From the IMG/VR virus record IMGVR_UViG_3300006916_000083, positions 1 through 46,289 of that record: 46,289 nucleotides of DNA. One strand, written 5' to 3'. Below the pieces are notes generated by a model. It saw only the letters and a list, made by a program, of their open reading frames with translations, searched no databases and had not been told where the DNA came from. Position numbers and translations under genes: made by a program. Positions 1 through 46,289 of the stretch are shown piece after piece (the stretch's first letter is position 1; every line of letters begins with the position of its first letter). The stretch is from a virus.

Positions 1-403
1 AAAGTGGGAAAAACTCTGTTCCCGTCTGGAGGATGACAGAGAAATGACCCGCGTCGGTCAGATAAATACTGCTCGCCGTGTTGCTAGTCCCGTCGTAAGC
101 TGAGGGAGCCGGAAATCCTGAAGGTTCCGCGCACGGGGTAAATGCAGGGAAGTTGATATTACGAAATACCATCTTCTCCTGACCAGTCGCGCTGACCAAA
201 CCATAGTTTGTGGAGTCTGCATTTAAGTCTAGGTACTGGTCTGGCGCTCCGAACTGCGTGTTAGGGAAGATATGTACTGAGCATACTTGGAAAGGGTTGG
301 TGTAAACCCCGTCTTTCACAAAGTAGAAATCTAATTTAGTTTTAGACAGGGGAGAAGGGCGGTTCTGCCTGTTTACAACCGTGGTTCCGTTGAAAGTAGT
401 CAT
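1..403 (-). CDS. Virion structural protein, 3' part missing
   Basis: The reading frame begins at an ATG at 403 and stays open to the left edge of the window, so the C-terminus lies outside. The start follows AGGA 4-5 nt upstream and sits 7 nt after the stop of the frameshift extension of the gp26-like gene. The visible 134 residues begin MTTFNGTTVVNRQNRPSPLS and are rich in Asn, Thr, Phe and Pro, with short beta-like segments and no membrane segment. I do not recognise a family. The position after the gp26/gp51-like unit and the composition suggest a baseplate or tail virion protein, but that is inference from context. Confidence 0.7.
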   Translation of the reverse strand, partial: MTTFNGTTVVNRQNRPSPLSKTKLDFYFVKDGVYTNPFQVCSVHIFPNTQFGAPDQYLDLNADSTNYGLVSATGQEKMVFRNINFPAFTPCAEPSGFPAPSAYDGTSNTASSIYLTDAGHFSVILQTGTEFFPL

Positions 404-410
404 ATCCTAC

Positions 411-593
411 TTATTTAGAGGAAAAAGCTTCGCTCTCTTTCTGTTTTTCCTCTAAAAGTTGTTCCAGATATTCTTCCCTTTCTATGCCCGTCATAAGAAA
501 CACGTCAGACAGGCTGAAGTGTCCGTGATGCACGAGAACATAGCTTTGCTTCGCTAGGCTTTCCAGAACGAAGCCTAGCTCACTGAGAAAAAA
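411..593 (-). CDS. -1 frameshift extension of the gp26-like protein (gp51 position)
   Basis: This frame has no usable start codon. It is entered from the gp26-like gene by a -1 slip on T_TTT_TTC at 587-593 and runs to TAA at 411-413. It would add 58 residues after F299, giving a product of about 357 residues instead of 302. The extension starts LSELGFVLESLAKQSYVL and ends in a charged segment LLEEKQKESEAFSSK, probably helical. In T4, gene 51, a small hub-assembly protein, directly follows gene 26, so this may be the gp51 equivalent expressed as a fusion. The open frame and slip site are seen directly; the gp51 equivalence is inference. Confidence 0.7.
   Translation of the reverse strand, partial: FFLSELGFVLESLAKQSYVLVHHGHFSLSDVFLMTGIEREEYLEQLLEEKQKESEAFSSK
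553..593 (-). other. Programmed -1 ribosomal frameshift signal
   Basis: The heptamer T_TTT_TTC (587-593) is in phase with the gp26-like frame (TAT TTT TTC). Seven nucleotides downstream begins a perfect 9-bp stem: GCTAGGCTT (571-579) pairs with AAGCCTAGC (553-561) around a 9-nt loop. The zero-frame TAG stop (575-577) lies in the first arm. Slippery heptamer, 5-9 nt spacer and GC-containing stem are the standard parts of bacterial and phage -1 frameshift sites. Confidence 0.8.
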
Positions 594-1483
594 TACTCGT
601 TGAGAGGAATGACGGCTTTAGAGACTTCGTCGCAGTTAGCGCAAGTAAAGCTCATATCCAGTTGCATTCCGTAATCGCTACTTACAATCTTCTCTCTTAG
701 GAAAGCAACATCCTTTACAGTAGTGTTCTCAATGAACGCCTTCTTCAGCTTCTCGTCGGTGTACTTTCCGACCGAGACCATAAAGCGCCACAGATTATCA
801 GTGAGCTTATCGATGGACTGCATATAGAACTCGTCTTTGCTTCTTGGGCTTACGAAGGTTACTTCCTGTTGGCTGTCGGGAAGAACCACCTTAAACGGTT
901 CGGTGTAGTCATCTGGCACATAGTTCACCGGAACTTCAGAGATGAGAACGCTGAGTTTGTTCTGCGCGGAGCAATGCTCACACTCTGGTTCGATGGTGTA
1001 CTCATCACCGTAGGAAATCTCGCGAAGCTTAAACAACAAATAGTTTTTGTCGAAAAGGGTCATCGAGTCGTGGTCCAGCCCACGAACACAAGCGTTGAAA
1101 AGAGAGCGGATGATTTCCTCTCCATCCTTAGCGTTTTTCATACTACGAAGCTTTCTTTCTTCCGCAAAAGTAAAGGGGCGAATCTCTACAAACTCTTCAC
1201 ATTGAATGTATGCCTTTCCTCTGGAGGGCAAAGAAACCCGTCTCCAGGCTTGAGTAGTTTCTACATTCACAAGAAGACTCTTAAGAGCCTCTGCGTAGGT
1301 AGTGTCTACGACATCGACAGTCTTAGCCTCACTCACGGGCGCTGGCGCAGTAGATACCTTAGCTGGTGGCTCGGGGGTTGGCTCTGGCTTCAAGTTCTCT
1401 AAATCAACAGACGAGTTGGGGTCTAGACCTGCCTTTTCCATATGCGTTCTGGCTAGGTCAATTAGTGATTTTTCTTCGCTCAT
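575..1483 (-). CDS. T4 gp26-like baseplate hub assembly protein
   Basis: This 302-residue protein resembles the T4 gp26 baseplate-hub family, which acts in hub and tape-measure assembly in the infected cytoplasm. A Pro/Ala-rich low-complexity N-terminus (about 30-60) leads into the family-like segment VSLPSRGKAYIQ (83-94) followed by IRPFTFAEERKL (101-112). Two Cys pairs, CEHC (168-171) and CANC (281-284), look like a zinc ribbon split by a beta-rich insert. The ATG at 1483 has no clear Shine-Dalgarno sequence; TATCTT lies 8 nt upstream. The gene is divergent from uvsW across a 17-bp palindrome. Its last codons hold the -1 slip site that makes a longer product. Confidence 0.75.
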   Translation of the reverse strand: MSEEKSLIDLARTHMEKAGLDPNSSVDLENLKPEPTPEPPAKVSTAPAPVSEAKTVDVVDTTYAEALKSLLVNVETTQAWRRVSLPSRGKAYIQCEEFVEIRPFTFAEERKLRSMKNAKDGEEIIRSLFNACVRGLDHDSMTLFDKNYLLFKLREISYGDEYTIEPECEHCSAQNKLSVLISEVPVNYVPDDYTEPFKVVLPDSQQEVTFVSPRSKDEFYMQSIDKLTDNLWRFMVSVGKYTDEKLKKAFIENTTVKDVAFLREKIVSSDYGMQLDMSFTCANCDEVSKAVIPLNEYFFSVS

Positions 1484-1491
1484 AATTTTTT

Positions 1492-1508
1492 AAGATAGCT
1501 GCTATCTT
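1492..1508. repeat. Perfect palindrome between divergent genes
   Basis: AAGATAGC (1492-1499), one base, then GCTATCTT (1501-1508) form an exact inverted repeat in the 43-bp gap between the divergent gp26-like and uvsW genes. It lies next to the uvsW -10 box, so it could be an operator. As a terminator it would point into either gene start, which is unlikely. Confidence 0.6.
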
Positions 1509-1512
1509 TTAC

Positions 1513-1518
1513 TATAAT
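1513..1518 (+). promoter_or_regulatory. -10 box of uvsW
   Basis: TATAAT at 1513-1518 is followed by eight bases and the GTG start at 1527. No TTGACA-like -35 is seen at 16-18 bp. The transcript would have no leader or only a 1-2 nt leader, which also supports the GTG as the true start. Confidence 0.5.
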
Positions 1519-1526
1519 AGTAAAAA

Positions 1527-2876
1527 GTGATTAGAATTTCTGTAAATAATAGTTTTTCTGTTTTACAGACGGACAACAAAAAACTGCTGTCAACACTTCA
1601 ACAGAAATATTGCGCCAAAGTTCCTGGCTACCAATACTCTTCCGCTTACAAAAGAGGGGGTTGGAAGGGCGAGAAGTATTTCTTCTCTGCCAAAACCGGG
1701 AAGTTCGGTACAGGTCTGCTTTCTTACATTGAAGAAGACCTCAACTATCTAGGCATTCCGTATGAAATAGAGGATTTTCGCAACGCAACCCACAACGACA
1801 GCATCACGCTCCCTCAGGTCGATTTTAGAGCCTACCAGAGCGATTTAATCCATAAAGCCCTGTCCGAGAAGGGTTGTATCATAAAGTCGCCCACAGGCTC
1901 TGGAAAGACCGTTGTGCTAGGAGGTCTGATAAAGGCTCTTGAAGACAAGACAGGTCTCATCTTTTTCACAAAGAAGCAGCTTCTGTACCAAACCTATGAA
2001 CAGCTTCGAGAATGGGGGTTTGACGTGGGTCTCGCTTTTGGTGATGGTGTTATCATTAAGCCAATCACTTTATGCACTATTCAATCCATCGACAAGGTTC
2101 TGGATAGTCACCTACAACAGTCTGAGTTCATTATTTTTGATGAGGTCCACGAGTTTGGCAAAGGAAAGGTAGCGTCAAAAGCCGTTAAGTCATTTCCGAA
2201 CGCTACGTACCGCATCGGCATGACCGCCACGGTTCCGACTGACCCGATTAGTAAGCTTACTCTTATATCTGGGCTAGGCAAGGTAATTGAAGAGGTTGAC
2301 GCCAAGGAGCTTGTGGAGATGGGCTTCCTCACCGAACCTCTGATTCAAATTATTCCAGTAAAGGATACAACGACCATTGAGGATACGGAACTTTCGTATC
2401 GGGAAATATACGAAAAGTATATTACAGATAACGAACTTCGGAATACTATGATTGTTGAGCTTGTCAAGAAGATTTCCGAAAAACCTTCCCGAACTCTGAT
2501 TATCGTGAAGGACTTGAAACACGCGGAGATTCTTCACGAGCTTCTCCCAGGGTCTCTTAAACTTGAAGGCAAGGACGATATCGTTTCCCGCAAGAAAACC
2601 ATTGAGAAGTTTGCTAGCTCAGAGAAGGCGGTCCTGATTGGAACAACAATTATGCAGACTGGAATCGACATTCCTGAGATTACCCATCTTGTCAACGCGA
2701 GGGGTTTGAAGTCTGAGATTGCCACGATTCAGGCGATGGGTCGAGCTTTGCGAATTCATAAATCGAAACAAAAAGTATTCATCTTTGATTTCTTTGATAA
2801 AGCTCCCTATCTACAAAAACACGCCAAGGAAAGGATAAAGTCCTACAAATCTCTTGGTATGGAGATACAAGAATGA
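1527..2876 (+). CDS. uvsW: UvsW-like superfamily 2 helicase
   Basis: This 449-residue ATP-dependent helicase is of the T4 UvsW type, which unwinds R-loops and branched DNA in recombination-dependent replication. The first 90 residues match the small UvsW N-terminal domain. The helicase core has motif I SPTGSGKT (121-128), a DEVH box (205-208), motif III MTATVP near 233-238, and C-terminal motifs with IGTTIMQTGIDIPE and a final QAMGRALR arginine-finger motif. Length is close to T4 UvsW. The start is GTG, directly after a -10 box. The next gene overlaps its stop by four bases (ATGA), so the two are translationally coupled. Confidence 0.92.
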   Translation: MIRISVNNSFSVLQTDNKKLLSTLQQKYCAKVPGYQYSSAYKRGGWKGEKYFFSAKTGKFGTGLLSYIEEDLNYLGIPYEIEDFRNATHNDSITLPQVDFRAYQSDLIHKALSEKGCIIKSPTGSGKTVVLGGLIKALEDKTGLIFFTKKQLLYQTYEQLREWGFDVGLAFGDGVIIKPITLCTIQSIDKVLDSHLQQSEFIIFDEVHEFGKGKVASKAVKSFPNATYRIGMTATVPTDPISKLTLISGLGKVIEEVDAKELVEMGFLTEPLIQIIPVKDTTTIEDTELSYREIYEKYITDNELRNTMIVELVKKISEKPSRTLIIVKDLKHAEILHELLPGSLKLEGKDDIVSRKKTIEKFASSEKAVLIGTTIMQTGIDIPEITHLVNARGLKSEIATIQAMGRALRIHKSKQKVFIFDFFDKAPYLQKHAKERIKSYKSLGMEIQE

Positions 2877-3100
2877 AAAACGTCAACGAAGAAACTCGAA
2901 AACTAAATCAGTTCACCCCAACGGCACTTGAGCGTATCAACGTCATCGAGGACCGAATTCGGAGAATCAAAGAAAGCAACAAAGTCGAAGAGCAAACAAT
3001 AAAAGACCTCGATAACTTAATATACGAGGTCTTAGTATTGCGTTCTGGTTTCGTTCAGAACCTAATGAACTGGATGAAGCAAGGGTATACTATCGATTAG
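2873..3100 (+). CDS. Small uncharacterised protein after uvsW
   Basis: This 75-residue protein starts at an ATG that overlaps the uvsW stop (ATGA), so it is probably translated by coupling. It is charged and helical, with a likely amphipathic helix at about 20-60 (RINVIEDRIRRIKESNKVEE). T4 also has a small gene (uvsW.1) after uvsW, but I cannot show homology by eye. Its stop codon overlaps, tail to tail, the stop of the scaffold-like gene on the other strand, leaving no room for a terminator. Confidence 0.7.
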   Translation: MKNVNEETRKLNQFTPTALERINVIEDRIRRIKESNKVEEQTIKDLDNLIYEVLVLRSGFVQNLMNWMKQGYTID

Positions 3101-4821
3101 TCTTCCTCTACTTCTTCTTCATCAGGGTCGTCATCGTCTTCCAAGTCAAAGTCAATATCCTTTATAGCTTTTTCGATGTCGGAAACGAGGTCACGGAAAT
3201 CCTTATCCTGGGCTTCGTCAGCAGCCATCTCCGCCTGTTCGGCTTCTGATTCTTCGGCGGCTGCTTGAACCTCCTCCTCGGCTGCTTGAACCTCCTGCTC
3301 GCTTTCTACTTCAGTCTCCGCTTCAGCCTCTGCGACGCCTTCCTTACGAAGTTTCGCTAGGTCTTCGCCCTCGATTTCACCGTCGCCGTCTACGTCAAGT
3401 TTCTTCTGCTTCTTGGACAGCTTCTTTTTCTTGTCGTCTTTCTTATCCTTGCAGACGCACGGCTTCTTTTTGCAGTCGTCACACTCGTCGTCAGACTCAT
3501 TGCCGCCAGTGTCGGACATCTTGTCGTCGTCACCGTAGTACTGAGCTTCATTGATACCATCAGCGAGGTAGTCCCCGAGCTTCTTCATATCAAAGTTTTC
3601 GCGGATATCTACGACATCGAACTTAGCCTCTTGCATAACATCGCTCATGGTGTTCGCGACATCAAGAACCTGTACGCCACCCTTCTTTTGTAGGGTCTGA
3701 GAGAACTCCTTGAGGACATCACATAGAATGCCTTCCTCCATGGACTCAGCCATCATGCCCAGCACCTCGGATTGAACCTCGGCAAGACCCTTGAATGAAG
3801 GAATGAATTTTAGGCTTTGGATGTTGACGCCGTAAGTCTCATTCAGATGGTCAAGAACTTGGGTTTTAAGAGGCTTTTTAAACTCGTAAATCTTGTTCAC
3901 GAACTCCTTGATATCCTTTTGTGTGAGAGTGCCTGGGTTGGTAACCTCAAAAACGGACTCCATAAGAGCAATAAGGTCAATTTTGTTTGAGAGGGCAAGG
4001 TAAGGAACCTCTTTAACGGTCTCGCGAATAGCGCTCTTCAGAACCCCATCAGTTGAGTAGATGTGAGAAGCGAGAGTGCTAATCGCGTCACTGCTAGCCC
4101 AGACTTGGTTGAAAGACTCTCTAGCCTCAATAAGCTCTTTACGTACTAGTTCCTTTTCACAAACCATTTCGTATAGAGTCTTCTTGCTGTTAGAAGGAAT
4201 AACAATGTACTCGTCTCCAAGATTCTCAAGAGTGAGTTTGGGCAAGTCGTAAGTATCCCCGACAACCTTTGACAGGCGAAGACCTTCTACAAGCTTCTGG
4301 TTCTTAGACAGTTCCTCTTTGTTTTCCTCAAGGAAGTTCTGGAGCAGCGGAAGAGCCTCAACAAACTTCTTGTAGCTTTTGGTCTCCTTGATGTTGTAAG
4401 TCTCCCCGAAGCGTTCTGACCGCTTGTGGAGCTTCTTGCGGCTCTCCTCAATCTTGGCTCTCATAGTGAAAGCATCAAGTACCGAATCGAAGGAAGCCTC
4501 CGCCTTGTCGTAGCGGTCAGACACCAACGACTGCACAAAGTCAGAGACGCGACCTTCAACAAGAGTGTCTACACAATCATCCGACATGATTTTGTCTAGG
4601 TTTTCTGTAACAAAGTTTGCAAAGGTAAGCTTACCTTTAACTTCTTTGTACTCACATGAGATAAGATGATTTCTTTCACTAATGTAAGTAACCTTTCCAT
4701 TGGCATCATCAATCTCGTAGACGGTTAGGTTTTCCCGAAGTCTGCGACCTAGGTAGTCACCAGCTTCAGTTAGACGAACGAAACTCTTGTTTCTGTTATT
4801 GAAAAGGTTCTTGAAATTCAT
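3097..4821 (-). CDS. Acidic scaffold-like protein with EF-hand motif
   Basis: This 574-residue protein follows the portal gene, where T4-like phages place prohead core and scaffold genes. Residues 1-400 are mostly helical and charged. The last 150 are extremely acidic and end EEDDDDPDEEEVEED-like, as in core proteins. Between lie a Cys cluster (CDDCKKKPCVC) and a near-canonical calcium-binding EF-hand/dockerin loop, DVDGDGEIEGED, with Asp at positions 1, 3 and 5 and an acidic residue at 12. No protease catalytic triad is visible. A scaffold role is inferred from position and composition; a decoration or core-associated protein is the alternative. Confidence 0.6.
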   Translation of the reverse strand: MNFKNLFNNRNKSFVRLTEAGDYLGRRLRENLTVYEIDDANGKVTYISERNHLISCEYKEVKGKLTFANFVTENLDKIMSDDCVDTLVEGRVSDFVQSLVSDRYDKAEASFDSVLDAFTMRAKIEESRKKLHKRSERFGETYNIKETKSYKKFVEALPLLQNFLEENKEELSKNQKLVEGLRLSKVVGDTYDLPKLTLENLGDEYIVIPSNSKKTLYEMVCEKELVRKELIEARESFNQVWASSDAISTLASHIYSTDGVLKSAIRETVKEVPYLALSNKIDLIALMESVFEVTNPGTLTQKDIKEFVNKIYEFKKPLKTQVLDHLNETYGVNIQSLKFIPSFKGLAEVQSEVLGMMAESMEEGILCDVLKEFSQTLQKKGGVQVLDVANTMSDVMQEAKFDVVDIRENFDMKKLGDYLADGINEAQYYGDDDKMSDTGGNESDDECDDCKKKPCVCKDKKDDKKKKLSKKQKKLDVDGDGEIEGEDLAKLRKEGVAEAEAETEVESEQEVQAAEEEVQAAAEESEAEQAEMAADEAQDKDFRDLVSDIEKAIKDIDFDLEDDDDPDEEEVEED

Positions 4822-4839
4822 GACAGTTGATAGTCTAGT

Positions 4840-4847
4840 TTTATATA
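4840..4847 (-). promoter_or_regulatory. Late-type promoter TATATAAA
   Basis: TATATAAA on the minus strand lies 18 nt before the ATG of the scaffold-like gene. It resembles the T4 late octamer TATAAATA, and no -35 is evident. It gives a short leader of roughly 12 nt. Confidence 0.45.
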
Positions 4848-4871
4848 GATGTGTGAAAAGCGTTATTTTAA

Positions 4872-6479
4872 CTATTTACCTTCCTCTTCGGGTGGTGATG
4901 GTGCAGCAGGAGGTTGTTCTGCTCCAGGCGCAGCAGGTGCAGCCCCAGGTTCAGGCGCAGGAGGAGCCTCTAGCTCTTTCTGCTTTTTGATTTCTTCGAT
5001 TTCCAAATCATTCATATCGTAGAAATTCTTGTAGATGTACTCGTTTGAGAAAAGGTCAAGACCTTTCACCGCCTGTACCACGCGGGTCTTTTGTTCGGCA
5101 AGCTCAAGCTTTCTCTTCTCGCTGAGGTCTGAGGGAGGTGCAAGCTTAATCTCCATGTTTGCGTAAGTGGACTTAGGGAAATTACGAATTTGGAGGTGAC
5201 GACGAATAAGGTCGGTCAAACCAACTTCGGCGTCTCTCTGCACACGCATAACAGCCTTCGCAAACTTGGCATCCAACTGTGATAGGTTGGCTTTTCTTTC
5301 TGGCGACTTGTCCTTCTCGACAATGAAGTCCTTTGGAATTTTCATTGCGGCGAGAACCTTATCGCGGAAGTAACGAACATCATCGATATCTCCGAGGTTC
5401 TGAGCGCCAGGAAGGGTCTCAATCTTTGTACCTCCTTGCTTACTTACAGGAACGAAGAAATCTTCCTCGGCAGAGATTGGGTTGTAGCGTTCATCTGCGT
5501 TTCCGCTGTCAGTGTTGTAGAATTTTTCTTTCTTGAACTTCGCCTTAATACGCTCCATGAACCTCTCTACTTTGTTCTGAGGTAAGTTACCAGTGTCAAT
5601 GTAGAAGATTCTTCTTTCGGGCGCTCTATGGAGACGGTAGATAAGCATCGCGTCTTCCATCATTCTAAGGGATTTCCACGCACGAACACCCGGCGCACAA
5701 ATAGATTTGCCGTAAGGATAGTAGTTCGAATCCGAAGTATGAATTCTAAAGTGAACAAGCTGTTCCCGGTCAAGCTCAATTGTGTTTTTGCGGTCATACC
5801 TACCCATCGAGGTTGATTGGTCGTTGACAGAACCTGGAACCTCCTGACGGAACCCCTTGAGGTAACCGAACTTATCTTCTCGACGGTAAATGTAAGCAGG
5901 GTTGAGAATCTTGAGTCTCTGAATACCTGCTGTTGGGTTGTTCATATCGACGATGTTCTCGACAAAGCAGTCACCGTATTTGCACATGTTACGAATAATG
6001 TCCCACAAATACTTATCAAGGTCTGTTGTCTTCACAAAATCCTGAACAGCATTCTTGACCTCTTGTGTCTCAGTGACGACATTAATCATTGTCCCGTCAA
6101 GGTGAGTCTGAGTAGAGTCATCGGCGTAGATATCGATAGCGGCACCAATCTCAGGGTACTCGTCCATCTTCTCGTAGTCGTTATAACGACGCCGACGTTG
6201 GTACTCGACCTGAGGGAGTTTAACGTTTCCCCGGACCATTCCTAGTGAGCCAGTGGAAGCACTCTCTTCTTCCGCGTCTGCCGCCTTGATTACATCACCC
6301 CGAACTGGGTTTACTGTAACAGGACGACCTACTTTTCTTTTCGTTCCAAAGAAAGATTTAAAGAATGCCGCGAACTTACCTGAGAGAGGTGGACCCTCTC
6401 CATAGGTATTAGCTCCTGGAAATTCTGTGAACCCTGCGTTCTCGTCAAGGCGTTCGTCGTTTTTATCGTCTAAACCCAT
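4872..6479 (-). CDS. Portal protein (T4 gp20 type)
   Basis: This 535-residue protein matches T4 gp20-type portals in length and pattern. The portal is the dodecameric ring at the capsid vertex through which DNA is packed. An N-terminal basic and flexible stretch (to about 90) precedes YEKMDEYPEIGAAIDIYADD, a typical portal motif. Later come VENIVDMNN, RLKILNPAYIYRRED, a long clip/stem-like region, and the C-terminal DLIRRHLQIRNFP segment. The tail is a Pro/Ala-rich low-complexity run. The ATG at 6479 overlaps the end of the terminase gene by 10 nt, so terminase and portal form an operon. T4 has genes 18 and 19 between these two; here they are absent. Confidence 0.88.
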   Translation of the reverse strand: MGLDDKNDERLDENAGFTEFPGANTYGEGPPLSGKFAAFFKSFFGTKRKVGRPVTVNPVRGDVIKAADAEEESASTGSLGMVRGNVKLPQVEYQRRRRYNDYEKMDEYPEIGAAIDIYADDSTQTHLDGTMINVVTETQEVKNAVQDFVKTTDLDKYLWDIIRNMCKYGDCFVENIVDMNNPTAGIQRLKILNPAYIYRREDKFGYLKGFRQEVPGSVNDQSTSMGRYDRKNTIELDREQLVHFRIHTSDSNYYPYGKSICAPGVRAWKSLRMMEDAMLIYRLHRAPERRIFYIDTGNLPQNKVERFMERIKAKFKKEKFYNTDSGNADERYNPISAEEDFFVPVSKQGGTKIETLPGAQNLGDIDDVRYFRDKVLAAMKIPKDFIVEKDKSPERKANLSQLDAKFAKAVMRVQRDAEVGLTDLIRRHLQIRNFPKSTYANMEIKLAPPSDLSEKRKLELAEQKTRVVQAVKGLDLFSNEYIYKNFYDMNDLEIEEIKKQKELEAPPAPEPGAAPAAPGAEQPPAAPSPPEEEGK

Positions 6480-7936
6480 TTTCTATAATCTTCGTACTCT
6501 TGATTGTATGTACCCCTAGAAAAACCCGGAGCTTGAACATTTGTTCCAGGTTCCATAAGGTCACCTTTAACAATTGGTATTGGAGACCTTGAAACCACGT
6601 CTCTCATAACCTCCGAAGCAATTCCTAAGCTCATTACGAGGTCATCCGCGAAACCGTCCTCCGCTTGAATCTTTCCTGTCTTACTAATAATAAAAGTAGT
6701 AAGCTCCCTAAAAGTTCTCTCTGAATTCACTTTTATTCTTGCTGTTTTTAGGGACTCCTGCAAAGTGTTCAATAATATGTCGCGATTTTTGGCGTTGACC
6801 ATGTAACCCATTTCGCCTCTATCGTCAGTCCACATGTTCTCATACTCATGAACTTCAAACAGTTGTTCAATCAAAGCAAGACCTAGACCGTTCCTCTCGG
6901 GACAGACATACGCGGTGTTGTACTTCGCGGCTTCCGAGGCGATAATCGCCGCAAAATCGTTCAGACCAATTCGGTTACTGTAGAACTCTGCGACCTGCTC
7001 TCCATTGTATAGGTTGATAATATGGAACGCGGAGTAGTCTCTATCTCTACCGAAAGATGAGTCTGCGGCGAGAAGATATGTGTGGTATGGCTCAGGCTCT
7101 TTCCAAACCCGCATCATGTTGTAATGCTTCTTGTAGAAGTTTTCGTCAGTCTGAGACTTCAGCGTGTTGAGGGTACCCCCATCAATAAAGGTTTCGCCTG
7201 TACCGAGAAACTCTCCTTCGTATTCTTGCAGCCACGCACGTTCTCCGACGTTTGTTCTAGTGGTCTTTGCCCACTCTTCGGTATACTCAGGGTGTTCTTT
7301 CCAATGAATATTAATTACGTTGAAGTTATTCTTTCCTAGCTCTGCATCGTGGTATAACTCGTAATAGAGATTCGACATACCGTTGACGGTGGATAGAATG
7401 AAGGCAGAACCACCCGTCGAAATCGTCGGGTAAATCGCCATCCAGAATTCCGTCATTCTCTCAATGAACGCAGCCTCATCCACAATCAGAAGCGATACCG
7501 ACTCACCGCGACCAGCACCCGCTGGTTGAGATTTCATCTTACTTCCGGTAGAAAGCCTAAGAACGTGCTTGTTTCTCTCAACTTGCTGTGGCTTTAGCCA
7601 GTCAGGTAGCTCGTCATACATCGAGGCAGCGCGGTCAAGAAAGTCTCTCGATTCTCTGTCACCGATGGATACAATCATCACATTCTTGTCTTTGTTGAAG
7701 ATGATGTACCACAAAGCATAAGCAGCACAAATTGTAGTGGCTCCCGCCTGACGAAACTTCCGCAGAAGATTGAATCGGTGTGAGTTAAACTCTTGAATAA
7801 TCCTGTCTTGGAAGCGATACAGGTCGAACTTTACCCTGCCTCGTACTGGGTGAGTGATGTAAACATAATTTCGAATGAAGTAGCACGGGTCTTCCTTGCA
7901 CTTACGAAATTCTTCCTGTAATTCTTCGCGACTCAC
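6470..7936 (-). CDS. terL: Terminase large subunit (T4 gp17 type)
   Basis: This 488-residue packaging motor combines an ATPase and a headful nuclease that feed DNA through the portal. The ATPase has a Walker A-like RKFRQAGATT (59-68), Walker B LLIVDEA (149-155) and a coupling motif ILSTVNG (about 180-186). The RNase-H-like nuclease has its first Asp in LLAADSSFGRDRD (D291/D292), a Glu in CPERNGLG, and late Asp residues in ADDLVM. Length is shorter than T4 gp17 (610), and the C-terminal tail is reduced. The start is GTG at 7936, three bases after TATAAT. It is divergent from the glycosyltransferase gene, and the two -10 boxes overlap. Confidence 0.92.
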   Translation of the reverse strand: MSREELQEEFRKCKEDPCYFIRNYVYITHPVRGRVKFDLYRFQDRIIQEFNSHRFNLLRKFRQAGATTICAAYALWYIIFNKDKNVMIVSIGDRESRDFLDRAASMYDELPDWLKPQQVERNKHVLRLSTGSKMKSQPAGAGRGESVSLLIVDEAAFIERMTEFWMAIYPTISTGGSAFILSTVNGMSNLYYELYHDAELGKNNFNVINIHWKEHPEYTEEWAKTTRTNVGERAWLQEYEGEFLGTGETFIDGGTLNTLKSQTDENFYKKHYNMMRVWKEPEPYHTYLLAADSSFGRDRDYSAFHIINLYNGEQVAEFYSNRIGLNDFAAIIASEAAKYNTAYVCPERNGLGLALIEQLFEVHEYENMWTDDRGEMGYMVNAKNRDILLNTLQESLKTARIKVNSERTFRELTTFIISKTGKIQAEDGFADDLVMSLGIASEVMRDVVSRSPIPIVKGDLMEPGTNVQAPGFSRGTYNQEYEDYRKWV

Positions 7937-7938
7937 AC

Positions 7939-7947
7939 TATTATATA
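7939..7947. promoter_or_regulatory. Overlapping divergent -10 boxes
   Basis: On the plus strand TATTAT (7939-7944) lies 6 nt before the ATG at 7951. On the minus strand TATATAAT overlaps the same bases and lies directly before the GTG of the terminase gene. Both transcripts would be leaderless or nearly so. No consensus -35 is seen on either side. Confidence 0.5.
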
Positions 7948-7950
7948 GAC

Positions 7951-8673
7951 ATGAGAAAACTGGCTTTCATCCCTACTAGAGAAAAGCGAGACACCGCGAT
8001 TGTCCCATACCTGGAACGCGCAGGATGGGAAGTACATCTTCTGGTAGGCTGCGAAAGTATTTTCGAAGCCTACAACTCGGCTCTATCGGACCACAAGGTA
8101 ATGGCAAAAGACCGTGTGATTATGTGCCACGATGACATTGAGGTTTTGGTCGATGTAGACACCTTCAACTCAGTTATTGACGAGAGCCTGACCGAAAACA
8201 CCGGATTCCTCGGTGTTGCGGGTCCAAAGCGGCTCAACAAAACGGGTTGTTGGTGGCATGGTCTCGGAAAAGAGTATCCCCACCCCGAGTCATTTCTTCG
8301 CGGAATGGTGCTACATGGGGAAAACCTAACAACCTCTAAGCCGACCTACTATGGAGGTTACGGAGAAGTTGAAGTTGTCGATGGTCTATTTATGGTAGCC
8401 ACGGGAGCGACTCTCAACAGCATCAAAACCAAGAAGCCAAAGGAGTTCGTTAGCGACTGGGATTACTACGACATGTATTATTCCTATCAAGCACACAAGC
8501 TAGGGAAAAAGAACAAGGTCGTACCTATTCTCGTCCTTCACCACTCACTCGGCGAAGGTGTTATGGGAGAGGCGTGGAACGACAGCCGCCTAGCTTTCTG
8601 CAAAATGTATGCTGATGACTTCGCGGAGATTACACTGCCAGCCCTAAATCGAGAGCCAGAGTCGGTTTCTTAG
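7951..8673 (+). CDS. GT-A-fold glycosyltransferase-like protein (StrF type)
   Basis: This 240-residue protein resembles the StrF-like GT-A glycosyltransferase domain (Glyco_tranf_2_5). It has an N-terminal beta-alpha unit (LAFIPTREKRDTAIVPYLER), a His-Asp-Asp metal/nucleotide motif in VIMCHDDIEV (about 66-75), GFLGVAGPKRL, VVDGLFMVATGA and a late WDYYDMYYSYQAHKLG, all family hallmarks. It would transfer a sugar from a nucleotide sugar to phage or host glycan or protein; the acceptor is unknown. The ATG follows a TATTAT box by 6 nt. It converges with the next gene and overlaps it by 44 nt. It stands alone among assembly genes, away from the sugar clusters at 33-46 kb. Confidence 0.75.
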   Translation: MRKLAFIPTREKRDTAIVPYLERAGWEVHLLVGCESIFEAYNSALSDHKVMAKDRVIMCHDDIEVLVDVDTFNSVIDESLTENTGFLGVAGPKRLNKTGCWWHGLGKEYPHPESFLRGMVLHGENLTTSKPTYYGGYGEVEVVDGLFMVATGATLNSIKTKKPKEFVSDWDYYDMYYSYQAHKLGKKNKVVPILVLHHSLGEGVMGEAWNDSRLAFCKMYADDFAEITLPALNREPESVS

Positions 8674-9103
8674 ACCCAATGAAGGTCTCTAGAAGATTGT
8701 AGAAACCTTCGGAGGTCTCTTCATGGTTATGGGCTATGAGAACCCAATCACTGCTGTCTACGGCTCTATGGCTCGCAGCTTCCCAGTCCGAAAACCATCT
8801 TATGGGTAGGCACTCAGCGTCGTCGAGGATGATTACTCTCTGTGCTTTTTTCGCACCAACCTCAAATATCTTTTTCTCTCTCGGTGTGAGCGTACAGAAA
8901 AAATTCTTCGAAGGGATAATATAAACAAAGGGAATATGGTTGGCTACAAGAAACGGAACTAAACTAAGGTTGACTCCTTTTGTAGGACATAAATAAACAA
9001 CAGACGGTGAATAGCGAATAATCGACTTTGCGATAGCCCTGGTCTGAACCATTCGTTGTCGGCTCCTTGTTTGTGGGAACACCGCATCCCCAACTAAAGC
9101 CAT
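8630..9103 (-). CDS. Rossmann-like uncharacterised protein
   Basis: I prefer the start at 9103 (MALVGDAVFPQTRSRQ), where a beta strand plus glycine-containing loop opens an alternating beta-alpha protein of about 157 residues. An in-frame ATG at 9151 would add 16 residues. Segments such as SVVYLCPTKG, VPFVYIIPSK, AQRVIILDD and TLALDLGLAV are hydrophobic strands typical of a Rossmann/SLOG-like nucleotide-binding fold. No specific family can be named. Its C-terminus overlaps the convergent glycosyltransferase gene, and its start region faces the secreted-protein gene, so both flanks are compressed. Confidence 0.65.
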   Translation of the reverse strand: MALVGDAVFPQTRSRQRMVQTRAIAKSIIRYSPSVVYLCPTKGVNLSLVPFLVANHIPFVYIIPSKNFFCTLTPREKKIFEVGAKKAQRVIILDDAECLPIRWFSDWEAASHRAVDSSDWVLIAHNHEETSEGFYNLLETFIGSKKPTLALDLGLAV

Positions 9104-9122
9104 TTTTTTATCTTTGTAAATC

Positions 9123-9470
9123 ATGCTTAAGGCTCTACTATTATCTATCATAATACTCGTAACGTCAATAAAAGGTATTGATAATAATAAAATTCGTTAC
9201 GGAAGCATTTCCAGTTATGTAAAGGGACAAACGGTTACAGTTATAGATTCCCAAAAGGTTTATTTGCAAACCACGCCGTACAAGACTATTATAAAGGACA
9301 AGGTTCAGAAAGGCTCCGCCAGATACGTCCAATTGATGGAGGAGGCTACGACCCTATATAAGAACGCCTTGGCGAAAGCAGGGCACAAATTAATAATAGA
9401 ATCCAGTGGAGTGGATGATTCGCTTCACAAGACAACAGACATCACCCAAGAGGCAATCAATCTGTTGTAA
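9123..9470 (+). CDS. Small exported protein with signal peptide
   Basis: This 115-residue protein begins with a typical Sec signal or membrane anchor (MLKALLLSIIILVTSIKG). A soluble domain follows with KGQTVTVIDSQKVYLQ and, near the end, a helical segment ATTLYKNALAKAGHKLI. No catalytic motif is visible. It probably acts in the periplasm or at the membrane. There is no Shine-Dalgarno sequence; TATCTT lies 8 nt before the ATG, consistent with a short-leader or leaderless start. hsp20 follows 23 nt later and should share the transcript. Confidence 0.7.
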   Translation: MLKALLLSIIILVTSIKGIDNNKIRYGSISSYVKGQTVTVIDSQKVYLQTTPYKTIIKDKVQKGSARYVQLMEEATTLYKNALAKAGHKLIIESSGVDDSLHKTTDITQEAINLL

Positions 9471-9493
9471 CTGTCCGAAAGGAGGTTAAAATA

Positions 9494-9907
9494 ATGCAAC
9501 ACTTTTTTACACAATTAGATACACTTTTTAGAGACCTTGAGCGCGGCATGTCGCCGAGACCAACTGCAACCACTCAACTACCTAATTATCCCGTAAGCAA
9601 TGCGTGGCTGTCAGAGGACACAAACGTTCTAAACTTTGAGTTTGCTCTGGCCGGATATGCAGAGAAAGAGATTAGTGTCGTAGGGGGCAAGAATTCGTTA
9701 GCCATTCGTGCGAAGAAGGCGGATAAGGAGACTTCCCCAGATACGATTTATTTGCACCGAGGTATGAGCCAAAAAGATATCGATTTTTCAGTGAATATTG
9801 ACGACCAATTTGATATTAAGAAAGCGAAAGTAAATTTTGAACAAGGTCTTCTGAGAATTCGTATTCCGAAAGCGAAAGAGGCTGAATCTGTTATGCTATT
9901 CGGTTAA
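9494..9907 (+). CDS. hsp20: Small heat-shock protein Hsp20
   Basis: This 137-residue alpha-crystallin-type chaperone binds unfolding proteins in the cytoplasm as an oligomer. The alpha-crystallin domain spans about 40-130: NFEFALAGYAEKEISVVGGK, YLHRGMSQKDIDFSVNI, and the hallmark GLLRIRIPKA (about 120-129) near the C-terminus. Hsp20 genes are common in T4-like cyanophages and other marine myoviruses. It has one of the few strong ribosome binding sites in the window, AAAGGAGGT at 9479-9487, so it is translated by the standard route. A strong terminator follows. Confidence 0.93.
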   Translation: MQHFFTQLDTLFRDLERGMSPRPTATTQLPNYPVSNAWLSEDTNVLNFEFALAGYAEKEISVVGGKNSLAIRAKKADKETSPDTIYLHRGMSQKDIDFSVNIDDQFDIKKAKVNFEQGLLRIRIPKAKEAESVMLFG

Positions 9908-9947
9908 TTATTGTTCTTTGATTTTCGCGTGGTCTGCGTAAAAGACT

Positions 9948-9982
9948 AACCCAGGGGAGTTTATCTCTCCTGGGTTTTTTGT
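9948..9982 (+). terminator. Rho-independent terminator after hsp20
   Basis: AACCCAGGGGAG (9948-9959) pairs with CTCTCCTGGGTT (9965-9976) as a 12-bp stem with one G-U pair and a 5-nt loop, followed by a T run. It ends the exported-protein/hsp20 operon just before a late-type promoter. Confidence 0.9.
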
Positions 9983-9988
9983 TGGCTA

Positions 9989-9996
9989 TATAAATA
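9989..9996 (+). promoter_or_regulatory. T4-late-type promoter TATAAATA
   Basis: An exact T4 late octamer, TATAAATA, lies 4 nt before the ATG at 10001. With T4 spacing transcription would start within a base or two of the ATG, so the mRNA would be leaderless or the promoter is read slightly differently here. Confidence 0.55.
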
Positions 9997-10000
9997 CAGT

Positions 10001-10363
10001 ATGCGAAATGTAGGAACTATTTCAGAATCCCGTCGCTCAAGCAAGGTTTACCCTCTTGTTAGTGACAGACTTTTCGAAGGAAAGGTAAAGCTACAGGAAC
10101 TCACTCCTGCTGGCGAAGAGGCGGCTGAACTCAGAAAGAGAGAGAAGGAAGCCGAAGAGCGCGGTGACTACGCCGCCGCAGGTAGAGCGATGGGTGCGCG
10201 GCAGAGTCATCTTGCCACTCGTCGCGCTCGTCCAAAAGTCCCCGCCGCCGGAAGAGTTCCCGGTAAGAGGTATCGAGACGACCGGGTCTCGCCCCAGACT
10301 GACGAAAAGCCCCAGACTAACGAGATGAAGAAGCGTATGCCGAAAAAAGGCGGCGGCTCGTGA
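10001..10363 (+). CDS. Small basic, charged protein
   Basis: This 120-residue protein is dominated by Arg, Lys, Glu and Ala. A helix-like segment with heptad character (AAELRKREKEAEERGDYAAA, about 44-63) precedes a basic, Pro-rich, probably disordered C-terminus ending KKRMPKKGGGS. No family is recognised. The exact late-type octamer just upstream and the basic tail suggest a virion-associated or DNA-binding late protein, which is inference. It converges with the virion-like gene on the other strand across a GCTAG/CTAGC hairpin at about 10372-10393. Confidence 0.65.
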   Translation: MRNVGTISESRRSSKVYPLVSDRLFEGKVKLQELTPAGEEAAELRKREKEAEERGDYAAAGRAMGARQSHLATRRARPKVPAAGRVPGKRYRDDRVSPQTDEKPQTNEMKKRMPKKGGGS

Positions 10364-10388
10364 GGCGGTCGCTAGCTGTCGAGTTCGA

Positions 10389-11105
10389 CTAGCAGTTCCA
10401 TTTACGCAAAGACTTGTTGATTCTTGAATCAGGGTCGTTTGCGGTTTTCTTAGACGTCAGGCGCTTCTTCATGCCGCTCATACGCGCACAGAATGATTTG
10501 CGGCGAGCGGCTGCTTTGCTTCCTTTCTTGAGCTTAGAGGGCTTCGTAGTGACCGCAGTCTTGAGCTTAGAGCCAGGGTTCGCAGCCCGATAGGAGGCTA
10601 CCCCCTTTCTGTTCAGACCACCTTCTGGGTTCTGGCCAGCTTTGCGTTGCCATGCGGGTGTCTTTTTCTCAGCCATTAACTGGTTGATACGCTCAATAGC
10701 TTCGTTCTTTTTCTTCCCACCCGGTTTTACTTTTCCACTACAAACAGCCGATGCATACATGTTTGCGTACGCAGACGGATAAACTTTAAATTTTCTTTTT
10801 GCAGCAGCCTTTCCACGAGGACATAGTTTTCCTTCGTTAACTTTTTTTCTTTTTGTAAATGTAGCCACGTTTGTTGGTTTTGGTCCTGTATTTCCTGCTG
10901 CTCGTTTGCGAGACACCGCAGAACGCTTTTCTCCTTTCGACATTGAAGCCGCTTTTGATGCAGGTACGCATTTAGGATAACCTTTTCTTTTTTCTCCTTT
11001 CGAACGTCCGCACGGCTTATAACCACCGCCTTTCTTGGGCGCACCAATGTCCACCCATTTCTCCTTTACCCATTTGCGTAGGTCTTCAATAAAAATGTCG
11101 TTCAT
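10389..11105 (-). CDS. Basic repeat-containing virion-like protein (DUF5872-like)
   Basis: This 238-residue, very basic protein has several short motifs seen in proteins of marine phages and algal viruses. WVDIGAPKKGGGYKPCGRSK followed by YPKCVPASKAASMSKGEK (about 16-60) resembles the domain I recall as DUF5872. The C-terminal ARRKSFCARMSGMKKRLTSK with NDPDSRINKSLRKWNC resembles a second small Cys-containing module. The middle has VYPSAYANMYASAVCSGK, also recurrent in such proteins. The family is usually found among virion genes and may bind DNA or coat the capsid interior. It starts 4 nt after the preceding gene's stop, in an operon of virion-like genes. Function is unproven. Confidence 0.7.
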   Translation of the reverse strand: MNDIFIEDLRKWVKEKWVDIGAPKKGGGYKPCGRSKGEKRKGYPKCVPASKAASMSKGEKRSAVSRKRAAGNTGPKPTNVATFTKRKKVNEGKLCPRGKAAAKRKFKVYPSAYANMYASAVCSGKVKPGGKKKNEAIERINQLMAEKKTPAWQRKAGQNPEGGLNRKGVASYRAANPGSKLKTAVTTKPSKLKKGSKAAARRKSFCARMSGMKKRLTSKKTANDPDSRINKSLRKWNC

Positions 11106-11109
11106 GATA

Positions 11110-11625
11110 TTATTTATCCTTAAGCCTCTTCCTTGGAAGAGGCTTTTTTTTGCGTACCCTCTTCACAGGTGTCTTTTCCTCATCAACGGAGGGGTTTTCA
11201 TCTCCATCCAAACCCCCAAGACCATAAACTTCTTCATCAAGCTTCTTTGAGTCGTAGTATCCGCCTTCAGGCTCTGGACACATTCGTGCGAGGTCTTGAA
11301 GATTCATCTCCGAAATCTGCTTGGCTTTGCGCTTACGGGGCTTCATCGTATACATGCAGTCCTTTGGGAGTTTCCAAGCGTTATCGAAAGTTCTTCCATC
11401 TTCTCCCTTCTTCGCGCCTTGAACAACAAAGGTTTCTGATAGGTTCTGTGGACCCATGCTATCCACGGTACCACGAGGAATCGCCTTGCCGTTACTTTCC
11501 ATACGACTTTTCCCAGCCTTGCTCATAGCAATTGCAATCGCTTGTTTTTGGGGGTACCCTTCGTCTCTCAGCTTGCGAATGTTCGCGGAGACAGTTTTAT
11601 TCGATGAACCTTTTTTTAGTGGCAT
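11110..11625 (-). CDS. DUF6496-like protein
   Basis: This 171-residue protein opens with [20 protein letters not shown] then [20 protein letters not shown], a short N-terminal module found in many phage proteins (recalled as DUF6496). It resembles a helix-turn-helix-like or packaged-protein tag. The rest is hydrophilic, with a basic C-terminus ([20 protein letters not shown]) that fits nucleic-acid contact. It lies between two genes of the same operon with gaps of 4 and 6 nt. A virion or DNA-binding role is inferred. Family assignment is by eye. Confidence 0.7.
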
Positions 11626-11631
11626 GGTATT

Positions 11632-12180
11632 CTATGATAGGTGTTTTCCATCCGGACCAATATCCGGTAGTATTTGAGGCTTCTCCCGCAGTACGCGAGC
11701 AGAGGCGACTAGATGATAAACTCCGTATACTTCAAACGAGTCTTCTTGAACCTCATAGCATTCGTAGTAAATGTTTTGGAAGCGAGGTTGAATGATATCA
11801 CCGGGAATCAAACCTCTTCCAAGAGCAGCCGTAATGTAAGACTTGTTGAAGGTGAACATCTGGTCGTTGGTCATCTCAATACCAAATTCCGTCAGGTTCT
11901 CTTCGAAGGCTCTCGGGTCGTAGTGTCCTTCAACCAGCACGGGTTCTTGGCGAATCGCCTTCGTACGGTTCTCGCCAAATACGTCGTCGAAGTTCTCGTC
12001 CACCTCGTATTTGTAGATGTACAACTCAGAGCCAGATAAGCGAATCAACTCATCATCCACCATGTTGAACAAATCAATATCGGGATTGCTCAGGTCAAAC
12101 ATTCGCATGTTTGCACTTTGGTCCTTTGATGGTTCGGGCGGTGCGAGGCGCTCTTTGTTCGCTTTAAATCGTTTCCCCAT
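11632..12180 (-). CDS. Putative neck or head-completion protein
   Basis: This 182-residue protein has a basic N-terminus, then a mixed alpha/beta domain with GSELYIYKYEVDENFDDVFGE (stated here only as a region, about 50-70), YDPRAFEENLTEFGIE and PGDIIQPRFQNIYYECYEVQ. The last resembles head-closure or neck proteins of T4-like phages by pattern only. It is first in a leftward operon with the DUF6496-like and basic virion-like genes. The start has a purine-rich GGGAAGAGAG 6 nt upstream, a plausible ribosome binding site. I cannot confirm the family without a search. Confidence 0.6.
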   Translation of the reverse strand: MGKRFKANKERLAPPEPSKDQSANMRMFDLSNPDIDLFNMVDDELIRLSGSELYIYKYEVDENFDDVFGENRTKAIRQEPVLVEGHYDPRAFEENLTEFGIEMTNDQMFTFNKSYITAALGRGLIPGDIIQPRFQNIYYECYEVQEDSFEVYGVYHLVASARVLREKPQILPDIGPDGKHLS

Positions 12181-12239
12181 GAATCTCTCTTCCCTTAATT
12201 ATGTAGGCGTCCTGTTCGTCAGAACCTCTAACGGTATAC

Positions 12240-12251
12240 TATAATAAGGAG
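12240..12251 (+). promoter_or_regulatory. -10 box and Shine-Dalgarno of the DUF3310 gene
   Basis: TATAAT (12240-12245) is followed by AAGGAG (12246-12251) and, 6 nt later, the ATG at 12258. Unlike the 13.7-18 kb genes this one has a short leader with a ribosome binding site. No consensus -35 is present. Confidence 0.55.
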
Positions 12252-12257
12252 AACATT

Positions 12258-12461
12258 ATGAGTTCCGTTTCTCACCCCAAACACTACAACGACCATCCCA
12301 GCGGGATTGAATGCCTCGACGTCATTCGCCATATGAACTTCAATCTTGGGAACGCAGTGAAGTATATCTGGCGCTGTGACCTAAAAGAGGATGCTATTGA
12401 GGATTTGAAAAAAGCAATTTTTTATCTGGAAGATGAAATTGCGCGAAGACAAGAGCCGTGA
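12258..12461 (+). CDS. DUF3310 protein
   Basis: This 67-residue protein is an almost minimal DUF3310 domain. It has HPKHYNDHPSGIECLDVIRH near the N-terminus, then NFNLGNAVKYIWRCDLKEDA and DLKKAIFYLEDEI. The family is widespread in phages and sometimes labelled a nucleotide kinase, but a function has not been established to my knowledge. The gene has its own promoter and ribosome binding site. Its stop lies one base from the end of the convergent GAF-like gene. Confidence 0.9.
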   Translation: MSSVSHPKHYNDHPSGIECLDVIRHMNFNLGNAVKYIWRCDLKEDAIEDLKKAIFYLEDEIARRQEP

Positions 12462-12462
12462 G

Positions 12463-13077
12463 CTACTTGGCGGTTTTGTATACATGCGAGATTCGAGCGG
12501 CCACGCTTTTCGCTTCGAACTCAATACCATCAATTTCCGTCAAATCCGAGGTGGTCGTCGAGCAAACGTTCAGAAACAAAAACCCAGAGTCCGTAACTAA
12601 AACGGGAATCGCTAGCACACCTTTAATGCCATTACCAGAACAGTAATCCGAAAGAATTCCTTCCCCGTGGTCCGGAACTTCGAGAACACATAAGTTCTTC
12701 TCAATCAACTCCCCAATGATTTCAATCATTTCTTGGTCGCTAGGAATTTGTTGCCAGCGTTCAATAATCGGTGTCGTTCGGTGATTCGTAACTTCTTGAA
12801 TGCAGGTAGTAAACGATGGCGTTCCTGGTTGTGGAATCCCATTACCGTTATGGCTTTTAAATACAGAGACCCGGTCAACTTCTTTGAACTTGTTGATAAT
12901 CGATTGCAGTATAGGATATACAGATGCTATAGCTTTGTGAGATTCAATATAATGCTTTTTTAATTTTTTATCTCGACAAGCTTTTAGTTTTTCTTGTGAA
13001 GACTTTAGTCCTAAAAGCGCGGTCACTAACACACTTAAGCTCTTCATAAAACTTACAAACGAAACAAACAAGGACAT
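12463..13077 (-). CDS. Membrane-anchored GAF-like protein
   Basis: This 204-residue protein starts with a hydrophobic segment (LFVSFVSFMKSLSVLVTALL, 3-22) that should be a membrane anchor or signal. A Lys-rich stretch (about 28-45) and a helix follow. The C-terminal part, with SVFKSHNGNG, LCVLEVPDHGEGILSDYC, GVLAIPVLVTDSGFLFLN and FEAKSVAARISHV, has the order of strands and the final helix of a GAF-type ligand-binding domain. No enzymatic output domain is attached. It starts 9 nt after the paralogous virion gene and may share its transcript. The GAF assignment is by pattern. Confidence 0.6.
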   Translation of the reverse strand: MSLFVSFVSFMKSLSVLVTALLGLKSSQEKLKACRDKKLKKHYIESHKAIASVYPILQSIINKFKEVDRVSVFKSHNGNGIPQPGTPSFTTCIQEVTNHRTTPIIERWQQIPSDQEMIEIIGELIEKNLCVLEVPDHGEGILSDYCSGNGIKGVLAIPVLVTDSGFLFLNVCSTTTSDLTEIDGIEFEAKSVAARISHVYKTAK

Positions 13078-13085
13078 GTTACTAT

Positions 13086-13553
13086 TTACTCTTCGTAGCC
13101 GTTAATAATACTATAATAAAGCTCGATAATCCCCGCATCCGTTGCATTCATGTCAGAGTCCAATACTTTAAAGATGATGTCTTCTCCGGGCTGTAATCTT
13201 GTGGGCTGCGATAAATTGACCACCGTGTTATCGTCGTCGGAGAAATGTACGAGTCCGTGGGATGAGTTTAGATTGTTTGCAATCTTTACAATAACGTGTC
13301 CTTTACTGCTACCCGACCCTGCAATGTAAACTCCTTGCCAGCCCCATATAATGAATGAATACTTAGGACCAAGTGATTCTAATACGACAGCGGAGGCTCC
13401 ATTCTCTCCATAGGAAGCTGCTATTGTAGCTGAGAAGAATCCTGTCGCGGTCGCTGCATTACCACTGAACAGGAATGGGGTCGTGTAACTCCATTCTTTT
13501 TGAAAAGCAGGAGTTCTTGACAGCGGAGTCCCATAAGTGTCCCAAGCGCCCAT
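13086..13553 (-). CDS. Virion protein, paralogue of the 32.8 kb gene
   Basis: This 155-residue beta-rich protein shares an architecture with the gene at 32837-33277. An N-terminal SRTPAFQKEW matches TSSPAFQREW there, the middle is a Gly/Ala/Ser-rich beta region, and the C-terminus IIELYYSI matches IITLYYTV. Both lengths are near 150. They are probably small virion or tail-fibre-associated proteins that arose by duplication. The upstream sequence has GATAAT about 12 nt before the ATG and no ribosome binding site. It sits apart from the main fibre locus. Confidence 0.65.
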   Translation of the reverse strand: MGAWDTYGTPLSRTPAFQKEWSYTTPFLFSGNAATATGFFSATIAASYGENGASAVVLESLGPKYSFIIWGWQGVYIAGSGSSKGHVIVKIANNLNSSHGLVHFSDDDNTVVNLSQPTRLQPGEDIIFKVLDSDMNATDAGIIELYYSIINGYEE

Positions 13554-13572
13554 AATTCTAATATTATCTAGG

Positions 13573-13672
13573 TAGGAGTCCCTTGGAAGTTAGGTTGTTA
13601 TTTTTTTAGGAGTCCCTTAAAACATTAACCTCATGGAGGAAGTGGGGCGGCTTCGCCCCCTGTAGGAGTCCC
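13573..13672 (+). repeat. Three copies of TAGGAGTCCC
   Basis: TAGGAGTCCC occurs at 13573-13582, 13607-13616 and 13663-13672, all in the same direction, in the 194-bp gap before the first leaderless early gene. Copies one and two continue CTT. Their position upstream of a strong sigma70 promoter suggests protein-binding sites. Confidence 0.6.
13644..13659. other. Small GC-rich hairpin
   Basis: GGGGCG (13644-13649), loop GCTT, CGCCCC (13654-13659) form a strong short hairpin between the second and third TAGGAGTCCC copies. There is no T run on either strand, so a classic terminator is doubtful. Confidence 0.5.
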
Positions 13673-13713
13673 GCCGACGCGAAATTTTCCGGTGGAATTT
13701 TCTGAAGAAAGTG

Positions 13714-13741
13714 TTGACAGGAGGAAAAAGTGTGGTATAAT
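13714..13741 (+). promoter_or_regulatory. Sigma70 promoter, leaderless gene 1
   Basis: TTGACA (13714-13719), 16 bp, extended TGG-TATAAT (13736-13741). The ATG at 13748 begins 6 nt later, so transcription should start at the A of the ATG. Confidence 0.85.
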
Positions 13742-13747
13742 GGGGGC

Positions 13748-13954
13748 ATGAAAAGCATCGTAAACCTCATCTCGCGCATTCAGGGCGCTCGCTTCGCTAA
13801 GGCGTGGGCAAAGGGTCAGACCCCCAAGGCTGACCGTCTCCTGGTTAGCTACTGCTCCTGGCGTCGTCGTCTCCCCGTGATGTCTGACGGTAACCACTGG
13901 GGTAACCATTGGCTGTCCTCCAAAAAGCCCTTCCGGGCTACTCAGGGGCTGTAG
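13748..13954 (+). CDS. Small basic early protein (leaderless)
   Basis: This 68-residue protein starts at 13748, chosen because the -10 box of a near-consensus promoter lies 6 nt upstream. A GTG at 13730 in the same frame would lie before the -10 box and cannot be on the mRNA. The sequence is basic and Trp-rich (FAKAWAKGQTPKADR; YCSWRRRLPVMSDGNHWG; NHWLSSKKPF). No family is recognised. Small basic proteins made from strong early promoters in phages often bind host proteins or nucleic acids, but nothing here shows the target. It is the first gene of the 13.7-18 kb early-type cluster. Confidence 0.6.
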   Translation: MKSIVNLISRIQGARFAKAWAKGQTPKADRLLVSYCSWRRRLPVMSDGNHWGNHWLSSKKPFRATQGL

Positions 13955-13980
13955 GGTCTCTTATTGGGTAGGGGGCTGGG

Positions 13981-14009
13981 CGTAAGTCCGGCTCCCATAA
14001 CCAGTTAGG
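13981..14009 (+). repeat. Element A, copy 1
   Basis: CGTAAGTCCGGCTCCCATAA followed by CCAGTTAGG. It resembles element B (GTAAGTCC, then CCCATAA, then a TTAG end) and lies about 25 nt upstream of B copy 1, with a GCGGC-CAAA-GCCGC hairpin (14018-14031) between. Confidence 0.6.
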
Positions 14010-14033
14010 AGCGAGGCGCGGCCAAAGCCGCAC

Positions 14034-14060
14034 GTAAGTCCTTGTACCATAAGGGTTTAG
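14034..14060 (+). repeat. Element B stem-loop, copy 1
   Basis: GTAAGTCCTT and AAGGGTTTAG flank the loop GTACCAT. The arms pair through A-U, C-G and two G-U contacts. The element is preceded by a GGCCA box and followed 27 nt later by a sigma70 -35 box. Confidence 0.75.
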
Positions 14061-14087
14061 GGAAAAATAAAAAACCCCAAAAAACAC

Positions 14088-14116
14088 TTGACGGTGCTAT
14101 GTTCCCATGTTATAAT
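14088..14116 (+). promoter_or_regulatory. Sigma70 promoter, leaderless gene 2
   Basis: TTGACG (14088-14093), 17 bp, TATAAT (14111-14116), then six bases ATGACC and the ATG at 14123. Confidence 0.85.
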
Positions 14117-14122
14117 ATGACC

Positions 14123-14545
14123 ATGCTACAGTACGCGCTTCTACTCATGCTCCAAGTTCCCGGACAGGATGCCATCCTTCAGAAGGACGGTCAAGCTGCT
14201 GCTGAGGCATTCCAGGATGCTATCGAGGTGAACATTCGCCCGGAGTGTCGGGATATGCTGGCTCCTATTGTCGCTGCTATTCGCTACGCTGAGAATGGAG
14301 GAAAGGGTAAGGAATACGGTATCCTTCATCCTCGCGTGAAGCCTACCTATCGCTCGCAAGCTGGTTGGTGTGCTGCTACTGTTCAGAAAAACTATGACCG
14401 TTGGGTCAAGGCTGGTAGCAAGGGTGAGTTTATCGTGTTCCTCGGGAATCGCTACTGTCCCGTTGGTGCTGAGAATGACCCTAACGGGCTAAATAAAAAC
14501 TGGACTAAAAATGTCCGCTTTTATGTTGACAAGTTCACTAAGTGA
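14123..14545 (+). CDS. Lysozyme-like protein, putative endolysin
   Basis: The start at 14123 is set by the promoter, 6 nt after TATAAT; an upstream GTG/ATG frame to 14042 is not on the mRNA. The 140-residue protein begins with a hydrophobic MLQYALLLMLQVPGQDAIL, which may be a short signal or anchor. The core IVAAIRYAENGGKGKEYGIL (about 55-74), YRSQAGWCAATVQKNYDRW, FIVFLGNRYCPVGAENDP and GLNKNWTKNV matches a lysozyme-like group seen in many phages and prophages, with Glu in AENG as the likely catalytic acid. It would cleave peptidoglycan. An early-type promoter for an endolysin is unusual. The -35 of the next promoter lies inside its last codons. Confidence 0.65.
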   Translation: MLQYALLLMLQVPGQDAILQKDGQAAAEAFQDAIEVNIRPECRDMLAPIVAAIRYAENGGKGKEYGILHPRVKPTYRSQAGWCAATVQKNYDRWVKAGSKGEFIVFLGNRYCPVGAENDPNGLNKNWTKNVRFYVDKFTK

Positions 14546-14554
14546 TGGTATAAT
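14526..14554 (+). promoter_or_regulatory. Sigma70 promoter, leaderless gene 3
   Basis: TTGACA (14526-14531) is read from the final GTT GAC AAG codons of the lysozyme-like gene. A 17-bp spacer leads to TGG-TATAAT (14549-14554), and the ATG at 14561 follows 6 nt later. Confidence 0.85.
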
Positions 14555-14560
14555 AGGGGC

Positions 14561-14719
14561 ATGAAAAACGAAGAGAAAAAGCACATCACCTGGAAGAACG
14601 GCTTCCTCACTCTGTCTGCTCTGGTCTTCTCTGACGCTATCGCGAATGTGTTTCTCGCGGTCTCTCGCGTCTTCCTGACCATCTCGGACATCTTCCGCTC
14701 CGTCCCCGAAATCTTCTAG
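14561..14719 (+). CDS. Small membrane-associated early protein (leaderless)
   Basis: This 52-residue protein begins MKNEEKKHITWKNGFLTLSA and continues with a largely hydrophobic stretch (FLTLSALVFSDAIANVFLAV, then FLTISDIF). It probably contains one amphipathic or membrane-spanning helix. The start is fixed by a consensus promoter 6 nt upstream. Codon use is GC-rich and regular, as in its neighbours, which supports a real gene. Lying directly after a lysozyme-like gene, it could be a holin or lysis helper, but only the hydrophobicity and position argue for this. The next gene starts 3 nt after its stop. Confidence 0.65.
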   Translation: MKNEEKKHITWKNGFLTLSALVFSDAIANVFLAVSRVFLTISDIFRSVPEIF

Positions 14720-14722
14720 ACT

Positions 14723-15100
14723 ATGGAAGACACCCTGAAATATTGGCTCGGTGATGTCGAACAGGCGTTCAAAGAGTTAGACCTTACGCCCGTGTTCGGC
14801 TTCCAGGGCTTACACGCCAAGGTTGGAAAGTATACCGTATCGTGCCAATGGCACACTGGGGTACACTGCGATAACTATATGGCAGAGTACCCTAAGGAGT
14901 TCTGTAACGACTTCGAACTGGGTATTTGGGAAACCAACTCGGGCAAGTGGATGCCGCTACACCCCGATAGCGTCTACGGAGATTCGCAAGTTATCGGCTA
15001 TGTTGAGTGGAATAAACTCGTTCCTATTCTCTGCGTCGTTCTCAACGCGCACTTGTACGACAAGCCTGAGCTTATGCGTACGATTGGGACCTGGGTGTAA
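14723..15100 (+). CDS. Uncharacterised early protein
   Basis: This 125-residue protein has an ATG 3 nt after the stop of the preceding gene and no promoter or ribosome binding site of its own, so re-initiation on the leaderless transcript is likely. It is rich in Trp, Tyr and Cys (CQWHTGVHCDNYMAEYPKEF, then CNDFELGIWETNSGKWMPLH) and looks like a compact globular domain. His and Cys residues could bind metal, but no known motif is evident. No family is recognised. Its TAA stop is the TAA inside element A copy 2. Confidence 0.7.
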   Translation: MEDTLKYWLGDVEQAFKELDLTPVFGFQGLHAKVGKYTVSCQWHTGVHCDNYMAEYPKEFCNDFELGIWETNSGKWMPLHPDSVYGDSQVIGYVEWNKLVPILCVVLNAHLYDKPELMRTIGTWV

Positions 15101-15124
15101 GTCCGGCTCTCATAACCACTTAGG
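15097..15124 (+). repeat. Element A, copy 2
   Basis: GTAAGTCCGGCTCTCATAAC then CACTTAGG. TAAGT pairs with ACTTA, and GG with CC after a CC bulge. The element starts in the last codons of the preceding gene and supplies its TAA stop. Confidence 0.65.
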
Positions 15125-15148
15125 CGCGGGGCGCGGCCAAAAGCGCAC

Positions 15149-15175
15149 GTAAGTGCTTGTCCCATAAGGACTTAC
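15149..15175 (+). repeat. Element B stem-loop, copy 2
   Basis: GTAAGTGCTT and AAGGACTTAC flank the loop GTCCCAT. Relative to other copies both sides of the outer stem have changed (G-C for C-G, and G-C/T-A for the G-U pairs), so pairing is kept. A GGCCA box lies upstream and a promoter 19 nt downstream. Confidence 0.8.
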
Positions 15176-15194
15176 ACGATTTCCAAAAAAGTTC

Positions 15195-15222
15195 TTGACA
15201 GGGCAAGCCGCTATGGTATAAT
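15195..15222 (+). promoter_or_regulatory. Sigma70 promoter, leaderless gene 4
   Basis: TTGACA (15195-15200), 16 bp, TGG-TATAAT (15217-15222), then six bases and the ATG at 15229. The spacer CAAGCCGCTATGG is almost the same as at 16938-16965, pointing to duplication of the promoter cassette. Confidence 0.85.
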
Positions 15223-15228
15223 AAGGAC

Positions 15229-15477
15229 ATGGAAAACAGCAATGCCTACCTTCAAGTCCAAGATGTTTGGATTCTGCGTAAGCCCCAGAACGGGCGTTAT
15301 CACTTCTCCCACAAGGGATGCCCGAACACGGTCGGACTCGCTCCGAAGACTGTCGGAGGGGATACCCTGGAAGACCTCACTAGCTGGGTCGAGAATAACT
15401 ATTCCGATGCGCTGGCTCGTGCTAAGTCTGCGGACTTCTCCATTCCGCAGTGGTACATCGAGAACTGCAAACTCTAG
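15229..15477 (+). CDS. Uncharacterised early protein (leaderless)
   Basis: This 82-residue protein has its start fixed by the promoter 6 nt upstream. It begins MENSNAYLQVQDVWILRKPQ and has one Cys-Pro (HKGCPNTVG) and a C-terminal acidic/aromatic region (ADFSIPQWYIENCKL). The pattern of short strands followed by a helix (LEDLTSWVENNYSDALARAK) suggests a small alpha/beta domain. No family is recognised. An overlapping frame from 15242 of similar length is a shadow. The next promoter begins 9 nt after its stop. Confidence 0.65.
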   Translation: MENSNAYLQVQDVWILRKPQNGRYHFSHKGCPNTVGLAPKTVGGDTLEDLTSWVENNYSDALARAKSADFSIPQWYIENCKL

Positions 15478-15486
15478 AGTTTTTGC

Positions 15487-15515
15487 TTGACCTACCCTCT
15501 GCGCTCTGCTACAAT
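15487..15515 (+). promoter_or_regulatory. Sigma70 promoter, leaderless gene 5
   Basis: TTGACC (15487-15492), 17 bp, TGC-TACAAT (15510-15515), then seven bases and the ATG at 15523. Confidence 0.75.
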
Positions 15516-15522
15516 GGAACAC

Positions 15523-15720
15523 ATGAACGATAAGAAAGCTCCCGATAGCGGCGTTGTCGTCTGCCCTCAGTGCGACAAAAATACCCCAGAGCATTACATG
15601 ATTTGGAACGGGGAAAAGAATACCGTCTGCCTTTGGTGCGACGAAGCCCTAGAAAACCTTTACGGGTTTGAAGATGATAACGACCCGAACCCTTACCACG
15701 GAACCTACTCGGAGGAGTAA
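15523..15720 (+). CDS. Small zinc-ribbon early protein (leaderless)
   Basis: This 65-residue protein starts 7 nt after TACAAT. It has CPQC (14-17) and CLWC (36-39) around a 18-residue loop, a zinc-ribbon arrangement, then an acidic tail (FEDDNDPNPYHGTYSEE). Such a protein may bind nucleic acid or a host partner such as RNA polymerase, but the sequence does not say which. The following zinc-finger gene is 2 nt away and has a ribosome binding site formed by the end of this gene, so the two form an operon. Confidence 0.75.
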   Translation: MNDKKAPDSGVVVCPQCDKNTPEHYMIWNGEKNTVCLWCDEALENLYGFEDDNDPNPYHGTYSEE

Positions 15721-15722
15721 AA

Positions 15723-15989
15723 ATGCCACTTCCGCCTGACCTCTCTAAGCCTCTCTTTGCTCTGTTCCCTGACGCGGCTGACGCTGTGATTCGTGGGGAG
15801 TGCATCCCCTGCGGTAGCACCAAAATCCGAGACTGCGACTTCCGAGATGAAATCTCCAAGCGGGAATACAGCGTCTCGGGAATGTGCCAAGCCTGCCAAG
15901 ACGAAGTCTTCCAATCCGAATCGGAAGCCGAGCAAGGCGAGGATTGGCAGGATGACTGGAATAACCCCGCAAGTCGCTGGCACTATTGA
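15723..15989 (+). CDS. Zinc-finger protein common in phages
   Basis: This 88-residue protein has CIPC (about 27-30) and CQAC (about 54-57), with the segment FRDEISKREYSVSGMCQACQ between and after. That segment is recurrent in small zinc-finger proteins of actinophages and other phages. Asp/Glu/Trp-rich residues fill the C-terminus. It is the one gene in the early cluster with a classic ribosome binding site (GAGGAG, 6 nt upstream), which makes sense because it is internal to a bicistronic mRNA. Its function is unknown. Confidence 0.8.
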   Translation: MPLPPDLSKPLFALFPDAADAVIRGECIPCGSTKIRDCDFRDEISKREYSVSGMCQACQDEVFQSESEAEQGEDWQDDWNNPASRWHY

Positions 15990-16007
15990 AGGTGTAACTG
16001 TTTTTCG

Positions 16008-16037
16008 CGTAAGTCCCTAGCCCGTATTGGGTTAGGG
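16008..16037 (+). repeat. Element A, copy 3, with strong hairpin
   Basis: It starts CGTAAGT as in copies 1 and 2, then CCCTAGCCC (16015-16023) pairs with GGGTTAGGG (16029-16037) in a 9-bp stem with one G-U and a 5-nt loop. Confidence 0.65.
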
Positions 16038-16060
16038 CGGCGGCGCGGCCACCACGGACC

Positions 16061-16087
16061 CTAAGTCCTTGTCCCATAAGGGTTTAG
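16061..16087 (+). repeat. Element B stem-loop, copy 3
   Basis: CTAAGTCCTT and AAGGGTTTAG flank GTCCCAT. This is close to the consensus of all copies. It is preceded by GGCCA and followed 18 nt later by TTGACG. Confidence 0.85.
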
Positions 16088-16105
16088 AAAAAGTGTATTT
16101 TTTGC

Positions 16106-16133
16106 TTGACGGGGGAAAAGGATACGGTATAAT
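16106..16133 (+). promoter_or_regulatory. Sigma70 promoter, leaderless gp88-like gene
   Basis: TTGACG (16106-16111), 16 bp, TATAAT (16128-16133), then six bases ATAATC and the ATG at 16140. Confidence 0.85.
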
Positions 16134-16139
16134 ATAATC

Positions 16140-16808
16140 ATGTTCGCAAGCCCGAAACTGTCGAAGACTTCCAAGATGCCCGCTAAGTCCTGGTCCCTTC
16201 CCGCGTGGGAAACCTGTCCCGGTGCGCGTGATGATAACGACAAGCCCGTAGACGCTTGCGAGGGTTGCTATGCTCTCACGGGCGCGTATCAGTTTCCCGG
16301 CACTATCGCAAGCCGAGAGCATAACCTAGCAGACTGGAAGCGTTCCGACTGGGTTTCCGTCATGGTCGCAAGCATGAAACGCGCTAAGTACTTTCGCTGG
16401 TTCGATAGCGGGGACGCTTATTCTGTGGACCTCATCCGCAAGATTCACGAAGTCGTCAAGCTGACGCCTCATGTTCAGCACTGGCTCCCGACCCGTAGCT
16501 ATAAGGTTGCGAAGCTGTGGCAAGCCTTGGAAGCTATCGATGCCGAGCCTAACTGCGTTGTCCGTTGCTCCTCTGATTCTATCGACGGTGAGCGTCTGAG
16601 CGGCTATACTAACGATTCCGTTATTCTGCGCTCCGCCGAGGATTTTATTCCGGAGAAGGGTTATTCCCTCTGTCGCGCATATACTCGCGGTGGAAAGTGT
16701 GGCGACTGTCGCGCTTGCTGGTCTAAGGCTGTGCAGACTGTCGCCTATCCTAAGCATGGCAAGCGGGTAAACCCGAAACAGTTCGAGAAAGACCTTTATG
16801 TCGTCTGA
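16140..16808 (+). CDS. Gp88-family protein (leaderless)
   Basis: This 222-residue protein matches the phage Gene product 88 family of actinophages: LPAWETCPGARD near the N-terminus, then ACEGCYALTGAYQFPGTIAS, a downstream helix, RWFDSGDAYSV, HWLPTRSYK and a late CRAYTRGGKCGDCRACW. The Cys residues near both ends could bind an iron-sulfur cluster or zinc. The family function is not known to me. The start is fixed by the promoter 6 nt upstream. Codon use is GC-rich. A T-free hairpin and element B copy 4 follow. Confidence 0.8.
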   Translation: MFASPKLSKTSKMPAKSWSLPAWETCPGARDDNDKPVDACEGCYALTGAYQFPGTIASREHNLADWKRSDWVSVMVASMKRAKYFRWFDSGDAYSVDLIRKIHEVVKLTPHVQHWLPTRSYKVAKLWQALEAIDAEPNCVVRCSSDSIDGERLSGYTNDSVILRSAEDFIPEKGYSLCRAYTRGGKCGDCRACWSKAVQTVAYPKHGKRVNPKQFEKDLYVV

Positions 16809-16817
16809 ATCCTCGAA

Positions 16818-16840
16818 TAGACCCCAAACTCGGGGGTCTA
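16818..16840 (+). terminator. Hairpin after the gp88-like gene
   Basis: TAGACCCC (16818-16825) pairs exactly with GGGGTCTA (16833-16840) around a 7-nt loop, 10 nt after the stop. There is no T run, so it may stall or process RNA rather than end transcription alone. Confidence 0.55.
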
Positions 16841-16870
16841 GAGGGGGGTAGGCGGGGGCCACCGCGAACC

Positions 16871-16897
16871 CTAAGTCCTTGTCCTATAAGGGTTTAG
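16871..16897 (+). repeat. Element B stem-loop, copy 4
   Basis: CTAAGTCCTT and AAGGGTTTAG flank GTCCTAT. It is followed by GGACTTTTTTT, which would make the hairpin a plausible intrinsic terminator for the upstream transcript. GGCCA lies upstream. Confidence 0.85.
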
Positions 16898-16937
16898 GAC
16901 TTTTTTTGGAAAATAGCAAAAAAAGCCCGGTTGGGAC

Positions 16938-16965
16938 TTGACATGGCGAGCCGCTATGATAAAAT
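16938..16965 (+). promoter_or_regulatory. Sigma70 promoter, leaderless gene 7
   Basis: TTGACA (16938-16943), 16 bp, TGA-TAAAAT (16960-16965), six bases GGGCGC, ATG at 16972. Confidence 0.8.
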
Positions 16966-16971
16966 GGGCGC

Positions 16972-17196
16972 ATGAACAACAACGATACCAACCGCTCGTC
17001 CTGGATTGACCGTCTCACCTTCGACCTTGAGTCCAAGGTTGCGACCATGGAAACCTCGACGGGCTACTCCTACTCCATCGACGGCATGACCCACGAGGGT
17101 TACGAGGACTGGGTCAGCAGCCCGTCTCTCGGTCGCTTCTTCAACGAGTCCGTTCTTGGTAGCTGCACCATTACGCGCACCTCTCCGGTCCTGTAA
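16972..17196 (+). CDS. Small early protein, possibly KTSC-like (leaderless)
   Basis: This 74-residue protein starts 6 nt after TAAAAT. The segment VATMETSTGYSYSIDGM with YEDWVSSPSLGRFFNESVLG resembles the KTSC domain (short strands, then an Ala/Ser-Gly-x-Phe-Asn motif before the C-terminus). KTSC domains are found next to nucleic-acid-acting proteins, but their role is unclear. The match is by eye and weak at the N-terminus. It is a single-gene unit, since the next promoter lies just after its stop. Confidence 0.65.
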   Translation: MNNNDTNRSSWIDRLTFDLESKVATMETSTGYSYSIDGMTHEGYEDWVSSPSLGRFFNESVLGSCTITRTSPVL

Positions 17197-17214
17197 GTTT
17201 TTCCTAGTTTCTTC

Positions 17215-17242
17215 TTGACTTCTCGTAACTCTTTGGTAAAAT
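17215..17242 (+). promoter_or_regulatory. Sigma70 promoter, leaderless gene 8
   Basis: TTGACT (17215-17220), 16 bp, TGG-TAAAAT (17237-17242), six bases AGACTC, ATG at 17249. No element B precedes this promoter. Confidence 0.75.
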
Positions 17243-17248
17243 AGACTC

Positions 17249-17596
17249 ATGACTAAGCATCGTCCAATCGAAGAACGACTCGCTGCTCTCCAGCAGCAGA
17301 TGGAAGCCCTCCAAGTGAAGGCGAGCGCCAAAGCTCTGGCGAATAACCCCGAGGTGCAGGACATCGATTCCCGCATCAAGGTGCTGAACGCGAACGCGCT
17401 GAAGTATAAGCGTTGGTCGAAGGAAGCCGCTGAGAAGGTGGCGAACTTCAAAACTCGCGCTGACGAGTGGGGTGTCCGTGGGCGTGAAGCCGACGAGTAC
17501 CTCGCTCAGTATAACACCGAACTGAAGGCACTGCGCGACGAGCGCGTTGCTATCCTGAAGAACCTTGCGGCGGAGGATGCCGAAGCCCAGGCGTAA
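17249..17596 (+). CDS. Coiled-coil early protein (leaderless)
   Basis: This 115-residue protein is almost entirely helical and charged. Heptad-like repeats run from RLAALQQQMEALQVKASAKA through IKVLNANALKYKRWSKEAAE to YLAQYNTELKALRDERVAIL, so a long coiled coil or helical hairpin is expected. There are no Cys residues, membrane segments or catalytic motifs. It is probably a dimer that acts as an adaptor or inhibitor, which is inference. An intrinsic terminator follows 18 nt after its stop. Confidence 0.75.
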   Translation: MTKHRPIEERLAALQQQMEALQVKASAKALANNPEVQDIDSRIKVLNANALKYKRWSKEAAEKVANFKTRADEWGVRGREADEYLAQYNTELKALRDERVAILKNLAAEDAEAQA

Positions 17597-17613
17597 CATA
17601 TTCAACTCTCACC

Positions 17614-17642
17614 TGGGCAAGTGAAAAAACTGCCCATTTTTT
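17614..17642 (+). terminator. Rho-independent terminator
   Basis: TGGGCA (17614-17619) and TGCCCA (17631-17636) form a 6-bp stem with an 11-nt loop, followed directly by six T. It ends the coiled-coil gene transcript. Confidence 0.75.
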
Positions 17643-17679
17643 CCTTGACAGGACCGCTGCGCGGGGGCCAACAGCTTCC

Positions 17680-17707
17680 CTAAGTCCTTGTCCCGTAACG
17701 ACTTACG
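17680..17707 (+). repeat. Element B stem-loop, copy 5
   Basis: TAAGTC (17681-17686) pairs with GACTTA (17700-17705) around a segment containing TTGTCCCGTAA. The outer pair has the G-C form, not the G-U form, and GTTTTTCG follows. A promoter begins 18 nt later. Confidence 0.75.
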
Positions 17708-17724
17708 TTTTTCGTGTTTTTCTG

Positions 17725-17753
17725 TTGACAGTATCATTCCGCGCCTGTATAAT
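17725..17753 (+). promoter_or_regulatory. Sigma70 promoter, leaderless gene 9
   Basis: TTGACA (17725-17730), 17 bp, TATAAT (17748-17753), seven bases AGGGACA, ATG at 17761. Confidence 0.85.
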
Positions 17754-17760
17754 AGGGACA

Positions 17761-18027
17761 ATGACGAAAAAGATTCACCTCCCTAGCAAGCTCTCCCGCA
17801 TTCTCTGCGCCATCGAGGATGAGCGTCGTGGTCTCGACTCCGAAGCGTACACGGACGCCTGCGTGGACTACAGCGCTCACGGGCTGGACATGCCCGATTC
17901 CCTCGCCGAATACCACATTCGCTCCCTGGAAAAGCGATTTCCTGTCGAGGAAATGCTCGACTGGCAGAACGAGCGCATGTATAACGCTCAGTTCGACCAT
18001 CAGTCCCTCTACGACGATAGGGGGTAG
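17761..18027 (+). CDS. Uncharacterised early protein (leaderless)
   Basis: This 88-residue protein has its start fixed by the promoter 7 nt upstream; an in-frame TTG at 17725 is in the -35 box. It begins with a basic segment (MTKKIHLPSKLSRILCAIED), then DACVDYSAHGLDMPDSLAEY and a helical, acidic C-terminus (EEMLDWQNERMYNAQFDHQS). It is probably all-helical. No family is recognised. It is the last gene of the rightward early cluster before the 1.3 kb region without genes. Confidence 0.65.
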   Translation: MTKKIHLPSKLSRILCAIEDERRGLDSEAYTDACVDYSAHGLDMPDSLAEYHIRSLEKRFPVEEMLDWQNERMYNAQFDHQSLYDDRG

Positions 18028-18058
18028 GATGTCGGATTAACCCCGGCCAGCGACAGCC

Positions 18059-18085
18059 CTAAGTTCTTGTCCCATAATAACTTAC
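18059..18085 (+). repeat. Element B stem-loop, copy 6
   Basis: CTAAGTTCTT and AATAACTTAC flank the conserved GTCCCAT loop. TAAGTT pairs with AACTTA as a 6-bp stem with G-U. The GGCCA box is upstream. No promoter follows directly, so this copy is an orphan. Confidence 0.75.
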
Positions 18086-18192
18086 AAATAAAAAAACCCG
18101 CGCAAAAAATAGATGCAAAAATGAAAAGAAAAGAAAATACCCGCCGGTCTTTTTTTATTGCTACCTGCTAGGAGCATATACAAGCGCCGATT

Positions 18193-18219
18193 CTAAGTTC
18201 TTATTTTATAAGGGTTTAC
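18193..18219 (+). repeat. Element B, diverged copy 7
   Basis: CTAAGTTCTT and AAGGGTTTAC flank ATTTTAT, so the loop consensus is lost. A promoter starts 2 nt later. Confidence 0.6.
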
Positions 18220-18221
18220 AC

Positions 18222-18250
18222 TTGACAGGGGGTGTGAAGCATGGTAGAAT
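18222..18250 (+). promoter_or_regulatory. Sigma70-like promoter without a following ORF
   Basis: TTGACA (18222-18227), 17 bp, TGG-TAGAAT (18245-18250). The same layout as the leaderless promoters, but no ATG stands 6-7 nt downstream; ATG at 18251 opens only six codons. Confidence 0.65.
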
Positions 18251-18256
18251 ATGCGA

Positions 18257-18385
18257 CCCTATCCAGGGTGAAAGAAGATAGGAAGTCTGTTTTAGGAAGT
18301 TCCTTTTGGGATTTTACAGGTTTCTGTTGTGTGAACTTTAGGTGAGGATAATCATTCACGACATGAATGATATTTATTTCTCGGA
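18257..18385 (+). ncRNA. Candidate small RNA
   Basis: Transcription from the promoter at 18222-18250 should start near 18257. The RNA could fold an ACCCT-ATCC-AGGGT hairpin near its start and ends near the ATCATTCA/TGAATGAT stem (18351-18371), followed by a T/A-rich run. A GTG at 18268 opens a 25-codon frame with no ribosome binding site, so a tiny peptide is an alternative. Confidence 0.35.
18351..18371. repeat. Inverted repeat ATCATTCA/TGAATGAT
   Basis: An exact 8-bp stem with a 5-nt loop (CGACA). The + strand continues ATTTATTTCTC, so it could be a weak terminator of the candidate RNA. Confidence 0.55.
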
Positions 18386-18423
18386 ATCTAGTTCCAGATT
18401 TTCTTCTAAGCTCTTTTCTTTTC

Positions 18424-18838
18424 TTGACTTATAGCCGCCTTCTTTTATTATGGGGGCGCTATAGTATGTGGTCAGAAAAATAAATTCTTTTCTCATCCTA
18501 GTATACGGGTCTATTCTACCTTAGGGTATAGGGTTCTATGTAACCTTGACTTATAGCACCCCCTGATAGCATAGGGTATAGGCGTATAGTATAAGGGTAT
18601 AGTACGGGAGTGTATAAGGTAGGTTCTAAGGCTTGACTTATACATACCCTATTGCGCCAATCCCATATATTGTGGTGGTGTTTTATAAATGCCGGGGATT
18701 TGAGAACAAAATTGAATTTTTGCCACTACATATTGTGGTCAAGAAAAAAGGAGCTTGACTTATAACACCTATATGGGGCTGCAATACCAGTTGTAGCTCC
18801 TTTTCTTATTGGAATAGAAGGTTCTACCTTTGACTTAT
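18424..18838 (-). repeat. Five copies of the TTGACTTATA motif (TATAAGTCAA on minus)
   Basis: Copies lie at 18424-18433, 18546-18555, 18633-18642, 18755-18764 and 18829-18838, all in the same direction. Three more occur at 27188, 27218 and 40193 next to minus-strand genes. The motif usually continues with a C-rich ACC. Read on the minus strand it is GGTATAAGTCAAG, a -10-like element. Here no ORF follows it. Confidence 0.7.
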
Positions 18839-18905
18839 ACCACCTATTGAAGTCTTATTGTGTTCTTATTGGGGTCTTATTCAGGTCTTGTTATATGTTT
18901 TTAGG

Positions 18906-18917
18906 CTCTAATTAGAG
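18906..18917. repeat. Palindrome CTCTAATTAGAG
   Basis: An exact 12-bp palindrome in the region without genes, with no spacer. It resembles a small operator site, but nothing adjacent identifies a regulated gene. Confidence 0.5.
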
Positions 18918-18934
18918 TGTTATTGGAGTGTAGT

Positions 18935-18948
18935 GTGCGATTTCGCAC
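18935..18948. repeat. Hairpin GTGCGA-TT-TCGCAC
   Basis: An exact 6-bp stem with a 2-nt centre, 18 nt after the preceding palindrome. There is no T run. Confidence 0.5.
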
Positions 18949-19050
18949 TCAAATTTATCCCCAATACAAAAATTTATAAAACAACTATTCCCGGCACAAA
19001 GCCACTCTTTTTGTAAAAAACTACCATAAAAAACATATCAAAAACGAACA

Positions 19051-19093
19051 ACCCGCTATGAAGCAGCTAAATGCAAGCTACGACATAGCGGGT
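19051..19093. terminator. Strong 10-bp hairpin between converging units
   Basis: ACCCGCTATG (19051-19060) pairs exactly with CATAGCGGGT (19084-19093) around a 23-nt loop that itself holds AGCAGCT/AGCT. T-rich sequence follows on the + strand. It lies between the rightward early cluster and the end of the leftward operon, so a bidirectional terminator or a structured RNA is possible. Confidence 0.5.
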
Positions 19094-19321
19094 TTATTCT
19101 ATTCTTATGTTCTTCTTTTCTCCCTATTCTACCTTACTATAGAGTCTAAGAAGTTTAGTACTATACGAGTGTTATAAGTAGGAAATGTATAAGGGTTAGA
19201 GTAGTAGTGATGGATACGAATGTTACTATAGTGTTCCTCTTGGCTGACCGTACTATACGGTAGTCTTCTTCTATTTTTTGGATTGGGTATTCTCCGCCCC
19301 AAAATGGGTTTGGGTCCTTCT

Positions 19322-19648
19322 TCATTTTGCTTGGCTTACTCTCACCCTGTCATAGAACTCTTCGAAGTCTTCGTATACTAGAATAGACTTACCGTTTGTG
19401 AGTTCTACTCTAAGATGAAGGATATTCTTTCTCTTGGATTTCTTTTCTTCCATCGGCTCAAACACGGGAATGATGCTCACGATTTGATTCGTGTTCAGTA
19501 GTTGAGTTTCGTATCCTCCCTTGTCCTCGCTCCAGAATGGAATGAAGTTATTAGGGTATCGTGCGAACGGCTTTGCAGATGCCCACAGGTTAGCGACGGA
19601 GATTACAAAAACCGCTGCTGCGAATAAAGTTACTAGTCTGTGTTTCAT
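19322..19648 (-). CDS. Small exported protein
   Basis: This 108-residue protein opens with a clear signal peptide or anchor (MKHRLVTLFAAAVFVISVAN, then LWASAKPFA with a likely cleavage after ASA). The mature part has ILHLRVELTNGKSILVYEDF, a beta-type segment, and several Lys-rich turns. No catalytic motif is visible. It would act in the periplasm or at the envelope. It is the last gene of the leftward operon, 2 nt after thyX, and AGGAG lies 11 nt before its ATG. Confidence 0.7.
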   Translation of the reverse strand: MKHRLVTLFAAAVFVISVANLWASAKPFARYPNNFIPFWSEDKGGYETQLLNTNQIVSIIPVFEPMEEKKSKRKNILHLRVELTNGKSILVYEDFEEFYDRVRVSQAK

Positions 19649-19650
19649 GA

Positions 19651-20367
19651 TTACAGGTTCTCCTTGAGGATTTCAAATGAATTCGGGAATAGGAACTTTG
19701 CTTCTTCTGCGATTGCTTTGGCATATGCTTGAATCTCAAATTGAGCATCAGGCTTATCCCTTAGGCTTGCGAAGTGTGCGATAGCGTGAAGGCTTGCTGT
19801 CCAGTAGAACTCCGTATACATATTCTGTGGTAGAATCATACGGGCTTGTTCTTTGGCTACTCCTTTTTCAATCAGTTCTTGGTAGTTCTCGTATGCGGTG
19901 AAAGTTGTATCTTCTAGAAGGTCGAGTTCCGCCGAAAAAAGTTCTTGCTCGGTTTCTACGCTTGCTTGCTTACTAGATTCGTGTTGCTTTCTGAGTGCAT
20001 AGGGAATATAGAATTCGGGTTTGATATCTACATAGCGACCTGAAATCTCATTCCAACCGTGGCTACCGTGGTCCCCCATACTGTAGTTTGAGCCTACAAT
20101 ATGCTTGTACCATTGGTTGCGAACAAAAAGAGGACACTTCACATGAAAGGTAATAAAGCAATGCCTAAACGGACTTGTGTGTTTGTGCTTTGCGAGATAC
20201 TCAATCAGCTTCTTGTCCTTCTCCTCTAGTTCTTCCCGATACGCACCATAGGACACTCTTGCGGAGTTTACTACGGTGAGGTCATTCCCCATAGAATCGA
20301 CTACATTCACGAAGCCGATGTCGTCCCCCAGAGGATACCAGGAAAAATCTTCTTGTTCGATGGTCAT
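19651..20367 (-). CDS. thyX: Flavin-dependent thymidylate synthase ThyX
   Basis: This 238-residue enzyme methylates dUMP to dTMP with methylene-tetrahydrofolate and FAD, feeding phage DNA synthesis. It has VNSARVSYG (about 33-41), KHTSPFRHCFITFHVKCPLF with the family His, and the ThyX motif region RNQWYKHIVG ... WNEISGRYVD (about 82-114). Between the Arg-His part and NE-SGRY there is an insertion (SNYSMGDHGSHG), and the RHR triad reads YKH. Such variation occurs in phage ThyX proteins. Near the C-terminus are FYWTASLHAIAHFASLRD and DAQFEIQAYA. The ATG overlaps the preceding gene by 4 nt. Confidence 0.92.
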   Translation of the reverse strand: MTIEQEDFSWYPLGDDIGFVNVVDSMGNDLTVVNSARVSYGAYREELEEKDKKLIEYLAKHKHTSPFRHCFITFHVKCPLFVRNQWYKHIVGSNYSMGDHGSHGWNEISGRYVDIKPEFYIPYALRKQHESSKQASVETEQELFSAELDLLEDTTFTAYENYQELIEKGVAKEQARMILPQNMYTEFYWTASLHAIAHFASLRDKPDAQFEIQAYAKAIAEEAKFLFPNSFEILKENL

Positions 20368-20582
20368 TTTGAGATTTGCTTGGTCAGTTCCATCACTCGC
20401 TCCTCCAGGTTTTGCAAGCGAGCGGTGAGTAGGGTAATGTTTTTAGTGTTGGTATCTCGTTGCTTTCTGTTCTTCAGTCGCCGCTGCACTTTTTCAAAGT
20501 GAAGGGACATAGTAAGCGTAATAAAGATTGCGAGTAGGGAAAGGCAAATGATTGCGGTTCCTGTGTTGATAAGGTATTCCAC
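20364..20582 (-). CDS. Membrane-anchored coiled-coil protein
   Basis: I choose the GTG at 20582 because it follows the preceding stop by two bases; a TTG at 20621 would overlap that gene by 37 nt. The 72-residue protein has one membrane helix near its N-terminus (GTAIICLSLLAIFITLTMSL), a basic stretch (VQRRLKNRKQR) and a heptad-rich tail (LTARLQNLEERVMELTKQIS). The topology resembles lysis spanins or small inner-membrane assembly proteins, but there is no partner gene or lipobox. It overlaps thyX by 4 nt. Confidence 0.65.
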   Translation of the reverse strand: MEYLINTGTAIICLSLLAIFITLTMSLHFEKVQRRLKNRKQRDTNTKNITLLTARLQNLEERVMELTKQISK

Positions 20583-20584
20583 GG

Positions 20585-20803
20585 TTAGTTCTGATTCCAG
20601 TAATTTTTGGGGGTTTTGCAAAGGTACTCGACCTTCCAGGTTTTAGGTTCAAGATATTCTTGGAACTCAAGAATATCACTTGCGATGTCGCCTTTTCCTT
20701 GTGCTACTTTGGAGATGGCGTCTTCTTGGTTGTCCGCAACTACGAACACAAACTCATTTGCGATACATTTACGGTGGACTACAAACTTCTTATTTTCACT
20801 CAT
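20585..20803 (-). CDS. Small uncharacterised protein
   Basis: This 72-residue protein has two short strands (KFVVHRKCIANEFVFVVADN), a helix (QEDAISKVAQGKGDI) and a C-terminal WKVEYLCKTPKNYW. The strand-helix-strand pattern is typical of small alpha/beta phage proteins of unknown role. It sits between the pseudo-deaminase and the membrane protein in the same leftward operon, with gaps of 6 and 2 nt. No family is recognised. Confidence 0.65.
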   Translation of the reverse strand: MSENKKFVVHRKCIANEFVFVVADNQEDAISKVAQGKGDIASDILEFQEYLEPKTWKVEYLCKTPKNYWNQN

Positions 20804-20809
20804 TACATT

Positions 20810-21307
20810 CTATCGTTGAAGTGGGTCAAAAGATTTGGTGTCGATACCTGCGTCGGTCAACATATCTGTTCCGAAATCGAAGGTTCGTTTGCGGTCATAA
20901 ACAACTCGCGTGATACCTGCTTGGATAAGCAGAACGGCTAGGTTTGCGGTAGGAGCGGACACGGTGTAAAGCGTTGCGTTCTCCGATGATTCAATACCAC
21001 GGGCTAGTTGTGCAATCGCGTTAGTTGTCGCGCAAGCGAACATAGGTTTCGTGCCTACCTGTTCTGAGTAGTCAATACCTCTCACTTTCTCATCAGAAGA
21101 AGTAGCGATAACCTTGTTATCCGCCACAATAACAGCACCTCCAGGAGTTCCTTCTGTGTTCCAATGGATAGGGTCCGAGTTTTCCGCAATAGACCGTGCC
21201 ATAATCATGAACATACGGTCGTAATGCTCTTGTTCCTCGGCGGAAAGAGGAGTCGCTTTCTTACGCATACTCTCTCCCATTTCGTGATGAAGCTGAAAAT
21301 CAACCAT
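20810..21307 (-). CDS. Deaminase-fold protein lacking the zinc site (pseudo-deaminase)
   Basis: This 165-residue protein has the layout of dCMP/cytidine deaminases: GGAVIVADNKVIATSSDEK (57-75), the helix TTNAIAQLARGIESS (94-108), then ATLYTVSAP (111-119), and AVLLIQAGITRVVYDRK (124-140). The catalytic HAE is replaced by CAT (92-94), and the PCxxC zinc site reads PTANL (119-123). All three ligands and the catalytic Glu are missing, so it should not deaminate. It may bind nucleotides, regulate, or have taken another role. The ATG overlaps the preceding gene; a second ATG at residue 14 has a better ribosome binding site. Confidence 0.75.
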   Translation of the reverse strand: MVDFQLHHEMGESMRKKATPLSAEEQEHYDRMFMIMARSIAENSDPIHWNTEGTPGGAVIVADNKVIATSSDEKVRGIDYSEQVGTKPMFACATTNAIAQLARGIESSENATLYTVSAPTANLAVLLIQAGITRVVYDRKRTFDFGTDMLTDAGIDTKSFDPLQR

Positions 21308-21491
21308 TGCTCTTTACTCCTCGGCGCACCACCTGTCGAATATACACGCGCTGCTTGTCTCCGTCCCATTTGCGAATCTTGAGGGAAACATCCTCACCTT
21401 CAAGCTCGGGGTGGTTACTGAGCCACTTATCCGCTTGCGCGGGGTTCTTGCAGCTTTTGATGATACGGTACTTGGTCTTTCTTTTTTTCAT
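21300..21491 (-). CDS. Small basic protein
   Basis: This 63-residue protein is very basic (MKKRKTKYRIIKSCKNPAQA at the start and VYIRQVVRRGVKSNG at the end) with a central DKWLSNHPELEGEDVSLKIR. The pattern suggests a small nucleic-acid-binding or ribosome-associated protein; no family is recognised. It overlaps the start of the pseudo-deaminase gene by 8 nt, so the two are coupled. Confidence 0.6.
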   Translation of the reverse strand: MKKRKTKYRIIKSCKNPAQADKWLSNHPELEGEDVSLKIRKWDGDKQRVYIRQVVRRGVKSNG

Positions 21492-21506
21492 GGTAAGTTG
21501 TTTGTT

Positions 21507-21671
21507 TTAGCGGTTGTTGTTGTTTTTTTGGACAAACTCGCGTCCGATATAGCCGAGAGCCAGATAGTTCATCGCACAGGAACACCAGAGCAGCATAAGC
21601 TGGAACTCATGGACATAAGCATTATAGCCAATTGCGACCACGAAAGACAGAATAATTAGTCCTCCAACCAC
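21507..21671 (-). CDS. Two-segment membrane protein, holin-like
   Basis: This 54-residue frame starts at GTG 21671, inside the end of the sigma-like gene, with GGAG just upstream. It encodes two hydrophobic segments (VVGGLIILSFVVAIGYNAYV and LMLLWCSCAMNYLALGYIG) and a polar tail (REFVQKNNNNR). Two membrane helices and a charged tail are typical of class II holins. It fills an otherwise empty 164-nt gap in an operon with no other gaps. A GTG at codon 11 is an alternative start. Role as holin is inference. Confidence 0.5.
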   Translation of the reverse strand: MVGGLIILSFVVAIGYNAYVHEFQLMLLWCSCAMNYLALGYIGREFVQKNNNNR

Positions 21672-22210
21672 TTCTCCAGCCCCACTTCTAGTTTGTCGAT
21701 GATACTTTGCACTTCTTGCTTTGAAATTTTTAGGTTGCGGGAAATACGACTGATGTTGAACTTCCCGTTGGGTTTGATGATACGAGGGTCCGCGATAAAC
21801 TCGTTCAGGAGAGAGGATTCCCTAGCAGTGAACTCCTCACCAGCGAACAAGGAAAACGATTCTTTTGGAGCGTGGGTTTTCTCGTACAACAAAGACTCGT
21901 CGATGGTTACTTGCCTACGCAAAGGTTCGCGCTTGGTAATCTTCTGTCCCATGTTGTTCTTTCGGTTCCACAGTACCGACTTCAGGTACTTGTCGAAGTG
22001 TTTAGTCTCCCTGTATTCCGAGAAAGGCTTTCCTGTGGACTTATCAAACACGCTCACCGTATCCAGAACCGCGATTGCAAGCTCTTGGTGGCTGTCCTCA
22101 TGGTCATGAGTTACGGGGTCGCCACCTACCCGATACGCGATATGGTGCAGAAGATTTCCGTACTTGTCCGTTACCCAATCCCAATCTTCGTTCGTCAGTT
22201 TACTTTCCAT
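21656..22210 (-). CDS. Sigma70-like factor, putative late-transcription sigma (gp55-like)
   Basis: I choose the ATG at 22210 because AAGGAG lies 8 nt upstream; an ATG at 22243 would overlap the previous gene further. The 184-residue protein has a region-2-like segment: DSHQELAIAVLDTVSVFDKS (about 50-69), TGKPFSEYRETKHFDKYLKS and an adjacent basic run. It ends with a helix-turn-helix-like NISRISRNLKISKQEVQSII (about 150-170). The length matches T4 gp55, which directs RNA polymerase to TATAAATA late promoters; this window has such octamers before virion genes. It could also be a host-type small sigma. Confidence 0.7.
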   Translation of the reverse strand: MESKLTNEDWDWVTDKYGNLLHHIAYRVGGDPVTHDHEDSHQELAIAVLDTVSVFDKSTGKPFSEYRETKHFDKYLKSVLWNRKNNMGQKITKREPLRRQVTIDESLLYEKTHAPKESFSLFAGEEFTARESSLLNEFIADPRIIKPNGKFNISRISRNLKISKQEVQSIIDKLEVGLEKWLED

Positions 22211-23129
22211 CGCAAAGCTCCTTGTAGATAGAACCGAATTCAATTCGCATGAGGTCGTTTGTGGTTACTTTGAGGTCTTGTTCGCGCTTATACTGAGACT
22301 CTCGCAAAGTCTTAGGGGCAGCGTATAGGTTGTGATATCTGGTGTAGTGGGTGGTATTTGGTTTGAATAGCGAATTTGCATACCCAAGCACATCTGCACT
22401 CACAGTCGTGATGATGTTTCGTTGTAGAGACACATCGGAACAAAGTTTGGTCTTTGCGGCTTGCAGAGTCTCACCTCCAAGAACCTCTAGGCTTTGTAAA
22501 GATACTTCGGAAGCTGGAATGCCTGTAATGGGGCTATCCCCCTCACAATAAATTGAGTTTTCCCCATACACAGGAAAACGAATATACACATTACCATTCG
22601 GTAGCTCAGAAACAACATTGCCTACGACATAGCTTTCTTCCTCATGGGCGCGGGTAACGCTCTCGATTGACGCTTTGACGATAGCTTCGTTTGCTTTCAG
22701 AACCTTGTTTTTGAACCATTCGGACATAAACGAATCTTGTTCGTCTGCGCCTAGCGCGGGATTGCCTCCGCCGAGCGCACGGGCTGGCGCGAAAGTCATA
22801 GCGTCGAATCCAGACTCCATCAAATAGTGAATACTATTCAGGAGAGGCATGAGTTCTTGCCTACCGATACTTTGAAAGGGGTCGGGGGCGTTGTTACACC
22901 AGTCCGAAGGGTACTCTTGGTAAAACCCGTTTTTGTTATAGTCGCGACCAGGAGCGAAGTAGTGATTGAGTAGGTTCGTCGACAGGAGATTGTCGCACAA
23001 AAAACCAACAGTTACAACTTTGTGTTTGGGGCTGTATTCCTTCTTATCGCTCAGGATAAGAGTGGTTTCCTGCAAGGGATGTCCGTATTGCCCCTTACCA
23101 ATTGGGAAGTCTTTAGGGGAGATTTTCAT
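22200..23129 (-). CDS. Uncharacterised protein linked to the VWA module
   Basis: This 309-residue protein overlaps the VWA gene by 4 nt (ATGA), so it belongs to the same unit. It has beta-rich segments at both ends (KVVTVGFLCDNLLSTNLLNH; VYIRFPVYGENSIYCEGDSP), a central region with Tyr, Asn and Trp (FYQEYPSDWCNNAPDPFQSI), and no metal or nucleotide motif that I recognise. The clustering with an AAA+ ATPase, a metallopeptidase-like protein and a VWA protein suggests it is a substrate or adaptor of that machine. No family is recognised. Confidence 0.7.
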   Translation of the reverse strand: MKISPKDFPIGKGQYGHPLQETTLILSDKKEYSPKHKVVTVGFLCDNLLSTNLLNHYFAPGRDYNKNGFYQEYPSDWCNNAPDPFQSIGRQELMPLLNSIHYLMESGFDAMTFAPARALGGGNPALGADEQDSFMSEWFKNKVLKANEAIVKASIESVTRAHEEESYVVGNVVSELPNGNVYIRFPVYGENSIYCEGDSPITGIPASEVSLQSLEVLGGETLQAAKTKLCSDVSLQRNIITTVSADVLGYANSLFKPNTTHYTRYHNLYAAPKTLRESQYKREQDLKVTTNDLMRIEFGSIYKELCDGK

Positions 23130-24013
23130 GCGTTGTCTTGGATGAGTCGTTGAAGGACTTTGGAGAATTGCGGTACGAGGTCATTCGTGTCCGTGTGAAT
23201 TACATTCTGGTAAACTTCTTCCAGTTGCGAGTCTTCCCAACCGTCAATGAAGATGGTGGTGTTAGGAATTCCACGAAGATACTTTACGCGAAGGATTTTG
23301 GAGTCTTCGTTTTTGGCGAAGGAACCATTTGAGAAGTCATGTTGAATCGCCCCATCAGTGAGGTTGATAATAACCATCTTTTTAGTGGTGATGTTTTTCT
23401 TACACCACTGCATCAAAGCAGGAAGAAGAAGAAACTCAGGAGTAAGATTGGTCGCACCCCCAAGAAGCGTACCCTTCTCTGTTTTCACAAACGGCGCATT
23501 GGTGTTCAAGCGAAGAATTTTATCATAATCCTTCTTTTGGGTAGTGTTGGAATAGATGCGAGCCAGATACGGAACACGCCCTTTCACAAAAGAACCAAAG
23601 TTGAAAGAGGGAGTACCCTTAGCAAACACCTCCATGCGAATCTTGTCGTTCATGACAAGATGGTTTGCTTTCGCAAAGGCAGAAACTACGGCGGTACATT
23701 TAGCCATACGGTTTTGCGAACGCATACTGCCGCTTGCGTCAATCAGAAACACAAAAGTAGTGTCCGAGTTTGGCGTTTGGGTCTGACGGTAAAACACTTG
23801 GTCGTTGTACGAGTGCTGGTATAGCTTTCTCGTGTTCAACAAACCACGATTCGAGGAAAAGCGGCGAGGCTTACGAGACTCCAAAAGACCAGTAATGTAC
23901 CTGCTGAATCCTCGGAAAAGGTCTTCACGCTCCTCCAATTGCCAAGAGTAAATGTCCTCAGAGAAACTTTGCTCAGGGTCAAGTTTGGCAGAGAATGTGC
24001 GGTTGCTATCCAT
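23126..24013 (-). CDS. VWA-domain protein with intact MIDAS
   Basis: This 295-residue protein has a von Willebrand factor A domain from about residue 84. The metal-ion-dependent adhesion site is complete: DASGS (92-96), Thr in GGATNLTPEF and Asp in IINLTDGAIQHD (about 213-224). A basic N-terminal region (KPRRFSSNRGLLNTRK, 48-63) precedes it. The domain binds a divalent ion and a partner protein and in chelatase-like systems works with a MoxR/CobS ATPase. Start and stop overlap both neighbours, so it is part of a five-gene block from 26.4 to 22.2 kb. Confidence 0.85.
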   Translation of the reverse strand: MDSNRTFSAKLDPEQSFSEDIYSWQLEEREDLFRGFSRYITGLLESRKPRRFSSNRGLLNTRKLYQHSYNDQVFYRQTQTPNSDTTFVFLIDASGSMRSQNRMAKCTAVVSAFAKANHLVMNDKIRMEVFAKGTPSFNFGSFVKGRVPYLARIYSNTTQKKDYDKILRLNTNAPFVKTEKGTLLGGATNLTPEFLLLPALMQWCKKNITTKKMVIINLTDGAIQHDFSNGSFAKNEDSKILRVKYLRGIPNTTIFIDGWEDSQLEEVYQNVIHTDTNDLVPQFSKVLQRLIQDNA

Positions 24014-24384
24014 TAGTATTTCTCTCCGAAAACGAACTCAGGAGCAACTTGCTCTACACAATTCATCCACCGAGCAATCGTAGAAGGCGGAACAAACTGC
24101 TTGTAGAAGCGATTAGTGAGGTTGTCGCCCTTGTTGTAGTTTCGCAAAAGGTACTTTACTTGCTTGCTTTCGTCTCCAAACAAATCAGTCATAACATTCA
24201 TCGCTTGGTCGAACTTTTCAGATGCCAAGCCGTTATCACGGTCCATATCGGCAATCATATCGGTCTCCCAGAAAGAAGTGTATTCCAGAAGCTCCTTTTC
24301 GGTAATGGTTTTGAGTTCTGCCGCAGTCATGGTACGAGCGGCGCGAAGTCGCGTAGGGGGAACAGTAAGTTTGTAGTTAGACAT
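24013..24384 (-). CDS. Uncharacterised helical protein of the VWA module
   Basis: I choose the ATG at 24384 over an upstream TTG. It overlaps the end of the metallopeptidase-like gene by 8 nt. The 123-residue protein is helical and acidic: MTAAELKTITEKELLEYTSF, DRDNGLASEKFDQAMNVMTD and SKQVKYLLRNYNKGDNLTNR. No motif is recognised. It lies between the HExxH and VWA genes, where it may be a linker or inhibitor of the module. Confidence 0.65.
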   Translation of the reverse strand: MSNYKLTVPPTRLRAARTMTAAELKTITEKELLEYTSFWETDMIADMDRDNGLASEKFDQAMNVMTDLFGDESKQVKYLLRNYNKGDNLTNRFYKQFVPPSTIARWMNCVEQVAPEFVFGEKY

Positions 24385-25570
24385 AATCAATAATCAGGCT
24401 ATCGTAAGTAACTCCGTGAGGGTTAGATTCTAGGATTTCGGTACAGGGAACAATTGTGAGGTTTCGGAAACTTTCAATCTCTGCGTTGAGCGAAGCGGAA
24501 ATGGTGTCGGAGTTCTGTCCAGGCTCACTTTCAACCCATCCTTCGTCCATCATGTCGAGCATTTCTTCTTCTGCTTTACACGCTTGAGGAGCATCAAGAG
24601 CTACCTCTTTAGAGGACTTTACGCGCAAACCATAAGCGGATTCCGTTTCGTCTTCTTGGTCAAAAGTGTCTGCCGCTTTTTGCTCAAGGAACTGCTGAAC
24701 GAGAGATTCTTCGGACTCTTGAACAAGTTCTTCCCAACGACGGCAAATTTGGTCCCGAACTTCCTCAATGAAGTTGTGCAAAGCCATCGCAGGAACTTGT
24801 TCGGCAGACGCTTCACAAATCGCCTTTTTGTTATCTCGGCGGCTTGCAATATCGTCAGAGTGTTCCAAGTCTTTGTAATGGAAAAGAGCTTCAAACAGCT
24901 TGGAGTAGTAAATTCCAGGAGTGTCCTCTCGTTCCTTACTTTTCTCGTAGCAATACTTCTCATGCTTGAGCCGATACCTACTCAGGCTTGGCGACTGCAT
25001 TTCATCGATACGAACATCCTCTAGGACATTGTAAAGAAAGCAAACATCTTGAGCTACTTGAAGCAGGAAATCGTGGTACTCATGTCCATGTTTGGACACC
25101 GAGTCCTTCGGCTCCCAAAAATAAATAGGCTCACGCTGTTCAAGTTTTTGTAGCAGAGAACAAGGATGTCCGCCCATATCTACACGAATCGTACCAAGAA
25201 TCCTACGCAGGATAGGCTCCATGATTTTGACCGCTTTCGACATCTCCAAAGAGTGTTCGATGTGGTGCAGTTCATGAACTACGGACGAGATAGTATGGTC
25301 TACACGACCTTCTGCGAGGGTGTTTACAGGAATGTAAATCGTACTTTCGCCGACATTGGCGCAAGGAATTCCCTCGACAGGAAACTCAACCGTAACTTTT
25401 TTGTTGCTGACTAGGAAACCCGCGTAATGCGAAAGCAGAGTTTTCAGGTCGTACAGCAGTTTGGAGGACATGGTTTTAGGTACATCCTCCAACCACTGCG
25501 ACATCAAATCTGCATCCACCGCAACCGTTTCCAGGTCTTGTGAACAGATGCTGTGGGAAATGTTACTCAC
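24377..25570 (-). CDS. HExxH metallopeptidase-like protein (CobT/DUF2201-like)
   Basis: This 397-residue protein has a zinc-peptidase motif SVVHELHHIEHS (HExxH at 99-103, with further His at 106) and, further on, FLYNVLEDVRIDEM (179-192), a combination found in VWA-associated metallopeptidase proteins of the CobT/DUF2201 kind. The second half is acidic and helical (VQESEESLVQQFLEQKAADT). No VWA domain is attached; in many relatives both are fused, whereas here the VWA is a separate gene. The GTG start follows the CobS stop immediately. Confidence 0.75.
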   Translation of the reverse strand: MSNISHSICSQDLETVAVDADLMSQWLEDVPKTMSSKLLYDLKTLLSHYAGFLVSNKKVTVEFPVEGIPCANVGESTIYIPVNTLAEGRVDHTISSVVHELHHIEHSLEMSKAVKIMEPILRRILGTIRVDMGGHPCSLLQKLEQREPIYFWEPKDSVSKHGHEYHDFLLQVAQDVCFLYNVLEDVRIDEMQSPSLSRYRLKHEKYCYEKSKEREDTPGIYYSKLFEALFHYKDLEHSDDIASRRDNKKAICEASAEQVPAMALHNFIEEVRDQICRRWEELVQESEESLVQQFLEQKAADTFDQEDETESAYGLRVKSSKEVALDAPQACKAEEEMLDMMDEGWVESEPGQNSDTISASLNAEIESFRNLTIVPCTEILESNPHGVTYDSLIIDYV

Positions 25571-26395
25571 TTAGCGAGTCTCAAAAATGCCGAGGCTATC
25601 CGCGTACTCGCGGAGAATGTTTGCATCGTTTACAATCGTGCTGGAATCTTGCTCGTACTGAGAAAGAATAGCGTGTTCAAGGATATCCTTGATGGTGAAA
25701 CCACCATCCTGCACAAGAGAAACCACATCAATCAGGGAGCGAGTCGAGATTCGCGTACCGATTTTGCCATTGCCAAAGAGTTTGTGCGAGTAGTCGTACA
25801 TACTGGCGAGCAGATTCAGTTGGCTCTTCTCGTTTTCGGAGAGAGTGTAGCTGTCGTTGATGTAATCGCAGACTTGCTCTCCCGAAATGTACGGAAGGTT
25901 GAAGGTCATAAAGCGGTCCTGCAAAGCACGGTCGAGCGAACGAGTCGCGGAATACTCCATGCCAATGTTGCAGGTAGCCATAAAGCGAACACTCTCGTCC
26001 ACCTTCACGCTACGCTCAGTACCGTCTTTCTCCTCAACAATCACTTCACGGCGATGGTCGAGAATCGGGAACAGAATGTTGAAGGCGTCATCCGAAGCAC
26101 GGGAAAGCTCATCAAGAACAACCAGAGTGTTCGGCTTTTGAATCGCTTTGATGAAGTCGGACATCACGAACTTGGTGTTACCATCTTGCAGTTCAAAGTA
26201 TCCAAGCAGAGAAGTACGAGCATCCTGCGTAGAACCCAGGTTTACCACGGACACATCCATGCCAAGCTCCTTAGCAAGCTCAAAGCAGTAGGTAGTTTTA
26301 CCAGCACCAGTCGCGCCAGTCAGCATCACATTCTTGCCACCCCGAACGAGGGAAGCCATCATCTTGTGTTTGGTTTCGTCGATTACAAAAGACAT
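25571..26395 (-). CDS. MoxR/CobS-like AAA+ ATPase
   Basis: This 274-residue AAA+ ATPase has Walker A GATGAGKT (27-34), Walker B LVVLDELSR (91-99), a sensor-1 ATCNIGMEYSATRSL segment and a RALQDRFMTF box typical of MoxR/CobS. Cyanophages carry cobS homologues of unknown role. Its protein partner set here (HExxH plus VWA) parallels chelatase and MoxR-VWA systems that remodel or metallate proteins. It is the first gene of the block, behind a sigma70 promoter and a 60-nt leader with a GC-rich hairpin. Confidence 0.88.
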   Translation of the reverse strand: MSFVIDETKHKMMASLVRGGKNVMLTGATGAGKTTYCFELAKELGMDVSVVNLGSTQDARTSLLGYFELQDGNTKFVMSDFIKAIQKPNTLVVLDELSRASDDAFNILFPILDHRREVIVEEKDGTERSVKVDESVRFMATCNIGMEYSATRSLDRALQDRFMTFNLPYISGEQVCDYINDSYTLSENEKSQLNLLASMYDYSHKLFGNGKIGTRISTRSLIDVVSLVQDGGFTIKDILEHAILSQYEQDSSTIVNDANILREYADSLGIFETR

Positions 26396-26458
26396 TTTTT
26401 TACTTGTTGTTTGAGTGGCTCGCCCCGAAGGTGGGGGGAGCGGGTCGCGTCAGCACGG

Positions 26459-26486
26459 ATTGTACCACAGCCCCGGCACAGGTCAA
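26459..26486 (-). promoter_or_regulatory. Sigma70 promoter of the MoxR operon
   Basis: On the minus strand TTGACC (26481-26486), 16 bp, TGG-TACAAT (26459-26464). Unlike the 13.7-18 kb promoters it leaves a leader of about 60 nt. Element B copy 8 is just upstream. Confidence 0.75.
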
Positions 26487-26502
26487 GGAAAAAATGGGAA
26501 AA

Positions 26503-26535
26503 CCGCTAACCCCCTATAGGACAAGGAGTTAGCGG
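26503..26535 (-). repeat. Element B stem-loop, copy 8 (minus strand)
   Basis: Minus strand: CCGCTAAC and GTTAGCGG form an exact 8-bp outer stem around TCC-TTGTCCTATA-GGG. The loop TTGTCCTATA matches the plus-strand copies. A G/C-rich segment with GGTCGCCG precedes it, a T-rich run follows, and the MoxR promoter lies 16 nt away. The longer stem (8 outer pairs, all Watson-Crick) supports selection for pairing. Confidence 0.85.
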
Positions 26536-26569
26536 CGACCACGGCTCCGCGACGAAAACCAAAAGTGTA

Positions 26570-26929
26570 TTACTCTAAATCCCACATTTCTTCAAGCTCT
26601 GCTACCGAAATAGAAGTAGAAGATATGCCACACAAAGCTCTCAACCTCTTTTCCAATTCCTTATCATGGAATACGATGGAGTCCCAAATCAATTTGCGCT
26701 CACTCTCATTATCCATCAAGAACAACAGAAGAATCACAGACAACATCTCACCGTAGCTACGGTCCTCAAGGAATGCAGTAATGTAGTCCTGTCTATTGTT
26801 GAATCCGAGAAGGGAGATTGCGATATCCCTATCATGTTTCGATACGACAAGATTTACGAAGGGAAGAAGATTCTTTGCAAGAACAGTTGCGTCTTTTCCG
26901 AGTTTCAGTTGGAATTTCTGGTTGTTCAT
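26570..26929 (-). CDS. Uncharacterised protein
   Basis: I choose the ATG at 26929, which has a GAG-containing region upstream; a GTG at 26968, overlapping the previous stop by one base, would add 13 residues. The 119-residue protein is helical: KLGKDATVLAKNLLPFVNLV, DYITAFLEDRSYGEMLSVIL, LFLMDNESERKLIWDSIVFH and a final acidic segment (SISVAELEEMWDLE). No family is recognised. It stands between the leaderless 72-residue gene and the MoxR promoter. Confidence 0.6.
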   Translation of the reverse strand: MNNQKFQLKLGKDATVLAKNLLPFVNLVVSKHDRDIAISLLGFNNRQDYITAFLEDRSYGEMLSVILLLFLMDNESERKLIWDSIVFHDKELEKRLRALCGISSTSISVAELEEMWDLE

Positions 26930-26967
26930 TGTCTCAAAATATTTAGCTAAAACACACTCCCAACACA

Positions 26968-27186
26968 CTATGATGATTTAGGGTTTTTGAGTTTGTGCTT
27001 GATAATCTCTGCATCTTTGTGTTTTTTGCAAAGTTTTTTTGCAGCGTCAAGGTTGTTGGTGGAACCTAACCACATGAAACAATCCAGCTTGTCGTTCGGG
27101 GTTTCTTCCCTTTGAAATCTACGAACAATGTTGTACCCAGGTTTCAGATATTGGGTTATGTTGTTTCCACGAACTGACCAAAGCAT
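26968..27186 (-). CDS. Small leaderless protein
   Basis: This 72-residue basic protein starts 5 nt after a TATAAG -10-like box (motif TATAAGTCAAG directly followed by ATG). Features are TQYLKPGYNIVRRFQREETP, CFMWLGSTNNLDAAKKLCKK and HKDAEIIKHKLKNPKSS. The helical basic C-terminus may contact nucleic acid. No family is recognised. It lies just after tRNA-Arg and carries two tandem copies of the TATAAGTCAA motif. Confidence 0.6.
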   Translation of the reverse strand: MLWSVRGNNITQYLKPGYNIVRRFQREETPNDKLDCFMWLGSTNNLDAAKKLCKKHKDAEIIKHKLKNPKSS

Positions 27187-27187
27187 C

Positions 27188-27227
27188 TTGACTTATACCA
27201 CCTTTGTGTTACTGACCTTGACTTATA
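27188..27227 (-). promoter_or_regulatory. Tandem TATAAGTCAA promoter motifs
   Basis: On the minus strand GGTATAAGTCAAG occurs at 27218-27227 (core) and again at 27188-27197 (core), the second 5 nt (from TATAAG) before the ATG at 27186. Neither has a TTGACA-type -35. This copy most clearly links the motif to a gene start. Confidence 0.6.
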
Positions 27228-27240
27228 CCGCCTTCGGAAA

Positions 27241-27317
<77 letters not shown>

Positions 27318-27337
27318 ATTTCATTTTAGGAGAGAGG

Positions 27338-27412
27338 TGGAGCGAGCGACCCGATTTGAACGGGCGACAATCTGCTTGGAAGGCAGAGGCTCTACCACTG
27401 AGCTACGCTCGC
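27338..27412 (-). tRNA. tRNA-Gly (UCC)
   Basis: A 75-nt cloverleaf with acceptor GCGAGCG/CGCTCGC, anticodon stem TCTGC/GCAGA, loop CTTCCAA (anticodon TCC) and an encoded CCA. It reads GGA codons. Confidence 0.95.
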
Positions 27413-27425
27413 GTCCTCTCTCTAA

Positions 27426-27977
27426 TTATAGTTCCGCGCTCCGGGATTCTTGAAGAATAACCCCATCGGTAGTACCTCGGAAGGGGTAAAGCCAATCAGG
27501 AACATCACCATCGAAGTACCGTAAGTTCGGCTTGTTGGCGAAGAAGTTGCGATAAGACTCAACAACAGAACCGCACTTATATTCGTCAGGCATACAAAGA
27601 GGAAGTTCCGTAGGTGTATGCTGCGGAAAGCGGCTGACGAATCTTGGGTCGTCAATGAGTCGTTGCATCTGAGCAATCACATCATCGCAGCCATGACGGT
27701 CGCGGTTGTAACGCCTACAGAACTCGTTACGCAAAGACTGTGCAAGCGAAACGAGGTTACGGAAGTTGTCGGAAGACTCTCGCGCCCAAATAGTTGACGG
27801 GTGGTTTTGAAACGCCGCACGGTATCGCACCTGCTCGCCCATCAACTGTGCATTGGTGGATAGCATCTGGCAGGACTCGATAATCATTTTGTTGACGCGG
27901 AAGTTGTCGTGCGACAACGCGGACTGATGCCAGTCAATCTCCCCAGAAGGAGTGTCTTCGATAGCAAAAATATTCAT
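27426..27977 (-). CDS. Pyrimidine-dimer-DNA-glycosylase-like protein (leaderless)
   Basis: The start at 27977 is set by a consensus promoter whose -10 lies 6 nt upstream; an upstream frame to 28016 would lie in the promoter. The 183-residue protein begins MNIFAIEDTPSGEIDWHQSA and has VNKMIIESCQMLSTNAQLMG, WARESSDNFRNLVSLAQSLR and HGCDDVIAQM. This is a family common in phages and often annotated as pyrimidine-dimer DNA glycosylase (RVNKMIIES...QMLST signature). Catalysis has not been shown for most members. It is preceded by the deaminase gene and followed by two tRNAs. Confidence 0.8.
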   Translation of the reverse strand: MNIFAIEDTPSGEIDWHQSALSHDNFRVNKMIIESCQMLSTNAQLMGEQVRYRAAFQNHPSTIWARESSDNFRNLVSLAQSLRNEFCRRYNRDRHGCDDVIAQMQRLIDDPRFVSRFPQHTPTELPLCMPDEYKCGSVVESYRNFFANKPNLRYFDGDVPDWLYPFRGTTDGVILQESRSAEL

Positions 27978-27983
27978 GGCTCT

Positions 27984-28012
27984 ATTATACCAAAGGCTGC
28001 TCGGGTTGTCAA
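27984..28012 (-). promoter_or_regulatory. Sigma70 promoter embedded in the preceding gene's end
   Basis: On the minus strand TTGACA (28007-28012), 17 bp, TGG-TATAAT (27984-27989), six bases AGAGCC, ATG. The TGA stop of the deaminase gene is inside the TTGACA. Confidence 0.85.
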
Positions 28013-28359
28013 GCAATTTCCATCTCGTCGAAGTTTCCTTCGCCAGCAGAATAGACTACTTTTTCAATACCGTGGCTACGGAGAAACTCCTCGCAGCAAG
28101 GACACGGCTTCGCTAGGTTTCCTCCGTTTCTGTAAACATAGCAAGTACCACCTTTGAGGGGTCGTTTGGACCGAAGAGCAGAGATAAGTGCATCGGTCTC
28201 AGCATGAAGGTTACCAGACCATTGATTACCGTAAGAGGGATGAGTGCGAAACTTGTTATGTCCGCGACCCACAACAACACCTCTAGCGTCTGTAATCACT
28301 GCTCCGAGTTTGTATTTACCAGAACCTTTCCGGCTCTCCCTTTTTGCGAGTCGCATCAT
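28009..28359 (-). CDS. Zinc-dependent cytidine/dCMP-type deaminase
   Basis: This 116-residue protein has an intact zinc deaminase site: NLHAETDALISAL (HAE) with catalytic Glu, and PCPCCEEFL (PCxxC). GAVITDARGVVVGRGHNKF and GIEKVVYSAGEGN fit the fold. The short size and the SYGNQWSGN segment match small phage and bacterial deaminases that act on nucleosides, nucleotides or tRNA; the substrate is not evident. Its end holds the -35 of the next promoter. A tRNA gene lies 21 nt upstream, so it may be co-transcribed with it. Confidence 0.85.
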   Translation of the reverse strand: MMRLAKRESRKGSGKYKLGAVITDARGVVVGRGHNKFRTHPSYGNQWSGNLHAETDALISALRSKRPLKGGTCYVYRNGGNLAKPCPCCEEFLRSHGIEKVVYSAGEGNFDEMEIA

Positions 28360-28380
28360 TGCTATGTGTTCAGGTCTGTT

Positions 28381-28456
28381 TGGTAGGGAGGATGGGTTTC
28401 GAACCCACTATCTGAGAGATATAAGCTCCCTGCATTTACCGATTATGCTACCTCCC
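28381..28456 (-). tRNA. tRNA-Ile (UAU)
   Basis: A 76-nt cloverleaf with acceptor GGGAGGT paired with the segment before the discriminator, anticodon stem GGGAG/CTCTC (one G-U), loop CTTATAT (anticodon TAT), T arm GTGGGTTCGAAACCCA-like and an encoded CCA. It reads the rare AUA codon directly, without needing a lysidine-modified CAU anticodon. Confidence 0.9.
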
Positions 28457-28472
28457 AAGAACAACAGAGTAT

Positions 28473-28560
28473 TGGTGGCTTTGATAGGATTCGAACCTAC
28501 ACTCCCTTCGCGGGAAACGGATTTTGAATCCGTCGCGTCTGCCAATTTCGCCACAAAGCC
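28473..28560 (-). tRNA. tRNA-Leu (CAA)
   Basis: An 88-nt class II tRNA with acceptor GGCTTTG/CAAAGCC, anticodon stem ACGGA/TCCGT, loop TTCAAAA (anticodon CAA), a long variable arm CCCGCGAAGGG and an encoded CCA. It reads UUG. Confidence 0.95.
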
Positions 28561-28569
28561 AGTCCCCAT

Positions 28570-28619
28570 ATTATAGGGCGGGGGCGGGGGATTATACCAC
28601 TAAATGCGTTACCTTACAA
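28570..28619 (-). promoter_or_regulatory. tRNA operon promoters
   Basis: On the minus strand TTGTAA (28614-28619), 17 bp, TGG-TATAAT (28591-28596). A second TATAAT (28570-28575) lies 10 nt before the tRNA-Leu 5' end. Either could drive the tRNAs and the deaminase gene. Confidence 0.65.
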
Positions 28620-31600
28620 CTATGTGTCTCTCAGATTGTTAGAATCCGTGATGATATAGTCGATTGTGGTGTAGTTGTATGCATTGAATGGAGCGGAGGT
28701 CTGAGTAAGCTGAGTTGCCCAGACATCGCATGGTCCATGAAACTGAATCGGCAAATCTAGGGAAAGAAAAAACGGTCCAGTCGCTTTGGCAGTCCACGCG
28801 AGAGAACTTGTTTGGTACGCAGTGGTCCCTTCTCCTGTGTTTCCTGAGACTACAAGTACCGCCGTCTGATTCAGTTTGTCTGTTGCGGCGCTGTTCGCGT
28901 TTGCGGCGGTAATACCAAAGATAGAAAGGGTTTTTCCTGCGGGAACTCCCGAGTTGTGGTTGTATGCTAGGTTATCCCCAGCAGTGCCAGAGAACAAAGG
29001 CATATCGTCTCCTGCGGCTCCGCTAGTATTTACGAACAAAGCCTCTAGAGGAGTATCGCGCTTCAGCGTACCGGGTCGTGAAGCGAAGGTAGAGCCGTAG
29101 GCGCTCCAGGAATACGAGTTCCTTGGAAGCGACGGCAGGAGTGGCAGGGAGGCAGGAGCATCTGGGGGAATAGAGTCCCTCCAGTCTTGCCAGCCGTACC
29201 ACTTATAGTTGCCATCCTGGGGCGATTCTCCGTAATCATCCAGGGTTTCCAGAAGACCCCAAGCCCCCGAGTTCACAGGTTGCCATACGTGAGAGAAGAT
29301 AGACATCATGCCGCTTCCGGTTAAGTCATCCCAGGCATTCATGTACTTCTTATGGAATCCTCTCATGGCGGGGAGTCTGTTAGCGTCTCTGACTACATCC
29401 GAGGTTTGGCTGCCTTGAACAGTTAGGTGCTGTCCACCTTCGTATCCAATGAGGGTAACATCAGTGCTTAGAGCTGCCAGGGCATTTACGTTCTGCTCTA
29501 ATTCACCTCCGCTGTTGAATACAGCAGAACTAAAGTCTACAATCATAGCGTCGTATGCAGCTTGAGCAGTGGTTTCCTCTACGTTATTTCCAACATAAGG
29601 AGCAATGGCGTAATAGTCGGTGTGTTGGACAGCGGTTCCAGAAAGAGAAGTTCCGATGCTAACATCAGTAGTTAGAATATCGTTTACTCTAGCGGAGTTA
29701 GCCGATTGACCAGCGATTACCTTCTTAACCCTATGAGGAGCTTCCGAGAATATTGTATCAAATATAGCAAACACTTCGCAAGACCTAGTAGCGTAGGCTT
29801 GGAGCCAAGCAGTTCCACCAGCAGGAATGCCATATTGCGGTACTAACACATCAGCTAGGTAGTTGTCAGCGGTAAATAGGGGGTTCCAAGTTTCATTACT
29901 GTACTCAATGAATACTCGTAGGTCGCTTCTTAGATTGCCTATGAAAAGGGTAGCTAGACTTGATACGTAATTATCGTCGGCTCTTTGAGGTACGTTAATC
30001 CATGCGTCTGCGCTAACTTGATTGCACATCTCAATTACCCACTCCCAAGGTACTCCCTTTCTTCTTCTCGTAGTAGGAGAGTAGTCGGGGTCATATAGGA
30101 AAGTGTTAACATTACTGTCAGAAGTCAGAGAGCGTTGCTCCCAAGAGGAGACGGTGTTGTTGTTGGTCTGAGTGAAACTCATGAACCTTAGAACTTCAAT
30201 CCCTTCGAGTGTATCCAACCACTTCTGTCTAAACGGTTGCGACACATTGTAGGTTCCCTCATCTGATGCAGCTAATACCTGACAACCACTTACGTAGTTA
30301 AGGGCGGTCATATTTGCGGCGGTAGGTCTGATTCTAAAGTAAAGGTCGTTAGTACCGTTCCAGGTAAACTCAATTCTCTTATTAGCGTTACTGATTTCAG
30401 TACCACCAACAATGAAGATTTGACTAGCTAAGTCTCCACCAAGCGCACCTCCTGAATATGTTAAAACATAGTTTCCAGAAGCATATGAACCTGTTCCTTC
30501 TGTTCTTAGAACATAGTTTAGAATCTGGTCTGTTGTACAGCTTTGTTGCCACCCTGCCGAATCGAAATCCTCAAGGGAGCTAACATGGAATGGACCGCCA
30601 GAGGCATAGGAAATGCTGGGCTGTCTCGATGCCAGAAACATGTCAATGAACGGTTGACCTTCTGAGAAGTCTGTGACTTGGTTAATGTTCAAAGAAATCC
30701 TAGCACCATAGTTAGTTGGAAGCTCAATAAAGGTAATGCTAGGAGCAGTAAGCTCTACGGGTCCAGCCGTCTCCTGGTTAGCTACAACAGTTAGCGTTGC
30801 TGTACCAACCGCGTCGGAAGACATAGTTAAGACCGCAACACCATCACTATTAGTAACAGCAGATGCGATGATGAAGTTACCTAAATCAGTCGAACCCTCA
30901 ACAGTTACGCCGCCAACATTAATTCCATTAGTGTCAACTACGGTAACAGTGATTGATACAGTCTCTTGAGTGCTAGCGGGGATGTAGTTGGTTCTACTGG
31001 CTGTTACAGTGGAAGCCAAGGCATCGATTTTGTCAGCGTTTCCGCCAGCAACACCAGCAAAGTCGATGAACTGAATGTACGATGCCTCTACAGAACCTTC
31101 AGGGTCCGCTCCTAATGTGCTTCTAATTCTCTTTGCTTCAACCGTTGTTAGAGAAGTGGGGATTACAGTTACAAGATGGACGGGCCAAGACTTAGAGTTT
31201 ACAAGGTTGTCACCAACCAGAACGTTCTTAATATTAAAGCTTCTGGCTCCAGCTACAACGGTAACATTTCCATTGGAGGTATATGTTTCATCGACTACAG
31301 TTGAGATGGCAGCCGTAGCAGATAAAGTCCCTCTAGGAAGAAGGTCTTCGTACTCAAATGAAGCTACTCTTTGATTAGAGTTGGTTACAACGTACACCTT
31401 ACCACTAATCTCTAGACCAGCCCAATACGCGGTGGTAGCAATCTTAGACTCGGTGGCAGAATCACTCCCCCCGCTTGGACCTAGGACTACAGGGCGGTCT
31501 ACATGAGTCCAACCAGCGTCGTTAGCTCCTTCGCCCCAAAATCTAGCATAGACAAAGGTGTTCTTTCTGGATACAGGAGTGATATCAACCGTATCCCAAG

Positions 31601-32294
31601 AAGGGTATGCGGCGGTAGATGCTACATCAAGGTCTACTCTCTGAACACTGTAATTGGAGTTGTACTCTACAATATATTCAGTGTCATTCTGTTGAGCGGT
31701 GGTAGCGATGCCGTTACTTCTAATACGGTTTCTTTGGAGGTCTAGTTTGGGAGTCGCTCCGTCCAAGTATGGGAAAACTCTCGTACCCCAGCCTACAGCA
31801 CGGTCCCTAAAGTCAGACCCTGCTGGAATAGTTGTACCTCCATGATAAGGTACGACTTTATCAATATCCGTCCATGCTGCAACCGCAGTAGAGCTTACGG
31901 CGGATACGGAAGCCCCCCAGGAAATATTCTTAACATCAAGAAGGGTGAAGCCATCGGCATCAGCCGCATCAGTACACTCAATAACTTCAATAACGCCTGT
32001 CCAATCGCCCTCAGAAACCTCCCTGGTCAGGATAATCTCATCAGAACCCACAGTTGTCCCCAAATCCCCGGTTCCAAAAGGGTCAGAGGTCACTCTGGCT
32101 AGGTGGGCGGAGGGTTTCCAGCCACCAGTATCGTTATCAGTAAAGGGAGAGTGTCCCCCGTTGGTGATGTTTACATAATAGTTGGGAAGTAGGGCTTGGG
32201 AGGAACCACTAGCATCGACCAACTTTAGCGTGTACGTTAAGCCAGTAAATTCTCCTGCCGGAATCTCATAAATTGTACTTCGAATCGGGACCAT
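28620..32294 (-). CDS. Large tail-fibre-like protein with Ig-like and glycoside-hydrolase-like domains
   Basis: This 1224-residue protein is the longest in the window and almost certainly a receptor-binding or depolymerase fibre. Beta-rich repeats fill residues 1-430. An Ig-like (invasin/Big_1 type) domain, with VSITVTVVDTNGINVGGVTV and NSDGVAVLTMSSDAVGTATL, lies at about 440-515. A region with FIEYSNETWNPLF (Asn-Glu, the acid/base pair in clan A glycosidases), WEWVIEMCNQVSADAWINVP and GLLETLDDYGES resembles GH5-type enzymes. The last 160 residues are duplicated in the next gene upstream. It would bind and cut a host surface glycan. Confidence 0.75.
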   Translation of the reverse strand: MVPIRSTIYEIPAGEFTGLTYTLKLVDASGSSQALLPNYYVNITNGGHSPFTDNDTGGWKPSAHLARVTSDPFGTGDLGTTVGSDEIILTREVSEGDWTGVIEVIECTDAADADGFTLLDVKNISWGASVSAVSSTAVAAWTDIDKVVPYHGGTTIPAGSDFRDRAVGWGTRVFPYLDGATPKLDLQRNRIRSNGIATTAQQNDTEYIVEYNSNYSVQRVDLDVASTAAYPSWDTVDITPVSRKNTFVYARFWGEGANDAGWTHVDRPVVLGPSGGSDSATESKIATTAYWAGLEISGKVYVVTNSNQRVASFEYEDLLPRGTLSATAAISTVVDETYTSNGNVTVVAGARSFNIKNVLVGDNLVNSKSWPVHLVTVIPTSLTTVEAKRIRSTLGADPEGSVEASYIQFIDFAGVAGGNADKIDALASTVTASRTNYIPASTQETVSITVTVVDTNGINVGGVTVEGSTDLGNFIIASAVTNSDGVAVLTMSSDAVGTATLTVVANQETAGPVELTAPSITFIELPTNYGARISLNINQVTDFSEGQPFIDMFLASRQPSISYASGGPFHVSSLEDFDSAGWQQSCTTDQILNYVLRTEGTGSYASGNYVLTYSGGALGGDLASQIFIVGGTEISNANKRIEFTWNGTNDLYFRIRPTAANMTALNYVSGCQVLAASDEGTYNVSQPFRQKWLDTLEGIEVLRFMSFTQTNNNTVSSWEQRSLTSDSNVNTFLYDPDYSPTTRRRKGVPWEWVIEMCNQVSADAWINVPQRADDNYVSSLATLFIGNLRSDLRVFIEYSNETWNPLFTADNYLADVLVPQYGIPAGGTAWLQAYATRSCEVFAIFDTIFSEAPHRVKKVIAGQSANSARVNDILTTDVSIGTSLSGTAVQHTDYYAIAPYVGNNVEETTAQAAYDAMIVDFSSAVFNSGGELEQNVNALAALSTDVTLIGYEGGQHLTVQGSQTSDVVRDANRLPAMRGFHKKYMNAWDDLTGSGMMSIFSHVWQPVNSGAWGLLETLDDYGESPQDGNYKWYGWQDWRDSIPPDAPASLPLLPSLPRNSYSWSAYGSTFASRPGTLKRDTPLEALFVNTSGAAGDDMPLFSGTAGDNLAYNHNSGVPAGKTLSIFGITAANANSAATDKLNQTAVLVVSGNTGEGTTAYQTSSLAWTAKATGPFFLSLDLPIQFHGPCDVWATQLTQTSAPFNAYNYTTIDYIITDSNNLRDT
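28623..29100 (-). repeat. C-terminal fibre domain, copy 1 of the duplication
   Basis: The final 160 codons of the large fibre gene (GSTFASRPGTLKRDTPLEAL onward) are close to identical to 32325-32805, with the same NNLRDT end. Most differences are third-base or conservative. Confidence 0.85.
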
Positions 32295-32321
32295 GCTTCT
32301 GCTTGTCTAGGTTTTCCAGGA

Positions 32322-32837
32322 CTATAATGTGTCCCTCAGATTGTTAGAATCCGTGATGACATAGTTGAGTGTGGTGTAGTTGTATGCATTGAATGGAGCG
32401 GAGGTCTGAGTGAGTTGGGTTGCCCAAACATCACACGGTCCATCAAACTGAATCGGCAAATCTAGAGAAAGAAAAAACGGTCCAGTCGCTTTAGCACTCC
32501 ATGACAAAGAACTCGTTTGGTACGCAGTGGTTCCCGCTCCTGTGTTCCCTGAGACTACAAACACCGCCGTTTGATTGGCTTTGTTCGTGCTTGCGCTGTT
32601 CGCGTTTGCGGCGGTAATACCAAAGATAGAAAGGGTTTTTCCTTCGGGAATTCCTCCTTGGTGGTTGTATACAGGATTATCTCCAGCAGTACCAGAGAAC
32701 AAAGGCATATCGGCTCCCGCAGCGCCGCTAGTATTTATAAACAAAGCCTCTAAAGGAGTATCGCGCTTCAGCGCACCGGGTCGTGAAGCGAAGGTGGAGC
32801 CAAAGGAGCTAGAAGAATATGGGTCCACTGGAGCCAT
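32322..32837 (-). CDS. Stand-alone copy of the fibre C-terminal domain
   Basis: This 171-residue protein consists almost only of the domain found at the end of the 1224-residue fibre (GSTFASRPGALKRDTPLEAL, then PLFSGTAGDNPVYNHQGGIP and NAYNYTTLNYVITDSNNLRD). It may form its own trimer or cap, be an attachment tip that exchanges with the fibre, or be a remnant of duplication. Its start overlaps the stop of the 32.8 kb virion gene, so it is translated in the same operon. Confidence 0.8.
   Translation of the reverse strand: MAPVDPYSSSSFGSTFASRPGALKRDTPLEALFINTSGAAGADMPLFSGTAGDNPVYNHQGGIPEGKTLSIFGITAANANSASTNKANQTAVFVVSGNTGAGTTAYQTSSLSWSAKATGPFFLSLDLPIQFDGPCDVWATQLTQTSAPFNAYNYTTLNYVITDSNNLRDTL
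32325..32805 (-). repeat. C-terminal fibre domain, copy 2 of the duplication
   Basis: The same domain as 28623-29100, in the same direction, 3.2 kb apart. Recombination between the copies would delete most of the large fibre gene. Confidence 0.85.
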
Positions 32838-33277
32838 TAATATGGAACCTCCTCTGTCGCCACAGTATAATACAGGGTGATGATACTAGTATTGCTGTCA
32901 AACGAATGGTTCGTTTTTGCCCTGTATATCAGTTTTGAATTTTCTGTGATTTTGACGGGAGCATCCCAAGCAATCATGAAGGGTCCAGCGTTGGTTGCGG
33001 CAGCACCGTAATATTCTTTTCCGTCTTCATCCTCAATAATCCCAGCACACCCAGCGGCACCAATAGTAGCAAAAGTGGTAACAAGAGAAAAACCCCAAAC
33101 ATAAACAGTCCCTGATGCCTGTGTGGACGACGGGGACAAGGTGATATCTCTAGTAGCATTTATTCCTAGGTCAGAAATATCAACCGCAGAGGACTGTAAT
33201 GATTGCCACTCCCTCTGAAATGCGGGGGACGATGTTCGGGCAAACCCTAGTGGGAGTGAAAACGCGGAACGGCTCAT
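32837..33277 (-). CDS. Virion protein, paralogue of the 13.1 kb gene
   Basis: This 146-residue beta-rich protein begins MSRSAFSLPLGFARTSSPAF and ends IITLYYTVATEEVPY. It shares the SPAFQREW and YY motifs and the length of the 13086-13553 protein. It is probably a small head or fibre-associated protein. TATAAATA lies 14 nt upstream of its ATG and TATATA 5 nt upstream, so it may head a late operon with the two fibre genes. Confidence 0.65.
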   Translation of the reverse strand: MSRSAFSLPLGFARTSSPAFQREWQSLQSSAVDISDLGINATRDITLSPSSTQASGTVYVWGFSLVTTFATIGAAGCAGIIEDEDGKEYYGAAATNAGPFMIAWDAPVKITENSKLIYRAKTNHSFDSNTSIITLYYTVATEEVPY

Positions 33278-33291
33278 AAAGATATATAGGC

Positions 33292-33299
33292 TATTTATA
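33292..33299 (-). promoter_or_regulatory. T4-late-type promoter TATAAATA
   Basis: An exact TATAAATA on the minus strand, followed by a leader of 14 nt before the ATG at 33277. It overlaps the gap after rmlD and heads the fibre operon. Confidence 0.6.
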
Positions 33300-34022
33300 C
33301 TACTCGTCCAGCATCATCGAACAATCTTTAGGGTAGATGTAGGGAAGGTCCACATCATCAGGGCTTACAGCTTCTACTTCTGGATATTGCGACATTGCCA
33401 GACTGAGAAGTGTTTTAGGTTCTGTACCTAGATTGATAATACCTACTTTCTCCTTCACAATTGCCTCGGCAATCTTTTTGGCAATAACATCCACCCAGTC
33501 GGCGTTCGTTAGAACAGGGTGGAATACTTTCGTAAATGTATTTTCGCTCCAGGTATCTCGGGACTTCAGCGAAGTTCTAATAATAAGGTCAGACTTTTTA
33601 TCACAGTACGACTCGCCCAGGAATTTCGTCAAGCCGTAGTTATTTTGCGGGTCAGCATCTTCGATTCGATACGGACCTTTGGTTCCTGGATAAACATAGT
33701 CGGTGGAGATATAAACCACCTTACTACCAAACTCGTGTGCTGTTTGGCACACAAGCTGGCTTCCTTGCATATTTACTCTCACAGCCTCCCACTTCCCGGT
33801 GTGCGTTTCGGCTCCTGCAACATCCGTATAGGCGGCTAGGTTAAGCACAATATCAGGTCGGTTCTGCGAGATAACATCCCACACACCTTTGGAAACAGCG
33901 ACATCAACTTCCGAGTGAGAGGGACAGATTACATTTGCTCCCGCATTCTTGAGCAAAGGAACGAGGTCCGAGCCTAGACGACCCGAACCTCCGAACACCA
34001 CGATTGTTTTGTTTTCCAGCAT
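33300..34022 (-). CDS. rmlD: dTDP-4-dehydrorhamnose reductase-like (RmlD)
   Basis: This 240-residue SDR protein has an N-terminal nucleotide motif VVFGGSGRLGSDLVPLL (8-24), NLAAYTDVAGAE, STDYVYPGTKGPY and NNYGLTKFLGE with the catalytic YxxxK. It reduces the 4-keto group of dTDP-6-deoxy-lyxo-4-hexulose to dTDP-L-rhamnose. It is shorter than bacterial RmlD (about 290). It ends the rml operon and starts 1 nt after rmlB. Confidence 0.85.
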   Translation of the reverse strand: MLENKTIVVFGGSGRLGSDLVPLLKNAGANVICPSHSEVDVAVSKGVWDVISQNRPDIVLNLAAYTDVAGAETHTGKWEAVRVNMQGSQLVCQTAHEFGSKVVYISTDYVYPGTKGPYRIEDADPQNNYGLTKFLGESYCDKKSDLIIRTSLKSRDTWSENTFTKVFHPVLTNADWVDVIAKKIAEAIVKEKVGIINLGTEPKTLLSLAMSQYPEVEAVSPDDVDLPYIYPKDCSMMLDE

Positions 34023-34023
34023 A

Positions 34024-34995
34024 CTAATTAGATAGTTCAGACTCTAGAAACTCCAGCAGGTCTTGGTAGTAAGCATCCACCACAGGAAGAAACTGTCGTA
34101 GCTTCGTGCAGTCAATGGTGTAGCGTTTGTCGTGTCCCAGACGGTCTGTTACATACTCAAACTTGATAGCCTTACCTAGTCTCTGTTCTAGGCTACGAAT
34201 AATGCTTATGTTTGTGTAGGCTTGGGGAGAACCGATGTTGAACACTTCATCACGGGGAGCGGTCATCATCAGTTTGTAAACAGTCTCGGCGTGTTCGTCG
34301 GAAGAAATCCACTCCCGTGTCTGGGAGCCGTCTCCATAAACCGGAATAGCCTTATCCTCTTTGATACACTTGACCATCTTAGGCAAGAGCTTCTCCTCAT
34401 CCTGACCTGGACCGTAGTTGTTGCAGCACCTCGTGATGAGGTACGGAAGTTTGTAGGTTCTTCCCCAGGCTTGCACTAGGAGGTCTGCGGAGGCTTTTGA
34501 CGCAGAGTAGTAGGAACTAGCCCTAAGATTGAAACTCTCGTCAGCGCCGCTCTCTGTGCCTCTCAGGTCATCCATATCTCCATACACCTCGTCAGTGCCA
34601 ATCTGAACGAAGCGGCGCAGCTTTGGGCTGTGCTTCCGACAAATTTCTAGAAGATTGAATACGCCTTGCACATTGGTTTTCATGAAAGGAGAACCGTCTG
34701 AGATAGAGTTATCTACATGAGTCTCAGCAGCAAAGTTGACGACATGGGAAGCACTTCCGAAAAGACCCCCGATTTTCTCGTTCAGGTCTGGGTCAGCAAT
34801 ATCTTCAACGAAATGTTGGATTCTGCCTTCATGTTTTTCGGGGTCGAACCAGCTTGAAATGCGGTTCGTATCCGCAGCGTATGTTTTCTTGTCAATGAGA
34901 ATTACATCGTTGTCGGTATTCTCGATAACATACTTTACAAATCGTGAGCCGATAAACCCGTACCCGCCTGTTACAATAATATTTGATTTGCTCAT
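34024..34995 (-). CDS. rmlB: dTDP-glucose 4,6-dehydratase (RmlB)
   Basis: This 323-residue extended SDR enzyme has VTGGYGFIGSRFV (8-20), NFAAETHVDNSI, IGTDEVYGDM with the catalytic Thr-Asp-Glu, and YYSASKASADLLV with YxxxK. Further motifs are TRCCNNYGPGQ and REWISSDEHAETV. It dehydrates dTDP-glucose to the 4-keto-6-deoxy sugar. All catalytic residues are present. It overlaps rmlC by 1 nt. Confidence 0.93.
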   Translation of the reverse strand: MSKSNIIVTGGYGFIGSRFVKYVIENTDNDVILIDKKTYAADTNRISSWFDPEKHEGRIQHFVEDIADPDLNEKIGGLFGSASHVVNFAAETHVDNSISDGSPFMKTNVQGVFNLLEICRKHSPKLRRFVQIGTDEVYGDMDDLRGTESGADESFNLRASSYYSASKASADLLVQAWGRTYKLPYLITRCCNNYGPGQDEEKLLPKMVKCIKEDKAIPVYGDGSQTREWISSDEHAETVYKLMMTAPRDEVFNIGSPQAYTNISIIRSLEQRLGKAIKFEYVTDRLGHDKRYTIDCTKLRQFLPVVDAYYQDLLEFLESELSN

Positions 34996-35423
34996 TACTT
35001 ATTCTTTGGCAACCACCAATCCCGTCCTACGAATGAATGGTGTGGCGTTCTCTCCTCGTCGGGGAAATCCTTGTCGTACTTATTGGTTACGAGATATAAC
35101 AGCCCTACAGGTTCAGTTCCTACAGCCGTTAGTCCGTGCCACTCTCCAGCTTCGATATGTACCACGGCTGGATTGTGTTCTCCAATGAAAAACTTTTGGG
35201 CGTGTGTGCCGTCGTTACATACAACACCTACTTGTGCCATGCCATTCAACACACAAAAGTAATCGTCTTGGTTCTGGTGTCTGTGCCATGCTTTGACGAT
35301 ACCAGGATAAAGAATACTGTAGTTGATTTGGCAGTTAGGGGTAAGGTCGCAAAGCTCGTAAATGTCGTTGAGGCTCCAACCTCGGCAATCTGCGAACTTA
35401 GGTAGTTGGTGGATTTTTGCCAT
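34995..35423 (-). CDS. rmlC: dTDP-4-dehydrorhamnose 3,5-epimerase-like cupin (RmlC)
   Basis: This 142-residue cupin has WHRHQNQDDYFCVLNG, with the conserved His and Arg pair, AVVHIEAGEWHGLTAVGT and NKYDKDFPDEER, where the PDE-R end is an RmlC signature. It epimerises the 4-keto sugar at C3 and C5. It is shorter than typical RmlC (about 180), as in the short WxcM/FdtA-like sugar isomerases, so a 3,4-ketoisomerase is possible. The neighbours make RmlC more likely. It overlaps rmlB. Confidence 0.8.
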   Translation of the reverse strand: MAKIHQLPKFADCRGWSLNDIYELCDLTPNCQINYSILYPGIVKAWHRHQNQDDYFCVLNGMAQVGVVCNDGTHAQKFFIGEHNPAVVHIEAGEWHGLTAVGTEPVGLLYLVTNKYDKDFPDEERTPHHSFVGRDWWLPKNK

Positions 35424-35518
35424 TTGAAGTTTGTGGGGAGGGTTTGTGTTTCAGGAAAAAGGTCTGTTGTCGTCTTCTATGTATAGTGATGGGGTGGCGG
35501 CTCGCGGGAATGCGTCGT

Positions 35519-36265
35519 CTAAACATTTTTATCTTCGTAGAACTTGTGAGATGCTCGTGCCAAAGAATCAAAGGTTCCACAATCAATCCAGGTTCCTTGA
35601 ATCTTATGGGCTTCTAAGCGACCTTCGTTTAGGTACGCTCTGTTGAGGTCAGTAACCTCTAGCTCTCCTCTAGAAGAAGGCTTTAGTTGGCGAATCTTAT
35701 CGAACACGGTGTTGTCGTACATATAAAGACCTATTACAGCGTCATGGGAGGGAGGGGTGACAGGCTTTTCGATGATATCGACTATCGAACCTTCTGAGTC
35801 ATACTCCACCACACCGAATCTTTCAGGGTCTGGAACTTCCTTGGTAAAGATGTGACAACCTCCGTCAACACGAAAAGCGTCCACAGCCCCGCGAATATCA
35901 TCAGCAATAATATTATCCCCAAGAATAACCACGCACTTGTCGTCGCCAACAAAAGATTCTGCCATAGAGAGTGCAGCCGCAATCCCACCTTCGCCTTCTT
36001 GATAACCATAGTTTATATTTAGTAGACCAAAGTCTTCGCCGTTTCGGAGAACCCGAATAAAGTCTCCAGCGTGATTTCCTCCCGTAACGACCATCACTTC
36101 GTCAACCCCTGCATCCACAAGTGTTTGGAGAGGGTAATACACCATCGGTCTATCATAAACAGGCAGCAGGTGTTTGTTTGTTGCGTATGTAACCGGATGT
36201 AAGCGTGAACCTTTTCCTCCAGCTAGGATTACGCCCTTGATTTTGTTTTCCTTTTTGTCGCTCAT
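35519..36265 (-). CDS. rmlA: Glucose-1-phosphate thymidylyltransferase (RmlA)
   Basis: This 248-residue nucleotidyltransferase starts the rml operon and makes dTDP-glucose from dTTP and glucose-1-phosphate. It has VILAGGKGSRLHPVTYATNK (13-32), VVILGDNIIADD with metal-binding Asp, FGVVEYDSEG, EKPVTPPSH and TWIDCGTFDSLA. It is of the short type that lacks the C-terminal extension. A -10 TATAAT lies 11 nt before the ATG, right after a terminator. A 95-nt gap separates it from rmlC. Confidence 0.92.
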   Translation of the reverse strand: MSDKKENKIKGVILAGGKGSRLHPVTYATNKHLLPVYDRPMVYYPLQTLVDAGVDEVMVVTGGNHAGDFIRVLRNGEDFGLLNINYGYQEGEGGIAAALSMAESFVGDDKCVVILGDNIIADDIRGAVDAFRVDGGCHIFTKEVPDPERFGVVEYDSEGSIVDIIEKPVTPPSHDAVIGLYMYDNTVFDKIRQLKPSSRGELEVTDLNRAYLNEGRLEAHKIQGTWIDCGTFDSLARASHKFYEDKNV

Positions 36266-36276
36266 GGCTTGCTTTC

Positions 36277-36282
36277 ATTATA
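36277..36282 (-). promoter_or_regulatory. -10 box of rmlA
   Basis: TATAAT on the minus strand, 11 nt before the ATG. No consensus -35; the terminator of the preceding gene fills that place. Confidence 0.55.
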
Positions 36283-36288
36283 GCCAAA

Positions 36289-36323
36289 CAAAAAAAATAG
36301 CGCGAGAAAAATTCCCGCGCTAT
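36289..36323 (-). terminator. Rho-independent terminator
   Basis: ATAGCGCGGGAA and TTCTCGCGCTAT (minus strand) form a 12-bp stem with a G-U pair and a 3-nt loop, followed by eight T. It ends the 87-residue gene before rmlA. Confidence 0.88.
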
Positions 36324-36347
36324 AAAGGTAAAACTAAAACTTGTTCG

Positions 36348-36611
36348 TTAGCTCATCAGGCTCTTGCGGTAGCTCCGGAAGGAGTTACGGGCAGGTGCGC
36401 CGACGCGCTTCATCAGAACACGCTCCTTGGTTTGCAGCGACCACGGCTGGTTTTGAATCTTCCGCCACTCGTTTTGAATTCGGGTCGCCTGACCCTTGGT
36501 CATGTAGTTGCGGTTGAAGCCTCGCAGGGAGTGTTGGTTCTCAGCAGTAACCAGAACAGAGGGGTTCGGGTCGCCGTTGAAGTTCTTGTAGCTAAACTCT
36601 TTGTCGTACAT
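36348..36611 (-). CDS. Small basic uncharacterised protein
   Basis: This 87-residue protein has ENQHSLRGFNRNYMTKGQAT and RIQNEWRKIQNQPWSLQTKE, then a basic tail (VLMKRVGAPARNSFRSYRKS). The pattern is helical and Arg/Asn-rich. No family is recognised. It is a single-gene unit with its own promoter region (palindrome with TATAAT, about 65 nt upstream) and terminator. Confidence 0.65.
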   Translation of the reverse strand: MYDKEFSYKNFNGDPNPSVLVTAENQHSLRGFNRNYMTKGQATRIQNEWRKIQNQPWSLQTKERVLMKRVGAPARNSFRSYRKSLMS

Positions 36612-36671
36612 GGTGTTATTGTTGTTTGTTGCTTAGTTGTGGGGGGTCGAGAGGACCGTCCCATTCTCTTG

Positions 36672-36684
36672 ACCTATTATAGGT
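36672..36684. promoter_or_regulatory. Palindromic -10 ACCTATAATAGGT
   Basis: An exact palindrome (ACCTAT-A-ATAGGT) contains TATAAT on the minus strand, 65 nt before the ATG at 36611. No TTGACA stands at 17 bp. A similar palindrome lies at uvsX and another at the membrane-protein gene. Confidence 0.5.
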
Positions 36685-36750
36685 CTGGCTGCGCGATTTG
36701 GCGCGGAAAATTTGGAAATTCTTTGGGTATGACGAGAACCTTGGTTCAGG

Positions 36751-38022
36751 TTAGCAAGGCTCCACGCCCACGAAGGAGGCTCCCTTGAACACTGCCTTGT
36801 ATTTCGCACAGTCCGAGCCGCGTAGAATCTCGTCAGCGATTTTGATAGTGATGTTGTTTTTGATAAACCTATTCACGTTCCGAGCGCCGTACTCTTCTGA
36901 GAAGGACTCCCCGACCACATAAGAAACCAGTTTCTTTGTGATTCGGATGGGCAACTTCTTTAACTGTAACTGGACGATTTTTTCTGCGTCGCTCTTGTTC
37001 AGTTGGTTGAAGAACACAACAGCGTCGAGGCGGTTACGAAACTCGGGAGAGAATCTATCCTTGAAGGCTTTGTTCACATCATCCTTACTGTTTTCGTAGG
37101 TGTATCGAATATCCCCAAACCCTAGACTGGTTTTATTTGAGACTTCTTTCAAACCCACATTACTAGTGAAGATAATCAGGGACTTCTTGAAATCCAACTC
37201 TGTTCCGTGAGAATCGGTAATTGTTCCTTCATCCATAAGATTCAAGAGCAAATCGAACAGTTTGTCGTGAGCTTTCTCAATCTCATCAAATACAATCACC
37301 CACTCATCTGATTTCTCGGCTTTCTCGGCAAGAATACCTTTCTCGTTATGTCCGATATACCCTGGTGGGCTACCAATGAGTTTTGCATATTCGTGAGCGT
37401 TTGAATACTCTCCACAGTTGATTTTCATGAGCTTTTTTTGGCTGCCGAAAATCTGACGAGAGAGTTCTTTCGAGAGTTCTGTTTTGCCGACGCCTGTTGG
37501 TCCAATAAAAAACAGGTTGGAGTTCGCACACAACCCAGACTTCATCAAACGAAGCTGGCGCATCACTTCTTCAATCGCGGCGTCCTGCCCCACAATTGCT
37601 TTCTTCATACGCTCTTCAATACTAGAGAAGTCTGAGAAGGTGAGTGCTTTTTTTGTGTCTGGGGCGATTCCCCGTCCTTTCTCGTCGAGATAGGAGTTGA
37701 TGGTTCCGTTTATCATATCCAAGGAGAACCCTCGGTAGATTTCGATTACACATTCAAATAACGCGCCTTCTACGGAGCCGTAGGGGTCATCACCCGCTGG
37801 TGCATCCGCCGTACAGGTTTTCTTGACAGAGTCGTAGCCAATAACTAGACGCTCCACCAAGAAATCAACATACTCAGTAATGGAGTAGTTGGGAGTAACT
37901 ACCTCATCCAGTACGGATAATACCAGCTTTTCTAAGTCGTCCTCGTCCAGTTTCCGAATTGGAATGAAGCGGTCGAGGGTATGTGAGTAAACGATAAACT
38001 TGTTCTTGAACTCTTTCTTCAT
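36751..38022 (-). CDS. ClpB/ClpA-like AAA+ ATPase (second-domain type)
   Basis: This 423-residue protein carries one AAA-2 domain with Walker A IGPTGVGKT (173-181), a CGEYSNAHEYAKLIGSPPGYIG substrate-pore segment (203-224), Walker B VIVFDEIEKAH (243-253) and sensor residues IFTSNVGLKEVSN, followed by a Clp D2-small domain (FSPEFRNRLDAVVFF, EEYGARNVNRFI). No Clp N-domain or D1 is present; the first 140 residues are different and helical. It could unfold proteins for the phage or recruit a host protease. A phage AAA-2 of this kind is unusual. It overlaps the next gene by 4 nt. Confidence 0.85.
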   Translation of the reverse strand: MKKEFKNKFIVYSHTLDRFIPIRKLDEDDLEKLVLSVLDEVVTPNYSITEYVDFLVERLVIGYDSVKKTCTADAPAGDDPYGSVEGALFECVIEIYRGFSLDMINGTINSYLDEKGRGIAPDTKKALTFSDFSSIEERMKKAIVGQDAAIEEVMRQLRLMKSGLCANSNLFFIGPTGVGKTELSKELSRQIFGSQKKLMKINCGEYSNAHEYAKLIGSPPGYIGHNEKGILAEKAEKSDEWVIVFDEIEKAHDKLFDLLLNLMDEGTITDSHGTELDFKKSLIIFTSNVGLKEVSNKTSLGFGDIRYTYENSKDDVNKAFKDRFSPEFRNRLDAVVFFNQLNKSDAEKIVQLQLKKLPIRITKKLVSYVVGESFSEEYGARNVNRFIKNNITIKIADEILRGSDCAKYKAVFKGASFVGVEPC

Positions 38023-38333
38023 CGGTCTAGGTCTTCAAACGACATATTTTCAGGTTTCTTGGAGGTCTTCATCTCGGCTTGAGTCATCTTGAGCATCAAA
38101 TCCAATACCTTCACAACCTTGTCGTTTGCGCCTTGCGCTAGGTCCAGAGCTTTAGACATTTCTGTCTTTGCTTTATCATCTAGAGGATTATCCGCTACCA
38201 TCTTCTTGAAATACTCAAACGCTTCCAGCGCCATCTGCCTATCTTTAGCACAGTCACGGACAACATCCTTGGCAAGTTTCTGAACTCTAGGCTCAGAGAA
38301 GTAACTTGTTTTGGGAGTGTAAATTGTCGGCAT
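38019..38333 (-). CDS. Uncharacterised helical protein
   Basis: This 104-residue protein is helical and charged: EPRVQKLAKDVVRDCAKDRQ, ALEAFEYFKKMVADNPLDDK and NDKVVKVLDLMLKMTQAEMK. It overlaps the ClpB-like gene by 4 nt and follows the basic 127-residue gene with a 1-nt overlap. The tight coupling suggests an adaptor for the ATPase. No family is recognised. Confidence 0.7.
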   Translation of the reverse strand: MPTIYTPKTSYFSEPRVQKLAKDVVRDCAKDRQMALEAFEYFKKMVADNPLDDKAKTEMSKALDLAQGANDKVVKVLDLMLKMTQAEMKTSKKPENMSFEDLDR

Positions 38334-38716
38334 TAATCTAGTCGTTTTTTCCTTTTCTGAAGGTTTTTGAATTTCTTCGTTGCGTACCCAGCTTTAGCCA
38401 GTCCCTTGGGGGTTTTTGGCATCTTAGCAGGACCATGCTTTACATTCGTTCTCTTGGAGTAAGCCTTGATAACATTCATTGGGGTTTCGCTTGGAAAACC
38501 CTTCACAACCTTATTTTTGGACTTCTCGCCCCAAGTTCCGCGTGTGATTACATAGATTCTGTCGGAAGCTGGTGTAGTAAACACATGACCGTAGTTACGC
38601 TTAGAAAGCGCATCAGAGATAGATTTGTGTACGGTTACACGAGACTTTTTAGAAGTGTCTAGCTTGCCTTTTTTATCGGCACTAACCTCTACATTTCCTG
38701 ATTTTGCTTTAGCCAT
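38333..38716 (-). CDS. Basic protein, possibly nucleic-acid binding
   Basis: This 127-residue protein is strongly basic, with a central folded part (RNYGHVFTTPASDRIYVITR, VVKGFPSETPMNVIKAYSKR) between Lys-rich ends (KKGKLDTSKKSRVTVHKSIS; KKFKNLQKRKKRLD). The C-terminus looks like a ribosomal-protein-type tail. GAGG lies 10 nt before the ATG. It heads an operon with the two downstream genes. Confidence 0.7.
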   Translation of the reverse strand: MAKAKSGNVEVSADKKGKLDTSKKSRVTVHKSISDALSKRNYGHVFTTPASDRIYVITRGTWGEKSKNKVVKGFPSETPMNVIKAYSKRTNVKHGPAKMPKTPKGLAKAGYATKKFKNLQKRKKRLD

Positions 38717-38738
38717 GTGGGGAATCCTCTAACCTTAT

Positions 38739-39098
38739 TTAGTCATCGAAACCAAAATCATCCTCAATTTTGTGTTCCTCGTTATACGCAGACACGACCT
38801 CGTAGCGTCGCTTGGACTTGCTCTGCGCTTTCTGCGCCTTCTCCTCTTTCTCAAGTGCCGCCATCAGTTCATCCGTTTCCTTGTCTGGAATAACTCCCGT
38901 TATTTGGGCAGCGTTCTTTAGGTTAATAACATTAAGTCCTAACCAAATACGGGACAGATTTGCTGCTACGAAAACAACCAAAAGAAAAATAGGAAATTCG
39001 ACCAGAAGTTCGTACCAGAACACATCCCAGTCTATATTCTCCCTATCTGGTCGGAAAATCTGGAAAGTGTTCCAGTCGTCGTACTCGTTTTGTTGCAT
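38739..39098 (-). CDS. Single-pass membrane protein
   Basis: This 119-residue protein has one hydrophobic helix (FPIFLLVVFVAANLSRIWLG, about 35-54). An aromatic, acidic N-terminus precedes it and a long, charged, partly coiled C-terminus (ELMAALEKEEKAQKAQSKSK) follows. It is probably inner-membrane. A GC hairpin in its leader (39117-39133) and a TATAAT -10 (39152-39157) lie upstream. Confidence 0.75.
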   Translation of the reverse strand: MQQNEYDDWNTFQIFRPDRENIDWDVFWYELLVEFPIFLLVVFVAANLSRIWLGLNVINLKNAAQITGVIPDKETDELMAALEKEEKAQKAQSKSKRRYEVVSAYNEEHKIEDDFGFDD

Positions 39099-39116
39099 TG
39101 TTTTTGTTTGTGGTAC

Positions 39117-39157
39117 GCGCCCCAGGGGGGCGCAAATCAGGGTTACAAGCTATTATA
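39117..39157 (-). promoter_or_regulatory. -10 and leader hairpin before the membrane-protein gene
   Basis: TATAAT on the minus strand (39152-39157) lies in the palindrome GCTATAATAGC. The leader contains GCGCCCC/GGGGCGC (39117-39123 with 39127-39133), a 7-bp hairpin. No TTGACA is seen. Confidence 0.5.
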
Positions 39158-39190
39158 GCCGCCGGAAGCGCGTTATTCCATCTATTCTAA

Positions 39191-40162
39191 TCACTTGAGC
39201 GACCCTTCCTCAATCATTTCTCCGAGTGTCTTCGTTAGTTCTGCTGCGCGGAACTTGGTTTCCCCATCCAAGGAATACCAACCTTTCGAAGGCATTGTAA
39301 CCATCCCGTTCTTATACGCTGACGAAGTAAGTCCGTAGTCTCGGGTAAGTCCTTCGTTATACATCAGCTTGAACTCGCAGTCCTGGTAGGGAACTGTTAC
39401 TTTATTTTTCACGCACTTGATGGTTCCTTTGATTCCTGTGGGGTTTTTAAGGTCATCATAAAGCACATCGCTCTTGGTGGAGCCTGTCTCTAACGACACC
39501 GCACAATAATACAAAAGAGCTTTGCCTCCACCAGCCTTTGTTCTTGGGTCACCGAAAACAAGACCTACTTTACTGCGAACCTGATTGATGATAATAAGGG
39601 CGGCTTTATACTTTCTTAGCAGAGGGTTGATACGGCGAAGGCATTGTCCCGCAACTTTTGCTCGCAAAGCGCCAGAGATTTCGCTATTACTCCCTAGGTC
39701 GCCTTCCATCTCCTTGCGGGTGGGGGAGACACCGATTGAATCATACCCGATAACAATCGGAGTATCTTTATCATGTTCACGGATAGCGCGAATCGCGTTC
39801 TCAATCGTCTCAAAGCAGTCTTCCATGGTTTCGGGCATCGCGTAAATCAACTTGTTCGAGTCCACTCCAAGAGTCTGTGCAAAGGAAGGTGAATAGGCGT
39901 GTTCGTTATCCACCATCACAGTGTAGTACCCTTTCTTTTGTGCGCCGACGAAAGCGTGTGTAAGAAAGACGGTTTTCGCTGTCGAGGATTCGCCGTAGAT
40001 TTCTGTGATTCCGCCGATAGGGAAACCTCCTTTGTACTCGCCCGAAATAATCTTATTCAAAGCGTAAGAACCAGAATCCACGAAGCCATGCACTTGACCT
40101 TCCTCAGATAGAAGGTTTGCGCCGTCTAGACGCTTGCAGATATCATCTAAAAAATCAGCCAT
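39191..40162 (-). CDS. uvsX: UvsX/RecA-like recombinase (leaderless)
   Basis: This 323-residue RecA-fold recombinase pairs homologous DNA in phage recombination-dependent replication, alongside UvsW. Walker A is YGESSTAKT (56-64), with Ala for the usual Gly, as seen in some phage UvsX proteins. Further motifs are MVDNEHAYSPSFAQTLGVD, IVIGYDSIGVSPTRKEMEGD and ALIIINQVRSKVG. The ATG at 40162 starts 5 nt after TATAAT, within a 13-bp inverted repeat, so the mRNA should be leaderless. Confidence 0.92.
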   Translation of the reverse strand: MADFLDDICKRLDGANLLSEEGQVHGFVDSGSYALNKIISGEYKGGFPIGGITEIYGESSTAKTVFLTHAFVGAQKKGYYTVMVDNEHAYSPSFAQTLGVDSNKLIYAMPETMEDCFETIENAIRAIREHDKDTPIVIGYDSIGVSPTRKEMEGDLGSNSEISGALRAKVAGQCLRRINPLLRKYKAALIIINQVRSKVGLVFGDPRTKAGGGKALLYYCAVSLETGSTKSDVLYDDLKNPTGIKGTIKCVKNKVTVPYQDCEFKLMYNEGLTRDYGLTSSAYKNGMVTMPSKGWYSLDGETKFRAAELTKTLGEMIEEGSLK

Positions 40163-40186
40163 GCCCTATTATAGGCATGGCTGATT
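40153..40186 (-). promoter_or_regulatory. Palindromic leaderless promoter of uvsX
   Basis: AATCAGCCATGCC (40153-40165) and GGCATGGCTGATT (40174-40186) are a perfect 13-bp inverted repeat around an 8-bp centre that holds TATAAT (40168-40173 on minus). One arm covers the start codon, so a dimeric repressor could cover promoter and start. Confidence 0.75.
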
Positions 40187-40192
40187 ATGTTT

Positions 40193-40202
40193 TTGACTTA
40201 TA
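40193..40202 (-). promoter_or_regulatory. TATAAGTCAA motif upstream of uvsX
   Basis: TATAAGTCAA on the minus strand, about 30 nt before the ATG of uvsX, the eighth copy of the motif in the window. It may be a second promoter for uvsX. Confidence 0.55.
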
Positions 40203-40221
40203 CTTCCTTTACTTTTTTTGG

Positions 40222-41148
40222 TTAGCTGTAGTCGTGGCGGGATGTCTGGTAGTATGGGTTTGCGCCCCCGGCACTAGTGTCGAACTCGGAGAGTGCGCCT
40301 TGCGCTACCTGATAGTCTACTGAGCTTGTCGCCAAATCACCATTATACAAGTATTGTCCGTTCGAGATACCGTTTCCGCAGAAGTCTATAACATCTTCTA
40401 CAAAAGAAGTTTGTTCGTTTGCCGCCAAATAGGGTCCATATAGGATACCTGCCGACATCCGATTATTAATCCGGACATCCGCAAGTTGCCAATTAAGCTC
40501 AGGGAACTTATCGATTGCGTCGATGGTAACGTCGTTTACCAAATCAGATTGTGATGTCATCCAAGGCGCGTAGGTCGAAGAAAACCCACCGTCGATTGGG
40601 GTGGGAGCGAAAGAGTAAGTATACCCCTGCGTCGTATAATCGATTTCTACGTCGCTTGATTCCCAGGGTCGTCTCAGGTAGAACTTTTGGGAGGTATTAA
40701 TGGTTCCTGCTGGACCTAAAGTTCCGTTTGAAACAACACCGTAGGTCTTGCCATTAACATCCGCACTTGTGGATAAGATTTCAAACCTTTGCGGTTGTTG
40801 GTAAGAGGAGGTGTTGAAGCGGTCATAACTTTTAACTGCCCTAGTCGTCGCCGTCACCTTTGCCCATACCATTGTGTTTTGGACGTTTCCAGATACTACG
40901 GTGTCTGTTGGGCTTGCGGACGACAAACTAAAATCGGTAGACTGTACCCTATTGAAGCTGTAGCTTGGTACGCGCCAATAATTTACAGTTAGCGACTGTT
41001 CTTCAATATAATGAGGACCAGAAAATTGTCCAGACGCCCCTACGAAGCCGGAAGCTGGTGATAGACCGGACACCGTAGTGTTTCCGGAACCCCCAGAAAC
41101 GGGGTAGGAAGGGCTAACATTCGTGGGAGTTACAGGGATAGGAGCCAT
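40222..41148 (-). CDS. Virion structural protein
   Basis: This 308-residue protein is beta-rich, with a Gly/Ser/Pro N-terminus (PTNVSPSYPVSGGSGNTTVS) and repeated segments with Tyr, Ser and Thr (YNSFNRVQSTDFSLSSAS-like, SVDYQVAQGALSEFDTSAGG). It has no catalytic motif. It is probably a tail or fibre component, as its composition is similar to the partial gene at 1-403, though I cannot show homology. TATATAAA lies 14 nt before its ATG, the late-type box, with AGGT between. Confidence 0.65.
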   Translation of the reverse strand: MAPIPVTPTNVSPSYPVSGGSGNTTVSGLSPASGFVGASGQFSGPHYIEEQSLTVNYWRVPSYSFNRVQSTDFSLSSASPTDTVVSGNVQNTMVWAKVTATTRAVKSYDRFNTSSYQQPQRFEILSTSADVNGKTYGVVSNGTLGPAGTINTSQKFYLRRPWESSDVEIDYTTQGYTYSFAPTPIDGGFSSTYAPWMTSQSDLVNDVTIDAIDKFPELNWQLADVRINNRMSAGILYGPYLAANEQTSFVEDVIDFCGNGISNGQYLYNGDLATSSVDYQVAQGALSEFDTSAGGANPYYQTSRHDYS

Positions 41149-41162
41149 AGTTTTTACCTATC

Positions 41163-41170
41163 TTTATATA
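41163..41170 (-). promoter_or_regulatory. Late-type promoter TATATAAA
   Basis: TATATAAA on the minus strand, 14 nt before the ATG at 41148. It is the same box as at 4840-4847. Confidence 0.5.
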
Positions 41171-41193
41171 TTGTGGTATCCCCGCTCTCGTTG

Positions 41194-41352
41194 TTATTTA
41201 CTAGATTTTTTTGTAGTTCTCTTTTTGGATTTTGGCTTCTCTTCAGCGGCTTCTTCAGCAGCCTTTGCAGCGGCTTCTTCAGCAGCCTTTGCAGCGGCAA
41301 TCTCGGCTAGGAGAGCGCGTCTACGGGCGATAGGGTGATTAGGGCGTACCAT
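41194..41352 (-). CDS. Ala/Glu/Lys-rich small protein with in-frame repeat
   Basis: This 52-residue protein is MVRPNHPIARRRALLAEIAA followed by two copies of AAKAAEEA and a basic tail (EEKPKSKKRTTKKSSK). The core forms a helix with alternating charged and Ala faces. TATATAAG, which contains the stop of the preceding gene, lies 3-5 nt before the ATG, so the transcript should be leaderless. It is a small late or virion-associated protein by context. Confidence 0.6.
   Translation of the reverse strand: MVRPNHPIARRRALLAEIAAAKAAEEAAAKAAEEAAEEKPKSKKRTTKKSSK
41246..41293 (-). repeat. 24-bp tandem repeat inside the gene
   Basis: Two exact copies of a 24-bp unit (41246-41269 and 41270-41293) encode the eight-residue repeat of Ala, Lys and Glu. 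A third partial copy follows. Confidence 0.85.
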
Positions 41353-41356
41353 AAAC

Positions 41357-41575
41357 TTATATAGTACCACTAGTTCCCTTCGGTGAAGGTTTCTTGGGAT
41401 GTCTCTTCGCCTTTGGTTTCGGCGGCGCGAAATCTTTAGACTGCATATCCAGTAGTGTAAGTGGGGGCATAGAGTAAGTCCCCACCAAATCCACTATCTC
41501 ATCAGGGGCAATTCTTCTAAGACCTCCAAGGTCCAGGTAAACATCTCGTCCGGTATTATTTTTGAATCGTGCCAT
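41357..41575 (-). CDS. Small virion-like protein
   Basis: This 72-residue protein begins MARFKNNTGRDVYLDLGGLR, with a beta-rich middle (RIAPDEIVDLVGTYSMPPLT) and a Lys/Pro tail. The N-terminal pattern is like small phage proteins in tail-associated operons. Its stop overlaps the -10 box of the next gene. AGGATAAG lies 8-15 nt before the ATG. Confidence 0.65.
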   Translation of the reverse strand: MARFKNNTGRDVYLDLGGLRRIAPDEIVDLVGTYSMPPLTLLDMQSKDFAPPKPKAKRHPKKPSPKGTSGTI

Positions 41576-41587
41576 ATATTTCTTATC

Positions 41588-41962
41588 CTAATTATCTACC
41601 CAATCAGAGCAAACCCCCCAAAGCTTTCCTTCATAGTATACTTCAGGGTACTTCCATACGAACCCTTTTGATGTGAGAGCCACCAAATCTTCCTCATGCC
41701 AAAAACAGTGGATGTCGGGTTCCTTCAGCATAGCGTGAAGAGCTTCTATGTTTTTTGCATGACAAAAAAGCTTCTCGTTCTTTAAAAAATCAATTGAGAT
41801 ATGGTATTGTGGTGTGTCATGTCCTAAAAAGAACTTCCCGCTGACATACCAAACATCTACCTCCACATAATGTTGTATCGAAGCATTCTCAACATACAAA
41901 GGTAGATTCTCCTTGTTAGTCTTACCTTTGGTGTTGCCTCTATGTGCTATTGTGTGTATCAT
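41588..41962 (-). CDS. Glycerophosphodiester phosphodiesterase-like protein
   Basis: This 124-residue protein resembles a minimal GDPD domain: HTIAHRGNTKG (His-Arg-Gly), YVEVDVWYVSGKFFLGHDTP (Glu-x-Asp and GHD) and HCFWHEEDLVALTS. The catalytic HRG, E-x-D and GHD motifs are all present, though half the usual length (about 240) is missing, so a barrel is incomplete. It overlaps the downstream nucleotidyltransferase by 4 nt. Confidence 0.75.
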   Translation of the reverse strand: MIHTIAHRGNTKGKTNKENLPLYVENASIQHYVEVDVWYVSGKFFLGHDTPQYHISIDFLKNEKLFCHAKNIEALHAMLKEPDIHCFWHEEDLVALTSKGFVWKYPEVYYEGKLWGVCSDWVDN

Positions 41963-42657
41963 CCCTTATATTCCGAAAGATAAGTTCTGAGGTCTTCTGG
42001 AGTACCTAGTCCCCACATACGCTTGACGGGGATAGTTTTGATTTGTTTGCCGTCCGCAATCGCTTCGTTGAACACAGGGCAAACATAAAACTCGTTGTTT
42101 ACGCGAATGTTCTTTTCAATCATCTGCTCCGCGTATTTAACATAGTCAGAGCCTTTTGCCCAGTGATACACCCCAACTGTAGCGGTGCTGCTAATAGGCT
42201 TCTTTTCAGCGACCTCTTTTACTAGACCTTCTTCTACTTTAGCGAAGCTCCACTTGGGGTGGGTAGCTTCAAAGGTTAGAATGCTTCCATCGCCACTAAG
42301 CTCCTCTTGCCACCCATCCTCAAACTCAACAAACTGGTCTGAGTTGGCAGTAATAAGAGGGGCATCATTATCAATAAACTTCTTCGCCAGCAACGTCGTA
42401 CAGGCAGCGCCTTCTGTCATGCCCTCTACTTGAATGATTTCGCATCCAGGAGCAATTAAAGGTAGTAGGTACTGAAGAGCGTACTTCTCGTAATGCTCTT
42501 TTTGCACAATAAAGATGTGCCGCCCATCTAGATTCAAGTTCTCAACAACCTTCTGAATCATTGGTTTGCCGTGAACCTCAATCAAAGGTTTGGGAAAAGT
42601 ATATCCAGCTTGCTCAAAGCGTGAACCAGCACCTGCCATGGGAATCAAAATATTCAT
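41959..42657 (-). CDS. Sugar-phosphate nucleotidyltransferase
   Basis: This 232-residue protein has IPMAGAGSRFEQAGYTFPKP (5-24), with G-x-G-x-R and Lys, EGMTEGAACTTLLAK, ANSDQFVEF with a metal-binding Asp, EKKPISSTATVGVYH and RMWGLGTPEDL. It probably activates a sugar-1-phosphate with an NTP for the following transferases; the sugar is not evident. It is shorter than RmlA homologues. Four-nt overlaps link it to the HAD and GDPD-like genes. Confidence 0.85.
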   Translation of the reverse strand: MNILIPMAGAGSRFEQAGYTFPKPLIEVHGKPMIQKVVENLNLDGRHIFIVQKEHYEKYALQYLLPLIAPGCEIIQVEGMTEGAACTTLLAKKFIDNDAPLITANSDQFVEFEDGWQEELSGDGSILTFEATHPKWSFAKVEEGLVKEVAEKKPISSTATVGVYHWAKGSDYVKYAEQMIEKNIRVNNEFYVCPVFNEAIADGKQIKTIPVKRMWGLGTPEDLRTYLSEYKG

Positions 42658-43253
42658 AGTTTCATACCTCCGTTTACTTCAGTCGCATTAGCAACCTCGA
42701 CCACCTTGGCTCCTACCAGCTTCGCAGCTTGGATACCTTTCGGTGAATCCTCTACTATAATAGCGTTTTGAGGCAAACAATTCAGCATAACTAATGCTTT
42801 TATGTATCCTTCGGGGTGCGGTTTGGCGTTACAAACATCTTCATTTGAAATCACACAATCCAGGTACTCCAATACACCGCTATTCTTTAACATCAAACGA
42901 GCGGTTTTTCTAATGGAATTCGTAACACAAGCAAGTTTGTATCCTTCCTTTTTCAGTCTTGCCATCAACTGAGTTTTGGAGAAATCTACAGTACAAAGGT
43001 CTTCAATCACGCCAACGGTTAGCTCTTGTTTAAGCTCTGAAATGCGCTCGATGTCGCTTTCTTGGACGAGTCCTTTCTCGGCCAAGGCTTTCAGTTTTAC
43101 TTTTGTTGGTAGCCCGTTGTATGTTGTTTCGTGGTCTTGTCTGGATATCTCATACCCAGCAACCTCTTTCAAGGCTCGGTTTAACGCTTCATAGTGCCAG
43201 TCACAAGCGTCAACCAGCACTCCGTCTAAATCAAATAATACTGCTTTGGTCAT
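42654..43253 (-). CDS. HAD phosphatase (beta-phosphoglucomutase-like)
   Basis: This 199-residue HAD enzyme has the nucleophile motif LFDLDGVLVDACDWHYEAL (6-24), CVTNSIRKTARLML with Ser/Thr, a Lys motif (CNAKPHPEGYI) and IIVEDSPKGIQAAKLVGAKV with the acidic pair. It resembles beta-phosphoglucomutase and sugar-phosphate phosphatases. It would make or clear a phosphosugar for the nucleotidyltransferase downstream. Its start overlaps the previous gene's last base. Confidence 0.9.
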   Translation of the reverse strand: MTKAVLFDLDGVLVDACDWHYEALNRALKEVAGYEISRQDHETTYNGLPTKVKLKALAEKGLVQESDIERISELKQELTVGVIEDLCTVDFSKTQLMARLKKEGYKLACVTNSIRKTARLMLKNSGVLEYLDCVISNEDVCNAKPHPEGYIKALVMLNCLPQNAIIVEDSPKGIQAAKLVGAKVVEVANATEVNGGMKL

Positions 43254-44059
43254 TAAATGTATTTTGTTCGTTGGTACAACCCGGTATCTATGAAAAAGTA
43301 CTTATACATATTGTGGTTGTTTACACAATACCATTTGGGGTATGTCATTAAATCTGTGGGTTTGTTTTGTGAAAGAACAACATTACTGAACTCTCTGGGG
43401 TCGCGCCCAGCTAGTTCAAACGGAAACCACTCGCTATCGGGCCAACCCCAAAGCATGGCTCTAACATACCCACTGTCTTTTTTATAGTACTCCAGTGACT
43501 TGTCATACACAGTAGACATGATTTCCGCATCTTTCTGGTTACACACAAACCACATATCCCCCAACCCAGCGTTTAGCTGATTCCAATAAACTGAATAGAC
43601 ATATTTTTCGTCGGAATCAAAATCAAATCTGTGTGGAAAGTTTACGTCGTCGGGTCCGACATTTCCTATGTCCAACCTCATAATAAAAACTCTATCATAC
43701 TCCCCTTCTAGAAGCTGTAAGGCTTTTGACCTGCTGTACAAAAATGATAAGCTCCTAGAGATTTGAGCATTCCTGTACATGGTTCTTGGTCGGTCAAAGC
43801 CTTCATCGAACCAGGACTGGTCCAAACCATGCTTTACCATCACAGGGGAAAAGTCTTTCTGTTTCTCGCACACAATCTTTTTGGGAGAGTACGAGTCTCG
43901 TAGCGTGGTTTCGTGTTCCGGCTGCCAGCAATGTATAAAGTAGTCTACGTCCCTACCAGAGAAGAAGTCTTTAATCTTCTCTGCTGATTTAGAGCCTGTG
44001 GTCATGTCTCCTGTGCTTACAGTCCCGTAATACCCATGCAGACAAACAGCTATTTTCAT
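43253..44059 (-). CDS. Glycosyltransferase-like protein
   Basis: I choose the ATG at 44059, where GGAGG lies 7-11 nt upstream and the start overlaps the previous stop (ATGA); an upstream GTG/ATG frame would add 11 residues. The 268-residue protein begins MKIAVCLHGYYGTVSTGDMT, has RVFIMRLDIGNVGPDDVNFP (DxD-like RLD) and YWNQLNAGLGDMWFVCNQKD. It resembles surface-glycan glycosyltransferases that act on polysaccharides. The donor and acceptor are unknown. Confidence 0.7.
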   Translation of the reverse strand: MKIAVCLHGYYGTVSTGDMTTGSKSAEKIKDFFSGRDVDYFIHCWQPEHETTLRDSYSPKKIVCEKQKDFSPVMVKHGLDQSWFDEGFDRPRTMYRNAQISRSLSFLYSRSKALQLLEGEYDRVFIMRLDIGNVGPDDVNFPHRFDFDSDEKYVYSVYWNQLNAGLGDMWFVCNQKDAEIMSTVYDKSLEYYKKDSGYVRAMLWGWPDSEWFPFELAGRDPREFSNVVLSQNKPTDLMTYPKWYCVNNHNMYKYFFIDTGLYQRTKYI

Positions 44060-44694
44060 GCCAGCCCCTCCTGCTCCAAAAACTTCTCCCATCCTATCGT
44101 CTTACACTTTCCTTGTCTAACAAAATTGAAGTAGACAGGCTCATCCAACTTAATAACATAATGATTCTTTTCTTGGTGTCTGGCTTTTTCAGACCCCTCG
44201 ACTTCAAAAGACCAAGGGCTGTACTCCTCGTGCATCAAACGAAGAAGATGCTCGGTTCTCCATATCGCTGGCTGAACGGAAGTTAGCCAGTTACTATAGG
44301 GAGCCATTCTTTTAATTGTGTCTACGGTCTCGGTGTATTGGTAGTTGGCCATGGATGGAACGGGATTGAGGCACAGCTTGTCAGCCTTTTCTCTCTCCAT
44401 AAAAACCAACAGCCAATCAAAAAACTCCTTGGTTAGTTTTTGTGAGTAGTAGTAATCATCCAAAGTAAAGAATACATAGTCAGTCTTTACCTTCTGCAAA
44501 GCCTCTACCATTCTCTTGCCCCATGCCCCCTTTCCGGGCAAACACCACTCATAGTTTGGGTGTTCAATGGCTTGGGTTTCCCCTGCTACAATTCTAGGAA
44601 GTTCATCTGGTAAATACCTATCCATCAATGCCATAGAGTTAGGCATAAACTCCAAATAATCATCACAAGTTCCAACTAGTATTGAGAGGCTCAT
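44056..44694 (-). CDS. Glycosyltransferase-like protein
   Basis: This 212-residue protein has SILVGTCDDYLEFMPNSMAL, a DDYYYSQ motif (VFFTLDDYYYSQKLTKEFFD), NWLTSVQPAIWRTEHLLRLM and FEVEGSEKARHQEK. LDD is a typical metal-binding DxD-like site of GT-A enzymes. It overlaps both neighbours by 4 nt. Together with the next gene it probably builds a glycan from the sugar made by this cluster. Confidence 0.75.
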   Translation of the reverse strand: MSLSILVGTCDDYLEFMPNSMALMDRYLPDELPRIVAGETQAIEHPNYEWCLPGKGAWGKRMVEALQKVKTDYVFFTLDDYYYSQKLTKEFFDWLLVFMEREKADKLCLNPVPSMANYQYTETVDTIKRMAPYSNWLTSVQPAIWRTEHLLRLMHEEYSPWSFEVEGSEKARHQEKNHYVIKLDEPVYFNFVRQGKCKTIGWEKFLEQEGLA

Positions 44695-45548
44695 ATTCTT
44701 TTCAGGATTTCTTCCTTTGTGTAAGACTCTACTTCATTAGAGTACGGACCCTCTTCGAGAATCTTTTCGTGTAGGTTTTCTCCTGGCTGAAGCCCGATTT
44801 CTTTTACAGAGATTTTCTTTCCGTTACCGTACTTCTCAACCATACTCTCTAGCAAAGTCTCAATTTTAATAGACTTCATTGAAGGGCAGTAGGGTGTGCT
44901 GTCTACGGAATGCAGCATACACATCTTAATGGTTTCAACTGCTTCATCGATTGTCCAGAAAAATCGGGTGGCGTTCTTATCCGTAACGATAACCTCGTTG
45001 CCCTCCTGAATCAAATCTTTCCACTTACACAAAACAGACCCAGTGGAATACAAAACATTTCCATACCTAACAATTCTGTAGGCGCAGTCGGGGTTGAGTT
45101 CCTGGTATTGTGCCGCCAACCGTTCCATAAGCAGCTTTGTTGCGCCGTAAACACCCGCCACTTGTGCCGCCTTGTCGGTAGAAATAGAGATAACAAAATC
45201 CAGCGGTTGGGTTAGGGAGCAATGAAAAATATTCATCGAGCCTATCACATTGGTTTTGGTTGCCTCTCTCGGATGCTTTTCAGCCAAGCCAACATGTTTG
45301 GAAGCTGCTAAATGAAAGACTCCTTTCACGCCTTTCATAGCCTGTCTTACTTCTAGCTCGTCTGACACATCCCCCGGAAAAGTCTCTACAGGATATCTCT
45401 CTGAAAGTTTAATTAGGTTACCCTCGTTTCTGGCGAGAACCCTAACTAGACCTCCGCACTCTAAAATGTACTCAATCAGTTTAGCTCCCAGAAACCCGGT
45501 GCCTCCTGTTACTAGGTATACTTCTCCTTTTTTGATTTCTTGTTTCAT
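44691..45548 (-). CDS. CapD/FlaA1-like NAD-dependent epimerase/dehydratase
   Basis: This 285-residue extended SDR enzyme has VTGGTGFLGAKLIEYIL (12-28), AGVFHLAASKHVGLAEKHPR-like (KGVFHLAASK), SISTDKAAQVAGVYGATKLL with catalytic Tyr and Lys, NVLYSTGSVL and NATRFFWTIDEAVETI. The family converts UDP-GlcNAc or related sugars to 4-keto-6-deoxy forms. It lacks the membrane part of larger CapD proteins. It probably supplies the keto sugar to the DegT-type aminotransferase. Confidence 0.88.
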   Translation of the reverse strand: MKQEIKKGEVYLVTGGTGFLGAKLIEYILECGGLVRVLARNEGNLIKLSERYPVETFPGDVSDELEVRQAMKGVKGVFHLAASKHVGLAEKHPREATKTNVIGSMNIFHCSLTQPLDFVISISTDKAAQVAGVYGATKLLMERLAAQYQELNPDCAYRIVRYGNVLYSTGSVLCKWKDLIQEGNEVIVTDKNATRFFWTIDEAVETIKMCMLHSVDSTPYCPSMKSIKIETLLESMVEKYGNGKKISVKEIGLQPGENLHEKILEEGPYSNEVESYTKEEILKRI

Positions 45549-46171
45549 ATTACTTTACACTCCTTAAATACTGGGAACTCAGTCAAGTCCCGGTAACCAT
45601 TGTTTTCGCCTAGGTCAGGCGTATGTTCGGGGTAGTTCTGCATAAGAGCTAGACCGTGTGCCGCCTGTTGTGGGGTCATGTACATATTCCACCCAAGCAT
45701 ATCAATCCTATCGTCTTTGTAATTCACTTCTCCTCGACCTTCGTATCGTGCCTTCTTCAACCACTCCACCATCTTTTCATCATCTGTAAGAATCATCCCT
45801 CCTTTTCCTACGGCTAGTGTTTTCTTAATATGAAAAGACAGGCACATGGAAGTTCCAGGGATGTACATGTCTGAGGTGAGTCGCTTTGCTGAGTCGTATA
45901 TTGGGTACGGCTTGAGTTGATAAGCCCCGGACCAATCAGCGTCCTCAAAGACCACTTCTCCCCCGGCGTGAATCACAGACATAGGTACGGATAGGTAAGT
46001 CTTTTTGGGTACTATAACTTCCTCTACATTGTGATACTTGCAGCACAGGAATAATGCATTGGTACAGCTATCAACGGCTACAGCAAAGGGCGCTCCAGTG
46101 TAGTGCGCCACTTCTTCCTCAAACATTTTTACAATGCTGTACGGATTATGTTTAATGCTTTTGTGTGTCAT
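45545..46171 (-). CDS. Short DegT/DnrJ-type sugar aminotransferase
   Basis: I choose the ATG at 46171, which overlaps the previous stop (ATGA). The 208-residue protein has the N-terminal part of the family: VAVDSCTNALFLCCKYHNVE (31-50), VIVPKKTYLSVPMSV, IYDSAKRL, MCLSFHIKKTLAVGKGGMIL with the PLP lysine (K116 or K117), and ARYEGRG. Homologues are usually 360-400 residues, so the C-terminal small domain is largely missing and only a short MYMTPQQAAHGLALMQN follows. It may still act with the CapD-like enzyme upstream in sugar amination, or be a degenerate relative. Confidence 0.75.
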   Translation of the reverse strand: MTHKSIKHNPYSIVKMFEEEVAHYTGAPFAVAVDSCTNALFLCCKYHNVEEVIVPKKTYLSVPMSVIHAGGEVVFEDADWSGAYQLKPYPIYDSAKRLTSDMYIPGTSMCLSFHIKKTLAVGKGGMILTDDEKMVEWLKKARYEGRGEVNYKDDRIDMLGWNMYMTPQQAAHGLALMQNYPEHTPDLGENNGYRDLTEFPVFKECKVI

Positions 46172-46289
46172 AGGGCAACAGCGAAAAATAAATGATTGGG
46201 TGATACATGTAGTCGATGAGTTTTTCTTATATGATTCCAAAGACCCTCTAAGTCATCTACCACTCCCGGATGGTACTCACCGACGATGA
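46168..46289 (-). CDS. Partial C-terminus of an upstream gene
   Basis: The frame is open from the right edge and ends at TGA 46168-46170, overlapping the aminotransferase ATG. The visible 39 residues are IVGEYHPGVVDDLEGLWNHI then RKTHRLHVSPNHLFFAVAL. The EYHPG segment is reminiscent of the end of phage methyltransferases of the FkbM kind, but the evidence is too short to name it. The coupling puts it in the second sugar cluster. Confidence 0.6.
   Translation of the reverse strand, partial: IVGEYHPGVVDDLEGLWNHIRKTHRLHVSPNHLFFAVAL

Follow-up and report, generated by a model that had tools for sequence, protein, structure and literature searches.

Paired palindromes in helical register with sigma-70-type promoters in small-gene arrays of uncultured large phages: a putative DNA-binding site

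Introduction

A palindromic element with a seven-nucleotide centre recurs between small genes in the IMG/VR virus record IMGVR_UViG_3300006916_000083 (the window, 46,289 nucleotides), and the question it raises is whether it acts as RNA or as DNA. The first-pass annotation, in which it was called element B, listed seven plus-strand copies and one minus-strand copy and suggested that it is either structured RNA or a site bound by protein. These copies were all recovered, with TAAG starts at 14035, 15150, 16062, 16872, 17681, 18060, and 18194 on the plus strand, and at 26507-26531 on the minus strand. When the window was searched with the 18-mer TAAGTCCTTGTCCCATAA, allowing up to three mismatches, eight matches were obtained vs. 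0.01 expected by chance; the eight include an upstream site at 13983, and the copy at 18194 came from other searches.

Organization of the Unit in the Window

A larger DNA unit contains element B as one of its halves: two 25-bp palindromes, TAAGTCCTT-N7-AAGGACTTA, flank a GC-rich core, and the palindrome usually occurs in such a pair. The two palindromes are 52 or 53 bp apart, which corresponds to five helical turns, and the complete unit of 77 or 78 bp comprises dyad sites of the form TAAGTCCTTR-N5-YAAGGACTTA on either side of a GGSSSSCC core. Three of the window copies have their second palindrome exactly 52 bp upstream (13983, 15098, and 16010), a feature that had been overlooked, and the window contains these three full units together with diverged or half units. 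Full unit 1 (13983-14059, plus strand) is made of site 1 at 13983-14007, a GGCC core at 14020-14023, and site 2 at 14035-14059; the corresponding positions are 15098-15122, 15135-15138, and 15150-15174 in full unit 2 (15098-15174, plus strand), whose first TAA also terminates the ORF 14723-15100, and 16010-16034, 16047-16050, and 16062-16086 in full unit 3 (16010-16086, plus strand).

Site 1 is strongly diverged in a further plus-strand unit at 16818-16896 (TAGACCCCAAACTCGGGGGTCTA, 16818-16840, recognized by eye), which has its GGCC core at 16857-16860 and site 2 at 16872-16896. Two plus-strand half units consist of a GGCC core and a single palindrome, at 17666-17705 (palindrome 17681-17705) and 18045-18084 (palindrome 18060-18084), and a degenerate single palindrome is found at 18194-18218 on the same strand. 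The minus-strand copy (26507-26531) consists of one palindrome, with a minus-strand promoter and the MoxR/AAA ATPase gene 25571-26395 downstream of it. A GGCCA box, thought to precede every copy, lies 15 nt upstream of six of the eight and is missing from the 18194 and minus-strand copies.

Distribution Across Phages

The element is widespread in related phages, where hundreds of further copies are present. Queries with the single site revealed neighboring palindromes at 52 bp (16 cases) and 53 bp (26 cases), with at most five at every other distance. A search for the paired pattern returned 85 stretches, and then 367 units with 52/53-bp spacing in 97 IMG/VR loci, vs. none in reversed sequence. 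Large phage contigs carry 8-23 units, arranged as one contiguous array per contig with few copies elsewhere.

Among isolate phages, no DNA match was found to the region or to a unit, and no units were detected in the scanned stretches of LR756511 and of a Methylophilales phage, or in a Microcystis phage. The literal palindrome sequence retrieved only primers and unrelated text from published papers. Hits for the palindrome in genome contigs numbered three, all of them in Spirochaetia. A host origin was considered in Spirochaetota, the phylum sampled, where a perfect copy occurs in just 6 of 296 genomes, once in each; the palindrome is thus no repeat of the host in that phylum. Perfect palindromes that stand outside paired units are not near promoters (6 of 118 sides, background ~4%), so that a lone palindrome may serve a different purpose in such places.

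Tests of RNA Structure

A transcript terminator, an anti-terminator, or a processing hairpin would each require the palindrome to act as structured RNA. Some observations lean this way: the arms of the eight window copies pair in 88.6% of cells, slightly above the 84.0% of shuffled sets (12/500, a nominal signal), the copy at 16870 qualifies as an intrinsic terminator, and the sequence downstream of units is A/T-rich. The arms had been described as changing together; the nominal signal is gone in the wider family. No arm covariation was found in 212 units, and in 70 site-1 plus 70 site-2 sequences it equaled that of shuffled controls. In a set in which the variable positions 4-7 were not selected for, Watson-Crick pairing of the arms lies significantly below the expectation under independence, by ~3-4 SD. 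Complementary arm pairs being rarer than independence predicts, the arms thus behave as protein half-sites; in these sequences, one half-site of a palindrome tends to stay consensus. The C-G to G-C exchange reported for the outer pair does not hold throughout the window, where that pair is unpaired in four of the eight copies. The argument from compensatory changes, which was plausible from eight copies, collapses with hundreds.

The loop is kept within the window phage, as described, and varies freely between phages, with ~50 different 7-mers, and there is therefore no conserved loop motif. Terminator-like sites are not enriched at units (8 vs. 6.1 expected), and in an Rfam scan of the window tRNAs alone reached gathering scores, the element matching no described RNA family. 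The 52/53-bp spacing, like the promoter phasing described below, has no RNA rationale. The anti-terminator, the processing site, and the covarying hairpin are not supported, given shuffle-level covariation, arm complementarity below independence, and the absence of terminator enrichment, and a structured RNA is largely refuted and appears very improbable.

Relation to Promoters and Helical Phasing

That most copies are followed by a promoter was borne out, a sigma-70-like promoter being found downstream of seven of the eight window copies. The -35 box of the promoter at 14088-14116 begins 28 bp past unit 1, upstream of a leaderless gene with its ATG at 14123. The promoters at 15195-15222 (12/12), 20 bp past unit 2, and at 16106-16133, 19 bp past unit 3, precede a gene with its ATG at 15229 and gene 16140-16808 (phrog_1392; GP88-like), respectively. 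Further plus-strand promoters lie at 16938-16965, 41 bp past the site at 16872 (ATG 16972), and at 17725-17753 (12/12), 19 bp past the site at 17681 (ATG 17761), while that of the minus-strand copy (26459-26486, minus strand) lies 20 bp past its site. These offsets of 28, 20, 19, 41, 19, and 20 bp match the phases of the family. Two window copies are exceptions: the copy at 18194 falls outside the common phase, the -35 box of its promoter (18222-18250, plus strand) being just 3 bp downstream, and no downstream promoter was found for that at 18060. Several unit-free promoters of the window (13714, 14526) match the consensus equally well, and the unit is therefore not required for a good promoter.

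Across the family, a downstream promoter on the same strand was found for 127 of 202 units, mostly 20-60 bp away, vs. 8 of 202 on the opposite strand and 12-15 of 203 upstream. The -35 box is helically phased with the unit, its distance peaking at 20, 30-31, 41, and 51 bp. For 193 non-redundant promoters, R reached ~0.5 at a period of 10-11.5 bp, a value that none of 2000 jittered sets attained, and the phasing persisted when a single promoter was taken from each locus (n = 68, R 0.45, Rayleigh p ~1.3e-6).

A repressor, roadblock, or insulator protein might silence the promoters through loops that join the two sites and RNA polymerase, or might stop read-through coming from the gene before the unit, like phage stoperators: the unit often lies 2-3 bp past the upstream stop codon, it precedes strong promoters that seem to need no activator, and two sites five turns apart would suit a tetramer. 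A pure roadblock would not be expected to show helical phasing with the downstream promoter, however, and overlap with the promoter would be commoner for a sole repressor. Silencing or blocking of this kind is conceivable, if rather unlikely.

Cassette Arrays and Their Exchange

In the arrays, units stand between small-gene cassettes of largely uniform orientation, upstream of the sigma-70-type promoters, and the unit marks a cassette boundary, since it directly follows the stop codon of the preceding gene. The cassettes of related contigs keep largely the same order, apart from insertions and some permutations, and whole cassettes are gained or lost between contigs. As for the products of the cassettes, PADLOC yielded weak matches only to defence or counter-defence functions.

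Cassette arrays of largely uniform orientation, whole-cassette turnover, and a 9-7-9 dyad like a recombinase core would suit a recombination site, either integron-like attC or the core of another site-specific recombinase that moves the cassettes. Yet the tyrosine recombinase profile PF00589 scored over its cut-off in none of 37 unit-bearing contigs, which are possibly incomplete, with one weak match; the central 7 bp vary among the cassettes of one phage; and site 1 and site 2 lack attC-like pairing (outer R''-R', inner L''-L'). Site-specific recombination at the units is thereby rendered exceedingly improbable.

Alternatively, the units might be mobile regulatory cassettes similar to those of T4-like phages, selected mainly as homology for gene shuffling, with regulation incidental. 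The association of a palindrome and a promoter between ORFan genes of a variable block is in keeping with this, as are the insertions and permutations in otherwise syntenic arrays and a relative of 99.4% identity, in which 10 of 46 differences cluster in a single 50-bp bin located at a unit. Against it, fast evolution leaves little perfect homology, and the exact spacing and phasing demand a functional constraint beyond homology. Co-inheritance of the unit with the downstream gene was rejected, as both ends are equally conserved; units do not mainly travel with one flank, which speaks against such mobile cassettes. Shuffling as the main selected role is therefore improbable.

A Putative DNA-Binding Site

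We favor the view that each copy is a putative double-stranded DNA-binding site, the pairs probably being operators or upstream activating sites that regulate the cassette promoters. With its dyad symmetry, independently varying half-sites, and helical phasing with the promoter, the element appears to have the properties of such an operator. The first proposal had left the choice between RNA and protein-bound DNA, and it is the latter branch that the 52/53-bp spacing, the phasing, and the independent half-sites strongly support. From the sequence of the sites, their pairing, spacing, and phasing, the array organization, and the lack of RNA covariation, all directly observed, we infer a protein, its occupancy of the sites, and a positive rather than negative action.

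A dimeric DNA-binding protein encoded by the phage or its host would occupy both dyads on one helix face and act on the adjoining sigma-70-type promoter an integral number of turns downstream, the center of site 2 being at roughly -67, -78, -88, or -99. Most probably the unit would serve as an upstream activating site, or as an operator shared by co-regulated promoters, switching the whole block of small-gene cassettes together, and the repetition of the unit may supply homology for the gain and loss of whole cassettes. A helix-turn-helix family of 263-281 residues, encoded beside a sigma-like gene in 13 of 15 contigs, was considered as the binder and set aside: it does not occur in the window, had no significant match to a known fold, and could as well be a small terminase subunit.

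Host-takeover and counter-defence functions are believed to reside in the rapidly changing blocks of small unknown genes of large phages. The motif bears on the joint regulation of dozens of recently acquired genes by a phage, and it provides a sequence rule that locates this accessory block in genomes of the kind and delimits each cassette. Tentatively, the arrays could represent an integrase-free platform in uncultured large phages, with up to 23 small-gene cassettes in a block of ~10-22 kb. Each cassette would be headed by a nucleoprotein site on paired palindromes, in helical register with the cassette promoter; one phage or host protein might time the whole accessory arsenal and the repeats might allow cassette exchange.

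Comparison with Known Systems

In integron arrays, small gene cassettes mostly share one orientation and are parted by imperfect palindromic attC sites of ~80 bp. The phage arrays likewise contain many small cassettes, largely in one orientation, separated by imperfect palindromic units of ~80 bp; unlike in integrons, no integrase was found with the units, most cassettes have their own promoter, and site 1 does not pair with site 2. At class I upstream activator sites of the CRP type and at looping operators, dyads lie upstream of the promoter, and their distances from it vary in steps of whole helical turns. The dyads of the units are similarly placed at whole-turn steps upstream of the promoter, but there are two per promoter, and to our knowledge the sequence of the unit resembles no known activator or operator site.

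In cluster K mycobacteriophages, the ESAS elements are paired 17-nt imperfect inverted repeats with a variable spacer, near the start-associated sequence, SAS (PMC12699233). SAS and ESAS recur between genes as inverted repeats close to gene starts, are numerous in each genome, and have been proposed to be regulators (PMC12699233). The units are like them in these respects and differ in sequence, spacing, and relation to the promoter.

The nearest concept is the promoter/stem-loop cassette of T4, the PeSLs (promoter-early stem-loops) of T4-like myoviruses (Arbiol 2010; Comeau 2014; both cited in PMC4503421), which are described as promoter-terminator motifs. The units differ from PeSLs in having two dyads at 52/53 bp, a GC core, and promoter phasing, and in carrying neither a terminator signature nor RNA covariation in sequence tests. 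They resemble PeSLs in the repetition of an intergenic palindrome with an early-type promoter between small ORFan genes, which in T4-like phages lie in a shuffled region (PMC4503421), and the defining junction of a sigma-70-type promoter with an intergenic palindrome is present in the units, whose promoters match the consensus and may be early.

A Paired Palindromic Unit

The repeated stem-loop described by the first-pass annotation belongs to a paired dyad DNA element whose spacing is fixed; the element is in phase with the neighboring promoter and recurs at cassette boundaries, a cassette being the small gene or genes between successive units. Each unit consists of two 25-bp palindromes (site 1 and site 2), 52 or 53 bp apart around a GC-rich core. 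The 18-mer TAAGTCCTTGTCCCATAA, searched with at most three mismatches, has eight matches in the 46,289-base window, against 0.01 expected. The seven plus-strand copies and single minus-strand copy previously reported were recovered, the former in register by repeat finding and the latter at 26507-26531. A second, imperfect copy, absent from the earlier list, lies exactly 52 bp upstream of three copies (13983, 15098, 16010). The GGCCA box said to precede all copies stands at a constant 15 nt before six, but only those six of the eight have it; it lies at the centre of the 77/78-bp paired unit. The window block comprises three full units, one unit whose first site (16818-16840, plus strand, recognized by eye from the sequence) has diverged strongly, and half units, and it is shorter and more degenerate than the arrays of large contigs. 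Its membership in the family rests on the three full units, all of the 52-bp type, together with the phased half units.

A pattern scan yielded further copies: 75 stretches of IMG/VR viral contigs match TAAGTCCTT-N5..9-AAGGACTTA, with a centre almost always of 7 bases, about 50 different centres and many sequence contexts. In loci retrieved by single-site queries, neighboring sites lie 52 bp (16 cases) or 53 bp (26) apart, and any other distance occurs at most five times. The paired pattern was found in 85 stretches by a scan that itself imposes the 52/53-bp spacing. Altogether, 97 loci hold 367 units at this spacing, and the reversed sequences of the same loci hold none. The consensus of 212 non-redundant units, aligned in a common orientation, reads TTGACG TAARTCCTT R-N5-Y AAGGACTTA for the first half, a GC-rich linker centred on GGSSSSCC, and TTTGACG TAAGTCCTT R-N5-Y AACGACTTA CGACAAA, followed by A/T-rich DNA, for the second. 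Retrieval was biased toward palindromes near the consensus, and the relatives are metagenomic contigs throughout, partly non-independent, an effect limited by a one-per-locus test and redundancy filters. Terminase type differs between the two lineages. That the palindrome is a host repeat is unlikely where this is testable, as it is rare in bacterial genomes.

Phasing with Downstream Promoters

A promoter, scored as a sigma-70-like consensus match, follows seven of the eight window copies, in agreement with the first-pass annotation. Among 202 units, 127 have such a promoter downstream on the same strand, mostly some 20-60 bp away; only 8 have one on the other strand, and 12-15 have one upstream. 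The -35 box starts cluster 20, 30-31, 41, and 51 bp past the unit end (193 non-redundant promoters), with a resultant length of about 0.5 at periods of 10-11.5 bp, a value reached by none of 2000 jittered sets; when each locus contributes a single promoter (n = 68), a Rayleigh test gives a p of about 1.3e-6. Offsets in the window are 28, 20, 19, 41, 19, and 20, with a single exception at 3. With a five-turn pair spacing and whole-turn promoter distances, the two dyads keep a constant rotational position relative to RNA polymerase. Some unit-free window promoters equal the unit-linked ones in consensus match.

The commonest -35/-10 spacer after units is 16 bp overall, and many promoters downstream of units in four loci (L118, L120, L149, L176) carry GCCGATA between the two boxes. 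At nine plus-strand promoters (13714-17763) and one minus-strand promoter (28012) of the window, the ATG lies exactly 6-7 nt past the -10 hexamer; these leaderless genes suggest that the host is proficient in translating leaderless mRNAs. The gene-poor stretch 18407-18845 has repeated CTTGACTTATA motifs, possibly another promoter class.

Outside the paired context, the palindrome shows no promoter linkage, and other lineages may therefore use it differently. One locus (L095:4303-4871) has eight perfect copies in 570 bp, without promoter linkage, whose near-constant centre, GCTACAT, occurs in either orientation, a cluster that resembles an origin or partition site. In a separate group with spacings of 26, 36-39, and 50 bp, the palindrome is directly followed by a match to the DnaA box, AAAAGTTATCCACA or a near variant of it (L048:7273, L062:2366, L104:1784, L105:1227).

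DNA Site or RNA Fold

The first-pass annotation held that the arms change together and took a structured RNA or a protein-bound element to be likely. Pairing in the eight window copies is slightly above shuffles (88.6% vs. 84.0%, 12/500), an excess that fails to generalize to the wider family. At variable arm positions of the 212 units, Watson-Crick pairing is at or below the independent-column value for two hairpins and two long-range pairings; slight positive signals come from one flank pair and from the GC core. In alignments of 70 sites of each kind, the share of paired cells, the pair types, and the covariation score all match the shuffles (77.4 vs. 78.0% paired and 0.114 vs. 0.114 for one kind, observed vs. 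shuffles; 76.5 vs. 75.7% and 0.089 vs. 0.088 for the other). Because these units had been chosen by palindrome similarity, the test was repeated on units chosen by TAA....TT / AA....TTA only, with positions 4-7 left free, and at all four positions Watson-Crick pairing was about 3-4 SD below expectation. RNA base pairing was rejected, given the lack of family-wide covariation and the deficit of such pairs in this unselected set. Drift of one half with the other at consensus is the pattern left by a protein dimer with two half-sites, the opposite of what base pairing in an RNA would leave. Sites resembling intrinsic terminators show no enrichment (8 vs. 6.1 expected).

Arrays and Cassettes

In the pieces of large contigs that were read, units form one contiguous block, with few copies elsewhere. 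The largest array has 23 units in a 229-kb contig, whose two ends the block spans; others have 21, 20, 18, 17, 17, and 14, typically at one unit per 0.4-2 kb. A unit often begins 2-3 bp after the stop codon of the preceding gene. A cassette mostly carries between one and four small ORFs, whose median length is 72 aa, and nearly all the encoded proteins lack a known function, the exceptions being DUF932, GP88, one LexA-like, and one HU-like protein. Cassette order is common to related contigs, with insertions, losses, and some permutations. Site-specific recombination at the units is unlikely: no tyrosine recombinase exceeded the cut-off in 37 contigs, palindrome centres vary within one phage, and attC-like pairing is absent from units.

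Between the window and its near-identical relative L022 (99.4%), 10 of 46 differences are concentrated in a single 50-bp bin located at a unit (16850-16899), which suggests a local hot spot of replacement. The window also has a 300-bp direct repeat (28622-28921 and 32327-32626; 88% identity, 3.7 kb apart) within a large ORF (28620-32294) and a second ORF (32322-32837).

Possible Mechanism and Relation to Known Elements

A dimeric protein would bind the paired dyads and, once bound, might act on the adjacent promoter. An activating or common co-regulating role is favored because activators usually use upstream phased sites; looping could instead bring about repression. Among helix-turn-helix proteins, a single candidate binder is broadly shared (13 of 15 contigs); its gene lies beside a sigma-like gene, in most contigs near the array. 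It is not claimed as the binder: one member matches a regulator weakly, the fold search gave no significant match, and there is a weak resemblance to small terminases. This gene pair, at L246:7045-8530 with orthologues in 13 contigs, encodes a weak sigma-70 region-2 protein and the candidate itself, a 263-281 aa protein with helix-turn-helix and coiled coil.

Literal-sequence and topic searches of the literature found no description of the motif. As these searches leave most subscription papers uncovered, this speaks only weakly for novelty. The nearest known concept is the promoter-early stem-loop (PeSL) of T4-like phages, as described secondhand in PMC4503421, followed by the repeated ESAS elements of cluster K mycobacteriophages (PMC12699233). 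In these descriptions, neither element has the pair spacing, GC core, or phasing of the unit.
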